NCBI GenBank assembly: GCA_029881255.1
Contig: JAOUMY010000013.1
Coordinates: 62,001 to 126,000, forward strand
DNA from: Gammaproteobacteria bacterium
Lineage (GTDB): Bacteria; Pseudomonadota; Gammaproteobacteria; S012-40
DNA: 64,000 bases
Direction of reading: 5' to 3'
Part shown: one piece after another, positions 1-64,000 of the stretch
Numbering within the stretch: the first letter of the stretch is position 1
How the letters are laid out: every line of letters starts with the position of its first letter
Made by a program: the position numbers and the translations under genes
Notes under the pieces: generated by a model
Told to the model about the DNA's origin: nothing
The model's input: only the letters and a program-made list of their open reading frames with translations
Database searches by the model: none

Positions 1-1820
1 CTATTCATGCGACGTGAAACATAGCCAACACAAACCGCTTCCAAATTTTCGATAGCGTCCTTAATCGCATCTGCATCGACACCGCTTCGGGTTTGCACCA
101 GCCTATCAAGCGCCTTATCTATCTGCGTACGCTCTTCCGCAGATAACAACTCATCTCCATCATCATTGAGTGCTGCTTTTAACGCTTCGATTTCACGATC
201 AGCCTCAACTTGCTGCTCTCGCAGTTTCCTCATTTCCATATCCTGCGCCGCATGATCAAAAGAGGAGCGCAGCATGGTTTCTATTTCATTCTCGCTCAAA
301 CCATAAGATGGTTTTACTTCAATATGACTCTCAACACCACTAGTCTGCTCACGGGCAGACACACTCAGAAGCCCATCAGCATCTACCTGGTAGGTAACCC
401 GAATTCTCGCAGATCCTGCTACCATTGGGGGTATGCCGCGCAACTCAAATCGAGCAAGCGAACGACAGTCTTCCGTCAGGTCACGCTCGCCCTGCAAAAC
501 ATGAACAGCCAGCGCTGTCTGTCCATCTTTAAAGGTCGTGAATTCCTGTGCGCGGGCAACTGGAATCGTCGTATTGCGGGGAATAATATGCTCGACCAGA
601 CCACCCATCGTTTCGATCCCAAGAGAAAGTGGAATTACATCAAGCAAGAGCATTTCATTGTCGGGTTTATTACCCGCCAACACATCCGCCTGGATGGACG
701 CTCCGATTGCGACCACCTTATCAGGATCTATATCCACTAATGGATCACATTCGAAAAACTCGCCTACCAGAGTTCGGACAAGCGGAACACGGGTCGAGCC
801 ACCAACCATAACGACTTCATCGACTTCACGCTTTTCTATTCCTGCATCTCGAATAGTTCGGCGGCATGCAGCAATTGTTTTCCGTACCAACGGCGCAAGC
901 AGCTCGTTCAACAAATCCCGCGTCAACACGCCTGCCCATTTAATCTCATCTTGCTCGATAGAAATTTCTGACTGAGCGTTTTCGGTCAAGGCCTCTTTTA
1001 CGCGTCGCGATTCTTCCATCAAACGACGCATCATGGAACGGCTGGCATCTTCTTTAATTCCAGCTTCACCCATAATCCACTGAGCAATAACACGATCAAA
1101 ATCGTCGCCCCCAAGTGCGCTATCACCACCTGTGGCTAAAACTTCGAACACGCCTTTGTTCAGGCGTAAAATCGAAATATCAAATGTACCGCCACCGAAA
1201 TCATAGATCGCAATAGTGCCGTCATTGCGTTTATCGAGGCCATATGCAACCGCAGCGGCGGTTGGCTCATTTAGCAATCGAAAAAGATTCAAGCCAGCAA
1301 TTCGTGCAGCATCTTTCGTCGCCTGACGTTGCGCATCGTCGAAATAGGCGGGGACGGTTATAACGACTCCACTCAGTTCGCCACCTAAGGTTTCCTCTGC
1401 ACGTAATTTTAATACTTTGAGAATTTCCGCAGACACTTCGATCGGACTGACATCACCTCGGCGCGTCTTAATACGAGGTACGCCTGCACTCTCATCCACA
1501 AACTCATAAGGCAGTTGGCTTCCCAGACTATTTAAATCGTTGGCGCTGCGTCCCATCAGGCGCTTAATGGAGCTAAGTGTATTAAGCGGATCTTTGACGG
1601 CGTGCTTAAGGCCAATTTCTCCAACAATGACGCCTTCAGAAGCATAGTGCACAACCGATGGCAGAATGTGCTTGCCCTCGCTATCCGCCAAAGTCTCCGC
1701 TACTCCGCTGCGCACACTTGCAACCAACGAATTGGTTGTACCGAGATCAATCCCCGCAGCTAATTTGTGTTGATGTGGAGCAGCCGATTGGCCAGGTTCA
1801 GAAATTTGTAATAATGCCAT
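1..1820 (-). CDS. hscA: Fe-S cluster assembly chaperone HscA (3' end outside window)
   Basis: Hsp70-class ATPase that works with HscB to move Fe-S clusters off the IscU scaffold. I translated it from the complement: it starts [11 protein letters not shown] and soon shows the Hsp70 phosphate-binding signature [12 protein letters not shown]. The last residues in the window, VGYVSRRMN, match the end of the family, where HscA has ARRMD near its C-terminus, so only about a dozen residues are missing. The ATG at 1818-1820 lies 6 bp after the hscB stop, so the two are co-transcribed as in most isc operons. A downstream fdx gene would be expected outside the window. Its normal client, IscU, has no gene in this locus, which makes the presence of an intact chaperone pair notable. 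Confidence 0.95.
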
Positions 1821-1826
1821 TAGTAA

Positions 1827-2384
1827 TCAATCGTCCAGTTTTGATTCCACCAGTTCTGCTTCGTGCCGCAGCTTCTCAAAAAATTGCAGTTTTCTTATCG
1901 CATCCAGCATCTCTTCCACAGGCGCACCGGGAATCAACACTTCAAATTCACGCTGCAAAAAACCGTACAAACCTCGCATGTGCTTTTCGATTTCTTCAAT
2001 AACCTGCGCCGCCGCGCCATAAGGATCTTTCGTACCAGGTATGGATGCAATCGCCTCTCTTAATTCCATTTGCTGCATCAAAAACGCGCCGTCTGCGATG
2101 GTGTTTTTTTCATCATCATAGTTAACACCGTGCAATTGCAGAAGATACTTTGCTCGTGATAGCGGATGCTTGAGCGTAGTAAACGCATCATTTATCAAGG
2201 CCGCTTTTTGAACGGATAACAAACGCTCCTGTTCACTGGCGCTAGCATATCGATCAGGGTGCGTGACCTTCTGCAATTCCTGATACTTTCTGCGCAGCAT
2301 CGATAAATCCAGCTCAAATCCCACAGGAATATCGAACAACTCAAAATAATTCTGCGATATATCCATATCCGATAGTTCAGTCAT
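1827..2384 (-). CDS. hscB: Fe-S cluster co-chaperone HscB
   Basis: J-domain co-chaperone that recruits HscA to the Fe-S scaffold and stimulates its ATPase. The 185-residue product has an N-terminal J domain beginning NYFELFDIP, with the invariant HPD motif in VTHPDRYA around residues 41-43, followed by the helical scaffold-binding domain (AFLMQQMELREAI, KLQFFEKLRHEAE) as in E. coli HscB. The upstream gene is iscA (104 bp gap) and hscA follows. The start at 2384 has no clear Shine-Dalgarno; a second in-frame ATG at 2366 (MDISQNYF) is also possible and fits the E. coli N-terminus slightly better. Confidence 0.95.
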   Translation of the reverse strand: MTELSDMDISQNYFELFDIPVGFELDLSMLRRKYQELQKVTHPDRYASASEQERLLSVQKAALINDAFTTLKHPLSRAKYLLQLHGVNYDDEKNTIADGAFLMQQMELREAIASIPGTKDPYGAAAQVIEEIEKHMRGLYGFLQREFEVLIPGAPVEEMLDAIRKLQFFEKLRHEAELVESKLDD

Positions 2385-2488
2385 ATTTATATTGGCAAAA
2401 CAGGATATTCTAATAATGGGGCACGAATTGCGCCCCGAGAATACTTACTTCAGGAGACTGATTTCCTCAATCAACTGTCGTGAGGCAT

Positions 2489-2812
2489 TTATACAGTGAA
2501 GCTCTCGCCACAACCGCATTCGCCTTTTGCATTAGGATTATTAAACTTGAACCCTTCGTTCAGGCCTTCCTTCGCAAAATCCAACTCGGTTCCTTCGAGA
2601 TACAACAAGCTTTTTTTATCGACGATGATCTTTACGCCGTGGTCTTCAAAAACTTCATCGTTGTCCTCAATGGCATCAACAAACTCAATTATGTACGCCA
2701 TACCAGAGCAGCCACTGGGTTTGACACCAAGACGCAGGCCTTCACCCTTACCCCGCTTTTCCAGAAATCCAAGCACTCTGTCCGCCGCCGCTTGTGTCAT
2801 TGTTATTCCCAT
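2489..2812 (-). CDS. iscA: A-type iron-sulfur carrier IscA
   Basis: A-type carrier that delivers iron or Fe-S clusters, mainly to [4Fe-4S] targets. The 107-residue protein has the three invariant cysteines at C35 (SGCSGM) and at C99 and C101 in the C-terminal CGCG motif. It starts MGITMTQAA 12 bp after the iscS stop, with a G-rich ribosome site (AAGGGGG) in front. In the standard operon iscU sits between iscS and iscA; here nothing fits between them. ErpA is a close paralogue and cannot be fully excluded from sequence alone, but operon position favours IscA. Confidence 0.93.
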
Positions 2813-2824
2813 GGTACAGCCCCC

Positions 2825-4039
2825 TTAGTGTGCAGCCCACTTGATTGTGGACAGATCAATGCCGTCTTTATACATTTCCCACAATGGCGATAGCTCACGT
2901 AACTTTTCAACAGCATGACGAACTATGCCCAATGTGTAATCGATTTCCGCTTCGGTGGTAAATCTCCCGATTGTAAATCGCAATGAACTGTGTGCCAGTT
3001 CATCACTGCGACCTATTGCGCGCAAGACATACGAAGGCTCTAGACTCGCTGACGTACACGCCGAGCCAGAGGAAACCGCGATGTCCTTAAGAGACATCAT
3101 CAAGGACTCACCTTCAACATAATTGAAACTCAGATTGAGATTACCAGGGATGCGTCGCTCCAGATCTCCATTGATGTAAACTTCTTCCATGTCTTTCAAG
3201 CCATCAAGCAAACGTTGGCGCAGCTTGATCAGACGCGCGTTTTCCATTGCCATTTCTTCTTTGGCAATTCGAAAGGCCTCACCCATGCCGACAATCTGAT
3301 GCGTAGCCAGGGTTCCCGAACGCATGCCGCGCTCATGTCCACCACCGTGCATCTGCGCTTCTAAACGTACGCGAGGTTTGCGTCGCACATACAGTGCACC
3401 AATCCCCTTGGGACCATAAATTTTGTGCGCGGAAAAAGACATCAAATCCACTTTGAGTGACTGCATATCAATGGGTACTTTACCAGCGCTTTGAGCGGCA
3501 TCGACATGAAACAACACGCCCTTGCTGCGGGTCAATTCGCCGATAGCGGCTATATCCTGTATGACACCAATCTCATTGTTAACGTGCATGATAGATACAA
3601 GGATGGTGTCGTCACGAATAGCCTGGTCAAGCTTGTTCAAGTCAACTAGGCCATTGCTTTCCGGATCAAGATACGTCACCTCAAAACCTTCACGCTCTAA
3701 TTGTCTGCAGGTATCAAGCACCGCTTTGTGCTCGGTTTTGCACGTAATGATGTGCATACCCTTTTTCTGGTAAAAGTGCGCGACACCTTTAATCGCTAAA
3801 TTGTTGGACTCTGTTGCACCCGAGGTCCATACGATTTCTTTTGGATCTGCGCTTATTAATGCTGCCACTTGCTCTCTGGCATTATTGACAGCCTCATCTG
3901 CCGCCCAGCCAAAGGGATGCGAACGGGAAGCCGGGTTTCCGAAATTCTGTTCGAGGGTCAGGCATGAGCACATTTTTTCAGCAACACGTGGATCCACTGG
4001 CGTGGTTGCCGAATAGTCCAGATAAATAGGTAGTTTCAT
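2825..4039 (-). CDS. iscS: Cysteine desulfurase IscS
   Basis: PLP-dependent desulfurase that takes sulfur from cysteine as an enzyme persulfide and passes it to Fe-S assembly and tRNA thiolation. I chose the ATG at 4037-4039 ([14 protein letters not shown]) over an upstream in-frame codon because it matches the E. coli N-terminus, gives 404 residues as in E. coli IscS, and has GGAGAGG just upstream. The PLP lysine lies in [12 protein letters not shown] and the mobile active-site cysteine in [12 protein letters not shown]. The C-terminus [12 protein letters not shown], the region that docks IscU in E. coli, is well kept even though iscU is not adjacent. It follows a second desulfurase gene by 24 bp. 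Confidence 0.97.
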
Positions 4040-4063
4040 TTTCCTCTCCATTGTGTCGCAGGC

Positions 4064-5197
4064 CTAACAAGGCGCTACAACTGACATTCTCTTTAAATCT
4101 GTAATTACCTTTGACAAGGAATCCACGAACGCATTTATTTCTGAAAGTGTATTTTTTCTTCCTAAGCTCACTCTTATCGCGCCACGTGCTACATCTTCAT
4201 TTACACCCATTGCCAGCAAAACATGACTGGGCTTACCTGAACGCGACGAACACGCGGAGCCACTTGCAACTGCAAAACCCAATTGATCAAGTTGCATGAT
4301 CAATGTTTCGCCATCAATACCTGCGACAGCGAAAAATGTTGTGTTAGGTAACCGCTCCACCGCCTGGCAAAATACCGTTACCCCGGATATTTCTGACAAA
4401 CGACTTTCCAGTGCATCTCTGATCGCTTTGACGCTTTCCTGTTCACCGATGCGGCTTCTGGCTAATCTCGCAGCCTCACCAAAGCCAACAATAGCTGCAA
4501 TATTTTCAGTGCCGGAACGTAGCCCCTTTTCCTGGCCTCCACCATGAATCAATGGATCCAACAACAGAGACTTCTTCGCTACTAAAGCTCCTGCGCCCTT
4601 TGGGCCATACAGCTTGTGTGACGAAAGACTAATCATATCCACGCCGCTTGCCGGAAAATCGATTGTTAACTTGCCGGCCGCTTGTACTGCATCACTATGA
4701 AAAACCACCTTGTTACGCGCCGCTAGCGCGACAACATCGTTCAACACGCCAGTTTCATTATTTGCCCACATCAATGAAACCAGGCTATCCGGGGAAACAA
4801 GAGAAGAAAACGTATCAACAGAGACATTTCCCTCAGGCTCTACCGGCAACGGTTGCGATTCAGCCCAATGTTTTTCATGTACGTAACGCGCAACATCTCT
4901 TACCGAAGGATGCTCCGAGGCACCGTAATAAACATGCTTCAGCCCCATCCCTAAAACGCTTCCTTTGATGGCCAGATTATTGGCTTCTGTACCACCGCTG
5001 GTGAAAATCACCTGCGACGGGTGCGCGTTAACCAGTTCCGCTATTTGCTCGCGTGCGATGTCAAGTGCCCGGTGAGCCTCTCTAGCCAAATAGTGACTTC
5101 CCGAAGCATTTCCAAACCCTGATTTCAAATAGGGTTCCATCGCACTAAACACTTGCTCATCAATAGGGGTGGTAGCATTGTGATCGAAGTAGATCAT
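4064..5197 (-). CDS. Second cysteine desulfurase (NifS/IscS-like)
   Basis: Class V aminotransferase-fold cysteine desulfurase of 377 residues, about 27 shorter than IscS. It starts MIYFDHNATTPIDE, carries the PLP lysine in SLSSHKLYGPKGAG and the catalytic cysteine in GSACSSRSGKPSH. It lacks the IscS C-terminal SPLWEMY tail, so it probably does not dock IscU in the same way. It lies between iscR (37 bp gap) and iscS (24 bp gap) and is surely part of the isc transcript. Tandem desulfurases downstream of iscR occur in some gammaproteobacteria; the division of labour is not evident from sequence. It may be a group I enzyme that serves another acceptor. Confidence 0.92.
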   Translation of the reverse strand: MIYFDHNATTPIDEQVFSAMEPYLKSGFGNASGSHYLAREAHRALDIAREQIAELVNAHPSQVIFTSGGTEANNLAIKGSVLGMGLKHVYYGASEHPSVRDVARYVHEKHWAESQPLPVEPEGNVSVDTFSSLVSPDSLVSLMWANNETGVLNDVVALAARNKVVFHSDAVQAAGKLTIDFPASGVDMISLSSHKLYGPKGAGALVAKKSLLLDPLIHGGGQEKGLRSGTENIAAIVGFGEAARLARSRIGEQESVKAIRDALESRLSEISGVTVFCQAVERLPNTTFFAVAGIDGETLIMQLDQLGFAVASGSACSSRSGKPSHVLLAMGVNEDVARGAIRVSLGRKNTLSEINAFVDSLSKVITDLKRMSVVAPC

Positions 5198-5234
5198 CGT
5201 GCATTCCGTCCCCGCGCTTAGGCGTTTCGTTCAG

Positions 5235-5729
5235 TTACGCGGACGCATCCGCTGATGTAATATCTTCAACAGCAATGCTGGCTTCACTTGCCAATCCATC
5301 ACGCTGGCGCATGGCAACAGTCTGAACATTGCGGTTATCAACCAACTGGCCCAGGCTAATACCATTCAGAAAATCATAAATTCGGCAGCTCAAATCCTGC
5401 CACAATTCGTGAGTAAGACAGGGGTGTCCGTCCTGGCAGTTACCTTTTCCATCGCAACGCGTCACATCAATTTTTTCATCAACAGCGGTAATCACATCTG
5501 CAACCGCAATATTGTGTGCCTCTCTACTCAAGCGGTAACCGCCTCCGGGACCGCGAGCACTATCGACCAAGCCGTTTTTGCGTAACTTAGAAAACAACTG
5601 TTCGAGATAAGACAGGGAGATACCCTGACGCTTGGAAATATCTGACAATGTAATGGGACCATCTTTATAGTTGATGGCTAGATCAAGCATTGCCGTAACC
5701 GCATAACGACCTTTTGTAGTAAGTCTCAT
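5235..5729 (-). CDS. iscR: Fe-S cluster-sensing repressor IscR
   Basis: Rrf2-family winged-helix regulator that binds a [2Fe-2S] cluster and represses the isc operon when clusters are sufficient. The 164-residue protein begins [15 protein letters not shown] and has the recognition helix region [11 protein letters not shown]. Its ligand cysteines fall at C92, C98 and C104, exactly the E. coli positions. The ATG at 5727-5729 is preceded by AGGTGG. It is the first gene of the isc cluster. The C-terminal tail beyond residue 145 is longer and less conserved than needed for function. Confidence 0.96.
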
Positions 5730-5806
5730 ATTTTTCCACCTGGTTATTTCTGTCGAAATTTAATACCTAACCATGACAATGCCCGCGACTTCCAGACACT
5801 GTCTTA

Positions 5807-5835
5807 GTTTAACGATTCCCTAGCTTTTGTGTCAA
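5807..5835 (-). promoter_or_regulatory. Candidate sigma70 promoter of the isc operon
   Basis: On the minus strand TTGACA (5830-5835) and TTAAAC (5807-5812) are separated by 17 nt, 78 bp upstream of the iscR start codon. This is the best promoter-like pair in the leader. An IscR operator is expected nearby, but I could not identify a convincing palindromic match. Confidence 0.5.
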
Positions 5836-5886
5836 GTAAATATCCTTATCCGTGCTAGGTTATTCAGAGCATGTATCACTTTGTCT

Positions 5887-6675
5887 TTACTTTATTTTTT
5901 CGTTATCTACGTCCTGCTGGGTTGCAGAATTTAATTCGCAAGACCCCAAATCAGGTAGTTTTTTATCACTTATTTCGGCGCCCATTGCCTTCATGGCCTT
6001 GCACATGCTCTCAAGACGCTCATCCATGGCATGCACATGATCTAGTATCCCGTTGACCGCATTCGCTACCGGATCCGGCATATCCTTGGTATTGCCGTAG
6101 GCGTCGAACCCCATTTTTCGGGCGATAGCCTGACGTCGTTCATCAGCAATCTGATCCGCCTTTTTCTTTTCTACTATGCGTCCGGGAACACCGACGACGG
6201 TTGCCCCATCCGGCACATCTTTGACTACGACTGAATTCGAACCAATTCGCGCACCATTTCCTATTAGTATCGGCCCCAACACCTTGGCACCTGCGCCAAC
6301 TACCACATTATCGGCCAAAGTAGGGTGTCGTTTGCCGGCATTCCAGGTCGTCCCGCCGAGTGTTACGCCGTGATAGAGCGTGCAGTCATCACCTATTTCT
6401 GCGGTTTCACCGATCACCACCCCCATGCCGTGATCGATAAAGAAACGCCGCCCAATGACGGCGCCAGGATGGATTTCAATACCGGTAAACCAGCGTGAGA
6501 AAGTCGAAATACCTCTTGCCAGCCATTTAGCCCCATGCCGCCACAACCAGTGCGCCAGACGATGAAACAGCAAGGCATGAATTCCCGGATAGGTGGTTAA
6601 CACCTCTAGCCAGTTACGTGCCGCGGGATCGCGGTCAAACACACAGGAAATATCTTCTTTTAGGCGTGAGAGCAT
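5887..6675 (-). CDS. cysE: Serine O-acetyltransferase CysE
   Basis: Transfers acetyl from acetyl-CoA to serine, the step that commits to cysteine synthesis. The 262-residue protein has the helical N-terminal domain and a left-handed beta-helix of hexapeptide repeats from about residue 65 ([11 protein letters not shown]) to 170 ([11 protein letters not shown]). The catalytic segment [17 protein letters not shown] includes the histidine-glycine motif typical of CysE. It precedes iscR in the same direction (157 bp gap), an arrangement also seen in other gammaproteobacteria and Azotobacter, linking cysteine supply to the desulfurases. The C-terminus is an extended charged helix beyond residue 190, longer than the short regulatory tail of E. 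coli CysE, so feedback control by cysteine may differ. Confidence 0.95.
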
Positions 6676-6696
6676 ATCTTTCAGTCGACCCTATAA

Positions 6697-7476
6697 CTAT
6701 TTAGTGGGCTCATCTCGATCATTTGTCAAACCCTGGTCCTTCATCCACTGGTACTTCCGTCCACTTGCTGCCTGGAATATGCCGCGTAATATATTCACTT
6801 CGGTACGAGTCATCGCCGCCCGATTGAAAAGACGGCGTAAACGTCGTAGTAATTGCTGATATTGCCCTTTTAAAAACCCGATATCCAGTAACACGTCGTG
6901 CATATGTTGATAAAAACCCTCCATTTCTTCAATAGTCGCGGGAATATCATCAGTGGTGACGCGTTCAGAGGCAGTTGGCATTTCAGTCTGTCCACCGGCA
7001 ATAGCCAGTTCGTAGGCCAATATCTGCACCGCAGCGGCCAGATTCAAGGACTGAAAATCAGGATTAGTCGGAATATGTACCAAGGCATGACAGCAATTGA
7101 GTTCATCGTTACTCAGGCCGGAATCCTCGCGCCCAAATACCAGAGCCACCTTCTCAGTGGCGCTTGCCTCGGCTAGTTTTGCGGCGCATTCGCGTGGATT
7201 CATCACGTCGAATTGCAGACGCCTGAACCGTGCGGTGGTACCGACCACCATCGTGCAGTCAGCCAGGGCCTGCTCGAGTGTGTCGACCACCAGGGCATTA
7301 TGCAAAACATCGTCTGCCCCTGAGGCCCTCGCAGTGGCCTCACCTGAAGGGAAAACCTTTGGCTTTACCAAGGACAGTTCACTCAAGCCCATATTTTTCA
7401 TCGCGCGGGCCACACCGCCGATATTACCCGGGTGAGAGGTCTCGACGAGCACTATCCGAATATTACTGGACTGCAT
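6697..7476 (-). CDS. trmJ: tRNA (cytidine/uridine-2'-O-)-methyltransferase TrmJ
   Basis: SPOUT-class methyltransferase that 2'-O-methylates position 32 of several tRNAs using S-adenosylmethionine. The 259-residue protein opens IRIVLVETSHPGNIGGVARA, the first SPOUT motif, then VALVFGREDSGLSN (motif 2) and HIPTNPDFQSLNLAAAVQ (motif 3, knot region), with a helical C-terminal extension. The ATG at 7474-7476 follows TTGGAG. It lies upstream of cysE by 21 bp, an order common in gammaproteobacteria, and diverges from suhB. Confidence 0.95.
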   Translation of the reverse strand: MQSSNIRIVLVETSHPGNIGGVARAMKNMGLSELSLVKPKVFPSGEATARASGADDVLHNALVVDTLEQALADCTMVVGTTARFRRLQFDVMNPRECAAKLAEASATEKVALVFGREDSGLSNDELNCCHALVHIPTNPDFQSLNLAAAVQILAYELAIAGGQTEMPTASERVTTDDIPATIEEMEGFYQHMHDVLLDIGFLKGQYQQLLRRLRRLFNRAAMTRTEVNILRGIFQAASGRKYQWMKDQGLTNDRDEPTK

Positions 7477-7580
7477 TTGACTCCAACAATTTATACGACT
7501 GTTCTGGTTTGCCTTTGGCCGCTCAAACCCCTAAAATACGCGGCCCCTTGCCACCACATCCTTGTAGTCGGAGTACGCCA

Positions 7581-8360
7581 ATGCAACCAATGGTCAATAT
7601 CGCTGTCCGCGCAGCCCGTCAGGCAGGGAACGTTATTGTACGTGCTCTGGACCAAATCGACACATTGAATATCAGAGAAAAAGCCACAAATGACTTCGTC
7701 ACCGACATCGATCTACGTGCCGAGCAAGAAATCATCAAGGTCATCAAAAAGGCCTACCCTCACCATTCCATCCTTGCCGAGGAAAGTGGCACCAATCAGG
7801 GCAGTGAATTCGAGTGGATAATCGACCCACTGGATGGCACGACTAATTTTCTGCACAATTTCCCCCAGTTTGCCGTCTCTATCGCGGTCAGATACCGTGG
7901 GCGTCTGGAGCACGCTGTCGTTTACGACCCCCTACGACAGGAGATTTTCTCTGCTTCTGTTGGTGAAGGTGCGCGCTTGAATGACCGTCGCATACGGGTG
8001 ACCAGTCGCCCTAATATGAAAGGCGCGCTTCTTGGAACCGGCATCCCGTTTCGTGAAGATCAAGACCTCGAACTGTATCTGAAAACCCTGCGCGCCCTGT
8101 TGCCTGACTCCGCCGGTGTACGCCGACCAGGCTCAGCAGCACTCGACCTGGCCTATGTCGCCGCAGGTCGAATAGACGGTTTCTGGGAAATGGGTCTACA
8201 GATCTGGGATATGGCCGCAGGCATACTGCTCATCCAGGAGGCCGGCGGGATCGTGACAGACCTAAAAGGCGGCTCCGATTATTTTGAAACCGGCAACATC
8301 ATTGCTGGCGGCATGAAAGTGCAGGCAGAGATGACAAAGCGCATCAAATCAAGCCTGTAG
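7581..8360 (+). CDS. suhB: Inositol-1-monophosphatase SuhB
   Basis: Mg-dependent phosphatase that hydrolyses inositol phosphates; E. coli SuhB also acts in rRNA transcription antitermination. The 259-residue product starts MQPMVNIAVRAAR, matching the E. coli start, after GGAG. The open frame extends some 350 bp upstream, but that part overlaps trmJ on the other strand and has no family similarity. Metal-binding motifs are present: EESG, then WIIDPLDGTTNFLH (motif 1), and IWDMAAGILLIQEAGG (motif 2). It diverges from trmJ across about 100 bp that must hold both promoters. Confidence 0.96.
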   Translation: MQPMVNIAVRAARQAGNVIVRALDQIDTLNIREKATNDFVTDIDLRAEQEIIKVIKKAYPHHSILAEESGTNQGSEFEWIIDPLDGTTNFLHNFPQFAVSIAVRYRGRLEHAVVYDPLRQEIFSASVGEGARLNDRRIRVTSRPNMKGALLGTGIPFREDQDLELYLKTLRALLPDSAGVRRPGSAALDLAYVAAGRIDGFWEMGLQIWDMAAGILLIQEAGGIVTDLKGGSDYFETGNIIAGGMKVQAEMTKRIKSSL

Positions 8361-8431
8361 CGCAAGTAAGTAGCAATTAAGCTGTTCCGTATAGCCTGTG
8401 CACCAAACAATTCCAAGCTGTGGGGAAGGGC

Positions 8432-9520
8432 ATGCAGGATTATCTGTCAGACTTGTTGCGCCAGATGCGTGCATTAGGCGCGAGCGAATTATTTCTGACG
8501 AGAGGTAAGCCACCCACATTCCGTATACACGGTGTCGTTACCAATTCCAACGGTTCACCACTAACCCATACACGACTGGCGCTACTCACCCAGTCTCTTA
8601 TTCCACAATCCCATATCAACGATTTTGACACCGCCCAGGAATTGAGTTTTTCATATCGTTCTCCGACGCTCGGCCGCTACCATGTCAATCTGTTCCGTCA
8701 ACAAGACCAGTACGCGCTAGTTGTGCATGCTTTGGCTGAGCATATTCCGACTCTGGAAGAACTGGGTGCGCCTGAAGCGCTAAAAAAAATGATCAAGCTC
8801 AAACGGGGCATGATGTTCATCGCCGGTCCTGCGGGCATGGGCAAATCCACAACGTTAGCGTCGCTACTCAACTACCACAACGAAAACGTCGCCTCGCATA
8901 TCCTGACCATCGAAGATCCAATCGAATATGTTTTACCGCAGCGACTTTCCATCATTAATCAACGGGAGATCGGCCGTGACACCGCCAATTTTGAATCGGC
9001 GATGACTTGTGCATTACGTCAGTCTGCCGATATCGTCGCGACCAGCGACATTACTCATTGGCAAACGCTGGAATATGGCATACGCCTGGCTGATGCCGGA
9101 CGACTATTTCTCTCCGCGATCAATGCCAATAATGCACGTCACGCGATCGAGCGTCTGATCGGGCTTTATCCTGAGAACCAACAGGAAAATTTGTTACTGA
9201 CTCTCGCCAACCACACCAAGGCAGTGATTGCCCAGCAACTGGTCCCCACTCTGGAAGGTGGACGTATCGCCATCTACGAGTTAATGGTGGTCACACCAAG
9301 AATTGCCGACCTGATCATACGCAAGGAATTCGAAGAACTCAGTGCCGTTATCGCCCAGGGCGACACAAACGGGATGCAATCGCTGGATCAATCCCTGTAC
9401 AATCTCTACGAACAGAACGTCATTAGTGCGGAAACGGCACTGGAATATGCTTCTTCGTATCGCAACATGCGTCTGCGTATGCGAATCTCCAACGCCTCGG
9501 AAGCCACGCTCAGCCTGTAA
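8432..9520 (+). CDS. PilT/PilU-family type IV pilus ATPase with altered catalytic motifs
   Basis: Relative of PilU/PilT, hexameric ATPases that retract type IV pili. I chose the ATG at 8432 (MQDYLSDLLR); the longer reading starts at a GTG within its own ribosome site (GGGGAAGGG). The 362-residue protein has the N-terminal PAS-like domain (ELFLTRGKPPTFRIHG) and a RecA-like domain. Family motifs have changed: Walker A reads GPAGMGKST (132-140) instead of GATGSGKST, the Walker B glutamate in GEIRD is D206 in SDITH, and the His-box histidine is N231 (AINANNA). The Asp box TIEDPIEY is intact. It stands alone between suhB and a rhodanese gene. It may be an accessory, weakly active or non-hydrolysing subunit that works with an intact PilT elsewhere. 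Confidence 0.85.
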   Translation: MQDYLSDLLRQMRALGASELFLTRGKPPTFRIHGVVTNSNGSPLTHTRLALLTQSLIPQSHINDFDTAQELSFSYRSPTLGRYHVNLFRQQDQYALVVHALAEHIPTLEELGAPEALKKMIKLKRGMMFIAGPAGMGKSTTLASLLNYHNENVASHILTIEDPIEYVLPQRLSIINQREIGRDTANFESAMTCALRQSADIVATSDITHWQTLEYGIRLADAGRLFLSAINANNARHAIERLIGLYPENQQENLLLTLANHTKAVIAQQLVPTLEGGRIAIYELMVVTPRIADLIIRKEFEELSAVIAQGDTNGMQSLDQSLYNLYEQNVISAETALEYASSYRNMRLRMRISNASEATLSL

Positions 9521-9632
9521 TCAGCGCCCTGGGCATCCTCTTAAATCAGCAATTTTCGATTTGGTTTTTCGCTGCTAATGCCCGAAAGATAACTCACCTG
9601 GATTTAGCTGACTACAAGAGGAACTCCTGTCC

Positions 9633-10448
9633 ATGGACGTTAAAAATATTTTGATGCAAACCACAGAACTTGCCGAACGCCTGGACCGGCAAAACCAAGT
9701 TATCGTCGATTTATGCAAACCCGAAATTTATACGCAGGCCCATATTCCCGGCGCGCGATTCATCGACTACGCAACAATTGTTCGCCATGAGAAACCTGTC
9801 ATGGGCCTCATACCAACAGAGGATCAGTTTTCACAGATTTTAACTCGGACAGGGATTACTCCCGACACCCATGTCGTCGCTTATGACGATGAGGGTGGAG
9901 GAAAAGCGGCCAGATTTCTCTGGACGCTAATGTTAGCCGGACATCAGCACCTCTCCCTTCTTGATGGCGGGCTACATGCGTGGAGTATTGATCAGTTGCC
10001 GCTAAGTGCAGAAGCACCAGTTTTTTCGGTTTCCAACTATCCCGTAAAGTTCACTCAAATGCAGTGGAGTGCAGATGCTGGCTATATCCTCAAGCGCTTG
10101 GGCGCAGATGATTTTGTCCCACTTGATGCCCGCAGCCCAGGAGAGTATATGGGCACTGATGTCCGCGCCAGTCGCGCGGGACACATTCCAGGCGCAATCA
10201 ATTACGACTGGGTGAATGGCTTGGATAGGGAAAATGGCTTGCGCTTGCACCCGGCTCAGGACTTACTGCCCGTACTTGAATCCATGGGATTTACTAAAGA
10301 AAAAGAAATCGTTGTCTACTGTCATTCCCATCACCGCTCGGCCTTGTCTTTCTTCATGTTGTTATCGCTAGGTTACGAACGTGTGCGAGGTTATCCCGGT
10401 TCGTGGTCAGACTGGGGCAATCGTGAAGATACACCTGTTGAAGTATAG
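9633..10448 (+). CDS. Two-domain rhodanese-type sulfurtransferase
   Basis: Transfers sulfane sulfur from donors such as thiosulfate or 3-mercaptopyruvate to cyanide or thiol acceptors. The 271-residue protein has two rhodanese domains. The first (about 1-120) has the fold motifs HIPGARFIDYA and LLDGGLHAW but no catalytic cysteine loop. The second (about 145-270) carries HIPGAINYDW and the active loop C230-HSHHR. The loop differs from both classical TST (CRKGVT) and MST (CGSGVT), so the donor is uncertain. Start ATG at 9633 follows GAGGA at somewhat long spacing. No operon partner is evident. Confidence 0.88.
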   Translation: MDVKNILMQTTELAERLDRQNQVIVDLCKPEIYTQAHIPGARFIDYATIVRHEKPVMGLIPTEDQFSQILTRTGITPDTHVVAYDDEGGGKAARFLWTLMLAGHQHLSLLDGGLHAWSIDQLPLSAEAPVFSVSNYPVKFTQMQWSADAGYILKRLGADDFVPLDARSPGEYMGTDVRASRAGHIPGAINYDWVNGLDRENGLRLHPAQDLLPVLESMGFTKEKEIVVYCHSHHRSALSFFMLLSLGYERVRGYPGSWSDWGNREDTPVEV

Positions 10449-10483
10449 AGAGGCTGTTTTAAGGCGTAGACAGTAGCCACTGT

Positions 10484-11128
10484 TTACCACCTTGCACCTA
10501 TTCCACCTGCCAGATGCAAGGTGTTCAGAAACAAACTGGCCTGTCCATTCCTAATCGGGATACTTGCGTAACTGCTAGACAATCGTAGATCCGCAACGAG
10601 GTAAAAAGTCTGTCCGATATCGTGTTTAGCCAAAAATCCTGACGCCAGATAGGCACCCGACAAATAGTATCCCCAGCCAAACACTCCCCCATTGTGTGTC
10701 AACTCGGCTCCACGAACCGTATTTTCAGGATGGGCGAGTATCACACCTCCACCCAACCGCCATCCGCAGCACTTATTAAACATACGAACATGATTCACAC
10801 CAAACATATTGAAACCATGGGATACGCTAAAGGATTGAATCTCTGGAGGAGGATTACGTAGATAGATTTTGTTGTGGATAAACTCCATTTCCCAGTATCG
10901 GCGCCTGTGCTGCACGACAATTAATCGAATCTGGTAATAGATCGGCGGTATCAGCGATTCGGTGTCGAACTGCGCATCGACTGATAGATTTGCCTGGCTT
11001 TGCTGTGCAACAAGGATTTCAGCAGGCAGATTCAATGCCCCACCTGCAGCTACTTCCAATGCCCCTGCCGAGCAAAAAGAGGAAACCACGCAGAGAAAGA
11101 GACTGACTATCCATTTCCTGAGAGACAC
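10484..11128 (-). CDS. Uncharacterised outer-membrane beta-barrel-like protein
   Basis: I do not recognise a named family. The 214-residue product starts at GTG after AGGACGGA and has a clear signal peptide (LRKWIVSLFLCVVSSFCSA). The mature part is rich in alternating hydrophobic and polar residues (YWEMEFIHNKIYL, TFYLVADLRLSSS) and ends in an aromatic residue (GGIGARW), typical of small outer-membrane barrels. Adjacent cysteines occur in NKCCGWRLGG. The layout resembles small barrels such as the PagL/acyloxyacyl hydrolase group, but I see no convincing catalytic motif, so no enzymatic role is claimed. It is convergent with the rhodanese gene. Confidence 0.7.
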   Translation of the reverse strand: MSLRKWIVSLFLCVVSSFCSAGALEVAAGGALNLPAEILVAQQSQANLSVDAQFDTESLIPPIYYQIRLIVVQHRRRYWEMEFIHNKIYLRNPPPEIQSFSVSHGFNMFGVNHVRMFNKCCGWRLGGGVILAHPENTVRGAELTHNGGVFGWGYYLSGAYLASGFLAKHDIGQTFYLVADLRLSSSYASIPIRNGQASLFLNTLHLAGGIGARW

Positions 11129-11490
11129 TTTATCCGTCCTGTATAGCGATCAAGATTTAACCAGCAACCCCACTATCGGGGTTCTCTTACGCTTACTGAT
11201 TAAAGCATTCCCTGAAAATACAAACCTGTAAACACTATTCAACACATTTGTTGCGGGCAACTCGATACGCCAGTTCTTTTGTGCGTGGCTTTTGTTAAAC
11301 GTCATCGTGTTTACAGGATATAATCGACCACCTTTGCTGCGATACGCAGCCGACAATAACAACACACTCAACCGAATCAACCCTGGATTCCGCTTTTAGT
11401 TCTACACGTTACGCGGAAAACATGAGAAAACTCTCTACTCAATAGGAATGATTGATTCGCCCACTGACTAAAACTTAAGCAAAAAATGAT
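11129..11490. other. Intergenic region upstream of mutS
   Basis: About 360 bp without a convincing gene. It separates the divergent beta-barrel gene and mutS. It holds a perfect -10 hexamer for mutS near 11320. An open frame on the minus strand at 11150-11380 has neither family similarity nor a ribosome site. Confidence 0.6.
11295..11324 (+). promoter_or_regulatory. Candidate mutS promoter
   Basis: TTAAAC (11295-11300) and a perfect TATAAT (11319-11324) are 18 nt apart, about 165 bp before the mutS ATG. The -35 box is weak. This implies an untranslated leader of about 160 nt. Confidence 0.45.
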
Positions 11491-14070
11491 ATGAACGCAG
11501 CAACCGAAATAGCCGAGCCATCCCTAGCCAAACACACCCCGATGATGCAGCAGTATCTGCGCATCAAGGCAGACTACCCACATACCCTGGTTTTTTACCG
11601 CATGGGTGATTTTTACGAGCTCTTTTTCGACGACGCACGCAAGGTCGCCAGTCTGCTCGATATCACACTGACCAAGCGCGGCACATCGGGCGGCGAACCT
11701 ATCCCGATGGCGGGCGTCCCCTATCATTCGGTGGAACCCTATTTGTCACGACTGGTGCGCCAGGGTGAATCGATCGCGATTTGCGAACAGGTCGGCGATG
11801 TGGCCACGGCCAAAGGGCCGGTGGAACGCAAAGTGGTTCGTGTCGTCACACCGGGCACGGTAACCGACGAAATCTTACTTGAGGAACGTCGCGACAACCT
11901 CTTGTGTGCACTGCATCAACAGAAGGAGATCTTCGGCCTGGCCTGGTTGGATCTGACCAGCGGACGCTTCCAGGTGTGCGAAGTCAAAGGCGAAAGCAAT
12001 CTATACGCAGAACTGGAAAGACTGCGTCCCGCAGAGCTGTTGGTCAGTGAAGACAGTCATCTGATTGAACGCCTGCAACAGCGAAAAGGGCTACGCCGAC
12101 AGGCACCGTGGCTATTCGATGTCGAAGTAGGTGAGCGCCAACTAAAGACCCAGTTCCACACCAATGATTTGAGCGGATTCGGTTGTACGGATCTTACAGT
12201 TGCCATCGGCGCCGCCGGGGCACTGCTGGAGTATGTAAAAGACACCCAGAAATCTACGTTGCCACACATCCAGGCCCTTACCGCGCAACGCAGTGAAGAC
12301 GCGGTATTACTCGACGCGGCCACTCGCCGCAATCTGGAAATCGAACACAATATGAGCGGCGGCCAGGATCATACCCTGGTATCCGTTATGGACAACACCA
12401 CCACTGCTATGGGCAGTCGTTTGTTACGGCGCTGGTTTAACCGCCCTATTCGCGATCAACACAAACTACGGCAGCGCTATGACGCCATCGAGTCTTTGGC
12501 GAACAATTATCATTACGAAAACATCGCTGAAGTGCTACGCAATATCGGCGACATAGAACGCATTTTGGCGCGTGTAGCCTTGAAGTCTGCGCGCCCTCGC
12601 GATCTTGCCGTCTTGCGCACCTCACTAGAAGCAATCGGAGGATTGAAACAGGCGCTTACTGCCACAGACAATCCGCAAATCGAGGAAATCAATCACCTCA
12701 TCCGCGAACACCTGCAAACAACCGAGCTACTCGCGCGCGCCATTATCGACAATCCACCGGTATTAATACGCGATGGGGGCGTTATCGCGCCTGGATACGA
12801 TCCGGAGCTGGACGAGTTGCGTATGCTGCGTGAAAACAGTGACCAATTTCTGGTCGAGCTGGAAGCTCGGGAAAAAGAACGTAGCGGCATTAGTACGCTG
12901 AAAGTCGGTTATAACCGCGTACACGGTTTTTATATCGAAATCAGTCGCGGACAATCGGACCAGGCGCCTGGCGATTACATTCGACGCCAGACGCTAAAAT
13001 CCGCAGAGCGGTTTATCACCCCGGAACTCAAGGCCTTCGAAGACAAGTTTCTCAGCGCCAAGGAAAAATCACTGGCGCGGGAAAAACAGTTGTACGACGA
13101 ACTGCTGGATACGCTCAATCTCGACCTAACGACGATGCAGATAACCGCGCAGGCGATTGCCAATGTCGATGCCTTGAGCAATCTGGCGGAACGCAGTGTC
13201 AGCCTGAACCTCAGCAAACCCGATCTCGAATCAAGACCGGGCATATTCATCGAAGCCGGTCGTCACCCGGTTGTAGAAAGCGTTTCCAGCGAACCCTTTG
13301 TACCCAATGACGTTGACCTGGACGACAAGCGTCGCATGTTAATGATTACCGGCCCAAACATGGGTGGTAAATCGACCTATATGCGTCAGACTGCGCTCAT
13401 TGTCTTGCTCGCCCATGTCGGAAGTTTTGTCCCGGCAAGCCGCGCCACCATCGGCCCAATAGACCGCATATTCACGCGCATCGGCGCGTCGGATGATCTG
13501 GCCGGTGGGCGTTCGACATTTATGGTCGAGATGACTGAAACCGCCAACATTCTGCACAACGCCACCGCGCAAAGCCTGGTATTGATGGACGAGGTAGGAC
13601 GCGGCACCAGCACTTTTGATGGACTAGCTTTGGCATGGGCGTGTGCCGAGCATCTCGCCGAACAAACACGCGCTTACACCTTGTTCGCGACACACTACTT
13701 CGAGCTGACAGCAATGGAAGAAAATCATAGTAGCGTCGCCAATGTGCATCTCACTGCGGCAGAATTCGAAAACCGTATCGTGTTTCTACACAGCGTGAAA
13801 CCGGGACCGGCGAGCCAGAGTTATGGCCTCCAGGTAGCCGGGCTGGCGGGCGTACCGCAATCGGTGCTGAAGAACGCCCGTCGTCACTTGCGGGATCTGG
13901 AGCAGTCGGCGGTTAAAGAGCGAAACCCTGCAGCGCAACTGCAACTCTCCCTCTTTGATACCCGTTCCGAAAGCCAGGTAGAAAAACGTCTGAAGGAGAT
14001 TAATGTCGACAACTTAACGCCACGAGAGGCGTTAAACCTGATTTATACACTCAAGGATTGTCTGGATTAA
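11491..14070 (+). CDS. mutS: DNA mismatch repair protein MutS
   Basis: ATPase that recognises mismatches and small loops and starts methyl-directed repair with MutL. At 859 residues it is full length (E. coli 853). Domain I contains the mismatch-wedging F41-Y-E43 in [11 protein letters not shown]. The connector, core and clamp domains follow. The ATPase domain has Walker [10 protein letters not shown] (about 621-629), Walker [17 protein letters not shown] and FATHYFELT. The C-terminal dimerisation helix ends [11 protein letters not shown]. The gene is followed by fdxA, a pairing also known in Pseudomonas. Confidence 0.98.
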
Positions 14071-14151
14071 ATGACAATAGGCGCTCGCAGAAATCATTTT
14101 TTCACATTAAAATGTGCGCGGAACGACAGCGAAGAAACACAGGAGTAGAGA

Positions 14152-14475
14152 ATGACCTATGTAGTGACGGAGAATTGTATCAAGTGCAAATACACCGACT
14201 GTGTGGAAGTTTGCCCCGTCGATTGTTTCCATGAAGGCCCGAACTTCCTGGTCATTGACCCAGATGAATGCATCGATTGCACCCTGTGTGAACCCGAATG
14301 CCCAGCGGAAGCGATTTTTGCTGAAGACGATGTACCGGAGGGTCAGGAACAGTTTATTGCGCTGAACGCCGAACTATCGCGAAACTGGCCCATCATCACC
14401 GAACAAAAGGCCGCGCCCGGCGACGCTGACGACTGGAACGGCAAGGCAGACAAACTCCAGTTTCTGGAAAGATAG
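14152..14475 (+). CDS. fdxA: Seven-iron ferredoxin FdxA
   Basis: Small electron carrier with one [3Fe-4S] and one [4Fe-4S] cluster. The 107-residue product has cluster ligands in [19 protein letters not shown] and [16 protein letters not shown], and the long C-terminal segment ([11 protein letters not shown]) typical of Azotobacter-type ferredoxin I. The start ATG at 14152 follows AGGAG at ideal spacing. It is 81 bp downstream of mutS and closed by a good terminator. The physiological partner cannot be told from context. Confidence 0.95.
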
Positions 14476-14493
14476 ACATTTACCACTTTTATA

Positions 14494-14527
14494 AAGGCAG
14501 TAGTTTGGCAACGAGCTACTGCCTTTT
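14494..14527 (+). terminator. Rho-independent terminator after fdxA
   Basis: A 10-bp perfect stem (AAGGCAGTAG with CTACTGCCTT) around a 12-nt loop, followed directly by T residues. It ends the mutS-fdxA unit 18 bp after the fdxA stop. Confidence 0.85.
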
Positions 14528-14545
14528 TCAATTCAGGCATACGAC

Positions 14546-17413
14546 ATGTTTCTTACATCGATAAGCTATGATCAGGATGCCCTGAAAATTATTGCCACAC
14601 GTATTGTAGAGGAGCAGTTGCATCGCCTGCCTGACCTCAGCGATATTTTCATCATCATTCCCGATTTTCAACCGGCATTACGACTCACTCGCCTAATCTG
14701 TAGCGTAGCGGCACAACACGGCTTTCAGGCCTTATTGCCACCACAATGTCTCACCCTACGCGAATACATCGAAAGACACACCTATCTGGAAACCGGCACC
14801 ATTCCCTCGGAACAGCGTGTACTGGTATTGATGGAATCTTTGCAAGCCTATCGACACCTGTTTAACGATGCCAATTTGTGGACCGCAAGCGACGCGCTAT
14901 TCAGCTTGTTCGACCAACTGACCTTGCACCAAACCTCGCTGCCTGAAGATCTCGACAGCTTTATACAATTACTGGAACAAGGCTATGGCTGTAACGCCAG
15001 TCAGATTCCACACCTGGGTCAGGAGGCGCAACTTGTCCATACGTTGTGGCAGGCCTGGCATCAACAACTTGCCACCTATAATTTGCTCGATGGTAATGCC
15101 GCTTATCTGATAAAACTCGGTCTGCATCTAAATCAAACGCTTTCGGAAAACACTTTTTTCTATGCGTTTCTTCATCAGGAGATGCTACCGGGAGAACTGA
15201 ACTGGATGATGCGGCAGTATCAATCCCGGCGCAGTCATTTGTTTTGCTATCGCGGTGAGATGAACGAATTTCTGGCCACGCAGGACATTTTTCTCGATGA
15301 TAAACCCGGCACAAGTGAATGTAGTGCATATCTCGACTCTGTATTTCTCGATCAGTCTGATGACTTGCGCAATAGGGCCTTAAACGCCCAACAACAATAT
15401 CCGACTTCACCTGTTGCCGAACACATACACGTTTTTCGCGGCGACAGTTTCGAAGATGAGGCTCGCGCCATCAGTCTTCAAGTGCGCCTGTGGCGATTAA
15501 AAAATATTAAGCGTGTTGGCCTCGTCATCGAAGATCGTCAACTGGCACGACGTATCCGCGCCATGCTCGAGCGCGCCAATATTGCCTTACGTGATGCCGG
15601 AGGTTGGTCTCTCTCCACATCATCTGCGGCCGCCATACTGGAGAGCTGGCTGGAGTGTATCGAAGAGGATTTTGCCCATCGCCCGCTACTCTCGGTAATC
15701 AAATCGAGCTCGTTTATTGTCGACAACGAAACGCTTGATGCCGTCTACCGCCTCGAATACGACATCATTCGTCGCGAAAATATTACACGTAATCTGGACA
15801 GATATCGCAACGCCAGCCATGCCAGAGCGCAGCGCCTTAGCGAATCCTCGTCACATGCATACCAAACAATGTTTCAGTTGTTCGACAAACTGGAAAATGC
15901 TGCTCGCCCGCTTCAATCTCTGGTCTCGAACAATAAAATCGAACTCTCCCATGCGTTAAGTGCCTTGCGTTTCAGTCTGGATGAGTTGGGTCTTACTTCT
16001 CATTTACAAAACGATGATGCCGGTCAGGAGCTACTTCAGTTACTCGAACAACTTCAGCAGGTCGCTCAGCGCTCGCCGCTACGTCTAGGTTGGGAAGACT
16101 TCCGTACCTGGCTGTCACGCAATCTCGAACGTAAAAGTTTTAAGCCTGTTGATGACTATATTGAATACGTCGATCTCCTACATCTCCCACAAACCTCGCT
16201 TGGTAGCTACGAAGGCATTATTATCGGCGGACTGACACGCGAACATTTTCCCGGAAGTGGCGAAGTCGCACCGTTTTTCAATCAACAGGTGCGGCAGCAG
16301 TTAGGCCTAACGCCGTGGCAGGAGATAAAGAAACGGCGCCTACACGATTTTCGGCGCCTGCTTGAGAGTGCTCCGAGTGTACTACTCAGCGTCAACACCG
16401 GTGGAGAATCTCAGGCGATTAGTCCCTGGCTGGAATTATTGGAAGCCCATCATCGAATCGCGTGGAAGACCACGCTTGAACACACTGAGCTACGTGAGTT
16501 GCTCGATAATAGTAGCAGCGATATTGCCTCACCCGATCTGGGTATGCATACGCTGTGTGAAATTTCGCCGCCCGCGATATTATCTGCCCTTATGCCGTCG
16601 GATTTTAGCGCCAGCGCCCACCAAAAACTTATCGACTGCCCGTATGCGTGGTTCGCTGGCTATGTATTACGCTTACAGGCACCAGAGGAAGTTAGCGAGG
16701 TCATGGCAAAGAATGAATACGGCAGTCGTGTTCATCTGTGCCTTGAGGCATTACACGCCAACGTTAAAAATCTACCGGGGCCGTTTAAGGACGAATTCAC
16801 GCCTGATAACAGGCAAAACGCGATTGAGCTACTCGATACCATCTCGCAACAGGTGTTTGCCAGCGATCTCGAGCAAAACTTTCAACACCGCGGCTGGCTC
16901 AGACGCTGGCAGAAGGCGATACCCACTTACATCGACTGGCAGATCGAACGCGAACAACATTGGCGTTTTCGTGGTGCCGAACAGCGTCGACAACAGGAAA
17001 CCGAGGAAAATTTCACCATCAGCGGCCGCATCGACAGATTCGAGGTGTCTAAAGATGGCAGTGGCAAGATCTCGATTATCGATTACAAAACCGGTTTTGC
17101 GCATTCGCGTGATGACGCGCTAAAGGGTGAATCCGTTCAGTTAGCGCACTATGCACTGGCAATTAACGAAGCCGTTACGGAGACACTGTTCCTCAAAATA
17201 GATCAGGATGGGCTTAGCGAGATCAAACTGGCAGACGACGAGCTCAAGGAATGCGTGACGAATAACCGCCGGCGGCTGCACGAAATCACAAACATGGCGA
17301 GAAATGGAAGTGCATTACCGGCCTGGGGAGACGAAGATACATGCGGCTGGTGTCAGTTTAGCGGGTTGTGTAGACAGAAAGATAAATCAAACGGCGGCCC
17401 GAAGGCCGCCTAA
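14546..17413 (+). CDS. AddB-like PD-(D/E)XK exonuclease, putative DNA repair protein
   Basis: Large protein of 955 residues resembling the TIGR03623 family of probable repair proteins, related to AddB/RecB. The N-terminal half looks like a degenerate superfamily I helicase fold without a clear Walker A. The C-terminal nuclease domain has DRFEVSKDGS, then IIDYKTG with the catalytic lysine near residue 848 and the QLAHYALAI motif. Four cysteines fit an AddB-type [4Fe-4S] staple: one near 696 (IDCPYAW) and C933, C936 and C942 (CGWCQFSGLC). The family often partners a UvrD-like helicase encoded next door; none lies here, since a tRNA gene follows. Confidence 0.85.
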   Translation: MFLTSISYDQDALKIIATRIVEEQLHRLPDLSDIFIIIPDFQPALRLTRLICSVAAQHGFQALLPPQCLTLREYIERHTYLETGTIPSEQRVLVLMESLQAYRHLFNDANLWTASDALFSLFDQLTLHQTSLPEDLDSFIQLLEQGYGCNASQIPHLGQEAQLVHTLWQAWHQQLATYNLLDGNAAYLIKLGLHLNQTLSENTFFYAFLHQEMLPGELNWMMRQYQSRRSHLFCYRGEMNEFLATQDIFLDDKPGTSECSAYLDSVFLDQSDDLRNRALNAQQQYPTSPVAEHIHVFRGDSFEDEARAISLQVRLWRLKNIKRVGLVIEDRQLARRIRAMLERANIALRDAGGWSLSTSSAAAILESWLECIEEDFAHRPLLSVIKSSSFIVDNETLDAVYRLEYDIIRRENITRNLDRYRNASHARAQRLSESSSHAYQTMFQLFDKLENAARPLQSLVSNNKIELSHALSALRFSLDELGLTSHLQNDDAGQELLQLLEQLQQVAQRSPLRLGWEDFRTWLSRNLERKSFKPVDDYIEYVDLLHLPQTSLGSYEGIIIGGLTREHFPGSGEVAPFFNQQVRQQLGLTPWQEIKKRRLHDFRRLLESAPSVLLSVNTGGESQAISPWLELLEAHHRIAWKTTLEHTELRELLDNSSSDIASPDLGMHTLCEISPPAILSALMPSDFSASAHQKLIDCPYAWFAGYVLRLQAPEEVSEVMAKNEYGSRVHLCLEALHANVKNLPGPFKDEFTPDNRQNAIELLDTISQQVFASDLEQNFQHRGWLRRWQKAIPTYIDWQIEREQHWRFRGAEQRRQQETEENFTISGRIDRFEVSKDGSGKISIIDYKTGFAHSRDDALKGESVQLAHYALAINEAVTETLFLKIDQDGLSEIKLADDELKECVTNNRRRLHEITNMARNGSALPAWGDEDTCGWCQFSGLCRQKDKSNGGPKAA
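17393..17410 (+). other. GC-rich hairpin at the end of the AddB-like gene
   Basis: GGCGGCC and GGCCGCC pair perfectly around a CGAA tetraloop, just inside the 3' end of the coding region, where it encodes the final GGPKAA residues. There is no T-run behind it, so it is not a standard terminator; it could protect the mRNA 3' end. Confidence 0.5.
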
Positions 17414-17734
17414 AGCAAGGGTACTCTCCCTACCAGGCATACCTGCCTGCATTATGTCCGTATAACCGAGTTTTCCCTTGGCTTTCCCTAAGGTCTTCCG
17501 TGAAATCCTGATTTGCTTTGAAAAACTTCCTTGTGCTTACGCATATTAGCAGCGCGCTCTGGGATTGCCATAATACATAAGTACTAAAATCCGAGTTTTT
17601 TATACTTATAAGTAATTAATATTATTAGATAATTCTAATCATAAAATTAGCAATCCATCCCTATCGCACTACAGCCTGCAAATTTGCACTTGCTGACATG
17701 TGTTCATAGATTATAGAATTGCCCCCTTCTTATT
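17414..17734. other. Intergenic region before tRNA-Leu
   Basis: About 320 bp with no gene I can support. It holds a small hairpin (CAGGCA/TGCCTG, 17434-17449), an AT-rich tract around 17580-17660 and the tRNA promoter at its right end. Confidence 0.6.
17690..17719 (+). promoter_or_regulatory. Candidate promoter of tRNA-Leu
   Basis: TTGCTG (17690-17695) and TAGAAT (17714-17719) are spaced by 18 nt and end 15 bp before the mature tRNA. The -10 box matches the consensus at five of six positions; the -35 box is weak. Confidence 0.45.
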
Positions 17735-17821
17735 GCCGGGGTGGCGGAACTGGTAGACGCGCCGGATTCAAAATCCGGTGGTGGTGACATCGTGTCGGTT
17801 CGACTCCGACCCTCGGTACCA
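17735..17821 (+). tRNA. tRNA-Leu (anticodon CAA)
   Basis: An 87-nt class II tRNA. The acceptor stem pairs GCCGGGG with CCTCGGT, the anticodon stem CCGGA/TCCGG encloses loop TTCAAAA with anticodon CAA at 17769-17771, a long variable arm is present, and the T arm reads GTCGG-TTCGACT-CCGAC. The 3' CCA is encoded (17819-17821). It reads UUG codons. A terminator follows at once, so it is a single-tRNA transcription unit. Confidence 0.97.
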
Positions 17822-17827
17822 TATATA

Positions 17828-17857
17828 GAGAGAGGGAAACACTTCCCTCTCTTGTTT
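17828..17857 (+). terminator. Terminator after tRNA-Leu
   Basis: A stem of about 10 bp (AGAGAGGGAA with TTCCCTCTCT) and a 4-nt loop, followed by TGTTT. It begins 7 bp after the tRNA CCA end. Confidence 0.75.
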
Positions 17858-17979
17858 AATCTGAACATCCTCAGTGAAATTCACTCAAACATCTATCCCG
17901 GTCCAGGGAAAAATTAGACTTTTTGCACTAAAGCGTCTTCAATTAGCAATACGCGACACCATTGTAATGAGGGAACATT

Positions 17980-20574
17980 ATGGCCGGCACACGCTTCGCG
18001 TTGGAAGTCCAACCCCGAATCCCCAAACAGTTGAACCGCCTGAACGAATTGGCCAATAACCTGCTTTATAGCTGGGAGCATCAAATCATCCGGCTATTTG
18101 TTCGGCTCGACCCGGAATTGTGGGCGCAATGTGAACATAATCCCAAGGTATTTCTACGACGGATATCCCAACGACGTCTTGAGGAAGTCGCGCAGGATCG
18201 GGTATTCATGGAAGACTATAATCGCGCCTTGTCGGTCTATGACACCTATTTATCTCAACCTGGCGTATCTGAGGTCACCACTTTTCTGCATCGAAAAGAA
18301 GATCTGGTCGCGTATTTTTGCGCGGAGTTTGGCATACATGAGAGTTTTCCTATCTATTCTGGTGGATTAGGCATACTCGCAGGCGATCACTGTAAAGCCG
18401 CCAGCGATCTTGACGTACCCTTCGTCGCAGTTGGGATGCTTTATCGACAAGGCTATTTCAATCAAACCATTGACGAAAGCGGAAAACAACACGCGATCTA
18501 CACACCCGCCAGTTTCGCTGATTTACCGATTAGCCCAGCGACGGATGAACAGGGCCGAGAAATACACGTTAGTGTTCCCATGGGTACGCACTCAGTCGGC
18601 ATAAAAGTGTGGAAAGCCCATGCTGGGCATATCAACCTGGTGTTGCTTGATACCGACCTGGAAACAAATAACGAGAAAGATCGCCGTATCACCTACCAAC
18701 TCTATGGTGGCGATAAGCAAACGCGTATTCAACAGGAAATCGTTTTGGGTATAGGCGGTGTCAGGGCTTTAAGAGCGTTAAAGCTCAATCCCAATGTGTG
18801 GCACATCAACGAAGGACACGCCGCTTTCATGCTGCTTGAACGCACGCTTGAATATCAAAAATCCGGCCTCGATTTCAACACGGCCTGGGAGACTGCTGCT
18901 ATTGCTACGGTGTTTACTACTCATACTCCCGTTCCGGCAGGCCACGACATCTTTCCTCATGAACTCATGACGTCACATTTCGAAGGTTACTACGGCGAAT
19001 TCGGCATAAGCGAAAAGCGTTTTCTTGAACTCGGGAGCTATCCTGGAGACGCTAACGCGTTTAATCAGACGGCTTTGGCTTTACGTGGTTCTCGTTATCA
19101 CAATGGCGTTAGTCGCATACACGGTGGCGTCGCTAGCAAAATGGAAAACTACATCTGGCCGCAAATTGAAGACGAAGACAATCCCATAGATTACGTAACG
19201 AATGGCGTACATGTACCGACTTTTCTTGCACGCCATTGGGTAACGCTATTTGACAATCGTCTCGGTGCCGAGTGGCGCAAACAATTACGGAATGAAGAAT
19301 ACTGGAATGCGATTGATGACATCCCTGATCACGTTTATTGGGCCACACACCAATCCCTGAAAGTCGATCTATTTGAGTTTCTATACAAGCGCGCAGAGAT
19401 ACAGCATCGACGTAATGGTTGTAGCGATGTTCAGATTGAAAAGCGTACGCATTTTCTCAATCCCGAAAACACGGATGTGCTGGTAGTTGGTTTTGCGCGT
19501 AGATTTGCCACCTATAAACGTGCAGCATTGTTATTTGCAGACCTGGAACGACTTGCACGCCTTGTCAATGACAAAAATCGCCCGGTGGTATTAGTATTCG
19601 CCGGCAAAGCCCACCCTAAAGACGAACCTGGGCAGGAGTTGATTAAACTCATTTACGACATATCGAAACGACCTGAGTTTGAGGGCAAAATCATTGTTCA
19701 GGAAGGATACGATATCGCTCTCGCCCGCAAGCTAGTCGCCGGTGTTGACGTATGGCTAAACAATCCAGAGTATCCATTAGAGGCCAGCGGCACATCTGGA
19801 CAGAAGGCTGGCATAAATGGCGTAATCAACCTTAGCGTGTTAGATGGTTGGTGGGGCGAAGGATATGTAGAAAACAATGGCTGGGCAATCAAACCTCACG
19901 GGCCCGAGTTTAGTAAGCAATTTCGCGATCACCATGAGGCGCAGGATCTGCTGAACATACTTGAAAACCAGGTGATACCACTGTATTACTCACGCGAGCC
20001 CAACGACTTTTCACGCGAATTTTCATCTCCTAGTCGTCAGGCATTTTCCAGCGGCTGGGTAAAAATGTCGAAAGCATCGATGAAAACCATCATTCCACAT
20101 TTCAATGCGGAACGAATGATGATGGACTACGTACAACGTTTCTATAGCAAGGCTGCTAAACAATCTCTGAAGTTATACAAAGACAATTATCAATTGGCTC
20201 GTGAATTGGCAGATTGGAAACAACGCATCGTCGGCCACTGGAAAAACGTCAAGATACGCCATCATCAGGAACAGGTTCCCCAGTCTATTTCTGCTGGAAC
20301 CACGCTAAAGCTGCAAGTCGCGGTCACACTTGATGGCTTGAATGAAAACGACATTATTGTGGAGAGCATAATCGGCACCGAAGACGATATAGGAAAGTTC
20401 AACACCCATGAATGCCAACGGTTTAAAAAAATCGACAGCATCGGGAGCGAAACGATATTTGAGCTCGAACTGTGCCCATCGCTACCTGGCCTACAATACT
20501 ACAAGATTCGATGCTATCCCTATCACGCCAATTTGAGTCACCGATTTGAAATGGGCTGTATGTTGTGGCTATGA
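17980..20574 (+). CDS. glgP: Alpha-glucan (glycogen) phosphorylase, AlgP type
   Basis: GT35 phosphorylase that releases glucose-1-phosphate from alpha-1,4-glucans. The 864-residue product belongs to the TIGR02094 type, with an N-terminal DUF3417 region (RIPKQLNRLNELANNLLYSW) rather than the short N-terminus of E. coli GlgP. The PLP-lysine segment is EASGTSGQKAGINGV near residue 609, and EFGIHESFPIYSGGLGILAGD is a typical active-site region. A C-terminal domain of about 150 residues follows the catalytic part. ATG at 17980 follows GAGGGA. It stands alone; the other glucan genes are 8 kb and 33 kb away. It ends 25 bp from the convergent CheW-LysM gene. Confidence 0.95.
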   Translation: MAGTRFALEVQPRIPKQLNRLNELANNLLYSWEHQIIRLFVRLDPELWAQCEHNPKVFLRRISQRRLEEVAQDRVFMEDYNRALSVYDTYLSQPGVSEVTTFLHRKEDLVAYFCAEFGIHESFPIYSGGLGILAGDHCKAASDLDVPFVAVGMLYRQGYFNQTIDESGKQHAIYTPASFADLPISPATDEQGREIHVSVPMGTHSVGIKVWKAHAGHINLVLLDTDLETNNEKDRRITYQLYGGDKQTRIQQEIVLGIGGVRALRALKLNPNVWHINEGHAAFMLLERTLEYQKSGLDFNTAWETAAIATVFTTHTPVPAGHDIFPHELMTSHFEGYYGEFGISEKRFLELGSYPGDANAFNQTALALRGSRYHNGVSRIHGGVASKMENYIWPQIEDEDNPIDYVTNGVHVPTFLARHWVTLFDNRLGAEWRKQLRNEEYWNAIDDIPDHVYWATHQSLKVDLFEFLYKRAEIQHRRNGCSDVQIEKRTHFLNPENTDVLVVGFARRFATYKRAALLFADLERLARLVNDKNRPVVLVFAGKAHPKDEPGQELIKLIYDISKRPEFEGKIIVQEGYDIALARKLVAGVDVWLNNPEYPLEASGTSGQKAGINGVINLSVLDGWWGEGYVENNGWAIKPHGPEFSKQFRDHHEAQDLLNILENQVIPLYYSREPNDFSREFSSPSRQAFSSGWVKMSKASMKTIIPHFNAERMMMDYVQRFYSKAAKQSLKLYKDNYQLARELADWKQRIVGHWKNVKIRHHQEQVPQSISAGTTLKLQVAVTLDGLNENDIIVESIIGTEDDIGKFNTHECQRFKKIDSIGSETIFELELCPSLPGLQYYKIRCYPYHANLSHRFEMGCMLWL

Positions 20575-20599
20575 TTTTGTAAGTTAGGTTTTCCGCAAG

Positions 20600-22249
20600 T
20601 TATTTTGCGACAGTGACGGTAACAATATCGCCGGGAAAAATCAGATCGGGATTATTAATACCGCTGGCACGCGCCAGTTCGGGATATCGATAGGGATCTT
20701 CGAGTACTGTCTCGGCGATTCGCCACAAGGTATCACCGCTTTTGACAACATGACGCGTACTAACCGCATTTGTCCCGGCGTGATTGGCCTTTTCCCCTAA
20801 CAATACCTTCATAGGTGGCTTCTGTGTATTTTTCGCATTGGAGCTTGCGGGTCTATCCACGGTAATACTGATTGTGGGCGTATCGATTTCCACCACTCGT
20901 TGAATTTCAGACGCACCAACGACGCCCTTATTCGACGACAATTGCGCTTGAGTTTGCACACTAGTAGTCGTAACCATATCGGCCGAATGCTCTTGTGCCT
21001 GTTTCGTTAACAGCGAGGGCAAGGCCGGAATTTTCTCAGCGTAAAAATACAGCGCACCAATAACAACGACCAGACTCACACCACCAATAAGAAAAGGAAT
21101 CCTGGAGCGCGGCTTGAATATATTTCGGTGACTGCGTCTCAGGCGAAACTCTTTGAAGGTGATAGCCTGCTCGGTTTCTAACTCATCTATTCCTACGACG
21201 GAAAATCGCGGACGATCTACGTCCTCAAAATTGTCAATTAGCTCTGCCGTTTTTTCTGTTGCCTCAGGAATCTCAGCCTGAATAAAGACCGGTACTTCGT
21301 CAATCTCACTATCCGTTGATGGAGAGGTGTCTGCATCAGAAGACAAAGGATTGTGATCCTCCGCCCCTCTCTTGGCATCTGCGACTACATGATGATGAAC
21401 AATATTTGTAAAGGGAACCTGAGACTCAACTTTTTCTTCGGCGATAGGTGGCTCAAGATGCTGTTCGTTCTCCAGTATTTCTTCAACAGCCTTCGCCTCT
21501 TCAAATGCAGCTGCATTATCAGTTTCGTTCTGTAGTTCTTCTATCTCGCCTGTCGCTTCATCGCCCGCAGATGTTATAGCAGATTCTTCTATTTCTAGTG
21601 GCGGTGTAGCATCTGCCATTTCTTCAAGGGTATCGAAATTACCGTCTTTGAATTGATTTTCTTCGTTCCTGTCGGCTGTTTTGACTCCCTCAGCTATCGC
21701 ACAATCTTCTGACTGCTGCTCAGTCGTGTCGCCGATTTTACCCAGCGCTTGTTGCCAGGCTTCACTGGAAAATGTTTCCACCTGATTTATCAGCGTCGAA
21801 AATGATACCTGTATGACAAGACCATGTTTTTCGAGATGCTGCACTTCAATTCCCGGCACGGAAAACATCGCATGCCGCGGTGTAAAACTTTCCCTGTCCA
21901 CGATGTCGATGACCCTATCCACCTTGAATCCGAGCGCGTTTCCAGTATTTGTCGTGACAACCAGGGCACTACGTGTGTTCGTCTCAGAATCCTTTAGTCG
22001 CAGAATTTTTTTAAGATTAATTGCCGTCGCTGCGTGCTCACGAAATGAAAATCCGCCGTCAACAAAAAAAGGCATCACCGGCAATTCGGTAATCGCTTGG
22101 GGCTCTATGATAGACTCCACTTCAGCAATATCCACGCTGAACAGAATGTTTTCGAGCGAGAACAGCAGGCAGGTATTCAAGTCCTGTTTTTGTAATGGCA
22201 GCATATAAATATGTTTATCAGGGATTTTCCAAGAAGATCTCAATACCAT
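20600..22249 (-). CDS. CheW-like domain / membrane anchor / LysM fusion protein
   Basis: An unusual 549-residue protein. Residues about 26-155 are a CheW-like fold (CLLFSLENILFSVDIAEVE, PVMPFFVDGGFSFRE, LGFKVDRVIDIVD). An acidic low-complexity linker follows (about 170-360, rich in E, D, A and T). A basic stretch (FRLRRSHRNIFKPRSR) precedes one transmembrane helix at about 384-403, and a polar periplasmic linker leads to a C-terminal LysM (500-549: HVVKSGDTLWRIAETV, GINNPDLIFPGD). The positive-inside rule puts CheW in the cytoplasm and LysM on peptidoglycan. Neither possible ATG (22249 or 22204) has a good ribosome site; the second would start just ahead of the CheW fold. No chemotaxis genes are nearby. 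A FimV-like role in polar or wall-linked assembly is an inference only. Confidence 0.85.
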   Translation of the reverse strand: MVLRSSWKIPDKHIYMLPLQKQDLNTCLLFSLENILFSVDIAEVESIIEPQAITELPVMPFFVDGGFSFREHAATAINLKKILRLKDSETNTRSALVVTTNTGNALGFKVDRVIDIVDRESFTPRHAMFSVPGIEVQHLEKHGLVIQVSFSTLINQVETFSSEAWQQALGKIGDTTEQQSEDCAIAEGVKTADRNEENQFKDGNFDTLEEMADATPPLEIEESAITSAGDEATGEIEELQNETDNAAAFEEAKAVEEILENEQHLEPPIAEEKVESQVPFTNIVHHHVVADAKRGAEDHNPLSSDADTSPSTDSEIDEVPVFIQAEIPEATEKTAELIDNFEDVDRPRFSVVGIDELETEQAITFKEFRLRRSHRNIFKPRSRIPFLIGGVSLVVVIGALYFYAEKIPALPSLLTKQAQEHSADMVTTTSVQTQAQLSSNKGVVGASEIQRVVEIDTPTISITVDRPASSNAKNTQKPPMKVLLGEKANHAGTNAVSTRHVVKSGDTLWRIAETVLEDPYRYPELARASGINNPDLIFPGDIVTVTVAK

Positions 22250-22349
22250 ATCGACGATCTGGCCGCGTAATTTACCTCCATATCCACAATTTGTGGCTTG
22301 GTATCACAATTGCGTGTGAACCAGGCTCATTCAACCGTGATACCGACTT

Positions 22350-23228
22350 ATGTCAAAGATACAAAAGACCTATTCGAGGCTGTTCGCAAAAGCCCTTGGC
22401 CACTGTATAGCAGCGATTCAGGTAGTGTCGCCGACGATGTCGGCACGAATCGCCTACTGGTGGTGGCGCCGGACGCGGCGTGTCCCCTCTTCTGAAAAAG
22501 AGTCTGCCCTAAAGGCTCGATCCGAAAGAACTTCAATCATCTTTGAAAACACAAGAATACAGCTTTATCGCTGGGGGAAGCCGCCTTACATTTTGCTTGT
22601 ACCGGGATGGAACGGCCGTGCAGGACAATTTCGTAACATCGTCGAAAACCTGGAACATAGCGGCTATGGTCTGCTCGCATGTGAACCGCCTGGGCACGGT
22701 GAATCAGACGGCAGCGCGACTAGTATTTTGCAAATTGCTCGCTTGGTGACGCAGCTTGTGGAAACCCAATCGGAAATTACCGGCTTTATTGGTCACTCTG
22801 CCGGTGCCATTGGAGGATTTATCGGCCTGCTCAATGCGGGAAAAAATATCGAAAAAGCCGTATTCATTGGAATGCCAGTCGATACCAGACAAATGTTGGA
22901 GACATATTGTCAGCAACTCAATCTCCGACCTGCCACACGACAATTCTTGACTGAACGATTTCTGGCGCAACACGGTATCGATGCCTTTGAACGAAGCTCC
23001 CCTATCGTATTGGCCAGACAATATGCTAGACCATGGCTAATCATTCACGATAAACAGGACCGAATAGTAAACCCTGGCCAAGCCGTTGAATTACATAATA
23101 GACTTAGTCTATCCGTGTACTATGAGAGCAATGGTTTCGGGCATTTCAGAACATTGCACGCTGCGCCGGTACTGTCGCGAATTTGTGACTACTTTAACGA
23201 AATTTCACCCAAGAAAACCGAGAGTTGA
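22350..23228 (+). CDS. Alpha/beta hydrolase
   Basis: 292-residue serine hydrolase of unknown substrate. The oxyanion region is LLVPGWNGRAGQF, the nucleophile elbow is GHSAG with S150, an acid candidate lies in HDKQDRIV (D234 or D237), and the histidine is H265 in GFGHFRTL. The order and spacing fit a complete catalytic triad. No signal peptide is evident; the N-terminus contains a WWWRRTRR cluster that may touch the membrane. It diverges from the CheW-LysM gene and is followed within 30 bp by an NlpC/P60 lipoprotein, with which it is probably co-transcribed. Confidence 0.88.
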   Translation: MSKIQKTYSRLFAKALGHCIAAIQVVSPTMSARIAYWWWRRTRRVPSSEKESALKARSERTSIIFENTRIQLYRWGKPPYILLVPGWNGRAGQFRNIVENLEHSGYGLLACEPPGHGESDGSATSILQIARLVTQLVETQSEITGFIGHSAGAIGGFIGLLNAGKNIEKAVFIGMPVDTRQMLETYCQQLNLRPATRQFLTERFLAQHGIDAFERSSPIVLARQYARPWLIIHDKQDRIVNPGQAVELHNRLSLSVYYESNGFGHFRTLHAAPVLSRICDYFNEISPKKTES

Positions 23229-23258
23229 AGAATTTTGGCAGGGGCCGATAATACCTAT

Positions 23259-23744
23259 ATGAAGCTATATACACCGACTATTATCGGCAGTTTAATGCTA
23301 GTCCTCTTCTTGACTGGGTGCGGAAACTATCCCGTGAGAGAAACGAATTATACCTTCCAACAACGCCCAATACTTGCCGAGGAAAAGCAGACGATAGTCT
23401 ACTCTGCAATGCAATTGATTGGCACACCGTATCGTTTCGGCGGCACCAATAACAACGGCGTCGATTGTAGCGGATTGGTATACCTCGCCTATCAAAATGC
23501 TGGCATTCAAGTCCCGAGAACCAGCCTGCAACAGTTCCGTCACTCAGACCGCGTGCACATGTCGCAGCTTCAACCCGGCGATCTGGTTTTTTTCAAGCTA
23601 GACCGCAGCCCGGTATCTCATGTTGGCATCTATATCGGTGACGACCGCTTTATTCACGCACCAAGAACAGGAAAATTTGTCGAATACGCCTCGCTGGATA
23701 ATAGCTTTTGGAAAGAACGACTTACTGGCGCCGGTCGCTTTTAG
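23259..23744 (+). CDS. NlpC/P60-family lipoprotein (probable murein endopeptidase)
   Basis: 161-residue lipoprotein with signal peptide and lipobox LTGC (acylated C21). The NlpC/P60 domain follows, with catalytic C70 in GVDCSGLVY, H121 in SHVGIYIG and H133 in RFIHAPRTG, as in MepS (Spr) and NlpC. Such enzymes cut peptide bonds in peptidoglycan. I chose the ATG at 23259 because an upstream TTG (23235) would put eight polar residues before the signal peptide. It lies directly after the hydrolase gene. Confidence 0.92.
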   Translation: MKLYTPTIIGSLMLVLFLTGCGNYPVRETNYTFQQRPILAEEKQTIVYSAMQLIGTPYRFGGTNNNGVDCSGLVYLAYQNAGIQVPRTSLQQFRHSDRVHMSQLQPGDLVFFKLDRSPVSHVGIYIGDDRFIHAPRTGKFVEYASLDNSFWKERLTGAGRF

Positions 23745-23942
23745 TCATCCACTTTATAGCGCATAATCATTTACCCCGCATTCTTCCTTCTTAATTACTA
23801 AGTTTTCCCTATCTATCTGTCGATACATCTGTAAGCCCGAACTCTGCGAAAAGAGGGAATAGGATTACTGTCGACTATTGTTAAATTACCGAAAACAGTA
23901 CCGTTGAAGCGCAATTTGCTTAGGTTGGAATAAGAACCCGTA

Positions 23943-25874
23943 ATGGAAAAAACTGCACCAAGATTCCGGTCAATCAAAACCGGTTACCTCCTATTGGTAA
24001 TCGGTATGGTGCTTATTTCCAGTTTGATCACGACGTGGATCGAGTATGACGAACACAAGATTCAAATACATCAAAATTTTCACAAAAAAATAAAGAGCCT
24101 GGCCTTTCTTTCGGCTCAAGCATCTTCGTCCGCGTTTTTATCCGGTAATCGATCATCTCTGCACAATGCATTGGTAACGCTTTCTCACGAGAACGAAGTC
24201 ATCGCAAGCGCTATCATGGACACTGAAGAACATCTGCTTGCATCAATTATTCGCCCGGAGTTTCGTTCCGGAGACGTTAAGGAAGCGGACGACATCCAAA
24301 GAATAAAAAGTTTGTCTTTTGCAGAATTTTCCAAGCACCCAATATTTAGTCATAACCAGCCTGTTGGCTATGTGCTGGTTGTAATAGATAACCGGCTTTT
24401 TAACTACCTATCGAAAAAGCACTTCGCGGCACACTTACTAGAAAGACTAGGCACAGGTGCAATTCTTGCCGCTATTCTGGTTTGGTTTTTTAATCGCCGA
24501 GTAATTCTTCCTCTTAAAAAACTGAAAATCCACATAACGGAAATTCAACACGGACAACTTGGCGCAACACTAAATTACGCACGAAATGATGAAATTGAGC
24601 AACTCGGAGTCGCAATAAACGAATTGTCGCTTTCGTTAAAAACGAATGAGACCGAAAAAGAATATATGCAGTCAAAACTGCTCGAGGGCAATGAAGACTT
24701 GAAGCGCGCCACAAAGGCAAAAAATCAATTTCTCGCTAATATGAGCCATGAAATCATGTCGCCGCTGACTTCTATTATTGGCTACATAGACCACATAACC
24801 ATGGAAGACCTACCCAAAAATCAACAAGACTCATTTAAGCGTGCGCTATTGCACAATAGCAAACATCTGCAAACTCTCATCAGCAACACCCTGGAATTTT
24901 CAAAAATTGAATCCGGTGAAATCGACATTCACAAAACGCGCTTCAACCTATTTACCTTCGTAGACGAATTGTTTTCCGCCTATACCCAAAGTGCACAAGA
25001 AAAAGGACTAGAGCTGAAATGCCATTACTCCTATCCGCTACCAGCCTTTATTACCACTGACTACATGCGCCTGAAACAGATCCTTTTCAATTTATTTAAT
25101 AACGCTCTCAAATTTACTGAAAAGGGTCATGTCCGAGTAAATATTTATTATCAAGCCGGCGGCAAAGGCAATGTTGTATTTGACATCCAGGACACTGGGA
25201 TCGGACTTGAAATCGGCCAAATCAATCAGCTATTCAGCAATTTTACCCAGGCGGAAATTACACCACATTCCAGCCCATCCGGTGCGGGCCTGGGACTGGT
25301 GATATCACGCATGCTTGCCACACTGCTCGGAGGAGACATCAACGTAATCAGCTCACCGGGCAAGGGTAGCCAGTTTAGCTGCTCTATTTATCCAGGCGTA
25401 ATAGCGGACGAAGAACTTGTACAGTCAGAACACCAGCAAGACAACATCGTGGCGAAAATCAGCGCCAAGAGCTCAAAAATAGATCGCATGAATCTCAATC
25501 TGAAATTACATGTGCTTGTAATTGATGATTCACCAGACATACACATTTTGCTTGGTTCTTATCTCGCCAAGATGGGATGCACTGTAGATGCCGCGGATAC
25601 CGGCTATGAAGGTTTACGCATGATAGAAAACAAGCAATATGACGTGATCATCGTCGACAAACAAATGCCCGGCATGGACGGCATAGAAACGACGCGAAAA
25701 TTAAGACAAGCTGGATTCAAGAATCCCATCATTGCGATGACCGCCGCCACCCTCAACAAAGACGAATCGAAATTCAAGGCAGCGGGATGTGACGCCTATT
25801 TGAATAAACCCATCAATGTATCGCTGCTTTCAGAGACCTTGTCTCGCTGGTCTAAATCCGACAAATCGGTCTAA
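23943..25874 (+). CDS. Hybrid sensor histidine kinase
   Basis: 643-residue membrane kinase. TM1 is near 13-31, a periplasmic sensor loop spans about 32-165 and TM2 is near 170-184, followed by HAMP. HisKA carries H269 in NMSHEIMSPL (the usual RTPL is MSPL here). HATPase motifs are NLFNNALKF (N box), DTGIGL (G1) and GAGLGL (G2). The C-terminal receiver domain (about 522-640) has the phospho-acceptor D572 in VDKQMPGMDG and K622. No Hpt or output gene is adjacent. This is the BarA-like arrangement, so signalling probably goes on through a separate Hpt protein. Confidence 0.93.
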   Translation: MEKTAPRFRSIKTGYLLLVIGMVLISSLITTWIEYDEHKIQIHQNFHKKIKSLAFLSAQASSSAFLSGNRSSLHNALVTLSHENEVIASAIMDTEEHLLASIIRPEFRSGDVKEADDIQRIKSLSFAEFSKHPIFSHNQPVGYVLVVIDNRLFNYLSKKHFAAHLLERLGTGAILAAILVWFFNRRVILPLKKLKIHITEIQHGQLGATLNYARNDEIEQLGVAINELSLSLKTNETEKEYMQSKLLEGNEDLKRATKAKNQFLANMSHEIMSPLTSIIGYIDHITMEDLPKNQQDSFKRALLHNSKHLQTLISNTLEFSKIESGEIDIHKTRFNLFTFVDELFSAYTQSAQEKGLELKCHYSYPLPAFITTDYMRLKQILFNLFNNALKFTEKGHVRVNIYYQAGGKGNVVFDIQDTGIGLEIGQINQLFSNFTQAEITPHSSPSGAGLGLVISRMLATLLGGDINVISSPGKGSQFSCSIYPGVIADEELVQSEHQQDNIVAKISAKSSKIDRMNLNLKLHVLVIDDSPDIHILLGSYLAKMGCTVDAADTGYEGLRMIENKQYDVIIVDKQMPGMDGIETTRKLRQAGFKNPIIAMTAATLNKDESKFKAAGCDAYLNKPINVSLLSETLSRWSKSDKSV

Positions 25875-25884
25875 TCAACTAAGT

Positions 25885-28668
25885 CTAGGGACAGTCTGTT
25901 GCCACAGGGCAGAATTTGAACCAGTCAGTGTCACCAATTGTGGCTGATATTTTGTTGCGCGATTGTCCTTCTGAAACATTCAACAACAATTTCGTCGCAC
26001 CGGTAATACTATTGTCCATTGGTTCACCGATATTCTTGTCATCTAGTTCTCCAATAATATTACCTATTTGCCCACCAGGAGAAGTCACATTCAGTAAATA
26101 ATCTCCGCCGTTAATATACACATCAGTCATATTCAAATACACCATCTTGTCTCCTGGTGGAACTCTGAATTTAACGATATCAATGCCGATATCATTACCG
26201 TTCCCCAGAGCCGGTGCTCGAATGTTGCGCCGATAAAGAATATTACCAGCGCTGGAAAATACAGAAACAAATGGATAACCCAAGGCCGAATTCCAGCCTC
26301 GCATATTGACTTGGTATACCTCGGACGCAGGTATCTCTGTCACTTTCAGATTGTAGGTGGTTCCACCTTCTTTATAAGCACCGTTAACACTGACTGTTGC
26401 CCAACTTATGTTGTTGAAAATACAGTTCATGGTTTCACCCGGCATAACCAAGGTACTACAGGGGGTGCTGCCGGTACCTGAATTGGTATTTACATACACC
26501 TCGGTACGCCCGCTCACTCCTGATATCTCAACATTGTAAAACGACGTATATTTCACTTCAAAACCATAATAACTGGCAACTGAAGGACCAGTTGCAATCC
26601 CGTCAAAGTGTTGAGGACCGACCTGCCCACTGAGGCTAACCTCTGATACATCGCCAGTTAAAACACCTGCATCCCAGACTATTTCGTACTCAAAGAACGC
26701 CTGTAGCGTCATAGCAGAAAGATCCTGCTCACTGACCGATGGATTGATTACTTCTACATATAGATCCGAAAATGCGACTCTCCCATCCACCCGATCAACA
26801 AAATTCGTCGTACATTCGTCGGTAGTCTCCGCTGAACAGTCAACTGGAGTACCATTGATTTTATTATCGTTGCTATCAAAAGAATATGGTGTATAGGTGA
26901 TGGCTTGTGTAAATGCCGCATCTGAGTACACCTTTATCTTCACATTGCTATTGTTACGATTATCGAGTTTTATCCAATATTTTCGCGCCGGATCAATACC
27001 GATTTTATAATAGTTTGAACCACCGCCAATTTGGAATTTCTTACGGAATGGCGCCATACCTAAGTCGATAGGGGCATTTATACTGCCTCGCACGACGTAC
27101 GCCTCAGCATTAGTTGAGACAATTGAAAAATTAGAAGTCCCAACGGGACTGGCGCTGGCGCGATCAATGAGAAACACCAATTTACCAACTATCGGTGTTA
27201 TCGAACAATTGATTCGTCGTGTGCACGAGGAATTCTCAATACTCATCTCGACATCAGCCCCGATAATCTGAAATTCGTAATCTAGCCCAGGGGCAACACC
27301 GAGTTCCAAACGAACCGTTTCCGTGCCAATTGGATACCCATCACCTAACACCAAACGAGAACTCGCTGGAACAGCCGTTGCAATCGCGTCACTCATGAGT
27401 AGTTCTGGCTCAACGACGGTGGCAAAGCTGCCTGTTAGTTGAAACTTCTCCGCATCTCCACAAATTCCGAGTAGTAGCTCAACTTTAGGGCATACATTTG
27501 CGGCAAAAACCCCCGTCACAAGACCATTATTTTGACTAAAGCTGTCAAGCATCAAATGCTCGGAACTCGCTAACCAAAGATATTCCTTTTGTACTTGAAC
27601 AGGACTACCTTTAAATGTTTCAAGAGTCCAAAAACTATAATAAACAAACAGCGCAACAGCAGAAACGCCATCAGCTTTAGGCGCGAGAACGAGCACCACC
27701 TCCTCATCCTTGTTCGGATCTGCCCCTCTATAGCGCACAACCAAACCTGGTATCAAAGCTGGAGAGCCATAGCTCTTGGCAACAATTCCTGAGTTGTCCA
27801 TAAAAGCTGATATAAGTAAGCCGCTATTGTTTATTTCACGAAGTACAGGGATAGCTACTGGATCAGTAATTGACGGTCCAGCAACGGTAAAGCTATCAAC
27901 AAATTTGACTTCAACGGTTACTTCTACAGCGGCAGTAATTCTACCATCTGTATATGATCCGACTACAGTCACGTTCTTGCTTGGGCTGTTCAGTGTGATT
28001 GCTTTCAGTACAGACGCATCCAGCGGATCAATGAGAAGCGTCCCGTCATCCGAAGGTATGCTCCAGACCATTGCCGACGTAACTACAGAAATTTTGCCTT
28101 CGTCATTAACAATCGATGCCGGTATTTGAAAGACATCACCCACGCGAACAGTCACTTTATTTTGTACGGTTAGCTGGAGTTTATTCGCCGCGGAATTGCT
28201 TTGCTCCGTTGTGTTCTGATTTTGAGTGGATGTGGATGATGAATTTGAGATTGTGACAGGCGCATTTATAACAACATTCAACTTACCTGTGACGCTTTCA
28301 TAGCTGGCAGTGATTTCCACTGAGCCGGTTACATCGTCACTGATAATCATTTCACCGCTATTCGTGACCACAACACCGGTTAAATCAGCACTCCACGTTG
28401 CATAGGCCGTAACATCCTTGGTAGAACCATCACTAAACTGGGCGGTAACGTGAAGTTGAACAGAGTCACCAGAAGTGAGCGCATCGACGGCCTGAATATT
28501 GAGCGACTCGGGTGTTTTTGTTGATTCAGATTCTGCCGTTGGAAGGCTGGTATCGGTATTGCCAGCATCCACATTGGCATCGACATCGGCGTTTAGTGTC
28601 AACTCACAACCAACTAATGAAAAAGCCATAAGAAATATGGCCAGAATATATCCCCACCCACGAAACAT
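25885..28668 (-). CDS. Large surface lipoprotein with bacterial Ig-like domains
   Basis: 927-residue predicted lipoprotein with lipobox LVGC (C21); the ATG at 28668 is preferred over a GTG four codons upstream. A threonine- and serine-rich linker is followed by Big-2-like modules: SGDSVQLHVTAQFSDGSTKDV and TYATWSADLTGVV-type segments near 55-140, and a second near 160-250 (VRVGDVFQIPA). The remainder is beta-rich and not assignable to a family. The end (NKISATIGDTDWFKFCPV) resembles the start of a pre-peptidase C-terminal domain. It is likely exposed on the cell surface and may bind partners or matrix. It is convergent with the hybrid kinase gene, 10 bp apart. Confidence 0.8.
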   Translation of the reverse strand: MFRGWGYILAIFLMAFSLVGCELTLNADVDANVDAGNTDTSLPTAESESTKTPESLNIQAVDALTSGDSVQLHVTAQFSDGSTKDVTAYATWSADLTGVVVTNSGEMIISDDVTGSVEITASYESVTGKLNVVINAPVTISNSSSTSTQNQNTTEQSNSAANKLQLTVQNKVTVRVGDVFQIPASIVNDEGKISVVTSAMVWSIPSDDGTLLIDPLDASVLKAITLNSPSKNVTVVGSYTDGRITAAVEVTVEVKFVDSFTVAGPSITDPVAIPVLREINNSGLLISAFMDNSGIVAKSYGSPALIPGLVVRYRGADPNKDEEVVLVLAPKADGVSAVALFVYYSFWTLETFKGSPVQVQKEYLWLASSEHLMLDSFSQNNGLVTGVFAANVCPKVELLLGICGDAEKFQLTGSFATVVEPELLMSDAIATAVPASSRLVLGDGYPIGTETVRLELGVAPGLDYEFQIIGADVEMSIENSSCTRRINCSITPIVGKLVFLIDRASASPVGTSNFSIVSTNAEAYVVRGSINAPIDLGMAPFRKKFQIGGGSNYYKIGIDPARKYWIKLDNRNNSNVKIKVYSDAAFTQAITYTPYSFDSNDNKINGTPVDCSAETTDECTTNFVDRVDGRVAFSDLYVEVINPSVSEQDLSAMTLQAFFEYEIVWDAGVLTGDVSEVSLSGQVGPQHFDGIATGPSVASYYGFEVKYTSFYNVEISGVSGRTEVYVNTNSGTGSTPCSTLVMPGETMNCIFNNISWATVSVNGAYKEGGTTYNLKVTEIPASEVYQVNMRGWNSALGYPFVSVFSSAGNILYRRNIRAPALGNGNDIGIDIVKFRVPPGDKMVYLNMTDVYINGGDYLLNVTSPGGQIGNIIGELDDKNIGEPMDNSITGATKLLLNVSEGQSRNKISATIGDTDWFKFCPVATDCP

Positions 28669-28937
28669 AGCTATTCCCACTTGTTTTTGTGACTATACCG
28701 CCAAAATCCCGACAAAACCTTAATTTAGTCTTATATAAGTAGGGTTTGACCGGGGACAGAAGTAATTGTATCCAATTGACCTCCTTATTAAAGTCGAATC
28801 CAGGGAATTAGTCAAAACCGGCGTGGTCCACATATCTCGTAACAGGCAATTATCCGACTTTCGTGCTAGCTTTATAATTAATAGCAAGAAAAAGTCGTAA
28901 GAGGTTTCGGTTTCAGGACAAGACAAGGAGGTGCTGC

Positions 28938-30203
28938 TTGGAAGCACAAACGTCCCGCTTTGTCAGCCGCCTTACACGCAACACTGTGGCTATAATTCTT
29001 GCCGGGGGGCGCGGCTCCCGGCTAAAGCAACTAACGGATTGGCGGTCAAAACCCGCCGTACCGTTTGGTGGAAAATTTCGCATTATCGATTTTCCCTTAT
29101 CTAATTGCGTTAATTCCGGCATTCGTCGTATTAGTGTCGTTACCCAATACAAATCTCATTCACTCATTCGTCACATACAAATGGGCTGGGGATTTCTGCA
29201 AGGACAACTGGGCGAATATGTAGAGTTATTACCTGCGCAACAGCGTATCGAAGAATCCTGGTATGCCGGAACAGCAGATGCGATTTACCAGAACCTGGAT
29301 ATTTTGCGTAGACACAAACCGGAGCTAGTACTCGTCCTGGCTGGCGATCATATCTACAAAATGGACTACGGTCCGATGCTGGCCTATCACGTGGAAAAAA
29401 AGGCTGACATGACGATTGGCTGCATAGAAGCCGATCTGGAAATGGCCAAATCCTTTGGCGTCATGAGCACAGAAAACGATGGTCGCATCGTTGCATTTAA
29501 CGAGAAACCGGATGAACCAACACCGATGCCTGGTAAGCCTGAATGCGCGTTGGCCTCTATGGGAATTTACGTTTTCAATGCAGATTTTTTGTATGAGCAT
29601 TTAATTGCCGATGCGGATAGCCCGGACTCCAGCCATGATTTTGGAAAAAATATCATTCCACGTTTGATCGAAAAGCAACGCGTCTTCGCCTATCCATTTC
29701 GCCATACCGAATCGGGTAAGCAAGCCTATTGGCGCGATGTCGGCACTTTAGATTCTTATTGGGAAGCCAATCAGGAATTAATTGGCGTGACGCCAGAACT
29801 GAATCTGTATGACAAGGACTGGCCGATCTGGACATATCAAAACCAGCTTCCACCCGCCAAATTCGTTTTCGACGATGACGACAGACGTGGCATGGCAGTT
29901 GACTCCATGGTATCAGCAGGCTGCATCATCTCGGGCGGACTAGTCAGGCATTCGCTATTGTTTTCACGCGTTATCGTCAATTCCTTTACGACGGTAAAAG
30001 ATTCCGTCATTCTGCCCGATGTCGTCATTGGCAATCACTGCCGTTTGACCAAGGTCGTGTTGGACAAAGGTTGTATTATTCCAGATGAGACCGTTATCGG
30101 TGAAGATCTGGAAGAAGACCGCAAACGCTTCGAAGTCAGCCCCGGCGGCGTCGTGCTCGTGACGCCTGATATGCTTGGACAAAGGACGCATCATGTCAGA
30201 TAA
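28938..30203 (+). CDS. glgC: Glucose-1-phosphate adenylyltransferase
   Basis: Makes ADP-glucose from ATP and glucose-1-phosphate for glycogen synthesis. The 421-residue protein has [16 protein letters not shown] (nucleotide site), [32 protein letters not shown], and the C-terminal beta-helix ([20 protein letters not shown]). The start is TTG at 28938, supported by a perfect AAGGAGG six bases upstream and by the absence of an in-frame ATG near the conserved N-terminus. It is the first gene of glgC-GH57-malQ, whose genes overlap. Confidence 0.96.
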
Positions 30204-31908
30204 GTCGATTCGCGTTGTTCTGTGCTGGCACATGCATCAGCCTTACTATTACAACGGCGAGTCTGGTAACTACATTTTGCCATGGACATATCTGCACGCG
30301 ACCAAAGATTATATCGACATGGCAAATATCATCGCTAATCAGCCTGGCGCCAAGGCCGTTATCAATTTTGCGCCGATTTTGCTGGAACAACTCGACGATT
30401 ACACTAAACAGATCAACGCTTACGTAGACAGCGGCAAACAAATCAACGATCCATTGTTGATGCAGTTGGTTGCTAATGACATCCCTACTAGATCTGAAGA
30501 ACAAAAAACATTAATCGCGGCCTGTCTACGCGCCAATGACACCCACCTGATCAATCGCTACCCGGTATTTAAGGGACTGGCTGAAATGGGTCGCAGCGCA
30601 CTAAAAGACCCGAAGCTACTACCCTATCTGCAGGCGCAATTTTATTTTGATTTGCTGACCTGGTATCACATTGCCTGGCTGGGTGAAACCGTCAAACGCG
30701 AAAACAAGGTCGCGCGCGCGCTAATCGAACGTGCCAGCCAGTTTGGCGTTGAAGAACGTCATCAACTATTACTGCTCATACGCGATATTATAAACAGCAT
30801 AATTCCAAAATACCGCGCCCTCGCCGCACAAGGTCAAGTCGAGTTAGCCTTTTCGCCCTACGCCCATCCGATTATTCCTCTCATGCTGGATTTCGGCAGC
30901 GCACGCGACGCAATGCCGAATGTAAAACTGCCTAAACATGACTGTTACCCCGGTGGAGAGGAACGTTGTGCCTGGCATTTCAAGCAAGGGCTGAAATCTT
31001 TCGAGCAACACTTCAATCATCGTCCTCGTGGTTGCTGGCCGTCTGAAGGAAGCATCAGCGCCGAGACTTTGCGTCTTTGTGAGAAATTCGAGATCGAATG
31101 GGTTGCCAGTGGCGAAAGCGTTATGCGCAACAGTATTGGCCAGAGCCCTGCGATTATGCATTTGCTCGAGGGCCATTGCCTGCATCGCCAATTTCACCTG
31201 AAAGACAATAATGTCAGTCTTTTCTTTCGCGATGATGGATTGTCAGACCTGATAGGTTTTACCTATTCAAGCTGGCACGCCAACGATGCAGTAAACAATC
31301 TCATTCACCATCTGGAAAATATTGCCGAGGCCTGTGAATACGATGCCGACACTATCGTGCCAATTATTCTTGATGGTGAAAATGCGTGGGAGTATTACCC
31401 GGAAAACGGTTTTCATTTTCTCAGCGCACTTTACGCCAAGCTTGTTCAACATCCAAGATTAAACCTGTGTACTTTTTCGGATTGTATAGACGCCGCTACC
31501 GGGCGCATGCAACTGGACAAGATTGCCGCGGGAAGTTGGGTATACGGTACTTTTTCCACCTGGATAGGTGAAAAGGACAAAAACAACGGGTGGGACTTAC
31601 TGGTATCGGCAAAACAAACTTTCGATAAGGTTGTCAGCAACCGGAAACTGAGCGCAGAGCAACAAGAGGCCGCCGAAAAACAACTCGCAATATGCGAAGG
31701 TTCAGACTGGTTTTGGTGGTTTGGAGACTACAATCCGGCAGATTCGGTAAAAAGCTTCGAGCAACTTTTTCGCGTACAACTGACAACACTTTATCACTTA
31801 CTTGGGGAAGAAGTACCACAAGAGCTCAATCAAGTCATCAGCAGCGGCAGCGGCGCGCCAGCAGCTGGTGGGGTGATGAGACCTGGACAAGAAGGACATC
31901 CACATTAG
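30193..31908 (+). CDS. GH57-family glycoside hydrolase / alpha-glucan enzyme
   Basis: 571-residue GH57 enzyme. Conserved regions visible are WHMHQPYYY (region 1), CWPSEGSIS with the nucleophile glutamate near residue 284, and [11 protein letters not shown] with the acid aspartate near 393. The family includes alpha-amylases, 4-alpha-glucanotransferases and branching enzymes; the activity cannot be fixed from sequence. The ATG at 30193 follows AAGGA and overlaps the end of glgC by 11 bp, so translation is coupled. A low-complexity tail ([11 protein letters not shown]) ends the protein. Confidence 0.9.
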
Positions 31909-33388
31909 TTCCAGCACACAACGTTGTAGCGGCATTCTATTACATCTGAGTTCGCTGCCAGGCAATCCTTTGGGCGGAGAACTTGGAGACGAAGCCTTTT
32001 CTTTTGTCGATTTCCTACACGAAACCGGTCAGAGTCTCTGGCAAATGTTGCCTGTTGGTCCGACTCACGGTGACCTTTCGCCCTATCAGGCCTTGTCATC
32101 GCATGCGGGCAATCCGGTATTTGTTTCTTTGACGCCATTACAGGAAGCTGGCTTTCTACACACTATTGGACATCCCGGCGCGTATGAAGATGTATTGCAA
32201 TTCAAGAGACGCTGTATTGCCTCGGCTTGGACGGCGGTAACACAACAGCTTAACAATGAATGGATGGATGCGTTTGATACCTTTTGTGACGGCCAGACAT
32301 GGCTACACGACTATGCGCTTTTTATTGCACTGCGAAACCAACATGGTCATCAGTCCTGGACGGATTGGCCAGAGCCATTTAGAAGTCGCGACCAACAGGC
32401 ACTCAAATCGTTTTACCAGCAACACCAACAGATCGTTGATGCGATCAAATTTGAACAATATTTATTTTTCACCCAGTGGCAAAAACTCAGAGACTATGCC
32501 AGCAAAAAGAATGTTCAACTGCTAGGCGATTTACCTATCTTCGTCGCCCATGACAGCGCCGAGGTTTGGTGCCGACCAGAGCTGTTTCTCCTCGACGAAC
32601 AGGGCAAGCCCACCGAAGTCGCCGGTGTACCGCCCGATTATTTTTCTGAAACCGGTCAACGTTGGGGCAACCCTTTATACAATTGGCAGGAAATTCAAAA
32701 ACAATCTTTTCAATGGTGGATAGAACGCATAGAAACGCAGCTACAGCTTTTTGATAAGGTGCGTATTGATCACTTTCGGGGATTCGAAGCGTTTTGGGCC
32801 ATTCCGGCAACAGAGGAAACAGCCATCAATGGACAGTGGCGCAAGGCACCAGGCGAGGAATTATTTACTGCACTTCAACAACACTTTTCGATGCCGTTAC
32901 CGTTGATAGCGGAAGATCTCGGTATTATTACGCCGGAAGTGGATGCCTTGCGTAAACGATTCAAATTGCCCGGCATGAAGATATTGCAATTCGCCTTTGG
33001 TGGTCAGCCGGACAATCCCTATTTACCACACAACCATGAGAAAAACGCCGTGGTGTATACCGGCACTCATGACAATAATACGACGCTCGGCTGGTATAAA
33101 AGTTTGCCAGAAAATGAAAAGCGTCACGTTCATGAATACCTGTTTCAAAGCGAAGAACCTATCAACTGGCTTTTGATAAAAGCAGCGGCGGCCTCGGTGG
33201 CAAACACCTGCATTCTACCGTTGCAAGACGTGATGGGTTTAGATGGACTTCATCGAATGAATACGCCAGGTACCACTGAAGGTAACTGGCGTTGGCGTTT
33301 TGATTGGTCGCAGCTCGGCGCGAAAGAAAAAACGAAACTAAAGACACTGACCCAGGTATACGGGCGCTTGAGAATGTTCCCGTTATGA
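31904..33388 (+). CDS. malQ: 4-alpha-glucanotransferase MalQ with apparent AUU start
   Basis: GH77 amylomaltase that transfers maltodextrin segments. Conserved elements are GILLHLSSLPGN, GQSLWQMLPVGPT, LLGDLPIFVAHDSAEVW, the nucleophile in KVRIDHFRGFEAFW, LIAEDLGIITPEV and YTGTHDNNTTLGWY. The family N-terminus (RCSGILLHLSSLPG) lies upstream of the first canonical in-frame start (TTG at 31970). Between the preceding in-frame stop (31877-31879) and this motif there is no ATG, GTG or TTG. The best candidate is ATT at 31904, seven bases after GAAGGA and overlapping the TAG stop of the GH57 gene, giving 494 residues. A sequence error or frameshift is the alternative. Confidence 0.9.
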   Translation: MSSSTQRCSGILLHLSSLPGNPLGGELGDEAFSFVDFLHETGQSLWQMLPVGPTHGDLSPYQALSSHAGNPVFVSLTPLQEAGFLHTIGHPGAYEDVLQFKRRCIASAWTAVTQQLNNEWMDAFDTFCDGQTWLHDYALFIALRNQHGHQSWTDWPEPFRSRDQQALKSFYQQHQQIVDAIKFEQYLFFTQWQKLRDYASKKNVQLLGDLPIFVAHDSAEVWCRPELFLLDEQGKPTEVAGVPPDYFSETGQRWGNPLYNWQEIQKQSFQWWIERIETQLQLFDKVRIDHFRGFEAFWAIPATEETAINGQWRKAPGEELFTALQQHFSMPLPLIAEDLGIITPEVDALRKRFKLPGMKILQFAFGGQPDNPYLPHNHEKNAVVYTGTHDNNTTLGWYKSLPENEKRHVHEYLFQSEEPINWLLIKAAAASVANTCILPLQDVMGLDGLHRMNTPGTTEGNWRWRFDWSQLGAKEKTKLKTLTQVYGRLRMFPL

Positions 33389-33595
33389 TTTTTCGCGTTG
33401 CTGCAACATGGCAGTTAACACTTCAGCCAATTCTTCTTTAGTAAGATGCTCGAGACGTGGATCGCTGCAGATGTCATCGAGATACATAGCCAGTACCTGA
33501 TGGGCGACGACTGCCTTTTCCACCGCCATTTTTATATTATTGATATCCGCTTCGCTGATGCGCGATGCTTTGGGGAAAGGAATGACCTGACTCAC
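33383..33595 (-). CDS. Small hypothetical protein
   Basis: A 70-residue acidic helical protein (SQVIPFPKASRISEADINN, HLTKEELAEVLTAMLQ) with no family that I recognise. The start is taken as GTG at 33593-33595 because GAGAGG lies six bases upstream; a TTG two codons earlier is the alternative. It overlaps the 3' end of malQ by six bases in the convergent direction and precedes the ubi genes. Confidence 0.6.
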   Translation of the reverse strand: MSQVIPFPKASRISEADINNIKMAVEKAVVAHQVLAMYLDDICSDPRLEHLTKEELAEVLTAMLQQREKS

Positions 33596-33708
33596 GTGCA
33601 ACCTCTCAGACTGTTGATTTAGTTATGTGCAGAAAGCTTAACACGGGAATTCTGAAGTGCAACTGAGGGTTAAAAGTAAATTCCTGAGAAGGCCTGGATA
33701 CAGGTAAG

Positions 33709-34926
33709 TCAATGCCCACTACGCACCAATTTGGGTAAATCCCGGCGCATACCCATGGCCTGTTGTATAAACAACTGCTTCAGCGGCGGCACGCTATTGG
33801 CCAGGTTCAAACCCATATTACGCAGCACAGACAAGGGCTTGATCTCATTGGAAAACAGCCGTTTAAACCCATCCATAGCCGACATCATCATGACATTGTC
33901 CGCCTTGCGCCCACGTTCGTAGCGACGCAACACGCTCAGTTGTCCAATATCTTTGTGCGCGTTCGCCGCGTCCATTAAGACCTCGGCCAACAGGGCGGCA
34001 TCAAGAAAACCCAGGTTTACCCCCTGGCCGGCCAGCGGGTGGATGGTATGGGCCGCATCCCCAACCAGAACCACGCGATCTCGAACGTAGTCCCGCGCAT
34101 GCTGAAGACTCAAAGGGAAAGCGGCGCGTTTGCCTATGGCAACCACCTTGCCCGGCCCTTGTTCGCCTATCGCTGTATTTAATTCATCAATAAATGTCTG
34201 TTCATCCAATCCACAAAGGCGAACGCTTTCGTCCTGTGTCGTTGACCAAACGATGGAACAGTGTTTTTCGTCCAGTGGAAGAAAGGCCAAGGGACCGGTG
34301 GGCAAAAAGCGTTGCCACGCAGTTTCCTGGTGAGTCTCTTCAAGCGTCACCGTAGTGACTAATCCATTTTGTTGATACGACCAACCGATGGTGTCGATAT
34401 CGGAGCAATCGCGTATCCACGAACGCGCACCGTCGGCACCGACGATGAGTTTCGCGCTTAGTTGCGTATCGTCATTCAACTCAAGCGTCACGCCATCGAT
34501 ATTTATGTTCAGCGATTGGGGACGTACACCAAAACGCAGATCCACTTGCGGCAGCGTGTGTAGCTGATCAATGATCGCTCCCTGTATCACGCGATTTTCG
34601 ATGATGTGGCCAAGACAGGCTTCGCCCACATCGGCGCAATCGAAATGAATTTCTCCGCTTCCCGTGGCGTCCCACACATGCATCTTCTGATACGGGAAGC
34701 AACGCCGTTCCACAATGCGATCCCATGCACCAATCTTGTTTAATAGCGTTTGCGACGCCTTGGTAATCGCACTGACACGCAACTCGTATTCATCATAAGG
34801 CCACGTTACATCAGGTTTGCCCGCGTCCAGGAGACAGATCCTCAACCGGCTGTTGCCTATCGCCGCTGCCAGGGCACCACCGACCATACCCGCGCCAACG
34901 ATGATGACGTCATATTCGTTTTTCAT
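33709..34926 (-). CDS. ubiI: Ubiquinone biosynthesis FAD-dependent hydroxylase, UbiI/UbiF type
   Basis: Class A flavin monooxygenase acting on the ubiquinone ring. It starts MKNEYDVIIVGAGMVGG at the ATG 34926, overlapping the ubiH stop (ATGA); an upstream extension of 45 codons lies within ubiH and is not homologous. FAD motifs: IIVGAGMVGGALAA, LIVGADGARSWIR, and GDAAHTIHPLAGQGVNLG. About 405 residues, the family's usual length. The position after ubiH in ygfB-pepP-ubiH-ubiI matches E. coli ubiI (visC), a C5 hydroxylase; UbiF is a close paralogue, so the exact ring position is inferred. Confidence 0.88.
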   Translation of the reverse strand: MKNEYDVIIVGAGMVGGALAAAIGNSRLRICLLDAGKPDVTWPYDEYELRVSAITKASQTLLNKIGAWDRIVERRCFPYQKMHVWDATGSGEIHFDCADVGEACLGHIIENRVIQGAIIDQLHTLPQVDLRFGVRPQSLNINIDGVTLELNDDTQLSAKLIVGADGARSWIRDCSDIDTIGWSYQQNGLVTTVTLEETHQETAWQRFLPTGPLAFLPLDEKHCSIVWSTTQDESVRLCGLDEQTFIDELNTAIGEQGPGKVVAIGKRAAFPLSLQHARDYVRDRVVLVGDAAHTIHPLAGQGVNLGFLDAALLAEVLMDAANAHKDIGQLSVLRRYERGRKADNVMMMSAMDGFKRLFSNEIKPLSVLRNMGLNLANSVPPLKQLFIQQAMGMRRDLPKLVRSGH

Positions 34927-36149
34927 AGCGGCAATCCTCGTGATAAACGCGGCAGACGCCCCGCCATGCCCATGGTTCGTCTTGTCAGAAAATGTTTGAG
35001 CGGTGGTACAAGATCGGTAACCAACAAGCCTTTGCTGCGCAAATGTGCCAATGGCCCCCATTGATTGGAAAACACACGCGCCACCGTATCCGTAAAACCA
35101 ATAACGCCCATGTGGTCCCGCTTACGCGCAACTTCATAGCGCTTGAGGACGGCGTCGCTACCAATGTCTTCGCCCTGCCGTGCCGCATTCACTACTACCT
35201 CTGCCAGGGTCGAAACGTCACGAATACCCAGATTGAATCCCTGACCAGCAACCGGGTGCAGAGTGTGCGCGGCGTTGCCAATAATCGCCACGCCGGGGCG
35301 GATATGTTCTTTAGTTTTTAACATTACCAGCGGATAGGCGTGACGCTTCGCCACACGGGTAAACGCACCCAGGCGATAACCAAAACGATCTGTCAGCAAG
35401 GACAAAAACGCGTCGTCTTCCAGGGCCATCACTCCATCCACATCGGCATCACGAGTGGTTAACACCAGTGAACAACGATTCTCAGACATAGGCAATAAGG
35501 CCATAGGGCCGCCAGGTGTAAAACGTTCGTAGGCGACATTATTGTGTTTGTAGGCGGGAGTCACCGTGCTGATAATCGCGGTCTGGCCATATTCCCAACG
35601 ATTGACGCCGATATCTAATAACTTGCGCACCTGCGAATTGCCGCCGTCAGCGCCGACCATTAAACGAGTGCGGATCTTGTGTACGCCATCATTGAGCGCA
35701 ATCCCCAGCTCCAAGCCATCGCTGTGATATTGAATAGATTCCAGCTTGGCGGGACAAAGCAAACTCACATCCTCGCAGCTATTCAAACGCTGCATGAGCG
35801 CGCCACCAATTACACGGTTCTCGATGACGTAGCCTAGCGCATCAACGTCTTCTTTGTGTGCATCAATACGCGTCACGCCGAATTGTCCCTGATCGGAGAT
35901 ATGAATCTCCTTAATCGCCGTCGACTCATCCCGCATTTCTCGCCATAGACCGATGCTGTCGAAAATTTTGTGACTGCCATAGGCCAAAGCAATACTGCGT
36001 GCATCGTAGCTAGGCTGTTGGTCAGAACGAAAGGGAAACGCTTCAACCACGGCAATACGCAAACCCTGCCCGGAAAGCGCAATCGCCATGGTCGCGCCCA
36101 CCATGCCACCACCGATTATGCAAACATCGAATTGTTCTTGGGAATTCAT
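34923..36149 (-). CDS. ubiH: 2-octaprenyl-6-methoxyphenol hydroxylase UbiH
   Basis: FAD monooxygenase for a ring hydroxylation in ubiquinone synthesis (C1 in E. coli). The 408-residue protein has CIIGGGMVGATMAIAL, YDARSIALAYGS (UbiH-type), LMVGADGGNSQVR and GNAAHTLHPVAGQGFNLG; the GNAA variant is normal for UbiH. Its ATG overlaps the pepP stop by 4 bp, and its stop overlaps ubiI, so the genes are translationally coupled. Confidence 0.94.
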   Translation of the reverse strand: MNSQEQFDVCIIGGGMVGATMAIALSGQGLRIAVVEAFPFRSDQQPSYDARSIALAYGSHKIFDSIGLWREMRDESTAIKEIHISDQGQFGVTRIDAHKEDVDALGYVIENRVIGGALMQRLNSCEDVSLLCPAKLESIQYHSDGLELGIALNDGVHKIRTRLMVGADGGNSQVRKLLDIGVNRWEYGQTAIISTVTPAYKHNNVAYERFTPGGPMALLPMSENRCSLVLTTRDADVDGVMALEDDAFLSLLTDRFGYRLGAFTRVAKRHAYPLVMLKTKEHIRPGVAIIGNAAHTLHPVAGQGFNLGIRDVSTLAEVVVNAARQGEDIGSDAVLKRYEVARKRDHMGVIGFTDTVARVFSNQWGPLAHLRSKGLLVTDLVPPLKHFLTRRTMGMAGRLPRLSRGLPL

Positions 36150-37456
36150 CGCGCCATCAATGCCTCAATCTCATCGACCTCCTTGGGGACATCTTCGGTC
36201 AACACCTGGTTACCCTTCTTCGTCACCAGTACATCGTCTTCAATGCGTATGCCTATGCCCCACCACTTTTTGTGCACGCCTTTCGTGCCGTGGGCGATGT
36301 ATAAACCCGGCTCAACTGTCAGCACCATGCCCGGCTCCAGTTTGCGCCACTTGCCATTGATGCGATATTCGCCGACGTCGTGCACATCCATTCCTAACCA
36401 GTGCCCGGTGCGATGCATATAAAACTTTCGATAGGCCTGTTTCTCGATCAAGGTTTCTATTTTGCCTTTGAGCAACTTCAATTTGACCAGCCCTTTGGTC
36501 AACACACGGACAGCAGTTTCATGGGGTTTATTCCAATGATTTCCCGGGCGCACCTCTTTTATGGCTGCATAATTGGCATCTAGCACTAATTGATACAGTT
36601 GACGTTGTTCTGGGGAAAAACGACCGTTTACAGGAAAGGTACGGGTGATATCCGAGGCATAAAAATTCAACTCTGCGCCGGCATCGATGAGTAGCAAGTC
36701 TCCATCATGCAGCGCATCGCTGTTTTCCACATAGTGCAGAATGCACGCATTATCTCCTCCGCCAACGATGGAGTTATACGCTGTTTCACAACCGTGTTTT
36801 CGAAAGACATGCAGTAATTCAGCCTCGACTTCGTATTCGAACAAATTGGGCTTGCATGTCTGCATCGCACGACAGTGTGCTTCGGCAGAAATTCTTGCCG
36901 CCTTGTGCATGACTTTGGATTCGGCTGGACTTTTAATCAAACGCATTTCATGCAATACACTTTCGAGACTGATCAAGTGCTGTGGCGCATGAACGCCAGA
37001 ACGCGATAACCGACGCACGCCGTTTATCCATTTAATCATGCGCGTATCAAAATCCTGATCATTGCCGAAACTGACGAAAACTTGATGACGATCCTGCAAT
37101 AATTGCGGAATTAATTCATCTGCCTTGTCGATGGGCCAGGCTTCATCGGCTTCCAGCGTCTTGGGTGCAGCCTTCACTCCCACTCGACGTCCCGTCCAGG
37201 TTTCCATTTCCGGGTTTTTTTCGCGGCAGAAAATGATGAATTGTCCTTCCTTGCGACCAGGGACGAACACCGCGATGGCTTCTGGTTCTGCAAATCCAGT
37301 TAAATAATAGAAATCACTATCGGGGCGATAGGCATAATCAGCGTCGCGATTACGAATTTTTTCCGGTGCCGCCGCGACTATCGCAATTGACTGTTTACCG
37401 ATGCGGCGCATTAACTCTTTACGACGACGTTTAAACTCAGCAGGTTTGAAATGCAT
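36146..37456 (-). CDS. pepP: Xaa-Pro aminopeptidase PepP
   Basis: Dinuclear manganese peptidase that removes N-terminal residues before proline. At 436 residues it matches E. coli PepP (441). The pita-bread domain has the metal ligands in LIDAGAELNFYASDITRTF (two aspartates), HRTGHWLGMDVHDVG (histidine), LTVEPGLYI and GIRIEDDVLV (two glutamates). It follows ygfB by 8 bp and overlaps ubiH, the conserved gammaproteobacterial order. Confidence 0.96.
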   Translation of the reverse strand: MHFKPAEFKRRRKELMRRIGKQSIAIVAAAPEKIRNRDADYAYRPDSDFYYLTGFAEPEAIAVFVPGRKEGQFIIFCREKNPEMETWTGRRVGVKAAPKTLEADEAWPIDKADELIPQLLQDRHQVFVSFGNDQDFDTRMIKWINGVRRLSRSGVHAPQHLISLESVLHEMRLIKSPAESKVMHKAARISAEAHCRAMQTCKPNLFEYEVEAELLHVFRKHGCETAYNSIVGGGDNACILHYVENSDALHDGDLLLIDAGAELNFYASDITRTFPVNGRFSPEQRQLYQLVLDANYAAIKEVRPGNHWNKPHETAVRVLTKGLVKLKLLKGKIETLIEKQAYRKFYMHRTGHWLGMDVHDVGEYRINGKWRKLEPGMVLTVEPGLYIAHGTKGVHKKWWGIGIRIEDDVLVTKKGNQVLTEDVPKEVDEIEALMAR

Positions 37457-37464
37457 AGGCTTAA

Positions 37465-38037
37465 TCAGTGTAAGGTTGGCGGCTGTTCGTCCGGCTCAGC
37501 CTGATTGAATTCGGTATAGACCAACATTGAACCCACACGCAAATACTCCACAACTTCTGAATAGGCTCGTTCATTTTGTTCCTCGTCCTGGTCCGGGTCA
37601 TATCCGGCACGGGAGATTTCAAGAAAGTCCTGAACGACTTCACCAACTTCTCCGGGCAGGTTTTCCACATTACTAACACCAGCAGCACTCATGCCGTAAA
37701 GGAACCCCTGACACCAGGACGATAAGTCGGCGATACGATCGCCTAAGTCCAATTCGTCATCTGGCAACAGTATTTCAAATTCATAATTACCATCAGCAAA
37801 CTGTTGGCGAGTGGTTTCATAAAGACTTTGCAGAAGATCACGCGCCTCGGCCGCGAGTATGTTTCCAGGATCCTGGTCGCCCAAAACGTGTTCAATCCAC
37901 AGCGTGGCATCCAGTTCGCGCGCCACGCACAGCATGCCACAAAGTTGTCCGTGGGCCTCAGCCGCCTCAACGTCGGCATTTGCGCGCAATAAACACTGCT
38001 CTATCTCAGTGTGCGTCAAATTATCTTTGTGCGTCAA
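37465..38037 (-). CDS. YgfB/UPF0149 family protein
   Basis: 190-residue acidic helical protein of the YgfB family, with EAHGQLCGMLC near the N-terminus, SSWCQGFLYGM in the middle and an acidic C-terminal part. E. coli YgfB has no firmly set role; Pseudomonas aeruginosa YgfB affects beta-lactam resistance through AmpDh3 expression. It starts at TTG, overlapping the stop of the preceding gene (TTGA). The location directly upstream of pepP is diagnostic. Confidence 0.9.
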   Translation of the reverse strand: MTHKDNLTHTEIEQCLLRANADVEAAEAHGQLCGMLCVARELDATLWIEHVLGDQDPGNILAAEARDLLQSLYETTRQQFADGNYEFEILLPDDELDLGDRIADLSSWCQGFLYGMSAAGVSNVENLPGEVGEVVQDFLEISRAGYDPDQDEEQNERAYSEVVEYLRVGSMLVYTEFNQAEPDEQPPTLH

Positions 38038-38354
38038 AATTCGTCCAATATTGCTTCGTATGTATTGATGATCATGCGGTAGAGCCGCCCATTGATCTGT
38101 ATGTGGCCGCCACGTGGTTCGCGCAAACGCAAATTCCCCTGTGAATCCGATAACCCCTTGATACCAAACTGCTTATCCTCAATCATCTGACCAAGTAATT
38201 GAGCCAGTTCCTGTACAGGAATCGACCCGGTATTATCCACAATCCGGCAGGTTTTACCATTCTGCGCCTTGTCTTCGACGATTATAGCTTCAGGTGAATA
38301 CTCACTTTTAGGAAAAACTGGCAAGATTCTGGAATCCCTATCATTTTCAGTCAT
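38034..38354 (-). CDS. Hypothetical protein upstream of ygfB
   Basis: 106 residues, family not recognised. The sequence is mixed alpha/beta with ILPVFPKSEYSPEAIIVED near the start and REPRGGHIQINGRLYRMI toward the end. The ATG at 38354 and the 4-bp overlap with the ygfB start support real translation. It diverges from the TIGR02449-zapA genes across about 90 bp. Confidence 0.65.
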   Translation of the reverse strand: MTENDRDSRILPVFPKSEYSPEAIIVEDKAQNGKTCRIVDNTGSIPVQELAQLLGQMIEDKQFGIKGLSDSQGNLRLREPRGGHIQINGRLYRMIINTYEAILDEF

Positions 38355-38402
38355 ACAAACCAGGCTTTCTGTAGCGGGGATAACATGCTAGCATTTAACG
38401 TG

Positions 38403-38420
38403 TTCCTGATAAAACAGGAA
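38403..38420. promoter_or_regulatory. Small inverted repeat in the ygfB/zapA divergent promoter region
   Basis: TTCCTG and CAGGAA are separated by 6 nt, 27 bp before the start of the TIGR02449 gene. It could be an operator or a 5'-leader hairpin; there is no T-run. Confidence 0.3.
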
Positions 38421-38446
38421 TCGAAATTTGTCGAAAGGTAGGTGTC

Positions 38447-38689
38447 ATGGAATTAATCACCAGTCAGTTGTCAATGGACTTTGATGATGTGGGGGTGAAC
38501 GACCTGGAGGAAACTGTACAGCAGTTGCTTTCACTCTGTCGTCGTTTGCAAGAAGAAAATATTGCGCTGCGAACACGCGAGGAAGAACTTACAAAAGAAC
38601 GTGATATCTTGCTGGAGCGCAATGTCATGGCGAAAGAACGGGTAGAGTCAATAATAACTCGTCTGAAAGACATGGAACTTGAGGATTAG
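38447..38689 (+). CDS. TIGR02449 family coiled-coil protein
   Basis: 80-residue, strongly acidic protein, almost wholly coiled coil (heptads in LLSLCRRLQEENIALRTREEELTKERDILLERN, residues about 25-60). The family is found next to zapA in gammaproteobacteria and resembles ZapB in form, so a role with the division ring is likely but inferred. It starts after AGGTAGG and is 5 bp upstream of zapA. Confidence 0.85.
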   Translation: MELITSQLSMDFDDVGVNDLEETVQQLLSLCRRLQEENIALRTREEELTKERDILLERNVMAKERVESIITRLKDMELED

Positions 38690-38694
38690 AGAGA

Positions 38695-39003
38695 ATGGCA
38701 GCGATCGCGGTGAATGTGCAGATCCTGGGCAAGGAGTACAGAGTTGCCTGTCAGGACAGTGAACGAGATGAACTGATTTCATCGGCAAAATTACTCGATG
38801 AAAAAATGCGTGAAGTTCGCTCATCAGGGAAGGTGGTCGGAACAGAACGTATTGCAATAATGGCGGCACTAAATTTGTCACATGAGTTATTGCAATACAA
38901 ACTGGCAGACAAGGAACGAAGTCGGGCGCTAAGGTCCCGAATGCAAGGTCTGCAGCAGAAAATTGAGGTAGCGCTCGATGAAAGACAGAAATTATCAGCG
39001 TAA
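38695..39003 (+). CDS. zapA: Cell division protein ZapA
   Basis: 102-residue FtsZ-bundling factor. The globular N-terminal domain (VNVQILGKEYRVAC, DELISSAKLLDEKMREVR) is followed by a long C-terminal helix (ALNLSHELLQYKLADKERS), as in E. coli ZapA. The order TIGR02449-zapA-6S RNA-fau is classical for the class. Confidence 0.95.
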   Translation: MAAIAVNVQILGKEYRVACQDSERDELISSAKLLDEKMREVRSSGKVVGTERIAIMAALNLSHELLQYKLADKERSRALRSRMQGLQQKIEVALDERQKLSA

Positions 39004-39022
39004 CCGCACCGGTTTAAAAGGT

Positions 39023-39212
39023 TTGGCGCTCTCTGGTATTCAGGTAAGTACCTCGAATATTTCTTGAGCCGATAAATCACTCTCCGGGGACTAAATTCTG
39101 GCATTGTGTGCATGTCCGCTCGACGGAAAGCCTAATATGTCAGTCGCTGTCCCCAAGCTGAACTCCAGGGTTCAAGGAGAGCGAGGACTACGGAATTTCC
39201 GGAGAGTGCCAT
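39023..39212 (+). ncRNA. ssrS: 6S RNA (SsrS)
   Basis: Regulatory RNA that binds sigma70 RNA polymerase in stationary phase. It lies between zapA and fau, the standard place. A perfect 12-bp closing stem joins GGCGCTCTCTGG (39025-39036) and CCGGAGAGTGCC (39199-39210). Inside are family motifs: TTGAGCCGATA on the 5' side and CCAGGGTTCAAGG on the 3' side, with a central bubble between. Length is about 186 nt. Exact ends are estimated. Confidence 0.93.
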
Positions 39213-39255
39213 CTATTATGAATCTTCATTATCTTCCTGGATAAACCTTCTTGTT

Positions 39256-39849
39256 GTGACTTCAAAAAATGACATCCGCAAACAGGTACGTCTGTTGCGC
39301 CGATCCCTGTCAGTAGATGATCGCCATCAACACGCGGCATCGCTTTATCAGCACTTTCATCGTCATCAGTTTTTTCGCAATAGCCAACGTATTGCCATGT
39401 ATCTCAGCAATGACGGCGAGTTGGATTTAACTCCGCTGATACTACGCGCGTTTGGATTAAAGAAACGTGTTTTTCTGCCCGCATTACACAAGCCAGGTTA
39501 CGACCGCATGGTCTTCATTCGATACACAAAAAAAAGCCCCATGCGAAATAATCGCTTCGGTATCGCCGAACCTCGCTATCAAAACAGAACTACCATTACG
39601 CCACGCAGCCTGGATCTGGTACTGATGCCGCTGGTCGCCTTCGATAAAACGGGCAACAGACTCGGCATGGGCGGTGGATTTTATGACAGAACCTTTGCCT
39701 TTCTTGGCACCCGCAAACATTGGCACAAACCGCGATTGATTGGTGTTGCCTATGACTTTCAACTAATCGACGACATTCCTCACGAACCCTGGGATGTTCC
39801 ACTCGACGGTGTAGTAACACCGACCACGTTTTACGCATTTAAAAAATGA
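39256..39849 (+). CDS. fau: 5-formyltetrahydrofolate cyclo-ligase
   Basis: Converts 5-formyl-THF to 5,10-methenyl-THF using ATP. The 197-residue product has KQVRLLRRSLS at the start, the substrate region DLVLMPLVAFDKTGNRLGMGGGFYDR, and a C-terminal DVPLDGVVTPT motif. The start is GTG at 39256, about 45 bp after 6S RNA, so the gene may be processed from the same transcript as in E. coli (ygfA). Confidence 0.94.
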   Translation: MTSKNDIRKQVRLLRRSLSVDDRHQHAASLYQHFHRHQFFRNSQRIAMYLSNDGELDLTPLILRAFGLKKRVFLPALHKPGYDRMVFIRYTKKSPMRNNRFGIAEPRYQNRTTITPRSLDLVLMPLVAFDKTGNRLGMGGGFYDRTFAFLGTRKHWHKPRLIGVAYDFQLIDDIPHEPWDVPLDGVVTPTTFYAFKK

Positions 39850-39866
39850 GAGGTAGTGTTTTAAAA

Positions 39867-40325
39867 ATGAAGTATTGGCTAATGAAGTCCGAGCCTGATG
39901 TATTCAGCATTGATGATCTTAAAAACAGACCTGACAGCACCGAACACTGGGACGGCGTTCGCAATTACCAGGCGCGAAATATGATGCGTGATGACATGAA
40001 AGTTGGTGACAAGATTTTCTTTTATCATTCCAATTGCGATATTCCCGGCATAGTAGGCATCGCCAAGGTGGCGAAAGAGGCCTATCCAGACTTCACCTCC
40101 TGGAATCCGGAAAGCAAGTATTACGACCCCAAAAGTTCAGAAGAAAACCCACGCTGGTTTATGGTCGATGTTCAGTTTGTAAAAAAATTCAAGCGCACTA
40201 TTAGTCTTAGCGAACTAAAAGATGATCCGGCGCTGCAGGAAATGCCGTTAGTGCGCAAGGGCAATCGTCTATCCATCAATCAGGTATCAGCGGCTGAATG
40301 GGAGCATATACTTGATTTGGAATAA
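39867..40325 (+). CDS. EVE domain protein
   Basis: 152-residue EVE-domain (PUA-like) protein similar to THYN1, which is thought to bind modified bases in DNA or RNA. Typical motifs are KYWLMKSEPDVFSIDDL, HWDGVRNYQARNMMRD and GDKIFFYHSNC. I took the ATG at 39867 since the family starts MKYWLMKSEP; an ATG at 39846 that overlaps the fau stop (ATGA) is possible and would add seven residues. No restriction or defence genes adjoin it. Confidence 0.92.
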   Translation: MKYWLMKSEPDVFSIDDLKNRPDSTEHWDGVRNYQARNMMRDDMKVGDKIFFYHSNCDIPGIVGIAKVAKEAYPDFTSWNPESKYYDPKSSEENPRWFMVDVQFVKKFKRTISLSELKDDPALQEMPLVRKGNRLSINQVSAAEWEHILDLE

Positions 40326-40347
40326 CACATAAACAATAGGAATCGAT

Positions 40348-40674
40348 ATGACGCTGGGTAAGCTAATTCAATTTCTCAATCAGAACACCGATTATCCCTA
40401 TGCCACCGGCGATGGCAATGCGCTGCGGCACGCACTAGACGGGAGCCACCCCCACGCGCTAATCGGTGAACTACTGAAAAGCATTGCACAACACTGCGCC
40501 TGCGGAGATGAAAACTGCCTGCTAGCGCGCGAGCAAGTCGTGCTTGCACTCGGGCCAATTCGCTTAAAGTACATGGCCGACGACGCCCCTGCGGAGGGCT
40601 TTCGTTTAATTGAGAAAAGCATATGCGCCATTGACGACGCTTTCAATCAGGAAGCACTACGACTAAAGGGATAA
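40348..40674 (+). CDS. Hypothetical protein with a cysteine cluster
   Basis: 108-residue protein of no recognised family. It contains HCACGDENCLLARE, a C-x-C-x4-C cluster that might bind metal, and is mostly helical. A good AGGA site precedes the ATG. It lies between the EVE gene (22 bp gap) and the fructosamine-kinase relative (3 bp gap), so it probably shares their transcript. Confidence 0.7.
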   Translation: MTLGKLIQFLNQNTDYPYATGDGNALRHALDGSHPHALIGELLKSIAQHCACGDENCLLAREQVVLALGPIRLKYMADDAPAEGFRLIEKSICAIDDAFNQEALRLKG

Positions 40675-40677
40675 GCC

Positions 40678-41553
40678 ATGTACTGGAACGCCATATGCGA
40701 AGACATCAGCAAAACCACTGGGCGAACGTTCGCGATAACATCCAAGCACAGCGTCGGTGGTGGAAGCATAAATGACGCCTGGTGTCTTGACAGTGGCGAT
40801 CGTCAGTTTTTCGCGAAAATAAATGCTGAACAGCGATGTGAAATGTTCCACGCCGAAGCAGAAGGTTTACTCGAACTCCGATCCGCAGACGCTATACGCG
40901 TTCCGCAACCGATATGCTGGGGGAAGACCAGGGGAGCGAGCTATATCGTAATGGAATTTATTGACGAAGGCACTCGCGGATCACAGGTTTTACTCGGGCA
41001 ACAACTCGCCGCATTGCACCACCATACAGGAAAACAATTTGGCTGGCATAGAGATAACACCATCGGCTCAACACCACAAGTTAATACGCCTGCAAATGAC
41101 TGGCTGACATTCCTGCGTGATCAAAGACTGGGCTTTCAACTAGAGCTTGCTGCAAGAAATGGTTACACGGGCCGCATGACAAAAGACGGCGATATTTTAT
41201 TGGACAAACTATCGCATTTCTTCGATGGCTATCAGCCGGAAAAAAATCTGTTGCACGGCGATCTTTGGTCGGGAAACTATCGTTTCGATCGCGAAGGCAA
41301 TCCGGTTATTTTTGATCCGGCCGTCTATTACGGTGATCGGGAAGCCGACATCGCCATGACGGAATTATTTGGCGGATTTGGCGCTGAATTTTACGCCGCT
41401 TATGATGAGGCTTACCCGCTGCACGTTGGTTATAACATCCGTAAAACCTTATACAACCTCTACCACATCCTGAATCACCTGAATCTATTTGGCAGTGGTT
41501 ACCAGGGGCAGGCCGAGAGAATGATTTCCAGTTTGCTGGCAGAAGTACGCTGA
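40678..41553 (+). CDS. Fructosamine-3-kinase family protein
   Basis: 291-residue kinase of the fructosamine/ketosamine-3-kinase family, which phosphorylates sugars attached to protein amines and so allows deglycation. Visible motifs: KHSVGGGSINDAW, FFAKIN (ATP lysine), LLHGDLWSGNYRF (catalytic loop with HGD) and IFDPAVYYGDREADIAMTELFGGF (metal aspartate and family signature). Its TGA stop directly abuts the stop of the opposite-strand sensor gene. Confidence 0.92.
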   Translation: MYWNAICEDISKTTGRTFAITSKHSVGGGSINDAWCLDSGDRQFFAKINAEQRCEMFHAEAEGLLELRSADAIRVPQPICWGKTRGASYIVMEFIDEGTRGSQVLLGQQLAALHHHTGKQFGWHRDNTIGSTPQVNTPANDWLTFLRDQRLGFQLELAARNGYTGRMTKDGDILLDKLSHFFDGYQPEKNLLHGDLWSGNYRFDREGNPVIFDPAVYYGDREADIAMTELFGGFGAEFYAAYDEAYPLHVGYNIRKTLYNLYHILNHLNLFGSGYQGQAERMISSLLAEVR

Positions 41554-42408
41554 CTACAAACCGGAATTGAAACCAGAAGAATCCAGACCAGATGAATCAC
41601 CAGCAGATTCGAAATATGCCTTCTGCTGATCCAGTTGAATATTTTTTTCCTCAATCTTTTTCAAAGACTGTCTCAAGCTAATAGCCTGGGTCTGGATAAT
41701 CCGATCTGCGCGTTTAACAATCAGATAAAGACTTGTGTAGAGCAACAATAGAAGTATAACGATAAAAAAGAATGCAAAGGTTTGTCTGTTCTTAACCTCG
41801 GCGAATTGATCGGTAACATCGAAATAAACTTCAATGACCCCTGCCACACCCATTCCACCCACGTCGAAATCACGTATTGGCAAATAGCTAGACACCACAT
41901 CGCGATTAAACAGCTCACCACTCACCGCGCTGAATTTTTCGCGATGCGAAAGCTCACTGATCACAAGCGCAGTTTTTGCCGCGACGCTGCCGCCATAGTC
42001 TGCGGGTTTCTGTACCGCAAGCTGGCTGAAGTCAGTAGAGTAAATGGTTTTCCCGTTCAGGTCGAAAATCTTTACTTTCAGGATCGGTGTTTTATCGATG
42101 TAGCTCAACACCAGTTGATTGGTTGCCAGGAGTTTGGGATGTACAGACAATTCGTCTTTGTTTAGCTTGGACGCTACCGGGGCAAATTTACGAAACTCGG
42201 GCCATATGGTATTTGACACAGCCTGGGTTAACACAACATTGGCTTGTTCACCGTGAGAAATCAGGGTTTGAATCGTCTGTTGACGATAGGTAAAGAACAG
42301 CAACATCGCGACAATTGATATCAACACCAGAGACGTTCTTGAAAAATACTTTACGAGAGGAAATAGCTTTGTATTGCGATTTGCTGTTCTCATAGCCCTG
42401 TAAAACAT
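41554..42408 (-). CDS. Membrane-bound sensor protein without an output domain
   Basis: 284 residues: TM1 at about 26-40, an extracytoplasmic region 45-208 with a Cache-like segment (KVKIFDLNGKTIYSTDF) and TM2 at 211-231, then a coiled coil (SLRQSLKKIEEKNIQLDQQ) where a kinase or GGDEF domain would normally start. Instead the protein ends in a serine- and glycine-rich repeat (SSGLDSSGFNSGL). It may be a truncated sensor or a stand-alone partner that signals through its coiled coil. Start at 42408 or ATG 42393; neither has a strong ribosome site. Confidence 0.75.
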   Translation of the reverse strand: MFYRAMRTANRNTKLFPLVKYFSRTSLVLISIVAMLLFFTYRQQTIQTLISHGEQANVVLTQAVSNTIWPEFRKFAPVASKLNKDELSVHPKLLATNQLVLSYIDKTPILKVKIFDLNGKTIYSTDFSQLAVQKPADYGGSVAAKTALVISELSHREKFSAVSGELFNRDVVSSYLPIRDFDVGGMGVAGVIEVYFDVTDQFAEVKNRQTFAFFFIVILLLLLYTSLYLIVKRADRIIQTQAISLRQSLKKIEEKNIQLDQQKAYFESAGDSSGLDSSGFNSGL

Positions 42409-42683
42409 TCAGCTAATAAGACTCGGTATCGGCCTGCTGGTAGTAGTATTTAGAAAAACAAACAAATATTCCGCTATTTATTACAAAATGTTAATGTTCT
42501 CCAGCTACCACTAGGTCGCAAACGCCTATCCCTGTTTGCAGAGCCATTCAAAACCGATCAGGCAAACACCTGTTGTGATAACAACAATTAATCTTTCCTA
42601 GAAAAACTTTTCATATGCTTAGCGACAAATTGAGACCTAGTATTAATTCACCATACCGTACAAATTCTGCTGAGGGAAACAAC

Positions 42684-43007
42684 ATGGATATTGACCTTGA
42701 GCCCGTAGTCGACAACTGGTATCTGCACCTGGATAAAGGACAAAATTTCCGGGTCATTGCCGTCGACGATGTTATAGGTGTAATAGAGATTCAACACTTT
42801 GATGGTGATATCGAAGAAATCACTTTTGATGACTGGGCAGAGCTGGAAATCGAACTCAGCGAAGAACCCACAAACTGGGCGGGGGCCCTGGACATCGCCG
42901 AACCAGATGACTACGGAACCGAGATTACCGATACCGCAGACGACGACTGGTTAGACCCCATACAGGAAGTAAAAAAACCTACCAAGGCCCATCCAGCAAC
43001 CTGGTAG
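42684..43007 (+). CDS. DUF6763-like acidic protein
   Basis: 107-residue, very acidic protein (MDIDLEPVVDNWYLHLDKGQ; EIQHFDGDIEEITFDDWAEL). It resembles small gammaproteobacterial proteins of the DUF6763 type, of unknown function. The ATG at 42684 follows GAGGGA; an upstream extension of 23 codons lacks the conserved start. The C-terminus is disordered and proline-containing. Confidence 0.8.
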   Translation: MDIDLEPVVDNWYLHLDKGQNFRVIAVDDVIGVIEIQHFDGDIEEITFDDWAELEIELSEEPTNWAGALDIAEPDDYGTEITDTADDDWLDPIQEVKKPTKAHPATW

Positions 43008-43116
43008 TGACTTTTGTAAAAACCGGCGTCCTTTGTTTGCAGTCATTGAATGCGACACGATACTGTGCACAACGCCACTCAACATCCAGAAACAAAGGAC
43101 ACCTTAAATCTCAGCC

Positions 43117-44928
43117 TCATGCCGGCTCAGATTCGATTTTCCGCCGGGACTTTTTTGTTGCATGCAGAATAGGTACCGGTGATTCCAGCCAATCACGAGG
43201 CCCTATCAACGAACAGTGCTGCTCATTGCCGATCACCTTGAGATCATGCGTAACTGCCTTTCTTAACTCTATAAAATTTGGTACCAAACCTTTGTCGCGA
43301 AAACGACGGAGATTTTTTGCCAGTGAAAACGTGAATGCGCCGTGCGGAACACTGCCATGAGTGTATTCATAGGCATATTCGTTTTCTTTGCACGCGTAAA
43401 ACAATATCGGCATATATGGCCCATTATGTTCCTGTTCTTTTCGAACGGCGCGGAACCGTTCTTGATCCAATGTGCGTAACCGTGTTGCAGTACCAAGACT
43501 TCTGCGCAATTGTTTATCCAAGCCTTCGATACGTTGTGTAAAAGCACTGTCTGCTGTCTTTTCTTTCATGGCGCGTTCCAGCCAAAGCTGTTCCTTCTCA
43601 TGCCACACCAGAGAACGGTGACGCACATCATCAGGCGGACTCACGCCACGCACGCGCGCCGAACCGCCGCGAGTTAAACCACCCGAATGACAACAATCGA
43701 ACACCGACATGAATTGTGTTTCATAAGGTAGTTGTGAATACATTTCGTAAAATTGATCATCGGTAAATGCTTTTTCGTCGCTCCAGTCAAAGTCATAAGG
43801 CACTAAGGATTCGTCCATACGATCAACCTTATCACCTTCGCCGTAGCTTGCCAGTTGCGCCCCATGACCACTGTAATAGAAGACACGTTTATCTCCAGGC
43901 CGCGCATCGTCAAGCAACCACTCCAGACGATCGGCTATTCCTTTGCGCGTTGCACGACTATCCAGGACCATACGAATATTTTCTGCGTCAAATCCGATAC
44001 CTTGCAAGGTCGCGCTCATCAAGTAACTATCATTGACACATCCTTCCAGACACATGTCGCTATCCGGATATTGATTAAGTCCTACGATTAAGGCGCGATG
44101 CATGGGCTTGCGCGATCGACCGATTATTCCACGCACGCGTTCAGGTAACTCAGACATAGCGACTTCAGGTTGCGCATAAAGTGACGGCTGTATCTTTTCC
44201 AGAGCAACTTGTTGCCATACCGTTCCTATCGCATTCTTGTGTGACAGATAGTGACTTGCGGAATGATCGGCTATTCCAGGAATATCAAAATAGGTTTCCA
44301 CTTGGGTAAAGCCATCATCGTGTAAACGCAATGGCGCAGTAAACACATCGTCTTCCTTATTGAACAGGTGATACCAGTGCTTTGCCTGTGTCAAGGGCAT
44401 GATACGTCCGGCCCGAAAGCTTCCAGCGACAAAGGCATTTCCTATTTGCGACCCAAGTGAGACAAAAATCCGATCATTAATGCATTCACGCGTCGATGGA
44501 TGCGTGAACGTGTCGTATGACACCAATGAACCAAGACTATGTGCACAGACAACGTCGGGATTGAACTCTTCCACACGCCCAATCAAACGTTTGCGCGTTT
44601 GCTCTCTCAATACCTCGTTTTCCACCCACTGCACCACCATGCCGGCTGTCCAGCGCAGACCTCCGTCCATTCCCCGTCGCCGATTAAACAAACTCGTGAC
44701 GCCGTTTTTAAGCAGCTTGCTCATTGCCTGAACGGCATCAAATGCGCTGACCGGGTGAGCCGCAAAGATATCGTCGTAATAAACGAAACGCACGTCCAAT
44801 TCCACTTCGTTTGCCGTTGCGCTGACTGCCTGACTGATTGCAGTTTCCCATTCCTTTTCCCAGGCTCCTCCCGGGGAATGTTTTCCTACACCATGAACAC
44901 ACAAGACTTTAACTTTAGGCCTGCTCAT
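43117..44928 (-). CDS. Alpha/beta hydrolase - caspase-like (metacaspase) fusion protein
   Basis: 603-residue two-domain protein. The N-terminal part (1-245) is a lipase/esterase-like alpha/beta hydrolase: VLCVHGVGKHS (oxyanion loop), AHSLGS with nucleophile S131, acid candidates at D193/D194 (FNKEDDVF) and a histidine cluster at 222-230. The C-terminal part (about 276-590) is a peptidase C14 caspase domain: RALIVGLNQYPDSD, catalytic H355 in YYSGHGAQ and C413 in DCCHSGG. Both active sites look complete. No signal peptide or membrane segment is visible, so it acts in the cytoplasm. Caspase-like proteases in bacteria are tied to regulated cell death and phage defence, often as effectors of a sensor encoded nearby; here only small genes flank it. 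Substrates and trigger are unknown. Confidence 0.9.
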   Translation of the reverse strand: MSRPKVKVLCVHGVGKHSPGGAWEKEWETAISQAVSATANEVELDVRFVYYDDIFAAHPVSAFDAVQAMSKLLKNGVTSLFNRRRGMDGGLRWTAGMVVQWVENEVLREQTRKRLIGRVEEFNPDVVCAHSLGSLVSYDTFTHPSTRECINDRIFVSLGSQIGNAFVAGSFRAGRIMPLTQAKHWYHLFNKEDDVFTAPLRLHDDGFTQVETYFDIPGIADHSASHYLSHKNAIGTVWQQVALEKIQPSLYAQPEVAMSELPERVRGIIGRSRKPMHRALIVGLNQYPDSDMCLEGCVNDSYLMSATLQGIGFDAENIRMVLDSRATRKGIADRLEWLLDDARPGDKRVFYYSGHGAQLASYGEGDKVDRMDESLVPYDFDWSDEKAFTDDQFYEMYSQLPYETQFMSVFDCCHSGGLTRGGSARVRGVSPPDDVRHRSLVWHEKEQLWLERAMKEKTADSAFTQRIEGLDKQLRRSLGTATRLRTLDQERFRAVRKEQEHNGPYMPILFYACKENEYAYEYTHGSVPHGAFTFSLAKNLRRFRDKGLVPNFIELRKAVTHDLKVIGNEQHCSLIGPRDWLESPVPILHATKKSRRKIESEPA

Positions 44929-44984
44929 AATCGACTCCTTCGAATGCCGTTTATGTTGCCGCCGATTAGAAAGGAAAATATTTG

Positions 44985-45164
44985 ATGCTAAACGTAACGA
45001 AACCGAAACACACCCGAAGGATGGCGGCTTATTTGGGAGCTAACGATTCTTTTCCCGCATTCGTAGCTGAGCACATCAAGGAAAAAGAAATATTCGAGAA
45101 CACAATAGATTTATTTGCTGCCGCGCGTAAAAATCAAACCCTCACCAACACCTGGCAGTATTGA
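44985..45164 (+). CDS. Small protein divergent from the caspase gene
   Basis: 59-residue basic-to-neutral protein (MLNVTKPKHTRRMAAYLG; FVAEHIKEKEIFENTID) of no recognised family. An AAGGA site lies nine bases before the ATG. It starts 56 bp from the caspase-fusion start on the other strand, so the two share a promoter region. Its reality as a gene is only moderately supported. Confidence 0.45.
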   Translation: MLNVTKPKHTRRMAAYLGANDSFPAFVAEHIKEKEIFENTIDLFAAARKNQTLTNTWQY

Positions 45165-45198
45165 GCAGGTTATACAGACTGTCAATAATGCAAACCGG

Positions 45199-45420
45199 CT
45201 ACATTCCCAGTTCAACTGGTTCGCGACTTTTGCGCAGGCGGCGCGCAAACAATTCCAATTCGCTCGCCAGTTCTGAAAACTCTTGTCTTAACGACTCTGC
45301 GATTATTGACTGCAATCGTTCAAAATCACTGCGATGCAAATAGTCACGCGCGTCCGTACGCAATCCGTCTCGAAATCTTTGCGTAATGGTTTCGGCAAGT
45401 TGATTAAAGTCTTGGGACAT
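45199..45420 (-). CDS. Small coiled-coil protein
   Basis: 73-residue highly charged helical protein (FNQLAETITQRFRDGL; FERLQSIIAESLRQEFSELASELELFARRLRK). The form recalls BMFP/UbiK-type coiled coils, but the similarity is too weak to assign. A very good ribosome site (AAGGAG) before the ATG at 45420 supports expression. It is 270 bp upstream of the caspase-fusion gene on the same strand, with the 59-residue gene between them on the opposite strand. Confidence 0.65.
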   Translation of the reverse strand: MSQDFNQLAETITQRFRDGLRTDARDYLHRSDFERLQSIIAESLRQEFSELASELELFARRLRKSREPVELGM

Positions 45421-45862
45421 ATTTACTCCTTTCCGTGCGTGTCGATTGGTAGCCCTTGAATCACAGCGAAAGACAAAACGCTGGATTCACTGGCCGACAG
45501 AGCAGAACTCACCAAAAAATATCTTTATAAGTGCCTAGTACATATCTACAAACGAACAGCATCAAACCTGCGAAGACAGGCTTTTCGGACCACAACGTTA
45601 AACTAGTGGAGAATGCCTTTTGTAACTATAGACCATCTGGAATCAGACCCAATTTATGCGTAAGGCCCTATTCGTGCTGAATTGTTTCTAGCACCCAGGG
45701 TCAAACCTTTTAAATGTGACGTATTTCTGTACCGGATAAACACAAAACGCACTAAATAAGCTAAGGTGGCTTACGGGAGGCGCCGAAAACATAGCAGGGC
45801 CTAGTGCGTTTCCATCAATTTATAGGTAGAATGCGCGGTTCCCTGTGAGATTAGCGGAGCAC
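45421..45862. other. Intergenic region upstream of miaB
   Basis: About 440 bp without an evident gene. It contains the long-range inverted repeat at 45745-45811 and an AT-rich stretch with TATAGGTAGAATG near 45823 that could serve as the miaB promoter. Confidence 0.55.
45745..45811. repeat. Structured inverted-repeat element before miaB
   Basis: AAACGCACTA (45745-45754) and TAGTGCGTTT (45802-45811) pair perfectly over 10 bp. Between them lies a small inner hairpin (TAAGC/GCTTA, 45757-45773) and a GC-rich tract with GGGAGGCGCC. The nested layout suggests a folded RNA or a small mobile palindrome rather than a plain terminator. I do not recognise it as a known riboswitch. Confidence 0.5.
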
Positions 45863-47236
45863 ATGAAACAAAAGCTATATATCAAAACCTTTGGCTGTCA
45901 GATGAACGAGTATGACTCCTCCAAAATGGTGGATGTGCTCGACCAGGCCTACGGAATGGACCTGACCGCTGATCCCGAACAAGCCGATATCCTCCTGTTA
46001 AACACCTGTTCTATAAGAGAAAAAGCCCAAGAAAAGGTATTTTCCCAGCTAGGCATGTGGCGTGAGATGAAAGAAGCGCGCCCGGAACTCATCATTGGTG
46101 TTGGCGGCTGTGTCGCCAGCCAGGAAGGTGCGGCCATCCGCGAACGGGCCCCCTATGTTGACCTGGTATTTGGCCCACAGACTTTGCATCGTCTGCCGCA
46201 AATGGTCGATGAAGTCCGTCAGGAAAGACATGCGGTAGTTGATATATCCTTTCCGGAAATTGAAAAATTTGATCACCTACCAGAGCCACGTGCCGAAGGC
46301 CCCACAGCATTTGTATCCGTGATGGAAGGCTGTAGTAAATACTGCACATTTTGTGTTGTACCCTATACCCGTGGCACCGAAATAAGCCGCCCTTTTGACG
46401 ATGTAATTGCTGAAGTGGCGCAACTGGCGACCCAAGGGGTAAGAGAAGTCAATTTATTGGGACAGAATGTAAATGCTTACCGTGGTCGCACCCATGATGG
46501 TGAGCTGGCAGATTTAGCCTTATTGATCCACTACATAGCATCTATCGACGGCATCGATCGCATTCGTTTTACGACCTCACATCCGGTTGAAATGAGCGAC
46601 TCCCTGATCCAGGCCTTTGCCGATATCCCTGAACTGGTCGGGCATTTGCATTTACCTGTTCAGAGTGGTGCAGACAGGATACTCGCTTTGATGAAACGCG
46701 GTCATACCGCCATAGAGTACAAATCAAAGATACGTCGCCTAAGAGAAGCGAGACCCGAACTCAGCCTTTCTTCGGACTTTATCATTGGTTTCCCCGGCGA
46801 AACCGACGCCGATTTTGAAGCCACCATGAACCTCATTGCCGATATCGGCTTCGATCACTCATTCAGCTTTATATATAGTGCCCGCCCCGGTACCCCAGCG
46901 GCCAGTCTGCCCGACGATGTTCCCCTAGACGTAAAAAAACAGCGCCTAGCTATCCTGCAGACACGCATCAATCAAATGGCAGCGGAAATCAGCGCCTCGA
47001 TGGTTGGCACTGTACAAAAAGTCTTGGTCGACCGTCCTTCGCGCAAAGATCCGAACCAGGTCGCCGGGCGCACAGAAAACAATCGCGTCGTCAATTTCGA
47101 CGCCGATCCCTCTTGTATAGGGACATTTGTTAACGTCAGAATTACTGAAGCTTTACCCAATTCACTGCGCGGCGAGTTTATCAGCTCCGGTGAAAAGGCC
47201 ACGACTTCTTCCACAACCATAGGTGTGACTGCTTGA
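45863..47236 (+). CDS. miaB: tRNA-2-methylthio-N6-dimethylallyladenosine synthase MiaB
   Basis: Radical-SAM methylthiotransferase that modifies A37 of tRNAs reading UNN codons. MTTase domain: [22 protein letters not shown] and [11 protein letters not shown] supply the three cysteines of the auxiliary cluster. The radical-SAM motif is [16 protein letters not shown], and a C-terminal TRAM domain (about 380-445) follows. The ATG at 45863 ([11 protein letters not shown]) fits the family; an upstream GTG at 45845 is less likely. The stop overlaps the start of ybeZ. It depends on Fe-S assembly, encoded at the left end of the window. Confidence 0.97.
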
Positions 47237-48243
47237 GCGCAATTCCGAAGCTATTAAAAGGTCAACAATTGGCATCTCTCGACATCCTGCTCGAACCCGT
47301 CGACAACAACCGACTCGCAAATCTCTGCGGACAATTTGATCAACATCTACAACAGGTGGAAAAGCGCCTGAATGTGGAGATCAACCACCGCGGTAATGCG
47401 TTTCGTATTATCGGGAACAATGGTTCTACGCATAAGGCGGCGGCGATTCTGAAAAGCATGTACGATGAGACCGTAGAAACTGAACTCAATCCCAAGCATG
47501 TGCAGGTAATGCTACAGGAATCCGGAATCGAGAATATGCTAGAGAAGAACCCTACTGAGGAAAATCGCAACGGGCAATTAGCTCTACGCAGTAAGACCAT
47601 ACAGACGCGTGGAAAAAATCAGTGCGAATATATCAAACGCATTCAGAAAAACGATATTAGTTTTGGCATAGGCCCTGCCGGCACAGGCAAGACCTATTTG
47701 GCGGTAGCTGCTGCGGTCGATGCGCTGGAGAATGACCGCGTGCGTCGGCTTATCCTTGCCCGTCCAGCCGTTGAGGCTGGCGAGCGTCTGGGTTTTTTGC
47801 CAGGCGATATGGCGCAAAAAATCGACCCGTATCTACGACCACTTTATGACGCGCTATATGAGTTATTAGGCTTCGAGCAAGTTGGCAAACTGATCGAACG
47901 CCACGTCATCGAAGTTGCTCCATTAGCATTTATGCGTGGTCGCACCCTCAATGACGCCTTTGTCATTCTCGACGAAGCGCAAAACACCACCGTCGAGCAA
48001 ATGAAGATGTTTCTCACACGCATCGGCTTCGGCTCTACCGTCGTAGTCACTGGCGATATGACTCAAACCGACCTGCCTTCGAGTAGGCAATCAGGCTTAC
48101 AGCATTCCGTCGGCATATTGAGTGACGTGGAAGGCATTAGCTTTACCTTTTTTGAACACAAAGACGTGGTTCGTCACCCTCTGGTACAACGCGTGGTCGC
48201 CGCATACGACGCGCACGATCAGGTGCAGAACCCCAAAAGTTAA
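47233..48243 (+). CDS. ybeZ: PhoH-like ATPase YbeZ
   Basis: 336-residue PhoH-family NTPase that works with YbeY in rRNA processing. It shows a N-terminal KH-like region, Walker [26 protein letters not shown], and Walker [14 protein letters not shown]. The start is TTG, overlapping the miaB stop (TTGA), seven bases after AGGTG. The stop overlaps the ybeY ATG. Confidence 0.95.
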
Positions 48244-48707
48244 TGAACAACATCGACGTGGAGTTCGCGGTCACGCGAACTCCTGACATGCCAACACCGG
48301 AACAGATTTGTCATTGGGCGAATACGGCTTTGCACGGCCGCGAGGAAAACGCGACTGTTTGTATTCGCATCATGGATGAGGATGAAATGACCGAGCTGAA
48401 CAGCACCTATCGCGGTAAAAATTCTCCTACCAATGTCTTGTCATTTCCAATGGATATGCCTCCGGGGATAGACTTGACTATACTAGGTGATATCGCGGTT
48501 TGCGCCCCAGTGGTAGCAAATGAAGCCCGCGAACAGGAAAAATCATACGAATCTCATTGGGCACACATGATTATTCATGGTACCTTGCATTTATTGGGTT
48601 ATGACCACATAGATGAGGCTGATGCGCAAGAAATGGAGACTCTTGAAACTGAGATCATGCACGGACTGCAATACCCGAATCCTTATCAACCATTGGAAAA
48701 CTCATGA
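48243..48707 (+). CDS. ybeY: Endoribonuclease YbeY
   Basis: 154-residue metal-dependent RNase for 16S rRNA 3' maturation and ribosome quality control. The zinc motif H-x3-H-x5-H is present in HGTLHLLGYDH, and NVLSFPMD and LGDIAVCAPV are typical. It overlaps ybeZ (TAATG) and corC (ATGA). Confidence 0.97.
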   Translation: MNNIDVEFAVTRTPDMPTPEQICHWANTALHGREENATVCIRIMDEDEMTELNSTYRGKNSPTNVLSFPMDMPPGIDLTILGDIAVCAPVVANEAREQEKSYESHWAHMIIHGTLHLLGYDHIDEADAQEMETLETEIMHGLQYPNPYQPLENS

Positions 48708-49573
48708 AGGAAGGACGAAGTAGCAACGGTTCCTCAGAGTCTCGAACGTGGCTTGAACGCCTGAGTCAGGCATTCACCAACGGCGAGCCCAGGGACCGCG
48801 ACGAACTCACCGACGTCATACGTGACGCCGAACAGAAAAACATTATCGATACCGATGCACTCTCTATGATTGAGGGTGTTATGCAGGTGTCCGATATGCA
48901 GGTACGAGACGTCATGATACCGCGATCACAAATGGTCGTAGTTGAACGCGACGTGGCGCCGGAAGATTTTCTTCCCACCGTACTCGAATCTGCCCACTCC
49001 CGCTTCCCCGTCATTGGTGAAAACCGCGACGAAATTGTCGGCATACTGTTGGCGAAGGATTTACTCGCCTATTTTGCTGATCAGCAACGGGGACGTTTCG
49101 ATATCCGCGACGTCATGCGTCCAGCGGTATTTATACCGGAAAGTAAACGCCTTAACGTGTTGCTTAAAGACTTTCGCTCCACACGCAATCATATGGCCAT
49201 CGTCGTTGATGAATTCGGTGGCGTATCAGGATTGGTGACTATCGAAGACGTGCTTGAGCAAATCGTAGGTGAAATCGAAGACGAATACGATTTCGACGAA
49301 GACACCTACATCATGCCGCACAAAAACAACAACTATTCAGTAAAGGCCCTGACGCCCATCGAGGACTTTAACGAATATTTCGAATGCTCCCTCAGCGACG
49401 AGGAATTCGATACCATCGGAGGCCTGGTGCTGAACAGTTTTGGACACTTGCCAAAGCGGGGCGAAAAGACCACAATCGGCGAGTTCGAGTTTACGGTGTT
49501 ACGTGCCGATAACCGCCGCGTTCACCTGCTACAATTGCACCTTGCGCAATCATCTATAAAGAAAGCCAACTAA
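48704..49573 (+). CDS. corC: CorC/HlyC-family CBS-domain protein
   Basis: 289-residue cytoplasmic protein (YbeX) linked to magnesium/cobalt efflux and ribosome metabolism in E. coli. Two CBS domains (VRDVMIPRSQMVVVE; IRDVMRPAVFIPES, about 65-190) are followed by the CorC_HlyC domain (about 205-280, ending TVLRADNRRVHLLQL). It has no membrane segments. It overlaps ybeY by 4 bp and precedes lnt. Confidence 0.94.
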   Translation: MKEGRSSNGSSESRTWLERLSQAFTNGEPRDRDELTDVIRDAEQKNIIDTDALSMIEGVMQVSDMQVRDVMIPRSQMVVVERDVAPEDFLPTVLESAHSRFPVIGENRDEIVGILLAKDLLAYFADQQRGRFDIRDVMRPAVFIPESKRLNVLLKDFRSTRNHMAIVVDEFGGVSGLVTIEDVLEQIVGEIEDEYDFDEDTYIMPHKNNNYSVKALTPIEDFNEYFECSLSDEEFDTIGGLVLNSFGHLPKRGEKTTIGEFEFTVLRADNRRVHLLQLHLAQSSIKKAN

Positions 49574-49577
49574 TCCT

Positions 49578-51104
49578 GTGAACATAAATAAGATGCTTTT
49601 CCAGGGCAAGCGCGCCTGGCTAACCTCGCTTATTGGCGGTTTAATGTTACCTCTGGCCTTCGCGCCTTTTGGTATCTGGCCACTGATATTTGTATCGCTC
49701 GCCATATTCTTTTATGCCTTAGTCGACGTTACGCCAAAAACCGCATTTGTTCGCGCCTGGATTTTTGGGCTGGGCATGTTTGGTTTCGGCGCGTCCTGGG
49801 TCGTGGTCAGCATGCATTATTATGGCGGCATCGGTATTCCGCTGGCGACTATACTCACGTCAATTTTTGTCATGTTTTTGGCCTTGTTCCCCGGTGTATT
49901 GGCTTGGTTCTCGCGGCGCGGATATACATTACTCGGCCAGCGTCGTGGGATGTTTTTAATTTTGATCCTGCCGATACTGTGGGTGTTTTTTGAATGGATA
50001 CGCAGTTGGGTATTAACCGGATTCCCCTGGCTCAATCTCGGCTATAGTCAAATCGATTCGCCCTTGCTTGGATATGCACCGGTATTAGGCGTGTACGGGA
50101 TTTCGCTAGTAACCGCCTTCACCACTGGCTTAATACTACACAGCATACTGGAACGCTCTACGTTAAAACGTAATATTGCTGTGCTTGCCGCCTTATGGTT
50201 GGTACCGCTTGGCTTCAATTTAGTGGACTGGTCTACACCGACGGGTAATCCCATCACCGTAAGCATGATTCAGGGTAATATTCCTCAAGATCAAAAGTGG
50301 TTACCGAGCAATCAACGCCCGCAACTCGACATGTATGCACAGCTCAGTCGTGAAAATTGGACGAGTGATTTAGTTATCTGGCCTGAGACCGCCGTTCCAG
50401 CCTTATATGAGCAAGCGTTGCCCTATCTCAACTACATTGGTCAGGAAGCACGCATGAATAATTCTGAATTACTCGTCGGCATACCGGTTTTCAACGACCA
50501 GGACAATCAATACTTCAATGCCATGTTGAGTCTCGGAAATGAAGAAGCGTTTTACGAGAAAAAACACCTGGTACCTTTCGGCGAGTATCTACCGATGGCT
50601 GGGTTACTTGGCGGGTTTATCGACTTCTTCGATATTCCGATGTCCAACTTTAGTCCAGGGCGTAGCGAGAAACCCATATTACATGTAGCCGGACAGAAAG
50701 CCGGTATTTCAATTTGCTACGAGGACGCTTTTGGTGAAGAAATTATTGACGCATTGCCCGAAGCAACTTTTCTAGTCAACGCCAGTAATGATGCGTGGTT
50801 TGGCAGGTCGGTCGCTCCACATCAACACCTGGAAATTGCACGCATGCGTGCTGTTGAAACCGCGCGTTTTCTGCTGCGTTCAACCAATACCGGAATATCT
50901 GCTGTTATCGATCCACAGGGAAAAGTCGTCGCGCAGTCACCACAATTCAAACGTGATGTACTTACCCATACGATACAACCGATGCAAGGTGCATCGATCT
51001 ACGCGATCTTCGGCAATATACCGATCGTGAGTTTCCTTTTCATTGCACTCTTCGGCACGCTCACCTATCAGTGGTACCAAAAGCGCGATTCTGAACAAAA
51101 TTAA
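49578..51104 (+). CDS. lnt: Apolipoprotein N-acyltransferase Lnt
   Basis: Inner-membrane enzyme that adds the third acyl chain to lipoproteins. The 508-residue protein has an N-terminal block of transmembrane helices (about 15-205) and a nitrilase-like periplasmic domain with the Glu-Lys-Cys triad in WPETAVPAL, YEKKHLVPFGEYLP and ISICYEDAFG. It starts at GTG 49578, 4 bp after corC. A GC-rich hairpin follows. The lipoproteins encoded at 23.3 and 28.7 kb are expected substrates. Confidence 0.96.
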   Translation: MNINKMLFQGKRAWLTSLIGGLMLPLAFAPFGIWPLIFVSLAIFFYALVDVTPKTAFVRAWIFGLGMFGFGASWVVVSMHYYGGIGIPLATILTSIFVMFLALFPGVLAWFSRRGYTLLGQRRGMFLILILPILWVFFEWIRSWVLTGFPWLNLGYSQIDSPLLGYAPVLGVYGISLVTAFTTGLILHSILERSTLKRNIAVLAALWLVPLGFNLVDWSTPTGNPITVSMIQGNIPQDQKWLPSNQRPQLDMYAQLSRENWTSDLVIWPETAVPALYEQALPYLNYIGQEARMNNSELLVGIPVFNDQDNQYFNAMLSLGNEEAFYEKKHLVPFGEYLPMAGLLGGFIDFFDIPMSNFSPGRSEKPILHVAGQKAGISICYEDAFGEEIIDALPEATFLVNASNDAWFGRSVAPHQHLEIARMRAVETARFLLRSTNTGISAVIDPQGKVVAQSPQFKRDVLTHTIQPMQGASIYAIFGNIPIVSFLFIALFGTLTYQWYQKRDSEQN

Positions 51105-51107
51105 CAA

Positions 51108-51141
51108 GGGGCGGGAGCTCGCAATCTGTACTTCCCGCCCC
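51108..51141 (+). terminator. Terminator hairpin after lnt
   Basis: A 9-bp GC-rich stem (GGGGCGGGA with TCCCGCCCC) starting 3 bp after the lnt stop. The downstream sequence is only moderately T-rich, so termination strength is uncertain. Confidence 0.6.
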
Positions 51142-51274
51142 ACTCACTTTACTTAATATTTATTTTTTTTGTGCAACACACATTCACCACAACACCGCAT
51201 AATTTATTTGCGAGTTTGATTGTCTATGCGTAACAACAATGTGATAAATGCTTGGATTATTTTCTGAACGTCAC

Positions 51275-51436
51275 TCAGGTATCATTCTGATTGTTTTTCG
51301 CCCATTTGCTGTAGCACTCAAGTCCGCAGTAGTACGCAACATACTCGTCCGCTTCTGCATTGTTTGCGACGGTGTTAGGAATTTCGCGAAGACACACTTC
51401 ACATTCAAGCGTGGTATCAGTCGTTTTTTCTTCCAT
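51275..51436 (-). CDS. Small zinc-ribbon-like protein (DUF3330 type)
   Basis: 53 residues with CEVCLREIPNTVA and YYCGLECYSKW, giving two C-x2/3-C pairs that probably bind one zinc. Similar DUF3330 proteins are widespread in proteobacteria, function unknown. ATG 51436 follows GGGAG; a longer reading upstream has no ribosome site. Confidence 0.75.
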   Translation of the reverse strand: MEEKTTDTTLECEVCLREIPNTVANNAEADEYVAYYCGLECYSKWAKNNQNDT

Positions 51437-51610
51437 AATATGCTCCCTCACGTGCATGATAGATTATGAAAAGGCTGCCATGTCTTTTATCATTGATTAG
51501 TTGGCACCCTTAATTAATAGCTAAGCCAAAACAGGCGAATATTGCAAGGAAAGCGGATTGAAGTTTTTTATTCGCTACTCATAATGAATCTTATAAAAAG
51601 CTGAGGACGT

Positions 51611-51832
51611 ATGAAATTTATCGATAAAATCCCGACCCTACCGCTGGCAGTGATTGCAGTCCTCCTGGGGCTTGCGCCTTTCGTACCTGAGCCTCATCTA
51701 TTAGAAAAATTGAAAATGCTCGCCAGTGGGGAATTAGCCAAGCCTATTGATATCCTCGACCTGATCATGCATGCCACACCTGCAATACTGCTGATTATCA
51801 AACTGAGTTGGAATTTGAAAAAAAAGGGCTGA
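51611..51832 (+). CDS. Small membrane protein (often annotated RND transporter)
   Basis: 73 residues with two hydrophobic helices (LPLAVIAVLLGLAPF; ATPAILLIIKLSW) joined by EPHLLEKLKMLASGELAKPIDILDL. Homologues are commonly labelled RND transporter, but the protein is far too small to be one; the true role is unknown. A hairpin overlaps its stop codon. Confidence 0.75.
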   Translation: MKFIDKIPTLPLAVIAVLLGLAPFVPEPHLLEKLKMLASGELAKPIDILDLIMHATPAILLIIKLSWNLKKKG

Positions 51833-51856
51833 AAGGCCCGTAAAGGGCCGTTTCAG
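51829..51856. terminator. Hairpin between convergent genes
   Basis: CTGAAAGGCCC pairs with GGGCCGTTTCAG with one bulged base around a 5-nt loop. It lies between the small membrane protein gene and pgi, which converge, and probably stops transcription from both sides. Confidence 0.5.
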
Positions 51857-51866
51857 GGTCGATAAT

Positions 51867-53222
51867 CTAGATCAACTCGTTAATTTCACGTAGCTGGTTG
51901 AGGTATTCACGGGTCAGCATCTTGCTCTCTTCAACCGCGGGCTGATCAAACGCATCGATACCCATAAGCTCGGCCACCACAACTGTCTCCATTTCCAGCA
52001 ATATGATGAGCTCGCCCAGGGCATAGGCATCTTGCTCTAACAAGGCAAATGTCCGATTAGGGCGACCGCGACGACTCAAGGTCGTGCGCGTCGCCTTTAG
52101 TTCTGAAACGAATAATTCGCCGATGGTATGACCCGCAAGTGGCTTAATCGCCGGTATATCCTGAAAACGCATGGGAATACGCCGCCCCATAAAGCGAAAT
52201 CCGGGATTAGAAAGAAAAGTCACCAGCTTGTCGTCCGGGCCTTCCAGCAATAACTGCAACTGTGAATGTTGATCGGTAACACCGTGAGCCTCGGTCGGGG
52301 TAAGACCACGATGGCGACCATTCGCGTCGATTTTGCCCAGACTTTCTGCCCAAAGCTGACGAAACCAGTTCACAACAAAACGCAGATTATCCGCATATGG
52401 CATGACCACACTGATGGTGCGACCGCGTTCGGCATGTAGATATTGAGCAGCGCCATTAAAAAAGGCGGGATTCTTGAGTATGTCCTCGCTAGCACAGCGG
52501 GCTGCCATAGCACGCGCGCCCTCCATCACACCATCGATATCAACGCCACCGATGTAAGCGGGCAGCAAACCCACTACCGACAATACACAAAACCTTCCAC
52601 CAACAGGCGGGTGTTCAATGATTTCTATTTTCAGGCGCTTTGCCAGATCGTACAAAGCACCATCACGATTCTCTGTAATCACCAGTACGTGATTGGCAAT
52701 CGCTTCATCACCGAGCTGATGTTCCATCGTGGGTAACACGGTTAAAAACTGGCTGAGCGTTTCCGCTGTGTTGCCGGATTTGGAAATCACCAATAACAAG
52801 GTGTCGGACCAGTCAACGGTTTCCAGTTCAACAAGAGTGGAAGGGTCTACATTGTCATAAAACGACACATAATTGCGTGGTGACTTATCACCAAGTATTC
52901 GTACCAGCATTTCACCGCCGAGCGATGAACCACCAATGCCAAACACCACCGTACGACTAAAGCTTCCCGCAATACGCTGGCCTTTGCGCTTTAGCTCTTC
53001 CAAGTCCATGGTTTGTGGAAGATTCAGAAACGTCGGTTTGCGCGAACTCATCCAATCTTTGATACGCACGCGCAAATTATCCAGGCGCGGCGACAAGGCC
53101 TGGATCTCCTCAACCGTTATTCCCCCTTCGCCTATGCTATCCCGTGTTAGATTGGCATTGTCCATCGACAGGCGACTGATTTCGATCACAGAACTCTCCT
53201 CACAATACGTATTGCGTTGCAT
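51867..53222 (-). CDS. pgi: Glucose-6-phosphate isomerase
   Basis: Interconverts glucose-6-phosphate and fructose-6-phosphate. The 451-residue form is of the shorter bacterial type, unlike the 549-residue E. coli enzyme. SIS-domain motifs are VVFGIGGSSLGGEML, LVISKSGNTAETLSQF and GGRFCVLSVVGLLP; the catalytic segments are AESLGK and LTPTEAHGVTDQHSQLQLLLEG. It follows glgB by 34 bp on the same strand, tying glycogen branching to central metabolism. Confidence 0.95.
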   Translation of the reverse strand: MQRNTYCEESSVIEISRLSMDNANLTRDSIGEGGITVEEIQALSPRLDNLRVRIKDWMSSRKPTFLNLPQTMDLEELKRKGQRIAGSFSRTVVFGIGGSSLGGEMLVRILGDKSPRNYVSFYDNVDPSTLVELETVDWSDTLLLVISKSGNTAETLSQFLTVLPTMEHQLGDEAIANHVLVITENRDGALYDLAKRLKIEIIEHPPVGGRFCVLSVVGLLPAYIGGVDIDGVMEGARAMAARCASEDILKNPAFFNGAAQYLHAERGRTISVVMPYADNLRFVVNWFRQLWAESLGKIDANGRHRGLTPTEAHGVTDQHSQLQLLLEGPDDKLVTFLSNPGFRFMGRRIPMRFQDIPAIKPLAGHTIGELFVSELKATRTTLSRRGRPNRTFALLEQDAYALGELIILLEMETVVVAELMGIDAFDQPAVEESKMLTREYLNQLREINELI

Positions 53223-53256
53223 TTTAAAGTGTAGCAGGTGTTTTGATCAAACCTGA

Positions 53257-55416
53257 TCAAGGACTCAATTGAAGCACAATACCAGCCAATGGTGGCAAAT
53301 TCATCGCGATTGAATAGGGAAGATTCATCCAGGGCACGTTTTCCGCGTCGATTACGCCGGCGTTTCCGATATTGCTACCACCATAAATCTCGGCGTCAGT
53401 ATTCAACAATTCCCGGTAACGGCAGCAATGGGGGACGCCAATGCGGTAATCATGACGGGGTATCGGTGTGAAATTCAACACCACTATCACTTCCTGATCA
53501 CCATCCATGCGCCGATAACTCAATACCGATTGAGAACTGTCGTGGCAATCGACCCAGCAAAATCCATCACTGGAAAACTCTCGGCGGAATAAGGCCGGTG
53601 TGCTGCGATAAACATGGTTAAGATCCTGCACCACGCGCAGCAAACCCTGATGCAGAGGATATTGCAGTACATACCAGTCCAACTGTCCATCAAAATCCCA
53701 CTCTGGCCCCTGTCCATACTCATTTCCCATAAACAGAAGCTTTTTGCCGGGATAGGTAAAGAGGTAACAAAACAATAATCGCACATTGGCAAACTGCTGC
53801 CATTCATCTCCTGGCATGCGATAGCGAAGCGATCCCTTGCCGTGAACGACTTCATCATGTGAAAAAGGCAGCACAAAATTTTCGGTAAAACTATAGAGCT
53901 GACCAAAAGTCAGTTTTTCATGATGGAATTTTCTATGGATGGGATCCATCTTCATGTACTCCAGGGTGTCATGCATCCACCCCATATTCCATTTCATACT
54001 AAAGCCCAAACCGCCGAGATAGACCGGGCGCGACACCTGTGGCCATGCGGTAGACTCTTCCGCCATCACCAGCGTCCCCGGGAATTCGCTATGGGTCACG
54101 CTGTTGAGCTGGCGCAGAAATGCAATGGCGTCGAGATTTTCGCGACCGCCATATTCATTAGGAATCCAGTCGCCTGCTTCGCGCGAATAATCGAGATAAA
54201 GCATAGAGGCAACCGCGTCGACGCGCAGGCCATCGATGTGAAACTCCTCCAACCAGTACATAGCACTGGAGAGCAGGAAATTTTTTACTTCGTTACGGCC
54301 GTAATTAAATATATACGTACCCCAATCGCGGTGTTCTCCTCGGCGCGGATCCTCATGTTCGTATAGCGCGGTGCCATCAAAGCGACCGAGACCATGGGCA
54401 TCCATAGGAAAGTGCGCTGGCACCCAATCGAGAAATACACCGATGTCGTGTTGATGGCAATAATCGACAAAGTAGCGAAAATCGTCCGGCGTACCAAAAC
54501 GGCTAGTCGGCGCAAAAAAACCCAATACCTGATAACCCCATGAGGCATCGAGGGGGTGCTCAGTAATTGGCAATAACTCAATATGCGTGAAGCCCGCAGT
54601 AGTCACGTAGTCAACAAGCTCGTGTGCCAATTGTCGATAATTCAGGAAATGGTGACTGGCGTCTCGTCGCCACGAACCCAGGTGGACCTCATAGATCGAC
54701 ATGGGTTTTTCCTGCCACTGACTATGGGCACGGGTAGCAATCCAGTCCTGATCATGCCACAAAAACTCACTTTCTCTGGCAATGACACCGGCGCTTTTTG
54801 GGCGCAACTCAAACTGTTTTCCATAGGGATCGATTTTTTGTAAAACCTGGCCACTATCACGACTGCGGATTTCAAATTTGTAGAGTTCTCCGGCGTGTAT
54901 ATCGGGAACGAATAGCTCCCACAATCCACTCCCACCTCGACTACGCATAGGATGACAGCGTCCGTCCCAGTGATTGAAATTACCAATAACGCTTACTCGC
55001 TCTGCATTGGGCGCCCAGGTGGCAAACAATACGCCAACAACCTTATCGACACTCCAGGGATTGGCGCCGAGCAGCCGATAGATATGCCAGTGACGACCTT
55101 CGCCGAACAGGTGTATATCAAATTCCGGAATTTGCGCGGGAAAACAAAAAGGATCATAACGGACAGTTTCTCTGCCCTCAGCGTCTAGCCAACGCAATCG
55201 GTAGTGGGAAGTTTGCTTTAGGTCGCCACACCATTCAAAGACATCGGTGCCCTGTATGCGTGTCAGCTCCTGATCGAGATCGTCGATAAAGACTCGCTCG
55301 GCTCGTGGCAGAAAAACACTGACACAAGTTTCGTTCCCCTGCTGATGAGGCCCAAGAAACGCAAACGGGTTGTGTTCACGTGCCTCTAGCAAAGTCTGGT
55401 ATTGTTTTACTGACAT
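53257..55416 (-). CDS. glgB: 1,4-alpha-glucan branching enzyme GlgB
   Basis: GH13 enzyme that creates alpha-1,6 branches in glycogen. The 719-residue protein has the N-terminal CBM48 regions ([32 protein letters not shown]) and the catalytic barrel with [26 protein letters not shown] (nucleophile aspartate), MAEESTAWP (acid glutamate) and [14 protein letters not shown]. The ATG at 55416 ([17 protein letters not shown]) is preferred over a TTG six codons upstream. With pgi it forms a two-gene unit. Confidence 0.96.
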
Positions 55417-55536
55417 AAACCGGGTTCCTGTCAACCTGATTTAGTTTAGCAAAACTACTCAGATATTCTCTGACTAAATTAGCCACCGGGATGAAACTTG
55501 TGTATTGCGCGGAACGGGTCCGCGCAATATCACTTA

Positions 55537-56437
55537 CTACTTGAAACTAATAAACATGGCCGAAGTCCATGCCTTCGCGCCATCTCGCTGGCTACCAATA
55601 AAGTAGACAGGTCGAAAACCATGAGGACCGTTATTGGCGGAGACTTCTATCGTTCCGCTGACTTCGCGCGGCACAGGTTCATCACTCAGACGCTCCAGGG
55701 CGATAAACATCTGCGCGCCGCCGAGCTGTCTTTGCAATGAACCTGCTTCGTTTTCCAATAGTTCTCTGCCGCTAACTTCCCACGTGATTGCCGGGCAATG
55801 CGCAAAGGGATTGCCATCAAGGGGATTACCAACTTTTACATAGCCATCGATCGTGGCTTCGATGCGTATCGTCGCCTGGGCTAGGCGCGTCAATTCATTT
55901 GCAATAATGCCCGTCAAACCACCTTTAGTACCGAAAACCGCGGTTCCCGGTACCCCACCGCCACAACGACCACGATGCTCGTCGCTATTGGCACTAACAC
56001 CGATTTTGTATCCGCGGCGCATGGCGTCTTCATATAGCCAAGGGAAATGTCCCCAGGCAGATTCCACTTCAGCGAGTCTTTCGAGTACAGGGTGATGCCA
56101 GTCGAGATTGCACCGTCGCTGGACTTTGACCTTTACTCAAAGGGCCTGCCTGGTATTCGGCGCTAACATAGTTCGCCGCCGAAGGATCGACTGTTTGAAA
56201 AAGTGCCCAGTCAGAATAAAACTTGAAAGTTGCCTTTAGCCAGGCTCCGTCGGCAATGCCGGAGGCGCCCACCTCATAGTCGAGAACGATTTCCTCCCAA
56301 CTACCCGCCACCAGCCTGTCGACATTACAACTGACCTTACCAAGAAAGGACATACTCTTGGTCTTTTCATACAAACCTTGTGGGGCAATATAATTACCCA
56401 GCTTTTCTTTCAATTCTTCGGGCGACATCTTTTCCAT
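55537..56437 (-). pseudogene. Decayed DUF3604 gene (internal deletion plus frameshift)
   Basis: Two fragments of one DUF3604 protein. The 5' piece (from ATG 56437; YEKTKSMSFLGKVSCNVDRL, VSAEYQAGPLSKGQSPATVQ) matches the family N-terminus. It runs out of frame into the 3' piece, which begins near 56105 with DWHHPVLERLAEVESAWG and continues through SANSDEHRGRCGGGVPGTAVFG, the family C-terminal region. Complete DUF3604 proteins are around 600 residues or more, so roughly half of the gene, the centre, is gone. It follows the ABC permease gene by 12 bp, as if once the last gene of that operon. Confidence 0.85.
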
Positions 56438-56449
56438 CACAAACCTCTT

Positions 56450-57238
56450 CTACGCCAAACGCCAAACTTCGTAGCGCTTTTCTATCTGTCTGAATATCAA
56501 TCGTTCGAACGCGTATGACAAACCGCCGATGAGTGCAATACCCAACAACACCTGTCGCGCATTCCCTATCTCTCCACCCATGGAAACCATCCAGCCTATA
56601 CCTTGCGTCGCACCGACCATTTCGGCGGCGACTAATGAACGCCAGGCCTGGCTGAAACCTATGCGCAAGGCTGCCGTTACAAACGGCAGACTTGCAGGAA
56701 GATAGACATACAGAAACAGCTGGCGCTTTTTCGCGCCCAGGGCGCGCGCCGCTTTAACCTCAGTACCCTGTATCTGTAACACGCCCTCCATGATGGTAAT
56801 GATCATGGGATTCACCGCTGCGATAAAAATTACGATGGTGATAGTGGTATAACCAATACCAAAGATGATTAACATCAAAGGCGCCCACGCCACCGGCGGT
56901 ATCGACATAAACAAACCGTTCAGAGGGACAATAAACTCGCGAAAGGGGCGATAAAAGCCTGCGAGAAAACCACAACACACGGCAACAATGATTGCTGAAC
57001 CGAAACCTCCGGCAACCTCAAGCAAACTCATCCCCAGATGCGGCATCAGCTCACCATTACCCAACCACTCTGCGGCCTCTGCAAAAACATCCCACACCTG
57101 CGGAAGAATGTAAGAAGGAAATTGCGAAGCAGTCAGCATCCAGGCAACTAACAAAGCCGGAATCGACAATAGTGACCACGCAAATGGCTTGCGCTTGCTT
57201 TTTGTTTTTGTTTTTGTTGGTATGACATTACTACTCAT
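56450..57238 (-). CDS. ABC transporter permease, taurine/sulfonate/nitrate type
   Basis: 262-residue inner-membrane permease of the SsuC/TauC/NrtB family, with about six transmembrane helices and the EAA loop (EVKAARALGAKKRQLFLYVYLPAS) that contacts the ATPase. A KTKTKSKRK basic stretch precedes TM1. ATG 57238 is preferred to a GTG four codons upstream. It is the third gene of ATPase, binding protein, permease. Confidence 0.9.
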   Translation of the reverse strand: MSSNVIPTKTKTKSKRKPFAWSLLSIPALLVAWMLTASQFPSYILPQVWDVFAEAAEWLGNGELMPHLGMSLLEVAGGFGSAIIVAVCCGFLAGFYRPFREFIVPLNGLFMSIPPVAWAPLMLIIFGIGYTTITIVIFIAAVNPMIITIMEGVLQIQGTEVKAARALGAKKRQLFLYVYLPASLPFVTAALRIGFSQAWRSLVAAEMVGATQGIGWMVSMGGEIGNARQVLLGIALIGGLSYAFERLIFRQIEKRYEVWRLA

Positions 57239-57280
57239 AACAGTTACCACCCCAAAACATCTGAAACCTCAATCCTGAAA

Positions 57281-58276
57281 CTACAGCCCTGCTTCCATCG
57301 TTGTCGCGTCACTCATAACACTGGCATCGACCAATTGCTTAGGTGTGAGTTCACCTTTGATGTAGCCGAGCTTGTATGAGTAGGTCATCAACTGTTGAAT
57401 GAAATCCGAATCAGATTTCTTGATACTGGAGTCCCAGCCTATACGTTTGCGTGCCTGAGCAACGACTGCTGTACCGGGGTATTTCTTGCCGTCTGGGCCT
57501 TCAACGGTTTCCATTTTGAATGCTTCGGCAATAATGTCATTGCCCGCATCAGGCGCTGAATTGAGGAATTCGATAGCTTTGTTGTGCGCGCGCAATACTT
57601 TGGTAATTGCTGCGCGTTTTTCCTTCAAGACTTCGGGTGGCGCCATGACGACATACCAGGGATAACCCGGCACGGCCTCGTTCATATCGAAGATCACTTT
57701 GGTCGTGCCACGCAATTCATATTGACTGGTAAACGGCTCCCAGATGAACGCGGCATCGACTACACCGTTTTCAACAGAAGGGCCCATGTTACCCGGTGGC
57801 ATTGGGATAACACGGACGTCCTTGTCCGCTTCCAGCCCCGCAGCTTCACCTAAAACATAACCCCTCAACAACACATCCATACCGCTGCCTTTTTTCACGC
57901 CAGCGATCTTCTTTCCTCTCAAATCTTTGAGTGAAGTGATTCCAGAATCTTTGCGCACGATTACCGCAGCCTGACCATAATTTACCTTGGCAAGAATCTG
58001 ACTTTTCAGTCCGCGTGAGTACCAGTGATACACAGGAGGAGCACCGATGTAGGCCATATCAAGCTGGCCAGCTGCCAGCGCCTGATGCAAAATCGGCCCA
58101 CTAGTGAATGACGTAATTTCAACTTCCACACCTTCTTTTGCAAACAATCCCTGCTTGTCTGCAATAACGACTGGGGCATTAGCCATCGCATATACCCAGC
58201 CTATTCTTACCTTTTCCTCCGCTGAAACCGTCGCCGATAACAACAGAACTAACACTGCGATTGATGCTCGTAACAT
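57281..58276 (-). CDS. ABC transporter substrate-binding protein, TauA/SsuA type
   Basis: 331-residue periplasmic binding protein. It has a Sec signal (MLRASIAVLVLLLSATVSA) and type 2 binding fold motifs: ANAPVVIADKQGLFAKEGVEVE, AYIGAPPVYHWYSRG, LRGKKIAGVKKGSGMDVLLR, AFIWEPFTSQY. The family carries taurine, sulfonates, nitrate or related small anions; the ligand cannot be read here. ATG 58276 lies at good spacing after AAGGAGGA. Confidence 0.9.
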   Translation of the reverse strand: MLRASIAVLVLLLSATVSAEEKVRIGWVYAMANAPVVIADKQGLFAKEGVEVEITSFTSGPILHQALAAGQLDMAYIGAPPVYHWYSRGLKSQILAKVNYGQAAVIVRKDSGITSLKDLRGKKIAGVKKGSGMDVLLRGYVLGEAAGLEADKDVRVIPMPPGNMGPSVENGVVDAAFIWEPFTSQYELRGTTKVIFDMNEAVPGYPWYVVMAPPEVLKEKRAAITKVLRAHNKAIEFLNSAPDAGNDIIAEAFKMETVEGPDGKKYPGTAVVAQARKRIGWDSSIKKSDSDFIQQLMTYSYKLGYIKGELTPKQLVDASVMSDATTMEAGL

Positions 58277-58311
58277 CCACACTCCTCCTTGTTAATAAAT
58301 ACCAGATGCAG

Positions 58312-59181
58312 CTATACGGTCTCTGCCGACAGCTGCGCCTCTTCTTCCCTTTCACGTGATGTTTTAGCCCGTGCAACTTCAGGCAATTTTGTCTCGACAC
58401 CCAGAGTAACTGCCGAGATATCCGCGATAAGCTCTTTTTTGTATTCCCAAAACAACTCGCTGGTTCGCGTTTCCGGGCCGCTACGTGGTCGTGGCAACTC
58501 ATTACGCAATTCGCGATAAATACCAAAAGGTGGTTTGTTCAAGACGATGATGCGGTCAGACAAATAGATTGATTCATCAATATCGTGAGTGATAAACACA
58601 ACTGTCTGGCCCAATTTATCCCACAGACGTAGCAATTCATCGTTCATGGTTTCGCGCGTAATCGCATCGAGCGCAGCGAAGGGTTCATCCATTAAAAGTA
58701 AGTGGGGTTCCAGCACCAGAGTCCTCGCCAGAGACACCCTTTGCTGCATGCCGCCAGATAATCTGGAAGGCAGGTAATCTTCAAAGCCAGAAAGCCCGAC
58801 CATATCAAGATAGGTTCGCGCCTTATCGCGTCGGGCTTTGGCGGGCATTTCGTTATACATGCGCAAACCAAATTCGACGTTTTCAATCGCTGTCAGCCAG
58901 GGAAATAACGTAGCGGTCTGGAACACATAACCGAAATGCGGATCCTCCGGCGCGATTTCTCTGCCGCGCAATAAGACACCGCCATCATCGGGCTTGTAAA
59001 ACCCGGACAACAGATTCAATAAGGTAGTTTTTCCGCACCCCGAAGGTCCAAGTATCGCAACAAACTCCCCCGCAGGGATTTCGATATTTAAACCTTTATA
59101 AATACTTAGTTCTTCGTTATAGGAAAAATACAAATCCTTGATGGCGAGCTTATCGCCACCAATACGACCAACATCTCGCAC
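58312..59181 (-). CDS. ABC transporter ATP-binding protein, TauB/SsuB type
   Basis: 289-residue ATPase with Walker A GPSGCGKTT, Q-loop VFQTATLFPW, signature LSGGMQQR, Walker B LLLMDEPFAALD and H-loop ITHDIDES. It extends some 40 residues beyond the usual ATPase end, with a charged tail. The start is GTG at 59181, nine bases after GGAGG. It heads the three-gene transporter operon; no regulator is adjacent. Confidence 0.92.
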   Translation of the reverse strand: MRDVGRIGGDKLAIKDLYFSYNEELSIYKGLNIEIPAGEFVAILGPSGCGKTTLLNLLSGFYKPDDGGVLLRGREIAPEDPHFGYVFQTATLFPWLTAIENVEFGLRMYNEMPAKARRDKARTYLDMVGLSGFEDYLPSRLSGGMQQRVSLARTLVLEPHLLLMDEPFAALDAITRETMNDELLRLWDKLGQTVVFITHDIDESIYLSDRIIVLNKPPFGIYRELRNELPRPRSGPETRTSELFWEYKKELIADISAVTLGVETKLPEVARAKTSREREEEAQLSAETV

Positions 59182-59425
59182 CGCTACAGACCTCCGCTAA
59201 AACGAAAACATCCGTAACACAGGTGATAATGTGATACTGCGTGTAATATCAGGTAAATCGGGCGAATAAAAAAGAAGAGTGTTGCGGCCCATCCATACGT
59301 AAAAAAATACACATCCCGTGTAACGCAGTAGACAAGCTAAACACTTCAGCGGAGGGTGTCAACAAGAAATCATTTCTTTGCCTATCAGAATTCTGTATTA
59401 GAACCCCGACACAAAAAACCGACAT

Positions 59426-59869
59426 TTACATTTTTTTAATTATAGTTTTTAGCATCTCTCTCAACTGCTCACGAACATAAAAGTCGTTTTCATGCCGTAC
59501 GAGATAGTTTAGCCGTTGATACAAACCTGAAAACTGGAGATCGTCGGCAGACATTAATGCAAGACCCGCCGCCGCATAGCGACGAACGTCTACACAATCA
59601 TCATAGAGAGCCTGCATCAACACAAAGACGGGGGATTCGCTACGACTACGTATTTCTGCAAGCGTTGCTATCGCGCGCGTTCTCACCTTGTCATCGGCGC
59701 TAAAACACAAGGGCACTATTTCTGGTAATGCCGGCGTGGCTTTTTCACCCAGGCGGGATAATTCAGTCAACACATCACACAGTAAAGTTGGATATTCCGG
59801 GTCGAGACATTCACAAAGTTGCATAACATCTTCATTTATACGCCGTGCATGCAGTGACTGCTCCGTCAT
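59426..59869 (-). CDS. HEAT-repeat-like protein
   Basis: 147-residue helical protein with HEAT-like repeats (VLTELSRLGEKATPALPEIVPL; VRTRAIATLAEIRSRSESPVFVLMQAL; DVRRYAAAGLALM). It probably mediates a protein contact; no enzymatic motif is seen. ATG 59869 follows GGGAG. Confidence 0.75.
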   Translation of the reverse strand: MTEQSLHARRINEDVMQLCECLDPEYPTLLCDVLTELSRLGEKATPALPEIVPLCFSADDKVRTRAIATLAEIRSRSESPVFVLMQALYDDCVDVRRYAAAGLALMSADDLQFSGLYQRLNYLVRHENDFYVREQLREMLKTIIKKM

Positions 59870-59981
59870 ATGTCTCTCCCAATCCTGGATGTCTACGATA
59901 TAGCAAAGAGTTTACGAAGTATAGACAACAACGAAAGTGAATAAAGTCACACAGAAAATCGACAGGGCGGGCAAAGATCCA

Positions 59982-60482
59982 CTAATTATTTTTCGCGGGC
60001 TTCTTTTTCTTAACTCTAATATATAAAACCTTCATCACTTCGGCGACAACATCACCTTCTTCATCGCAAACATTGGCGGGCTTTTCGAATACGTACTTTC
60101 CGTCTTCATCCACTTTTTGCTTGATCGCCCGTATCTCCTCTTCCGAAAAGCGAAACTGCACCTTTACCGTACCACGTCCCGGCTTTTTGAAATCAATACG
60201 CGCACCTTTGTCCCACACAATGTAATCGCTACCGAGAATATTGATCAACATCATCATATAGAATGGGTCCGTCATGGCGTACATCGAACCGCCGAAGTGA
60301 GTACCCACATAGTTTCGGTTATACCAGCGCAGCTTCATGTGCACTTCCATAAAACGATAATCAGGTGCCACTTTAACGATACGGATACCCGCACCTCGAA
60401 AGGGACGCCAGTGATTACCCACAAACTTCAACAAGCCTACAGGCAATTTGTTCGCATTTCGTCTCAACCATTGCGCCAGCAT
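59982..60482 (-). CDS. DUF4442 hotdog-fold protein, possible thioesterase
   Basis: 166-residue protein of the DUF4442/hotdog type (WYNRNYVGTHFGGSMYAMTDPFYMMML). Members are related to PaaI-like acyl-CoA thioesterases, but the usual catalytic residues are not certain here. The C-terminus is lysine-rich. It is 19 bp upstream-to-downstream of the SRAP gene on the same strand. Confidence 0.8.
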   Translation of the reverse strand: MLAQWLRRNANKLPVGLLKFVGNHWRPFRGAGIRIVKVAPDYRFMEVHMKLRWYNRNYVGTHFGGSMYAMTDPFYMMMLINILGSDYIVWDKGARIDFKKPGRGTVKVQFRFSEEEIRAIKQKVDEDGKYVFEKPANVCDEEGDVVAEVMKVLYIRVKKKKPAKNN

Positions 60483-60501
60483 ATTCTCACGCCCTTCTGT
60501 C

Positions 60502-61158
60502 TTATTTACTCTGTTTCACAATTTTCAATTGCTCAGCATCGATGGCCACCGCTTCCAATAAATCATCAGGCGCAGGCTTTAACAAATCCTCTACCTGTTT
60601 TCCGATCTGAATAGCCGGATCCAACCAACGATTGGCCTGATCGAAGGGAATGATGACGGGCATCCGGTCATGTAATGGCTTGAGCACAGCATTGGCTTCG
60701 GTAGTTATGATGGTGCAGGAATCAATGATTTCATCATCCTTCTCCCAGCTCTCCCACAGTGCCGCAAGAAACAACGGTTGGCCATCACGGCGACGGATTT
60801 CGAATGGCTGTTTCTTCTTCTGCCCTTCCACGGTTTTCCATTCAAAGAAATCATCGGCGGGAACAATGCAACGACGATAACGATAAGCGGCACGAAAAGA
60901 AGGCTTTTCCGACAACGTTTCTGCACGGGCATTAAAGAGTTTGTATCCGATTTTTTTGTCTTTTGACCAGAACGGCACCAGCCCCCACTGAAAAACTCGC
61001 CAGTGGTTTTCGCCATGATGAGGCTGCTGTATGGCATAGACGTATTGGGAAGGAGCCACATTATAACGAGATCCCAGAAACTCCGGGGGACTACCAAAAA
61101 TCTGCATTATTTTAACGGCCTTCTCTGCCGCAGCAGTTTGCGAAAGTCTTCCGCACAC
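60502..61158 (-). CDS. SRAP-domain abasic-site shielding protein (YedK/HMCES)
   Basis: 218-residue SRAP protein that crosslinks through its Cys2 to abasic sites in single-stranded DNA. The start is GTG and the N-terminus is MCGRLSQT, so Met removal exposes Cys2. SRYNVAPSQ, FNARAETLSEKPSFR, RRCIVPADDFFEWK and PLHDRMPVI are the family's active-site segments. It lies in a run of minus-strand genes that includes a DNA alkylation-repair protein. Confidence 0.95.
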   Translation of the reverse strand: MCGRLSQTAAAEKAVKIMQIFGSPPEFLGSRYNVAPSQYVYAIQQPHHGENHWRVFQWGLVPFWSKDKKIGYKLFNARAETLSEKPSFRAAYRYRRCIVPADDFFEWKTVEGQKKKQPFEIRRRDGQPLFLAALWESWEKDDEIIDSCTIITTEANAVLKPLHDRMPVIIPFDQANRWLDPAIQIGKQVEDLLKPAPDDLLEAVAIDAEQLKIVKQSK

Positions 61159-61194
61159 AATATGGACTCCATATATTAATAGTATGAAAGACTA

Positions 61195-61578
61195 TCACAT
61201 TTGCTTTTTGACAGGTCCACCCTGCAGTCGAGCATGCAGCCATGCATAGGCTTCGTCGCGGACGTCGAAAAAGGCCAGCTTGAGAAATTTTGGCCAAAAA
61301 CGCTGGATGATCATTTGCGACTGCCGACCATTATTGACGATGGCGACAACCTCTATGACTTTATTGTGTCGCAAGGCGGGGAATGCACTGAAATCCATGG
61401 CGTAGGAATTCTTTCTATTCACCATGAAACCACGCGGCTTGCTCGGCAGATCAGCAAGCAAGTGCATCATCTCACTCAGTGTCTGTCCAGAAACCGTCGC
61501 GCCCTCGTCCACAATACCCTCTACGATGCCATCCTCGTGATCAAAGAGCGCAATCGGTCCCAGCCGAAATTCCTTCAT
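61195..61578 (-). CDS. STAS/SpoIIAA-like small protein
   Basis: 127-residue protein with alternating strands and helices (VVAIVNNGRQSQMIIQRF; LAFFDVRDEAYAWLHARL). The C-terminal FDVRDEAYAWL is typical of SpoIIAA-like STAS/SEC14 proteins in bacteria. Function unknown. ATG 61578 follows GAGG. Confidence 0.65.
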   Translation of the reverse strand: MKEFRLGPIALFDHEDGIVEGIVDEGATVSGQTLSEMMHLLADLPSKPRGFMVNRKNSYAMDFSAFPALRHNKVIEVVAIVNNGRQSQMIIQRFWPKFLKLAFFDVRDEAYAWLHARLQGGPVKKQM

Positions 61579-61732
61579 TTATGGCCTCATACAAATGTAC
61601 TACCTTATCGACCATATTTTGCGTTTCCTCAAGTTTTTCAAGACGGCAACGTCTACCTACCCCTGTTTTAAAGTGGTATTACAGCGCAAATTCGGCCACT
61701 CAAAAACGAATTGTGCAAGGTCTCCCGTGGGC

Positions 61733-61933
61733 TTAAAAAAATACCACCTCGCCGTCAGGCACTACCGTAACTTGATAGTCGTGATGGTTATAGCGTAGGC
61801 TTCCGCTTTTACCACGTATAGCTTCTTCATTCTGGTACATGAGAAACGCACGCACATCCAGATCCGCAGTCTTCTTGTTACGAAAGCGTACTTTTTTCAA
61901 TAAGCAGTCGGAACAATAGCCGACGTATGGCAA
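61733..61933 (-). CDS. Small hypothetical protein
   Basis: 66-residue frame starting at TTG after GGGA, containing YCSDCLLKKVRFRNKK and a beta-rich end (GSLRYNHHDYQVTVVPDGEVVFF). The composition looks coding, but start and family are uncertain. Confidence 0.45.
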   Translation of the reverse strand: MPYVGYCSDCLLKKVRFRNKKTADLDVRAFLMYQNEEAIRGKSGSLRYNHHDYQVTVVPDGEVVFF

Positions 61934-61976
61934 AAGATTCCCACTTTTCAGTTTAGGTCAAATTTATAGATGCGTG

Positions 61977-62813
61977 TTATTTCGCAGCGGTCCTGATGCG
62001 TATCGCTTTCCTGTCGCCCTTCTTTGCCGGATATCGCAGCCCATGTCTAATTACCCATTTGACTTCCCTGCTCGGATTCTCCAGCCATTTTTCGAAAATT
62101 CCGTAAACCAGTTCAGGGTGATCTTTCACGATATCACCAAAGTGATTGGCAACACTGCGTCGCACATACAGACATGAATCAATTTTCAGTTTTTCCAGTA
62201 TCGGCAAGACTGGCCCAGGATTTTCAATAAATGCTGGAATACGTGGCGCCCATGGCAATCTCGGACGCGTCCCCTCCGAACACAATCGGCGCACATGAGG
62301 ATCGGGATCACTTGTCCACTCCAATAAAGTACCCAAGGTGCGTGCCTGCTGCTGAATCAGAAATGGGCGAATAGAAAACTCTGAAGTGTTGCGCTTCGTC
62401 AATTCATACTGTGCCCGCATCGAAACGGCAAAGGGATCTTCACCCTCGTTGTGTTTGGCATCCAAACCAAATTCCGACACAAAACAACCATGCGTGTGAT
62501 AGAAGAAAACCGCCAAACCCAAGCCTTCGGTTTCCCCATTCGGCGGAGTTAAAGAAGACAAAAGAATGTCGATCGCCGTTGCATATTTTTGCGGCAAGTA
62601 CGAGCGTAGCGCCTTAGCGATATGTGTTCCACGTTCGAGAAATTCCAGCGCATCCAAACCCGACAATGCAGCGTCTTGAAATTCTTTTGCCTTGAAAGCT
62701 GGATAGACGAATGCGAGATTATTGGCCAAATACCGAACCGCTTCCGGGCCCAATACGTTTTTTAACGGGAAGCCTTTTTGAATAACTTTGGGTGCGTCTG
62801 GAATGCGTAGCAT
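61977..62813 (-). CDS. DNA alkylation repair protein-like HEAT protein
   Basis: 278-residue helical-repeat protein similar to AlkC/AlkD-type DNA alkylation repair proteins. These flip out and excise alkylated bases with a HEAT-like solenoid. Typical segments are KVIQKGFPLKNVLGPEAVRYLANNLAF near the start, EWTSDPDPHVRRLCSEGTRPRLPWA in the middle and DSCLYVRRSVANHFGDIVKDHPELV. The open frame extends to 62924, but the family fit starts about MLRIPDAPK (ATG 62813); ATG 62879 is also possible. Confidence 0.8.
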   Translation of the reverse strand: MLRIPDAPKVIQKGFPLKNVLGPEAVRYLANNLAFVYPAFKAKEFQDAALSGLDALEFLERGTHIAKALRSYLPQKYATAIDILLSSLTPPNGETEGLGLAVFFYHTHGCFVSEFGLDAKHNEGEDPFAVSMRAQYELTKRNTSEFSIRPFLIQQQARTLGTLLEWTSDPDPHVRRLCSEGTRPRLPWAPRIPAFIENPGPVLPILEKLKIDSCLYVRRSVANHFGDIVKDHPELVYGIFEKWLENPSREVKWVIRHGLRYPAKKGDRKAIRIRTAAK

Positions 62814-63075
62814 AGTCTCAATAAAAAATGGATGCGCCAGGTACAGACTTGTATTAAAACACAGAGCCTCCCGTTCCATACACTCAGATTGCGTTCCTCG
62901 CTTTTCATCGCGTCGCGATCCCAAACGGCCTAGAACCCTCTCAAAATACGCCCTCTTACACCCGGGCCACTTTTCACGCCAGCAGTGGTAATGTTTTTCC
63001 TTGAAAAATCACCCATATTTCTATTAAATCAATGAGGTATTAGCGCGGCCTGGAAAGATAGGTAGCCTCGCCCGG

Positions 63076-63098
63076 AAAAATAGGAGGAAAAACCTCCT
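63076..63098 (-). terminator. Rho-independent terminator on the minus strand
   Basis: AGGAGG and CCTCCT (63082-63098) form a stem with a 5-nt loop; read on the minus strand it is followed by ATTTTT. It would stop transcription entering from the right, where the cassette gene lies on the opposite strand. Confidence 0.5.
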
Positions 63099-63169
63099 GT
63101 CGTGATTTGAGGTGTTCTATAAGCGGGGCACATTAAATTCGGATAAACAGTAAGTTGCTCGCGAATTAT

Positions 63170-63188
63170 GATATCTGATCGAGATATC
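63170..63188. promoter_or_regulatory. 19-bp near-perfect palindrome, possible operator
   Basis: GATATC-TGATCGA-GATATC, with two self-complementary GATATC arms around a GATC core, about 50 bp upstream of the cassette gene and 26 bp before the cassette boundary. A dimeric regulator or a recombinase could bind it. Confidence 0.35.
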
Positions 63189-63214
63189 TTAAGAAGGGGC
63201 TACTGATAAAAATG

Positions 63215-63845
63215 TTAGCTTTATAAGACACAAAACATATGCACAAGAATCAACTCAATGTCGAAACCCCAATAGGCACGTTACTATTTCACGTAACTGC
63301 TGGTGAAGGTGATATTGAAAAGGCTCATATATCAGAATGCACTATAGAACCCAAAATCCCAGATGGAATGAGTGTTAAAGGCTGTAAAGCTGTGCTTTTA
63401 AGAAATACGTCAATAACTCCTCTCAAGAATGTAGTTTTTTCTTGTTCTTGGCATGGGTTGAAGGCAACGGGCTATGGGAACTCTGGCGAGGGTCTAGATG
63501 CTTGGGAATGGGAACATAATAAAACACTGGTTATGATCGGAACCGAAGATGATGAGTATCTAGGTTCAAGAGTAAAGCTGAAAAAAACCTCTTCAACCTA
63601 TTACCCAATAACAATGGAAGACAACAGTATAAAAATACATGTTAGTGAGTATCCTGAAAATAAAGAACTATCACTTCATTTCATTATTTCATGGAATTCA
63701 GTCCCAGAAGAAGTTGATAGTTCTTGTTGGTACGCAGTTGATGTTCCACATGAGAGGGTGCTGGAAGAATGCAACTAAAAGCTAACAAGGCGCTCGTTCG
63801 GACGCAAACTACGCTGCGCTTCGTTTGCGCCGCACAGCTTCAACG
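63215..63845 (+). mobile_element. Integron-type gene cassette
   Basis: The left edge GTTAGCTTT (63214-63222) is the exact reverse complement of AAAGCTAAC at the 5' end of the attC site (63778-63786). That is expected when the two were joined in the circular cassette. The right edge is GTTGAAC (63845-63851), a GTTRRRY core. Between them lies one short gene starting 24 bp after the left edge and ending right at attC, the classic compact cassette plan. No integrase is in the window. Confidence 0.8.
63239..63778 (+). CDS. Cassette-borne hypothetical protein
   Basis: 179 residues, family unknown. Beta-rich (KAVLLRNTSITPLKNVVFSC; LSLHFIISWNSVPEEV) with no signal peptide or membrane segment. Clearly AT-richer than the neighbouring chromosome, a sign of transfer. 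There is no strong ribosome site before the ATG, which is common for cassette genes. Cassette genes in environmental integrons often encode toxins, antitoxins or enzymes; nothing here allows a choice. Confidence 0.75.
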   Translation: MHKNQLNVETPIGTLLFHVTAGEGDIEKAHISECTIEPKIPDGMSVKGCKAVLLRNTSITPLKNVVFSCSWHGLKATGYGNSGEGLDAWEWEHNKTLVMIGTEDDEYLGSRVKLKKTSSTYYPITMEDNSIKIHVSEYPENKELSLHFIISWNSVPEEVDSSCWYAVDVPHERVLEECN

Positions 63846-63851
63846 TTGAAC
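63781..63851 (+). repeat. attC recombination site (59-be)
   Basis: GCTAAC followed by AAGGCGC, an imperfect palindrome whose core pairs GGACGCAAAC with GTTTGCGCC with one unpaired A, and a final GTTGAAC. The unpaired base in an otherwise matched stem is how integron integrases tell the bottom strand. The TAACAAGGCGC motif is common in environmental cassette arrays. Confidence 0.8.
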
Positions 63852-63900
63852 GTATCCGCTGCGCGGAGGAATAAAATGTCAAGAAAAGGAAAACAAGAAA

Positions 63901-64000
63901 ATGACAATAACGCTGCAAGAGGTGTTTGCCACCTCGTTTGATGATTATGCGTCAACACGTCGACTTCCAATAAAGCATTATAAAGCTGCGGAGTCGATAA
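63901..64000 (+). CDS. IS91-like transposase, N-terminal fragment (cut by window edge)
   Basis: The last 100 bases hold an open frame from ATG 63901 (MTITLQEVFATSFDDYASTR, then LPIKHYKAAESI) that runs off the window. The FDDYA and HYKAAESI segments resemble the N-terminus of IS91-family Y2/HUH transposases, which move by rolling circle and need one origin end. AAGGA lies ten bases upstream. A 21-codon frame from 63876 precedes and overlaps it. Only 33 residues are visible, so the assignment is tentative. Confidence 0.55.
   Translation, partial: MTITLQEVFATSFDDYASTRRLPIKHYKAAESI

Follow-up and report, generated by a model that had tools for sequence, protein, structure and literature searches.

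The gene at positions 20600..22249 on the minus strand of the window (the whole stretch of 64,000 nucleotides of DNA that was analysed) encodes a protein of 549 aa in which an N-terminal CheW domain is joined, through an acidic linker and a single transmembrane helix, to a C-terminal LysM domain, and this layout recurs in at least 28 genomes. We lean, with slightly better than even confidence, towards reading the fusion as a bitopic scaffold that pins a chemosensory array, or its CheA, to the cell wall. The initial annotation knew of no described system with this architecture, and we likewise found no description of CheW and LysM in one protein in the literature searched, with subscription papers and domain-architecture databases lying outside the scope of the search. 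This tentatively suggests that the combination of a CheW-domain fusion with a wall-anchored hub is new here, each element being already known separately. The placement of arrays is known mainly via multi-protein chains (ParP-ParC-HubP, FimL-FimV). If the fusion is an anchor, one conserved protein could do the whole placement job, which would be a simple and testable answer for some gammaproteobacteria, and it would also provide a ready-made tool for fixing CheA complexes on the cell wall.

Comparison with homologues placed their start in the region of M16 (position 22204), from which a protein of 534 aa would be translated; residues 1–15 of the window ORF may be untranslated, with the true start near M16. 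Both of the domains named in the initial annotation scored above the curated Pfam cut-offs. The CheW profile (PF01584) matched residues 27–118 with 53.4 bits (E = 2.7e-14; cut-off 23.5), and the match ended at profile position 93 of 138. When the N-terminus was modelled with AlphaFold from 20 aligned CheW domains (17 from the fusion family and 3 ordinary CheWs from the same genome), a two-lobed CheW fold was obtained with a pLDDT of 85.4 and a pTM of 0.81. All 18 Foldseek matches of this CheW-domain model at E < 1e-3 were to CheW or CheA-P5, the top match being the CheW of the CheA P4-P5:CheW complex (2ch4), and VIA-align gave Z values of 10.0–15.8 against CheW/CheA-P5 and of at most 4.0 against any other fold. 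Because the AlphaFold model supplies the part beyond the Pfam match, the CheW domain of the fusion (residues ~27–160, 21770..22171, minus strand) is, as modelled, complete despite the partial profile match, in agreement with the CheW-like fold first proposed for the N-terminus.

In Thermotoga CheW, L14, I30, and V33 are receptor-tip groove positions (PMC5706961). The corresponding residues were hydrophobic in 33, 33, and 32 of the 33 fusions, respectively, and the window protein has L, I, V, and I at Thermotoga L14, V27, I30, and V33. The position of E. coli R62, which we take to be important for CheW function, is occupied by R in 14 of the 17 members of the window's family, including the window protein itself, and in 2 of 16 fusions elsewhere. 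As this R is rare in the fusions of other families, their CheA or receptor contacts may be weaker. The window CheW domain was also among the more diverged in the CheW-domain tree (branch length 1.6). The scarcity of R62 outside the family would fit another reading, in which CheW now binds a non-array partner and the fusion is a general wall-anchored hub, and FimV and HubP do bind their clients with non-CheW domains. We regard this as a clearly lesser possibility, and the almost invariant retention of the receptor-groove hydrophobics speaks against it.

The linker that follows the CheW domain (residues ~165–370, 21140..21757, minus strand) is predicted to be cytoplasmic, has a low-complexity composition, and is acidic, as had been noted, with 27% D+E and 7% K+R. 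Across the fusions, its length varies from ~30 to 600 aa, and its acidity is not kept in the fusions of other families. A basic stretch (residues 372–383) and the single transmembrane helix (residues 384–402, hydropathy 2.33) lie at 21044..21136 on the minus strand, with five K/R in the 12 residues before the helix and one in the 12 residues after it. Because the basic stretch precedes the only helix, the positive-inside rule predicts a cytoplasmic N-terminus carrying CheW and a periplasmic LysM, so the order of basic stretch and helix and the orientation across the membrane that were originally suggested both stand. On the predicted periplasmic side, a short beta-hairpin (residues ~449–467, 20849..20905, minus strand; AlphaFold pLDDT ~65–80) is conserved in the alignment of paralogue group A, to which the window protein belongs. 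The LysM domain itself (residues 500–545, 20615..20752, minus strand) was matched by PF01476 with 36.5 bits (E = 4.8e-9; cut-off 20.9), and its predicted secondary structure follows the order beta-alpha-alpha-beta. The AlphaFold model of the LysM half was weak overall, and a Foldseek search with this low-confidence model returned no strong match, only weak ones, several of which contained LysM. Apart from LysM and the short hairpin, no periplasmic sensor domain is conserved.

These features bear on whether the protein could instead be a sensor of wall state or stress, in which the occupancy of LysM, or tension on it, would alter the entry of CheW into the array and so tune a CheA (e.g., ChpA of Pil-Chp). 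CheW is an input-side component, wall contact would be reportable through a flexible bitopic link, and many of the fusion genomes contain ChpA-like CheA frames of ~1,900–2,400 aa, with a Pil-Chp cluster in the window's own genome. However, a single helix combined with a disordered linker of such variable length is poorly suited to conformational signalling, and so few conserved periplasmic parts leave little for sensing, which makes a sensor role rather unlikely in our judgment. A direct wall input, in which LysM reads the state of the peptidoglycan and the attached CheW relays it to CheA without a chemoreceptor, appears quite improbable.

The same domain order was sought in other genomes and found to recur across families. 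In the window's own taxonomic family, 10 of 12 relatives carry a CheW-linker-TM-LysM protein, usually as two paralogues, with lengths of 324 to 990 residues; this count includes one genome (G012) only by a weak CheW match, and 9 are complete without it. The eleventh relative (G005) has only a CheW fragment at a contig end, and in one of the ten (G009), two contig ends each hold a piece of the group A copy. Among 369 sampled genomes of the class, the fusion turned up in nine further gammaproteobacterial families. Chimeric assembly was rejected as the source of the fusion, given that ~30 loci show the layout. Two metagenome-assembled genomes (MAGs) labelled Thermodesulfobacteriota also carry a CheW-TM-LysM fusion; a search of one of them together with 38 other genomes, its relatives among them, showed no full fusion in any of the 38, and since these MAGs are isolated cases, transfer or mis-binning is possible. 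When genome contigs were probed with the window protein alone, no related loci were found, whereas the family alignment succeeded as a query; the failure of the single-protein query was probably due to peptides chosen from variable parts of the protein. In one single-contig genome (L184:8062-9469, G136), the CheW and LysM parts lie in different overlapping frames, which represents either a frameshifted copy or a sequence error.

The fusions of the window's family form two paralogue groups, A and B, the latter being a clade with a support of 100/97 in the CheW-domain tree, and the window's genome has one copy of each. Deep support in this tree was weak as to a single versus multiple origin of the fusion. 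In a sister-species pair from one genus (L041 and L042), protein identity was 75% in the CheW part and 77% in the LysM part, compared with 32% in the cytoplasmic linker, the fastest-diverging part; the ratio for LysM was 0.12, and the synonymous sites of CheW were saturated and gave no ratio. Judging from these sequence comparisons, both end domains are under constraint and the linker is free to diverge. That the CheW and LysM ends have both been kept from one family to another supports the view that they are genuinely linked.

The fusion gene of the window stands alone between genes for a glucan phosphorylase and an alpha/beta hydrolase, which bears out the initial remark that no chemotaxis genes are next to it, and inspection of the ORFs found no adjoining ParA-like gene. 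Among the loci examined, no chemotaxis gene adjoined a CheW-LysM gene, the neighbours being housekeeping or unrelated genes. Group A fusion genes have variable neighbours. Conserved neighbours were seen at group B loci (L039, L044, L045, L048, L051, L060, L061, and L063), namely a NUDIX gene on the same strand and divergent genes for a CHASE2-adenylate/guanylate cyclase, an SH3 protein, and an M48 peptidase; a link of the group B fusion to cyclase signalling is possible. In other families, the fusion often lies between rsmA-like and apaG/apaH-like genes, a housekeeping locus (L070, L179, L182, L184, and L191), or beside a ttcA-like gene, these gene names being readings of the sequences, not profile matches. 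Such housekeeping neighbourhoods, or the group B locus, favour the idea of a general hub for a non-array partner. Promoter and terminator scans gave results at chance level. Three genes away from the fusion, the window encodes a hybrid histidine kinase (HAMP, HisKA, HATPase, and receiver; 23943-25874).

Reading of the ORFs in the window's genome gave five candidate chemosensory clusters, including one of the Pil-Chp type and another in which a ParA-like gene adjoins a CheW-like one. CheA, recognised by its dimerisation domain, was found in 12 of 12 distant fusion genomes tested, CheA-sized CheW frames were present in the genomes of the window's family, and a fusion-bearing genome devoid of CheA was sought among the genomes checked and not found. 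The best context evidence came from family f101, in which a sister protein (L187:6213-8534 in G112 and L186:1385-3616 in G327) has an acidic N-terminal region, a single helix, and a C-terminal LysM closely similar to that of the window protein, but lacks a CheW domain. The gene for this sister protein is divergent from a chemosensory operon (CheW, MCP, CheB, and response regulator, with CheA further on), suggesting a role of the TM-LysM module in chemosensory systems; for the lone window gene, this evidence is indirect. Both the chemosensory operon adjoining the sister gene and the presence of CheA or CheA-sized CheW frames in every fusion genome tested argue against a general hub with non-array clients.

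In the preferred scaffold, for which we infer partner binding, wall binding, and location, the N-terminal CheW would act as an accessory coupling protein within the core complex, alongside the receptor tips and a CheA-type kinase, and the disordered linker and membrane helix would connect it to the periplasmic LysM. LysM would grip the peptidoglycan and so tether the CheA, or some portion of the array, to one place on the wall, for which a pole or division site is plausible, and a single chain would thereby perform the job of the ParP-ParC-HubP or FimL-FimV chains. Counted for the scaffold were the CheW fold, the conservation of the layout, the higher identity of both ends than of the linker, the groove hydrophobics, the R at the R62 position in most members of the window's family, the co-presence of CheA, the sister gene of family f101, and the published parallels in HubP, ParP, and P. 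putida FimV. Counted against it were the lack of adjoining che genes, the loss of R62 outside the family, the diverged CheW domain of the window protein, the unconserved acidity of the linker, and the presence of FimV as well; because FimV is found in nearly all fusion genomes, a wall-anchored hub already exists there.

The parallel with FimV drawn in the initial annotation was apt. HubP and FimV, like the fusion, are bitopic, with a periplasmic LysM and a large, acidic, disordered cytoplasmic part (PMC12918733), and both are known for positioning chemotaxis arrays or components of Pil-Chp. In HubP, polar targeting requires the LysM and can be achieved by it alone, and chemotaxis arrays are positioned by HubP via ParC/ParP (PMC8789113); P. 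putida FimV binds peptidoglycan through its LysM and positions the chemotaxis system (PMC12918733). With LysM, one TM helix, and a large acidic cytoplasmic part in common (PMC12918733), the fusion might be thought a divergent FimV/HubP paralogue that gained a CheW domain. However, its order is reversed, with the LysM C-terminal and the N-terminus inside, and it has an added CheW domain and no TPR/FimV C-terminal domain. No FimV or TPR model was found in the window protein by the Pfam and NCBIfam scans, and the FimV_core matches of the fusion genomes fell outside the fusion genes, FimV being a separate gene in 20 of the 21 genomes checked. Identity with FimV was therefore rejected, and descent from a FimV/HubP paralogue is largely refuted and hardly tenable. 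Because FimV is encoded separately, the fusion may add to, or specialise, its wall-anchored role.

ParP, which acts with ParC, resembles the fusion in that its CheW-like (CheW/P5-like) AIF domain takes a place in the core unit of the chemosensory system and connects that unit with an anchor at the pole (PMC5706961). ParP reaches the pole via ParC and HubP, whereas the fusion has its anchor (TM and LysM) in its own chain; moreover, ParP has a C-terminal AIF domain, a ParC-binding N-terminus, and a gene adjoining parC, in contrast to the N-terminal CheW and TM-LysM tail of the fusion. Between them, the LysM of HubP, the CheW-like domain of ParP, and P. putida FimV illustrate the two halves of the anchor idea in different proteins. 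CheW and CheV share the CheW fold with the fusion, and CheV is a precedent for CheW in fusions. CheW is a lone soluble domain and CheV adds a C-terminal receiver, which the fusion lacks (the window protein had no Response_reg match in the Pfam scan), and neither is anchored in the membrane or the wall as the helix and LysM of the fusion would allow. In the Pil-Chp systems of Pseudomonas and Acinetobacter, a FimV hub, with FimL, keeps chemosensory components in place (PMC12632253, PMC9596432); a CheW domain is absent from this hub, and contact is made via FimL and PilG. In one fusion genome (L040:5773-7359, G006), the gene immediately downstream of the fusion encodes 528 residues and has a FimV_core match.

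Follow-up and report, generated by a model that had tools for sequence, protein, structure and literature searches.

The insertion sequence IS91 targets GTTC or CTTG beside its origin end, and the IS1111-attC group carries a transposase of the IS110 type. Mobile elements tied to attC, the recombination site of integron gene cassettes, are described in the available part of one report for both the IS1111-attC elements and the group IIC-attC introns (PMC9229058); they use other enzymes than the unit described here and are said there to invade attC, whereas our unit carries its attC along. The same portion of that report describes ISShvi3, in a Shewanella integron, as creating a new cassette structure (PMC9229058), a single case that we compare by its description only. 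A further case is gcISKpn22, which the accessible text of its report presents as a cassette of the class 1 integron In722 on IMP-6 plasmids (PMC6262049); in what is available of another, In722 is reported both with and without ISKpn22 (PMC12772345).

Here we describe a cassette array at the right edge of a 64,000-nucleotide stretch of gammaproteobacterial DNA (the window), and an IS91-family transposase unit within it. The unit resembles gcISKpn22, which starts with GTTGAAC after the aadA2 attC, has R'' GTTCAAC in its own attC, is followed by the 3'-conserved segment and falls in the same clade as our transposase. It differs in its protein, which is 38% identical, and in the position of attC, about 170 bases behind the gene in gcISKpn22 but overlapping the gene end in our unit. 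Membership of the IS1111-attC group was rejected, as our transposase is a Y2 HUH enzyme. Single cases (gcISKpn22, ISShvi3) are already in print, but in full-text searches of a literature library with few subscription journals and preprints, no listed paper gave an account of the lineage as such, its shared ends or its spread in its title or at the start of its abstract.

Methods

The window comprises positions 62001-126000 of contig C13, from a 4.97-Mb genome in 44 contigs; L006 denotes the C13 sequence taken on to the contig end. Sites of attC were sought with a covariance model trained on 19 attC sites, all from other genomes, and with a box-pairing finder that recovers just 3 sites in L006 and whose counts are lower bounds. 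A first, fold-based finder was discarded because it missed most array sites and assigned the transposase attC a wrong R''. As a single-protein query against genome and viral contigs, our transposase found no relative; an alignment of five relatives used as the query gave 80 genome loci and 4 viral ones, to which loci from related genomes and plasmids were added. The loci were split by similarity rank into a close set (L053-L074, L021, L048, L049 and our two copies, 27 in all) and a distant set of 62. When the split was made, the surroundings of our own copies, of L021, L048 and L049, and of L020, which is identical with the element L053, were already known; those of the others were not. The tree was built without ISCR sequences.

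A cassette array at the edge of the window

The array begins at 63214, its left end flanked by ordinary chromosomal DNA with a HEAT-repeat protein gene (Table 1). The boundaries that the first-pass annotation had drawn for the leftmost unit, cassette 1, were recovered as drawn, with GTTAGCTTT at the left, the R'' box AGCTAAC, and a core GTT followed by GAAC. A match to the attC of cassette 1 was obtained with the covariance model (21.6 bits, E 0.007), in line with the attC called from the letters alone, and the same model found no further attC in the 64 kb window. When the cassette's own start serves as R', as in the circle form, the bottom strand takes up a canonical attC fold with unpaired stem bases; the fold of the in-array strand alone is slightly better than its shuffles (z about -1) and was uninformative.

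Table 1. Features at the right edge of the window (window positions).
Feature	Position	Strand	Basis or remark
HEAT-repeat protein gene	61977..62924	-	ORF and Pfam HEAT, E 7e-06
Gene cassette 1 (leftmost array unit)	63214..63844	+	start GTTAGCT
ORF in cassette 1, 179 aa	63239..63778	+	without Pfam, NCBIfam or PADLOC match
attC of cassette 1	63780..63851	+	R'' AGCTAAC at 63780, core GTT at 63845
Transposase cassette copy a, first 156 bases	63845..64000	+	whole unit 1313 bp, to C13:127157 (L006 3846-5158)
IS91-family transposase gene, 5' end	63901..64000	+	full gene 416 aa, L006 3902-5152

Beyond the window, the array continues for 10.9 kb to the end of the contig. By eye, L006 holds 13 complete units and the beginning of another, and the covariance model places eight attC sites in it. 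Thus, the suggestion that the cassette might be the end of an array running on past the window proved right, while the description of a single cassette at a secondary site was wrong as to its being single; the start at 63214 may nonetheless be a secondary site, as no attI or attC was recognised upstream of it. The statement that no integrase is visible extends to the whole of C13, where the rightward sequence yielded further attC sites but no intI gene; a full-length IntI (404.9 bits, above the cut-off) is encoded on contig C14 of the same genome. Because it has several attC sites while no IntI was matched on C13, the array is a CALIN (attC cluster without integrase). As C13 ends inside the array, a link to the IntI contig C14 is possible.

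Separate from the full C14 copy, a remnant of an integron integrase, split over two frames, lies at C1:4248-4908. One large cassette of the C13 array holds a type III-A retron-like pair (L006 11574-14287; C13:133573-136286), consisting of a winged-helix PRTase (PADLOC PRTase_III-A, E 3e-118) and a reverse transcriptase (RT_III-A, E 2e-171). A cassette ORF at L006 10083-10826 is a possible defence gene: it matches the PADLOC entry 'Effector, TIR' (E 4e-19) and, weakly, nucleoside deoxyribosyltransferase. Within the window, the sole Rfam matches at the gathering score are a 6S RNA and a tRNA (39027-39209 and 17735-17818).

Anatomy of the transposase unit

An IS91-type transposase had been placed within 60 bp of cassette 1, and its ATG indeed lies 57 bases past that cassette, leaving just 100 bases of the gene inside the window. 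The full frame matches Y2_Tnp (E 6.6e-56), Zn_Tnp_IS91 (E 5.2e-27) and NCBIfam transpos_IS91 (384 bits); these domains and the catalytic residues identify a Y2 HUH transposase that has a zinc-binding domain at its N terminus, the mark of the IS91 family. The unit starts with GTTGAAC, followed by a short hairpin (TCCGC-TGC-GCGGA), and extends as far as the GTT with which the next cassette begins. Its attC lies outside the window, inside the 3' coding end of the gene (R'' at L006 5051, core at L006 5159). A second, identical unit of 1313 bp is found four cassettes further along the same array, and both copies are complete at their left and right ends, with ordinary cassettes on either side.

In both copies R'' GTTCAAC is the exact complement of the unit start, and the L'' box GCTCAACGCGGAAATCGC pairs with L', leaving extra bases unpaired, as located by the box-pairing finder, which gave 0 matches in five shuffles of the array. 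These two sites are below the reach of the independent attC model at E 1. With the unit's own start as R', however, the attC shape is the minimum-energy structure of the bottom strand, and the circle form gave this shape in all five transposase units tried; with the neighbour's start, as in the array, the bottom strand is not attC-shaped (z -0.01). We conclude that the transposase gene is very probably itself a gene cassette, whereas the first-pass annotation had treated it as the neighbour of one.

Relatives and their ends

Together with the relatives from 26 further loci, our transposase falls in a single clade, with a support of 100/100. Its 27 rows are the close set plus L077; L077, L073, L074 and L072 are long branches. 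The clade spans Pseudomonadota, Nitrospirota, Thermodesulfobacteriota, Planctomycetota, Myxococcota and one MAG labelled Actinomycetota, although several of these are MAG contigs and possibly misbinned.

When 700 bases upstream were searched, a start exactly complementary to R'', with attC pairing, was present at 20 of the 27 close loci (our own counted twice), compared with 1/62 distant IS91 loci (L077) and 9/308 control placements at equal search width. Inspection by eye of the seven misses in the close set showed that L060, L064 and L070 are without an intact right end, and that the ends of L054, L066, L072 and L073 are near-complementary. Among units having both ends (our own taken once and L077 added), 20 of 24 are exactly complementary. 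The clade start GTTGNAC occurs in 26/27 units versus 2/41 other cassettes; one of these two, in L067, is in fact another transposase unit, the second of a tandem. All four bases occur at N and R'' covaries with them, giving the pairs GTTGAAC/GTTCAAC, GTTGGAC/GTCCAAC, GTTGCAC/GTGCAAC and GTTGTAC/GTACAAC. Behind the start, a hairpin whose stem measures at least 5 is present in 13/27 clade units, 15/19 integrase-type IS91 elements (described below) and 2/41 other cassettes.

At E <=0.05, the attC model matches the transposase attC of L049, L055, L058, L061, L067, L069, L071, L073 and L074. At E <=0.1, an attC was matched at 8 of the 14 clade loci outside the training set, at 1/12 loci with an IS91 transposase of neither group (L099) and at 9/27 integrase-type loci. 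The HUH residues H156 and H158 and the catalytic Y247 and Y251 are retained in 27/27 members, and dN/dS between two Undibacterium copies is 0.10 (69.5 synonymous and 28.5 non-synonymous differences).

We read the end pairing as a constraint that attC folding would impose, and the start motif with its hairpin as a probable sequence constraint from the transposase; the ends are conserved in sequence, and for the motif and hairpin this conservation may instead reflect common descent.

Tandem copies occur at two loci. In Undibacterium nitidum (L062 4925-7986), head-to-tail transposase cassettes are identical over 1531 bp, a third copy being the one used in the dN/dS comparison; in L067, the cassettes also stand head-to-tail, at 4428 and from 5956. 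Past the attC of the transposase cassette in L053/L020, from about 2198, there is a reverse-transcriptase ORF resembling group II intron proteins, possibly of an attC-targeting intron.

Integron setting and proposed movement of the unit

An IntI-like protein (42-51% identity to our own IntI) is encoded just left of the unit at L056, L059 (partial), L061, L064, L068, L071 and L077, and the transposase thus appears to be the first cassette at those loci. An attC ends at the unit start in L021, L048, L049, L055 and L057, and by the attC model also in L058, L067 and L072. We also considered insertion of the close group outside integrons and rejected it, because where the upstream attC is missing, the locus mostly has IntI in its place or offers too little sequence. 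Fifteen of 17 carrier genomes have an IntI above the curated cut-off (the exceptions are those of L054 and L057, and the genome of L062 was not included), compared with 72 of 185 in the class to which the window belongs; the comparison is rough, since the 17 come from several phyla. In the 19 genomes searched, no cassette-type copy was seen outside an integron and there was mostly one per genome. The search gave 21 places past E 1e-70, of which two beyond the known loci adjoin recombinase matches and look integrase-type.

The explanation that we favour, and to which as a whole we attach about an even chance, is that of an array without its own integrase in which the transposase represents a cassette lineage with dual-use ends. 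It starts from what can be read directly in the DNA, namely cassette anatomy, a position within arrays or beside IntI, compensatory changes between the two ends and conserved catalytic residues. As a single-stranded circle, the unit would fold its bottom strand into attC, and the integron integrase would insert the folded unit at attI or attC. With less confidence, we suggest that the transposase is still functional and that its own termini would be these same ends, GTTGNAC with its hairpin on the left and the GTNCAAC hairpin with GTT on the right, so that IntI and the HUH enzyme encoded in the unit could each move it, with one G^TT core serving both. Continued activity is suggested by the catalytic residues kept in every member, the dN/dS value and the conservation of the GTTGNAC start and 5' hairpin. 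That the enzyme would itself use attC is, judged from these sequence features, a proposition for which belief and doubt weigh about the same.

Much of the setting would also be expected if an IS91 transposase gene had been captured once as a cassette and were now moved by IntI only, its enzyme inactive on the ends. Wherever the contig is long enough to judge, cassette-type copies are in an integron setting, copies are mostly one per genome, carrier genomes nearly all have IntI, and the ends follow the attC pairing rule. We nevertheless consider this the less probable account, albeit a serious one, because the catalytic residues are retained throughout with a dN/dS of 0.10, and because the start motif and hairpin are absent from ordinary cassettes but common to non-cassette IS91 elements.

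Integrase-type IS91 elements

A second group of IS91 elements has a tyrosine-recombinase gene before the transposase. Like our unit, these integrase-type elements have a related transposase and a hairpinned GTTGAACTAAACCGC start and often stand directly left of a cassette; they differ in the extra recombinase gene, in ends that are not strictly complementary and in lying on the other side of the tree. Their 3' end is a short hairpin behind GTYCAAC, before GTT. The next seven bases are a cassette start with matching attC in 7/16 (7/10 where at least 880 bases downstream are given), compared with 14/167 random GTT starts. The two ends match exactly in 7/16, two of the 16 being without a 5' end. 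That these elements possess a true attC was rejected, as the attC covariance model fails to match their 3' hairpins. A true IntI lies about 760 bases left of the element in L115, and the element in L129 is located at ATT, indicating that the target is not strictly GTT. L134, an IMG/VR contig classed as viral, has two attC-like sites (7655-7741 and 8211-8265) behind an integrase-type element. Overall, the integrase-carrying elements that adjoin cassettes look like non-cassette relatives of the cassette lineage.

These elements lend some weight to the view that our unit is purely an insertion sequence, placed by its own transposase at the GTT cores of attI and attC, much as other elements target attC, with the attC likeness being that of an IS91 origin hairpin and IntI uninvolved: their ends are similar, they adjoin cassettes more often than the controls do, and the ATT site in L129 points the same way. 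We regard it as unlikely, however, since the cassette-type ends covary through four pairs and are exact more often than the integrase-type ends (20/24 vs 7/16), since they show attC features with unpaired bases, and since a model whose training sites came from other cassettes matches nine transposase attC sites.

Discussion

The proposal that one-ended IS91 rolling-circle transposition brought the neighbouring cassettes, by which IS91 and ISCR elements are thought to mobilise adjacent DNA according to the available part of one report (PMC13393415), is very improbable here, because the transposase unit has a 5' start and a 3' attC of its own and is flanked by attC sites, and both copies are complete at each end amid ordinary cassettes.

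Returning to the dual-use reading, a wider implication would be that the attC of these cassettes doubles as the origin end for a HUH transposase that is active, that this second enzyme shuffles and extends arrays by cutting the folded bottom strand at the core used by IntI, and that IS91 ends were one evolutionary source of attC, and hence of cassettes. We put this forward tentatively, as a doubtful extension prompted by sequence comparison; IS91 ends come into question as a source of attC because non-cassette IS91 elements have similar 3' hairpins and occupy att sites of integrons. A transposase lineage with its own attC, with catalytic residues kept and with ends constrained as both IS91 termini and attC would provide a direct test system for attC acquisition and for other cassette movers.

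A member of the lineage is already resident in resistance integrons of Enterobacterales: the ISKpn22 element was found in 13 of 5426 E. coli genomes and in 11 plasmid records, in all cases at >=99% identity.
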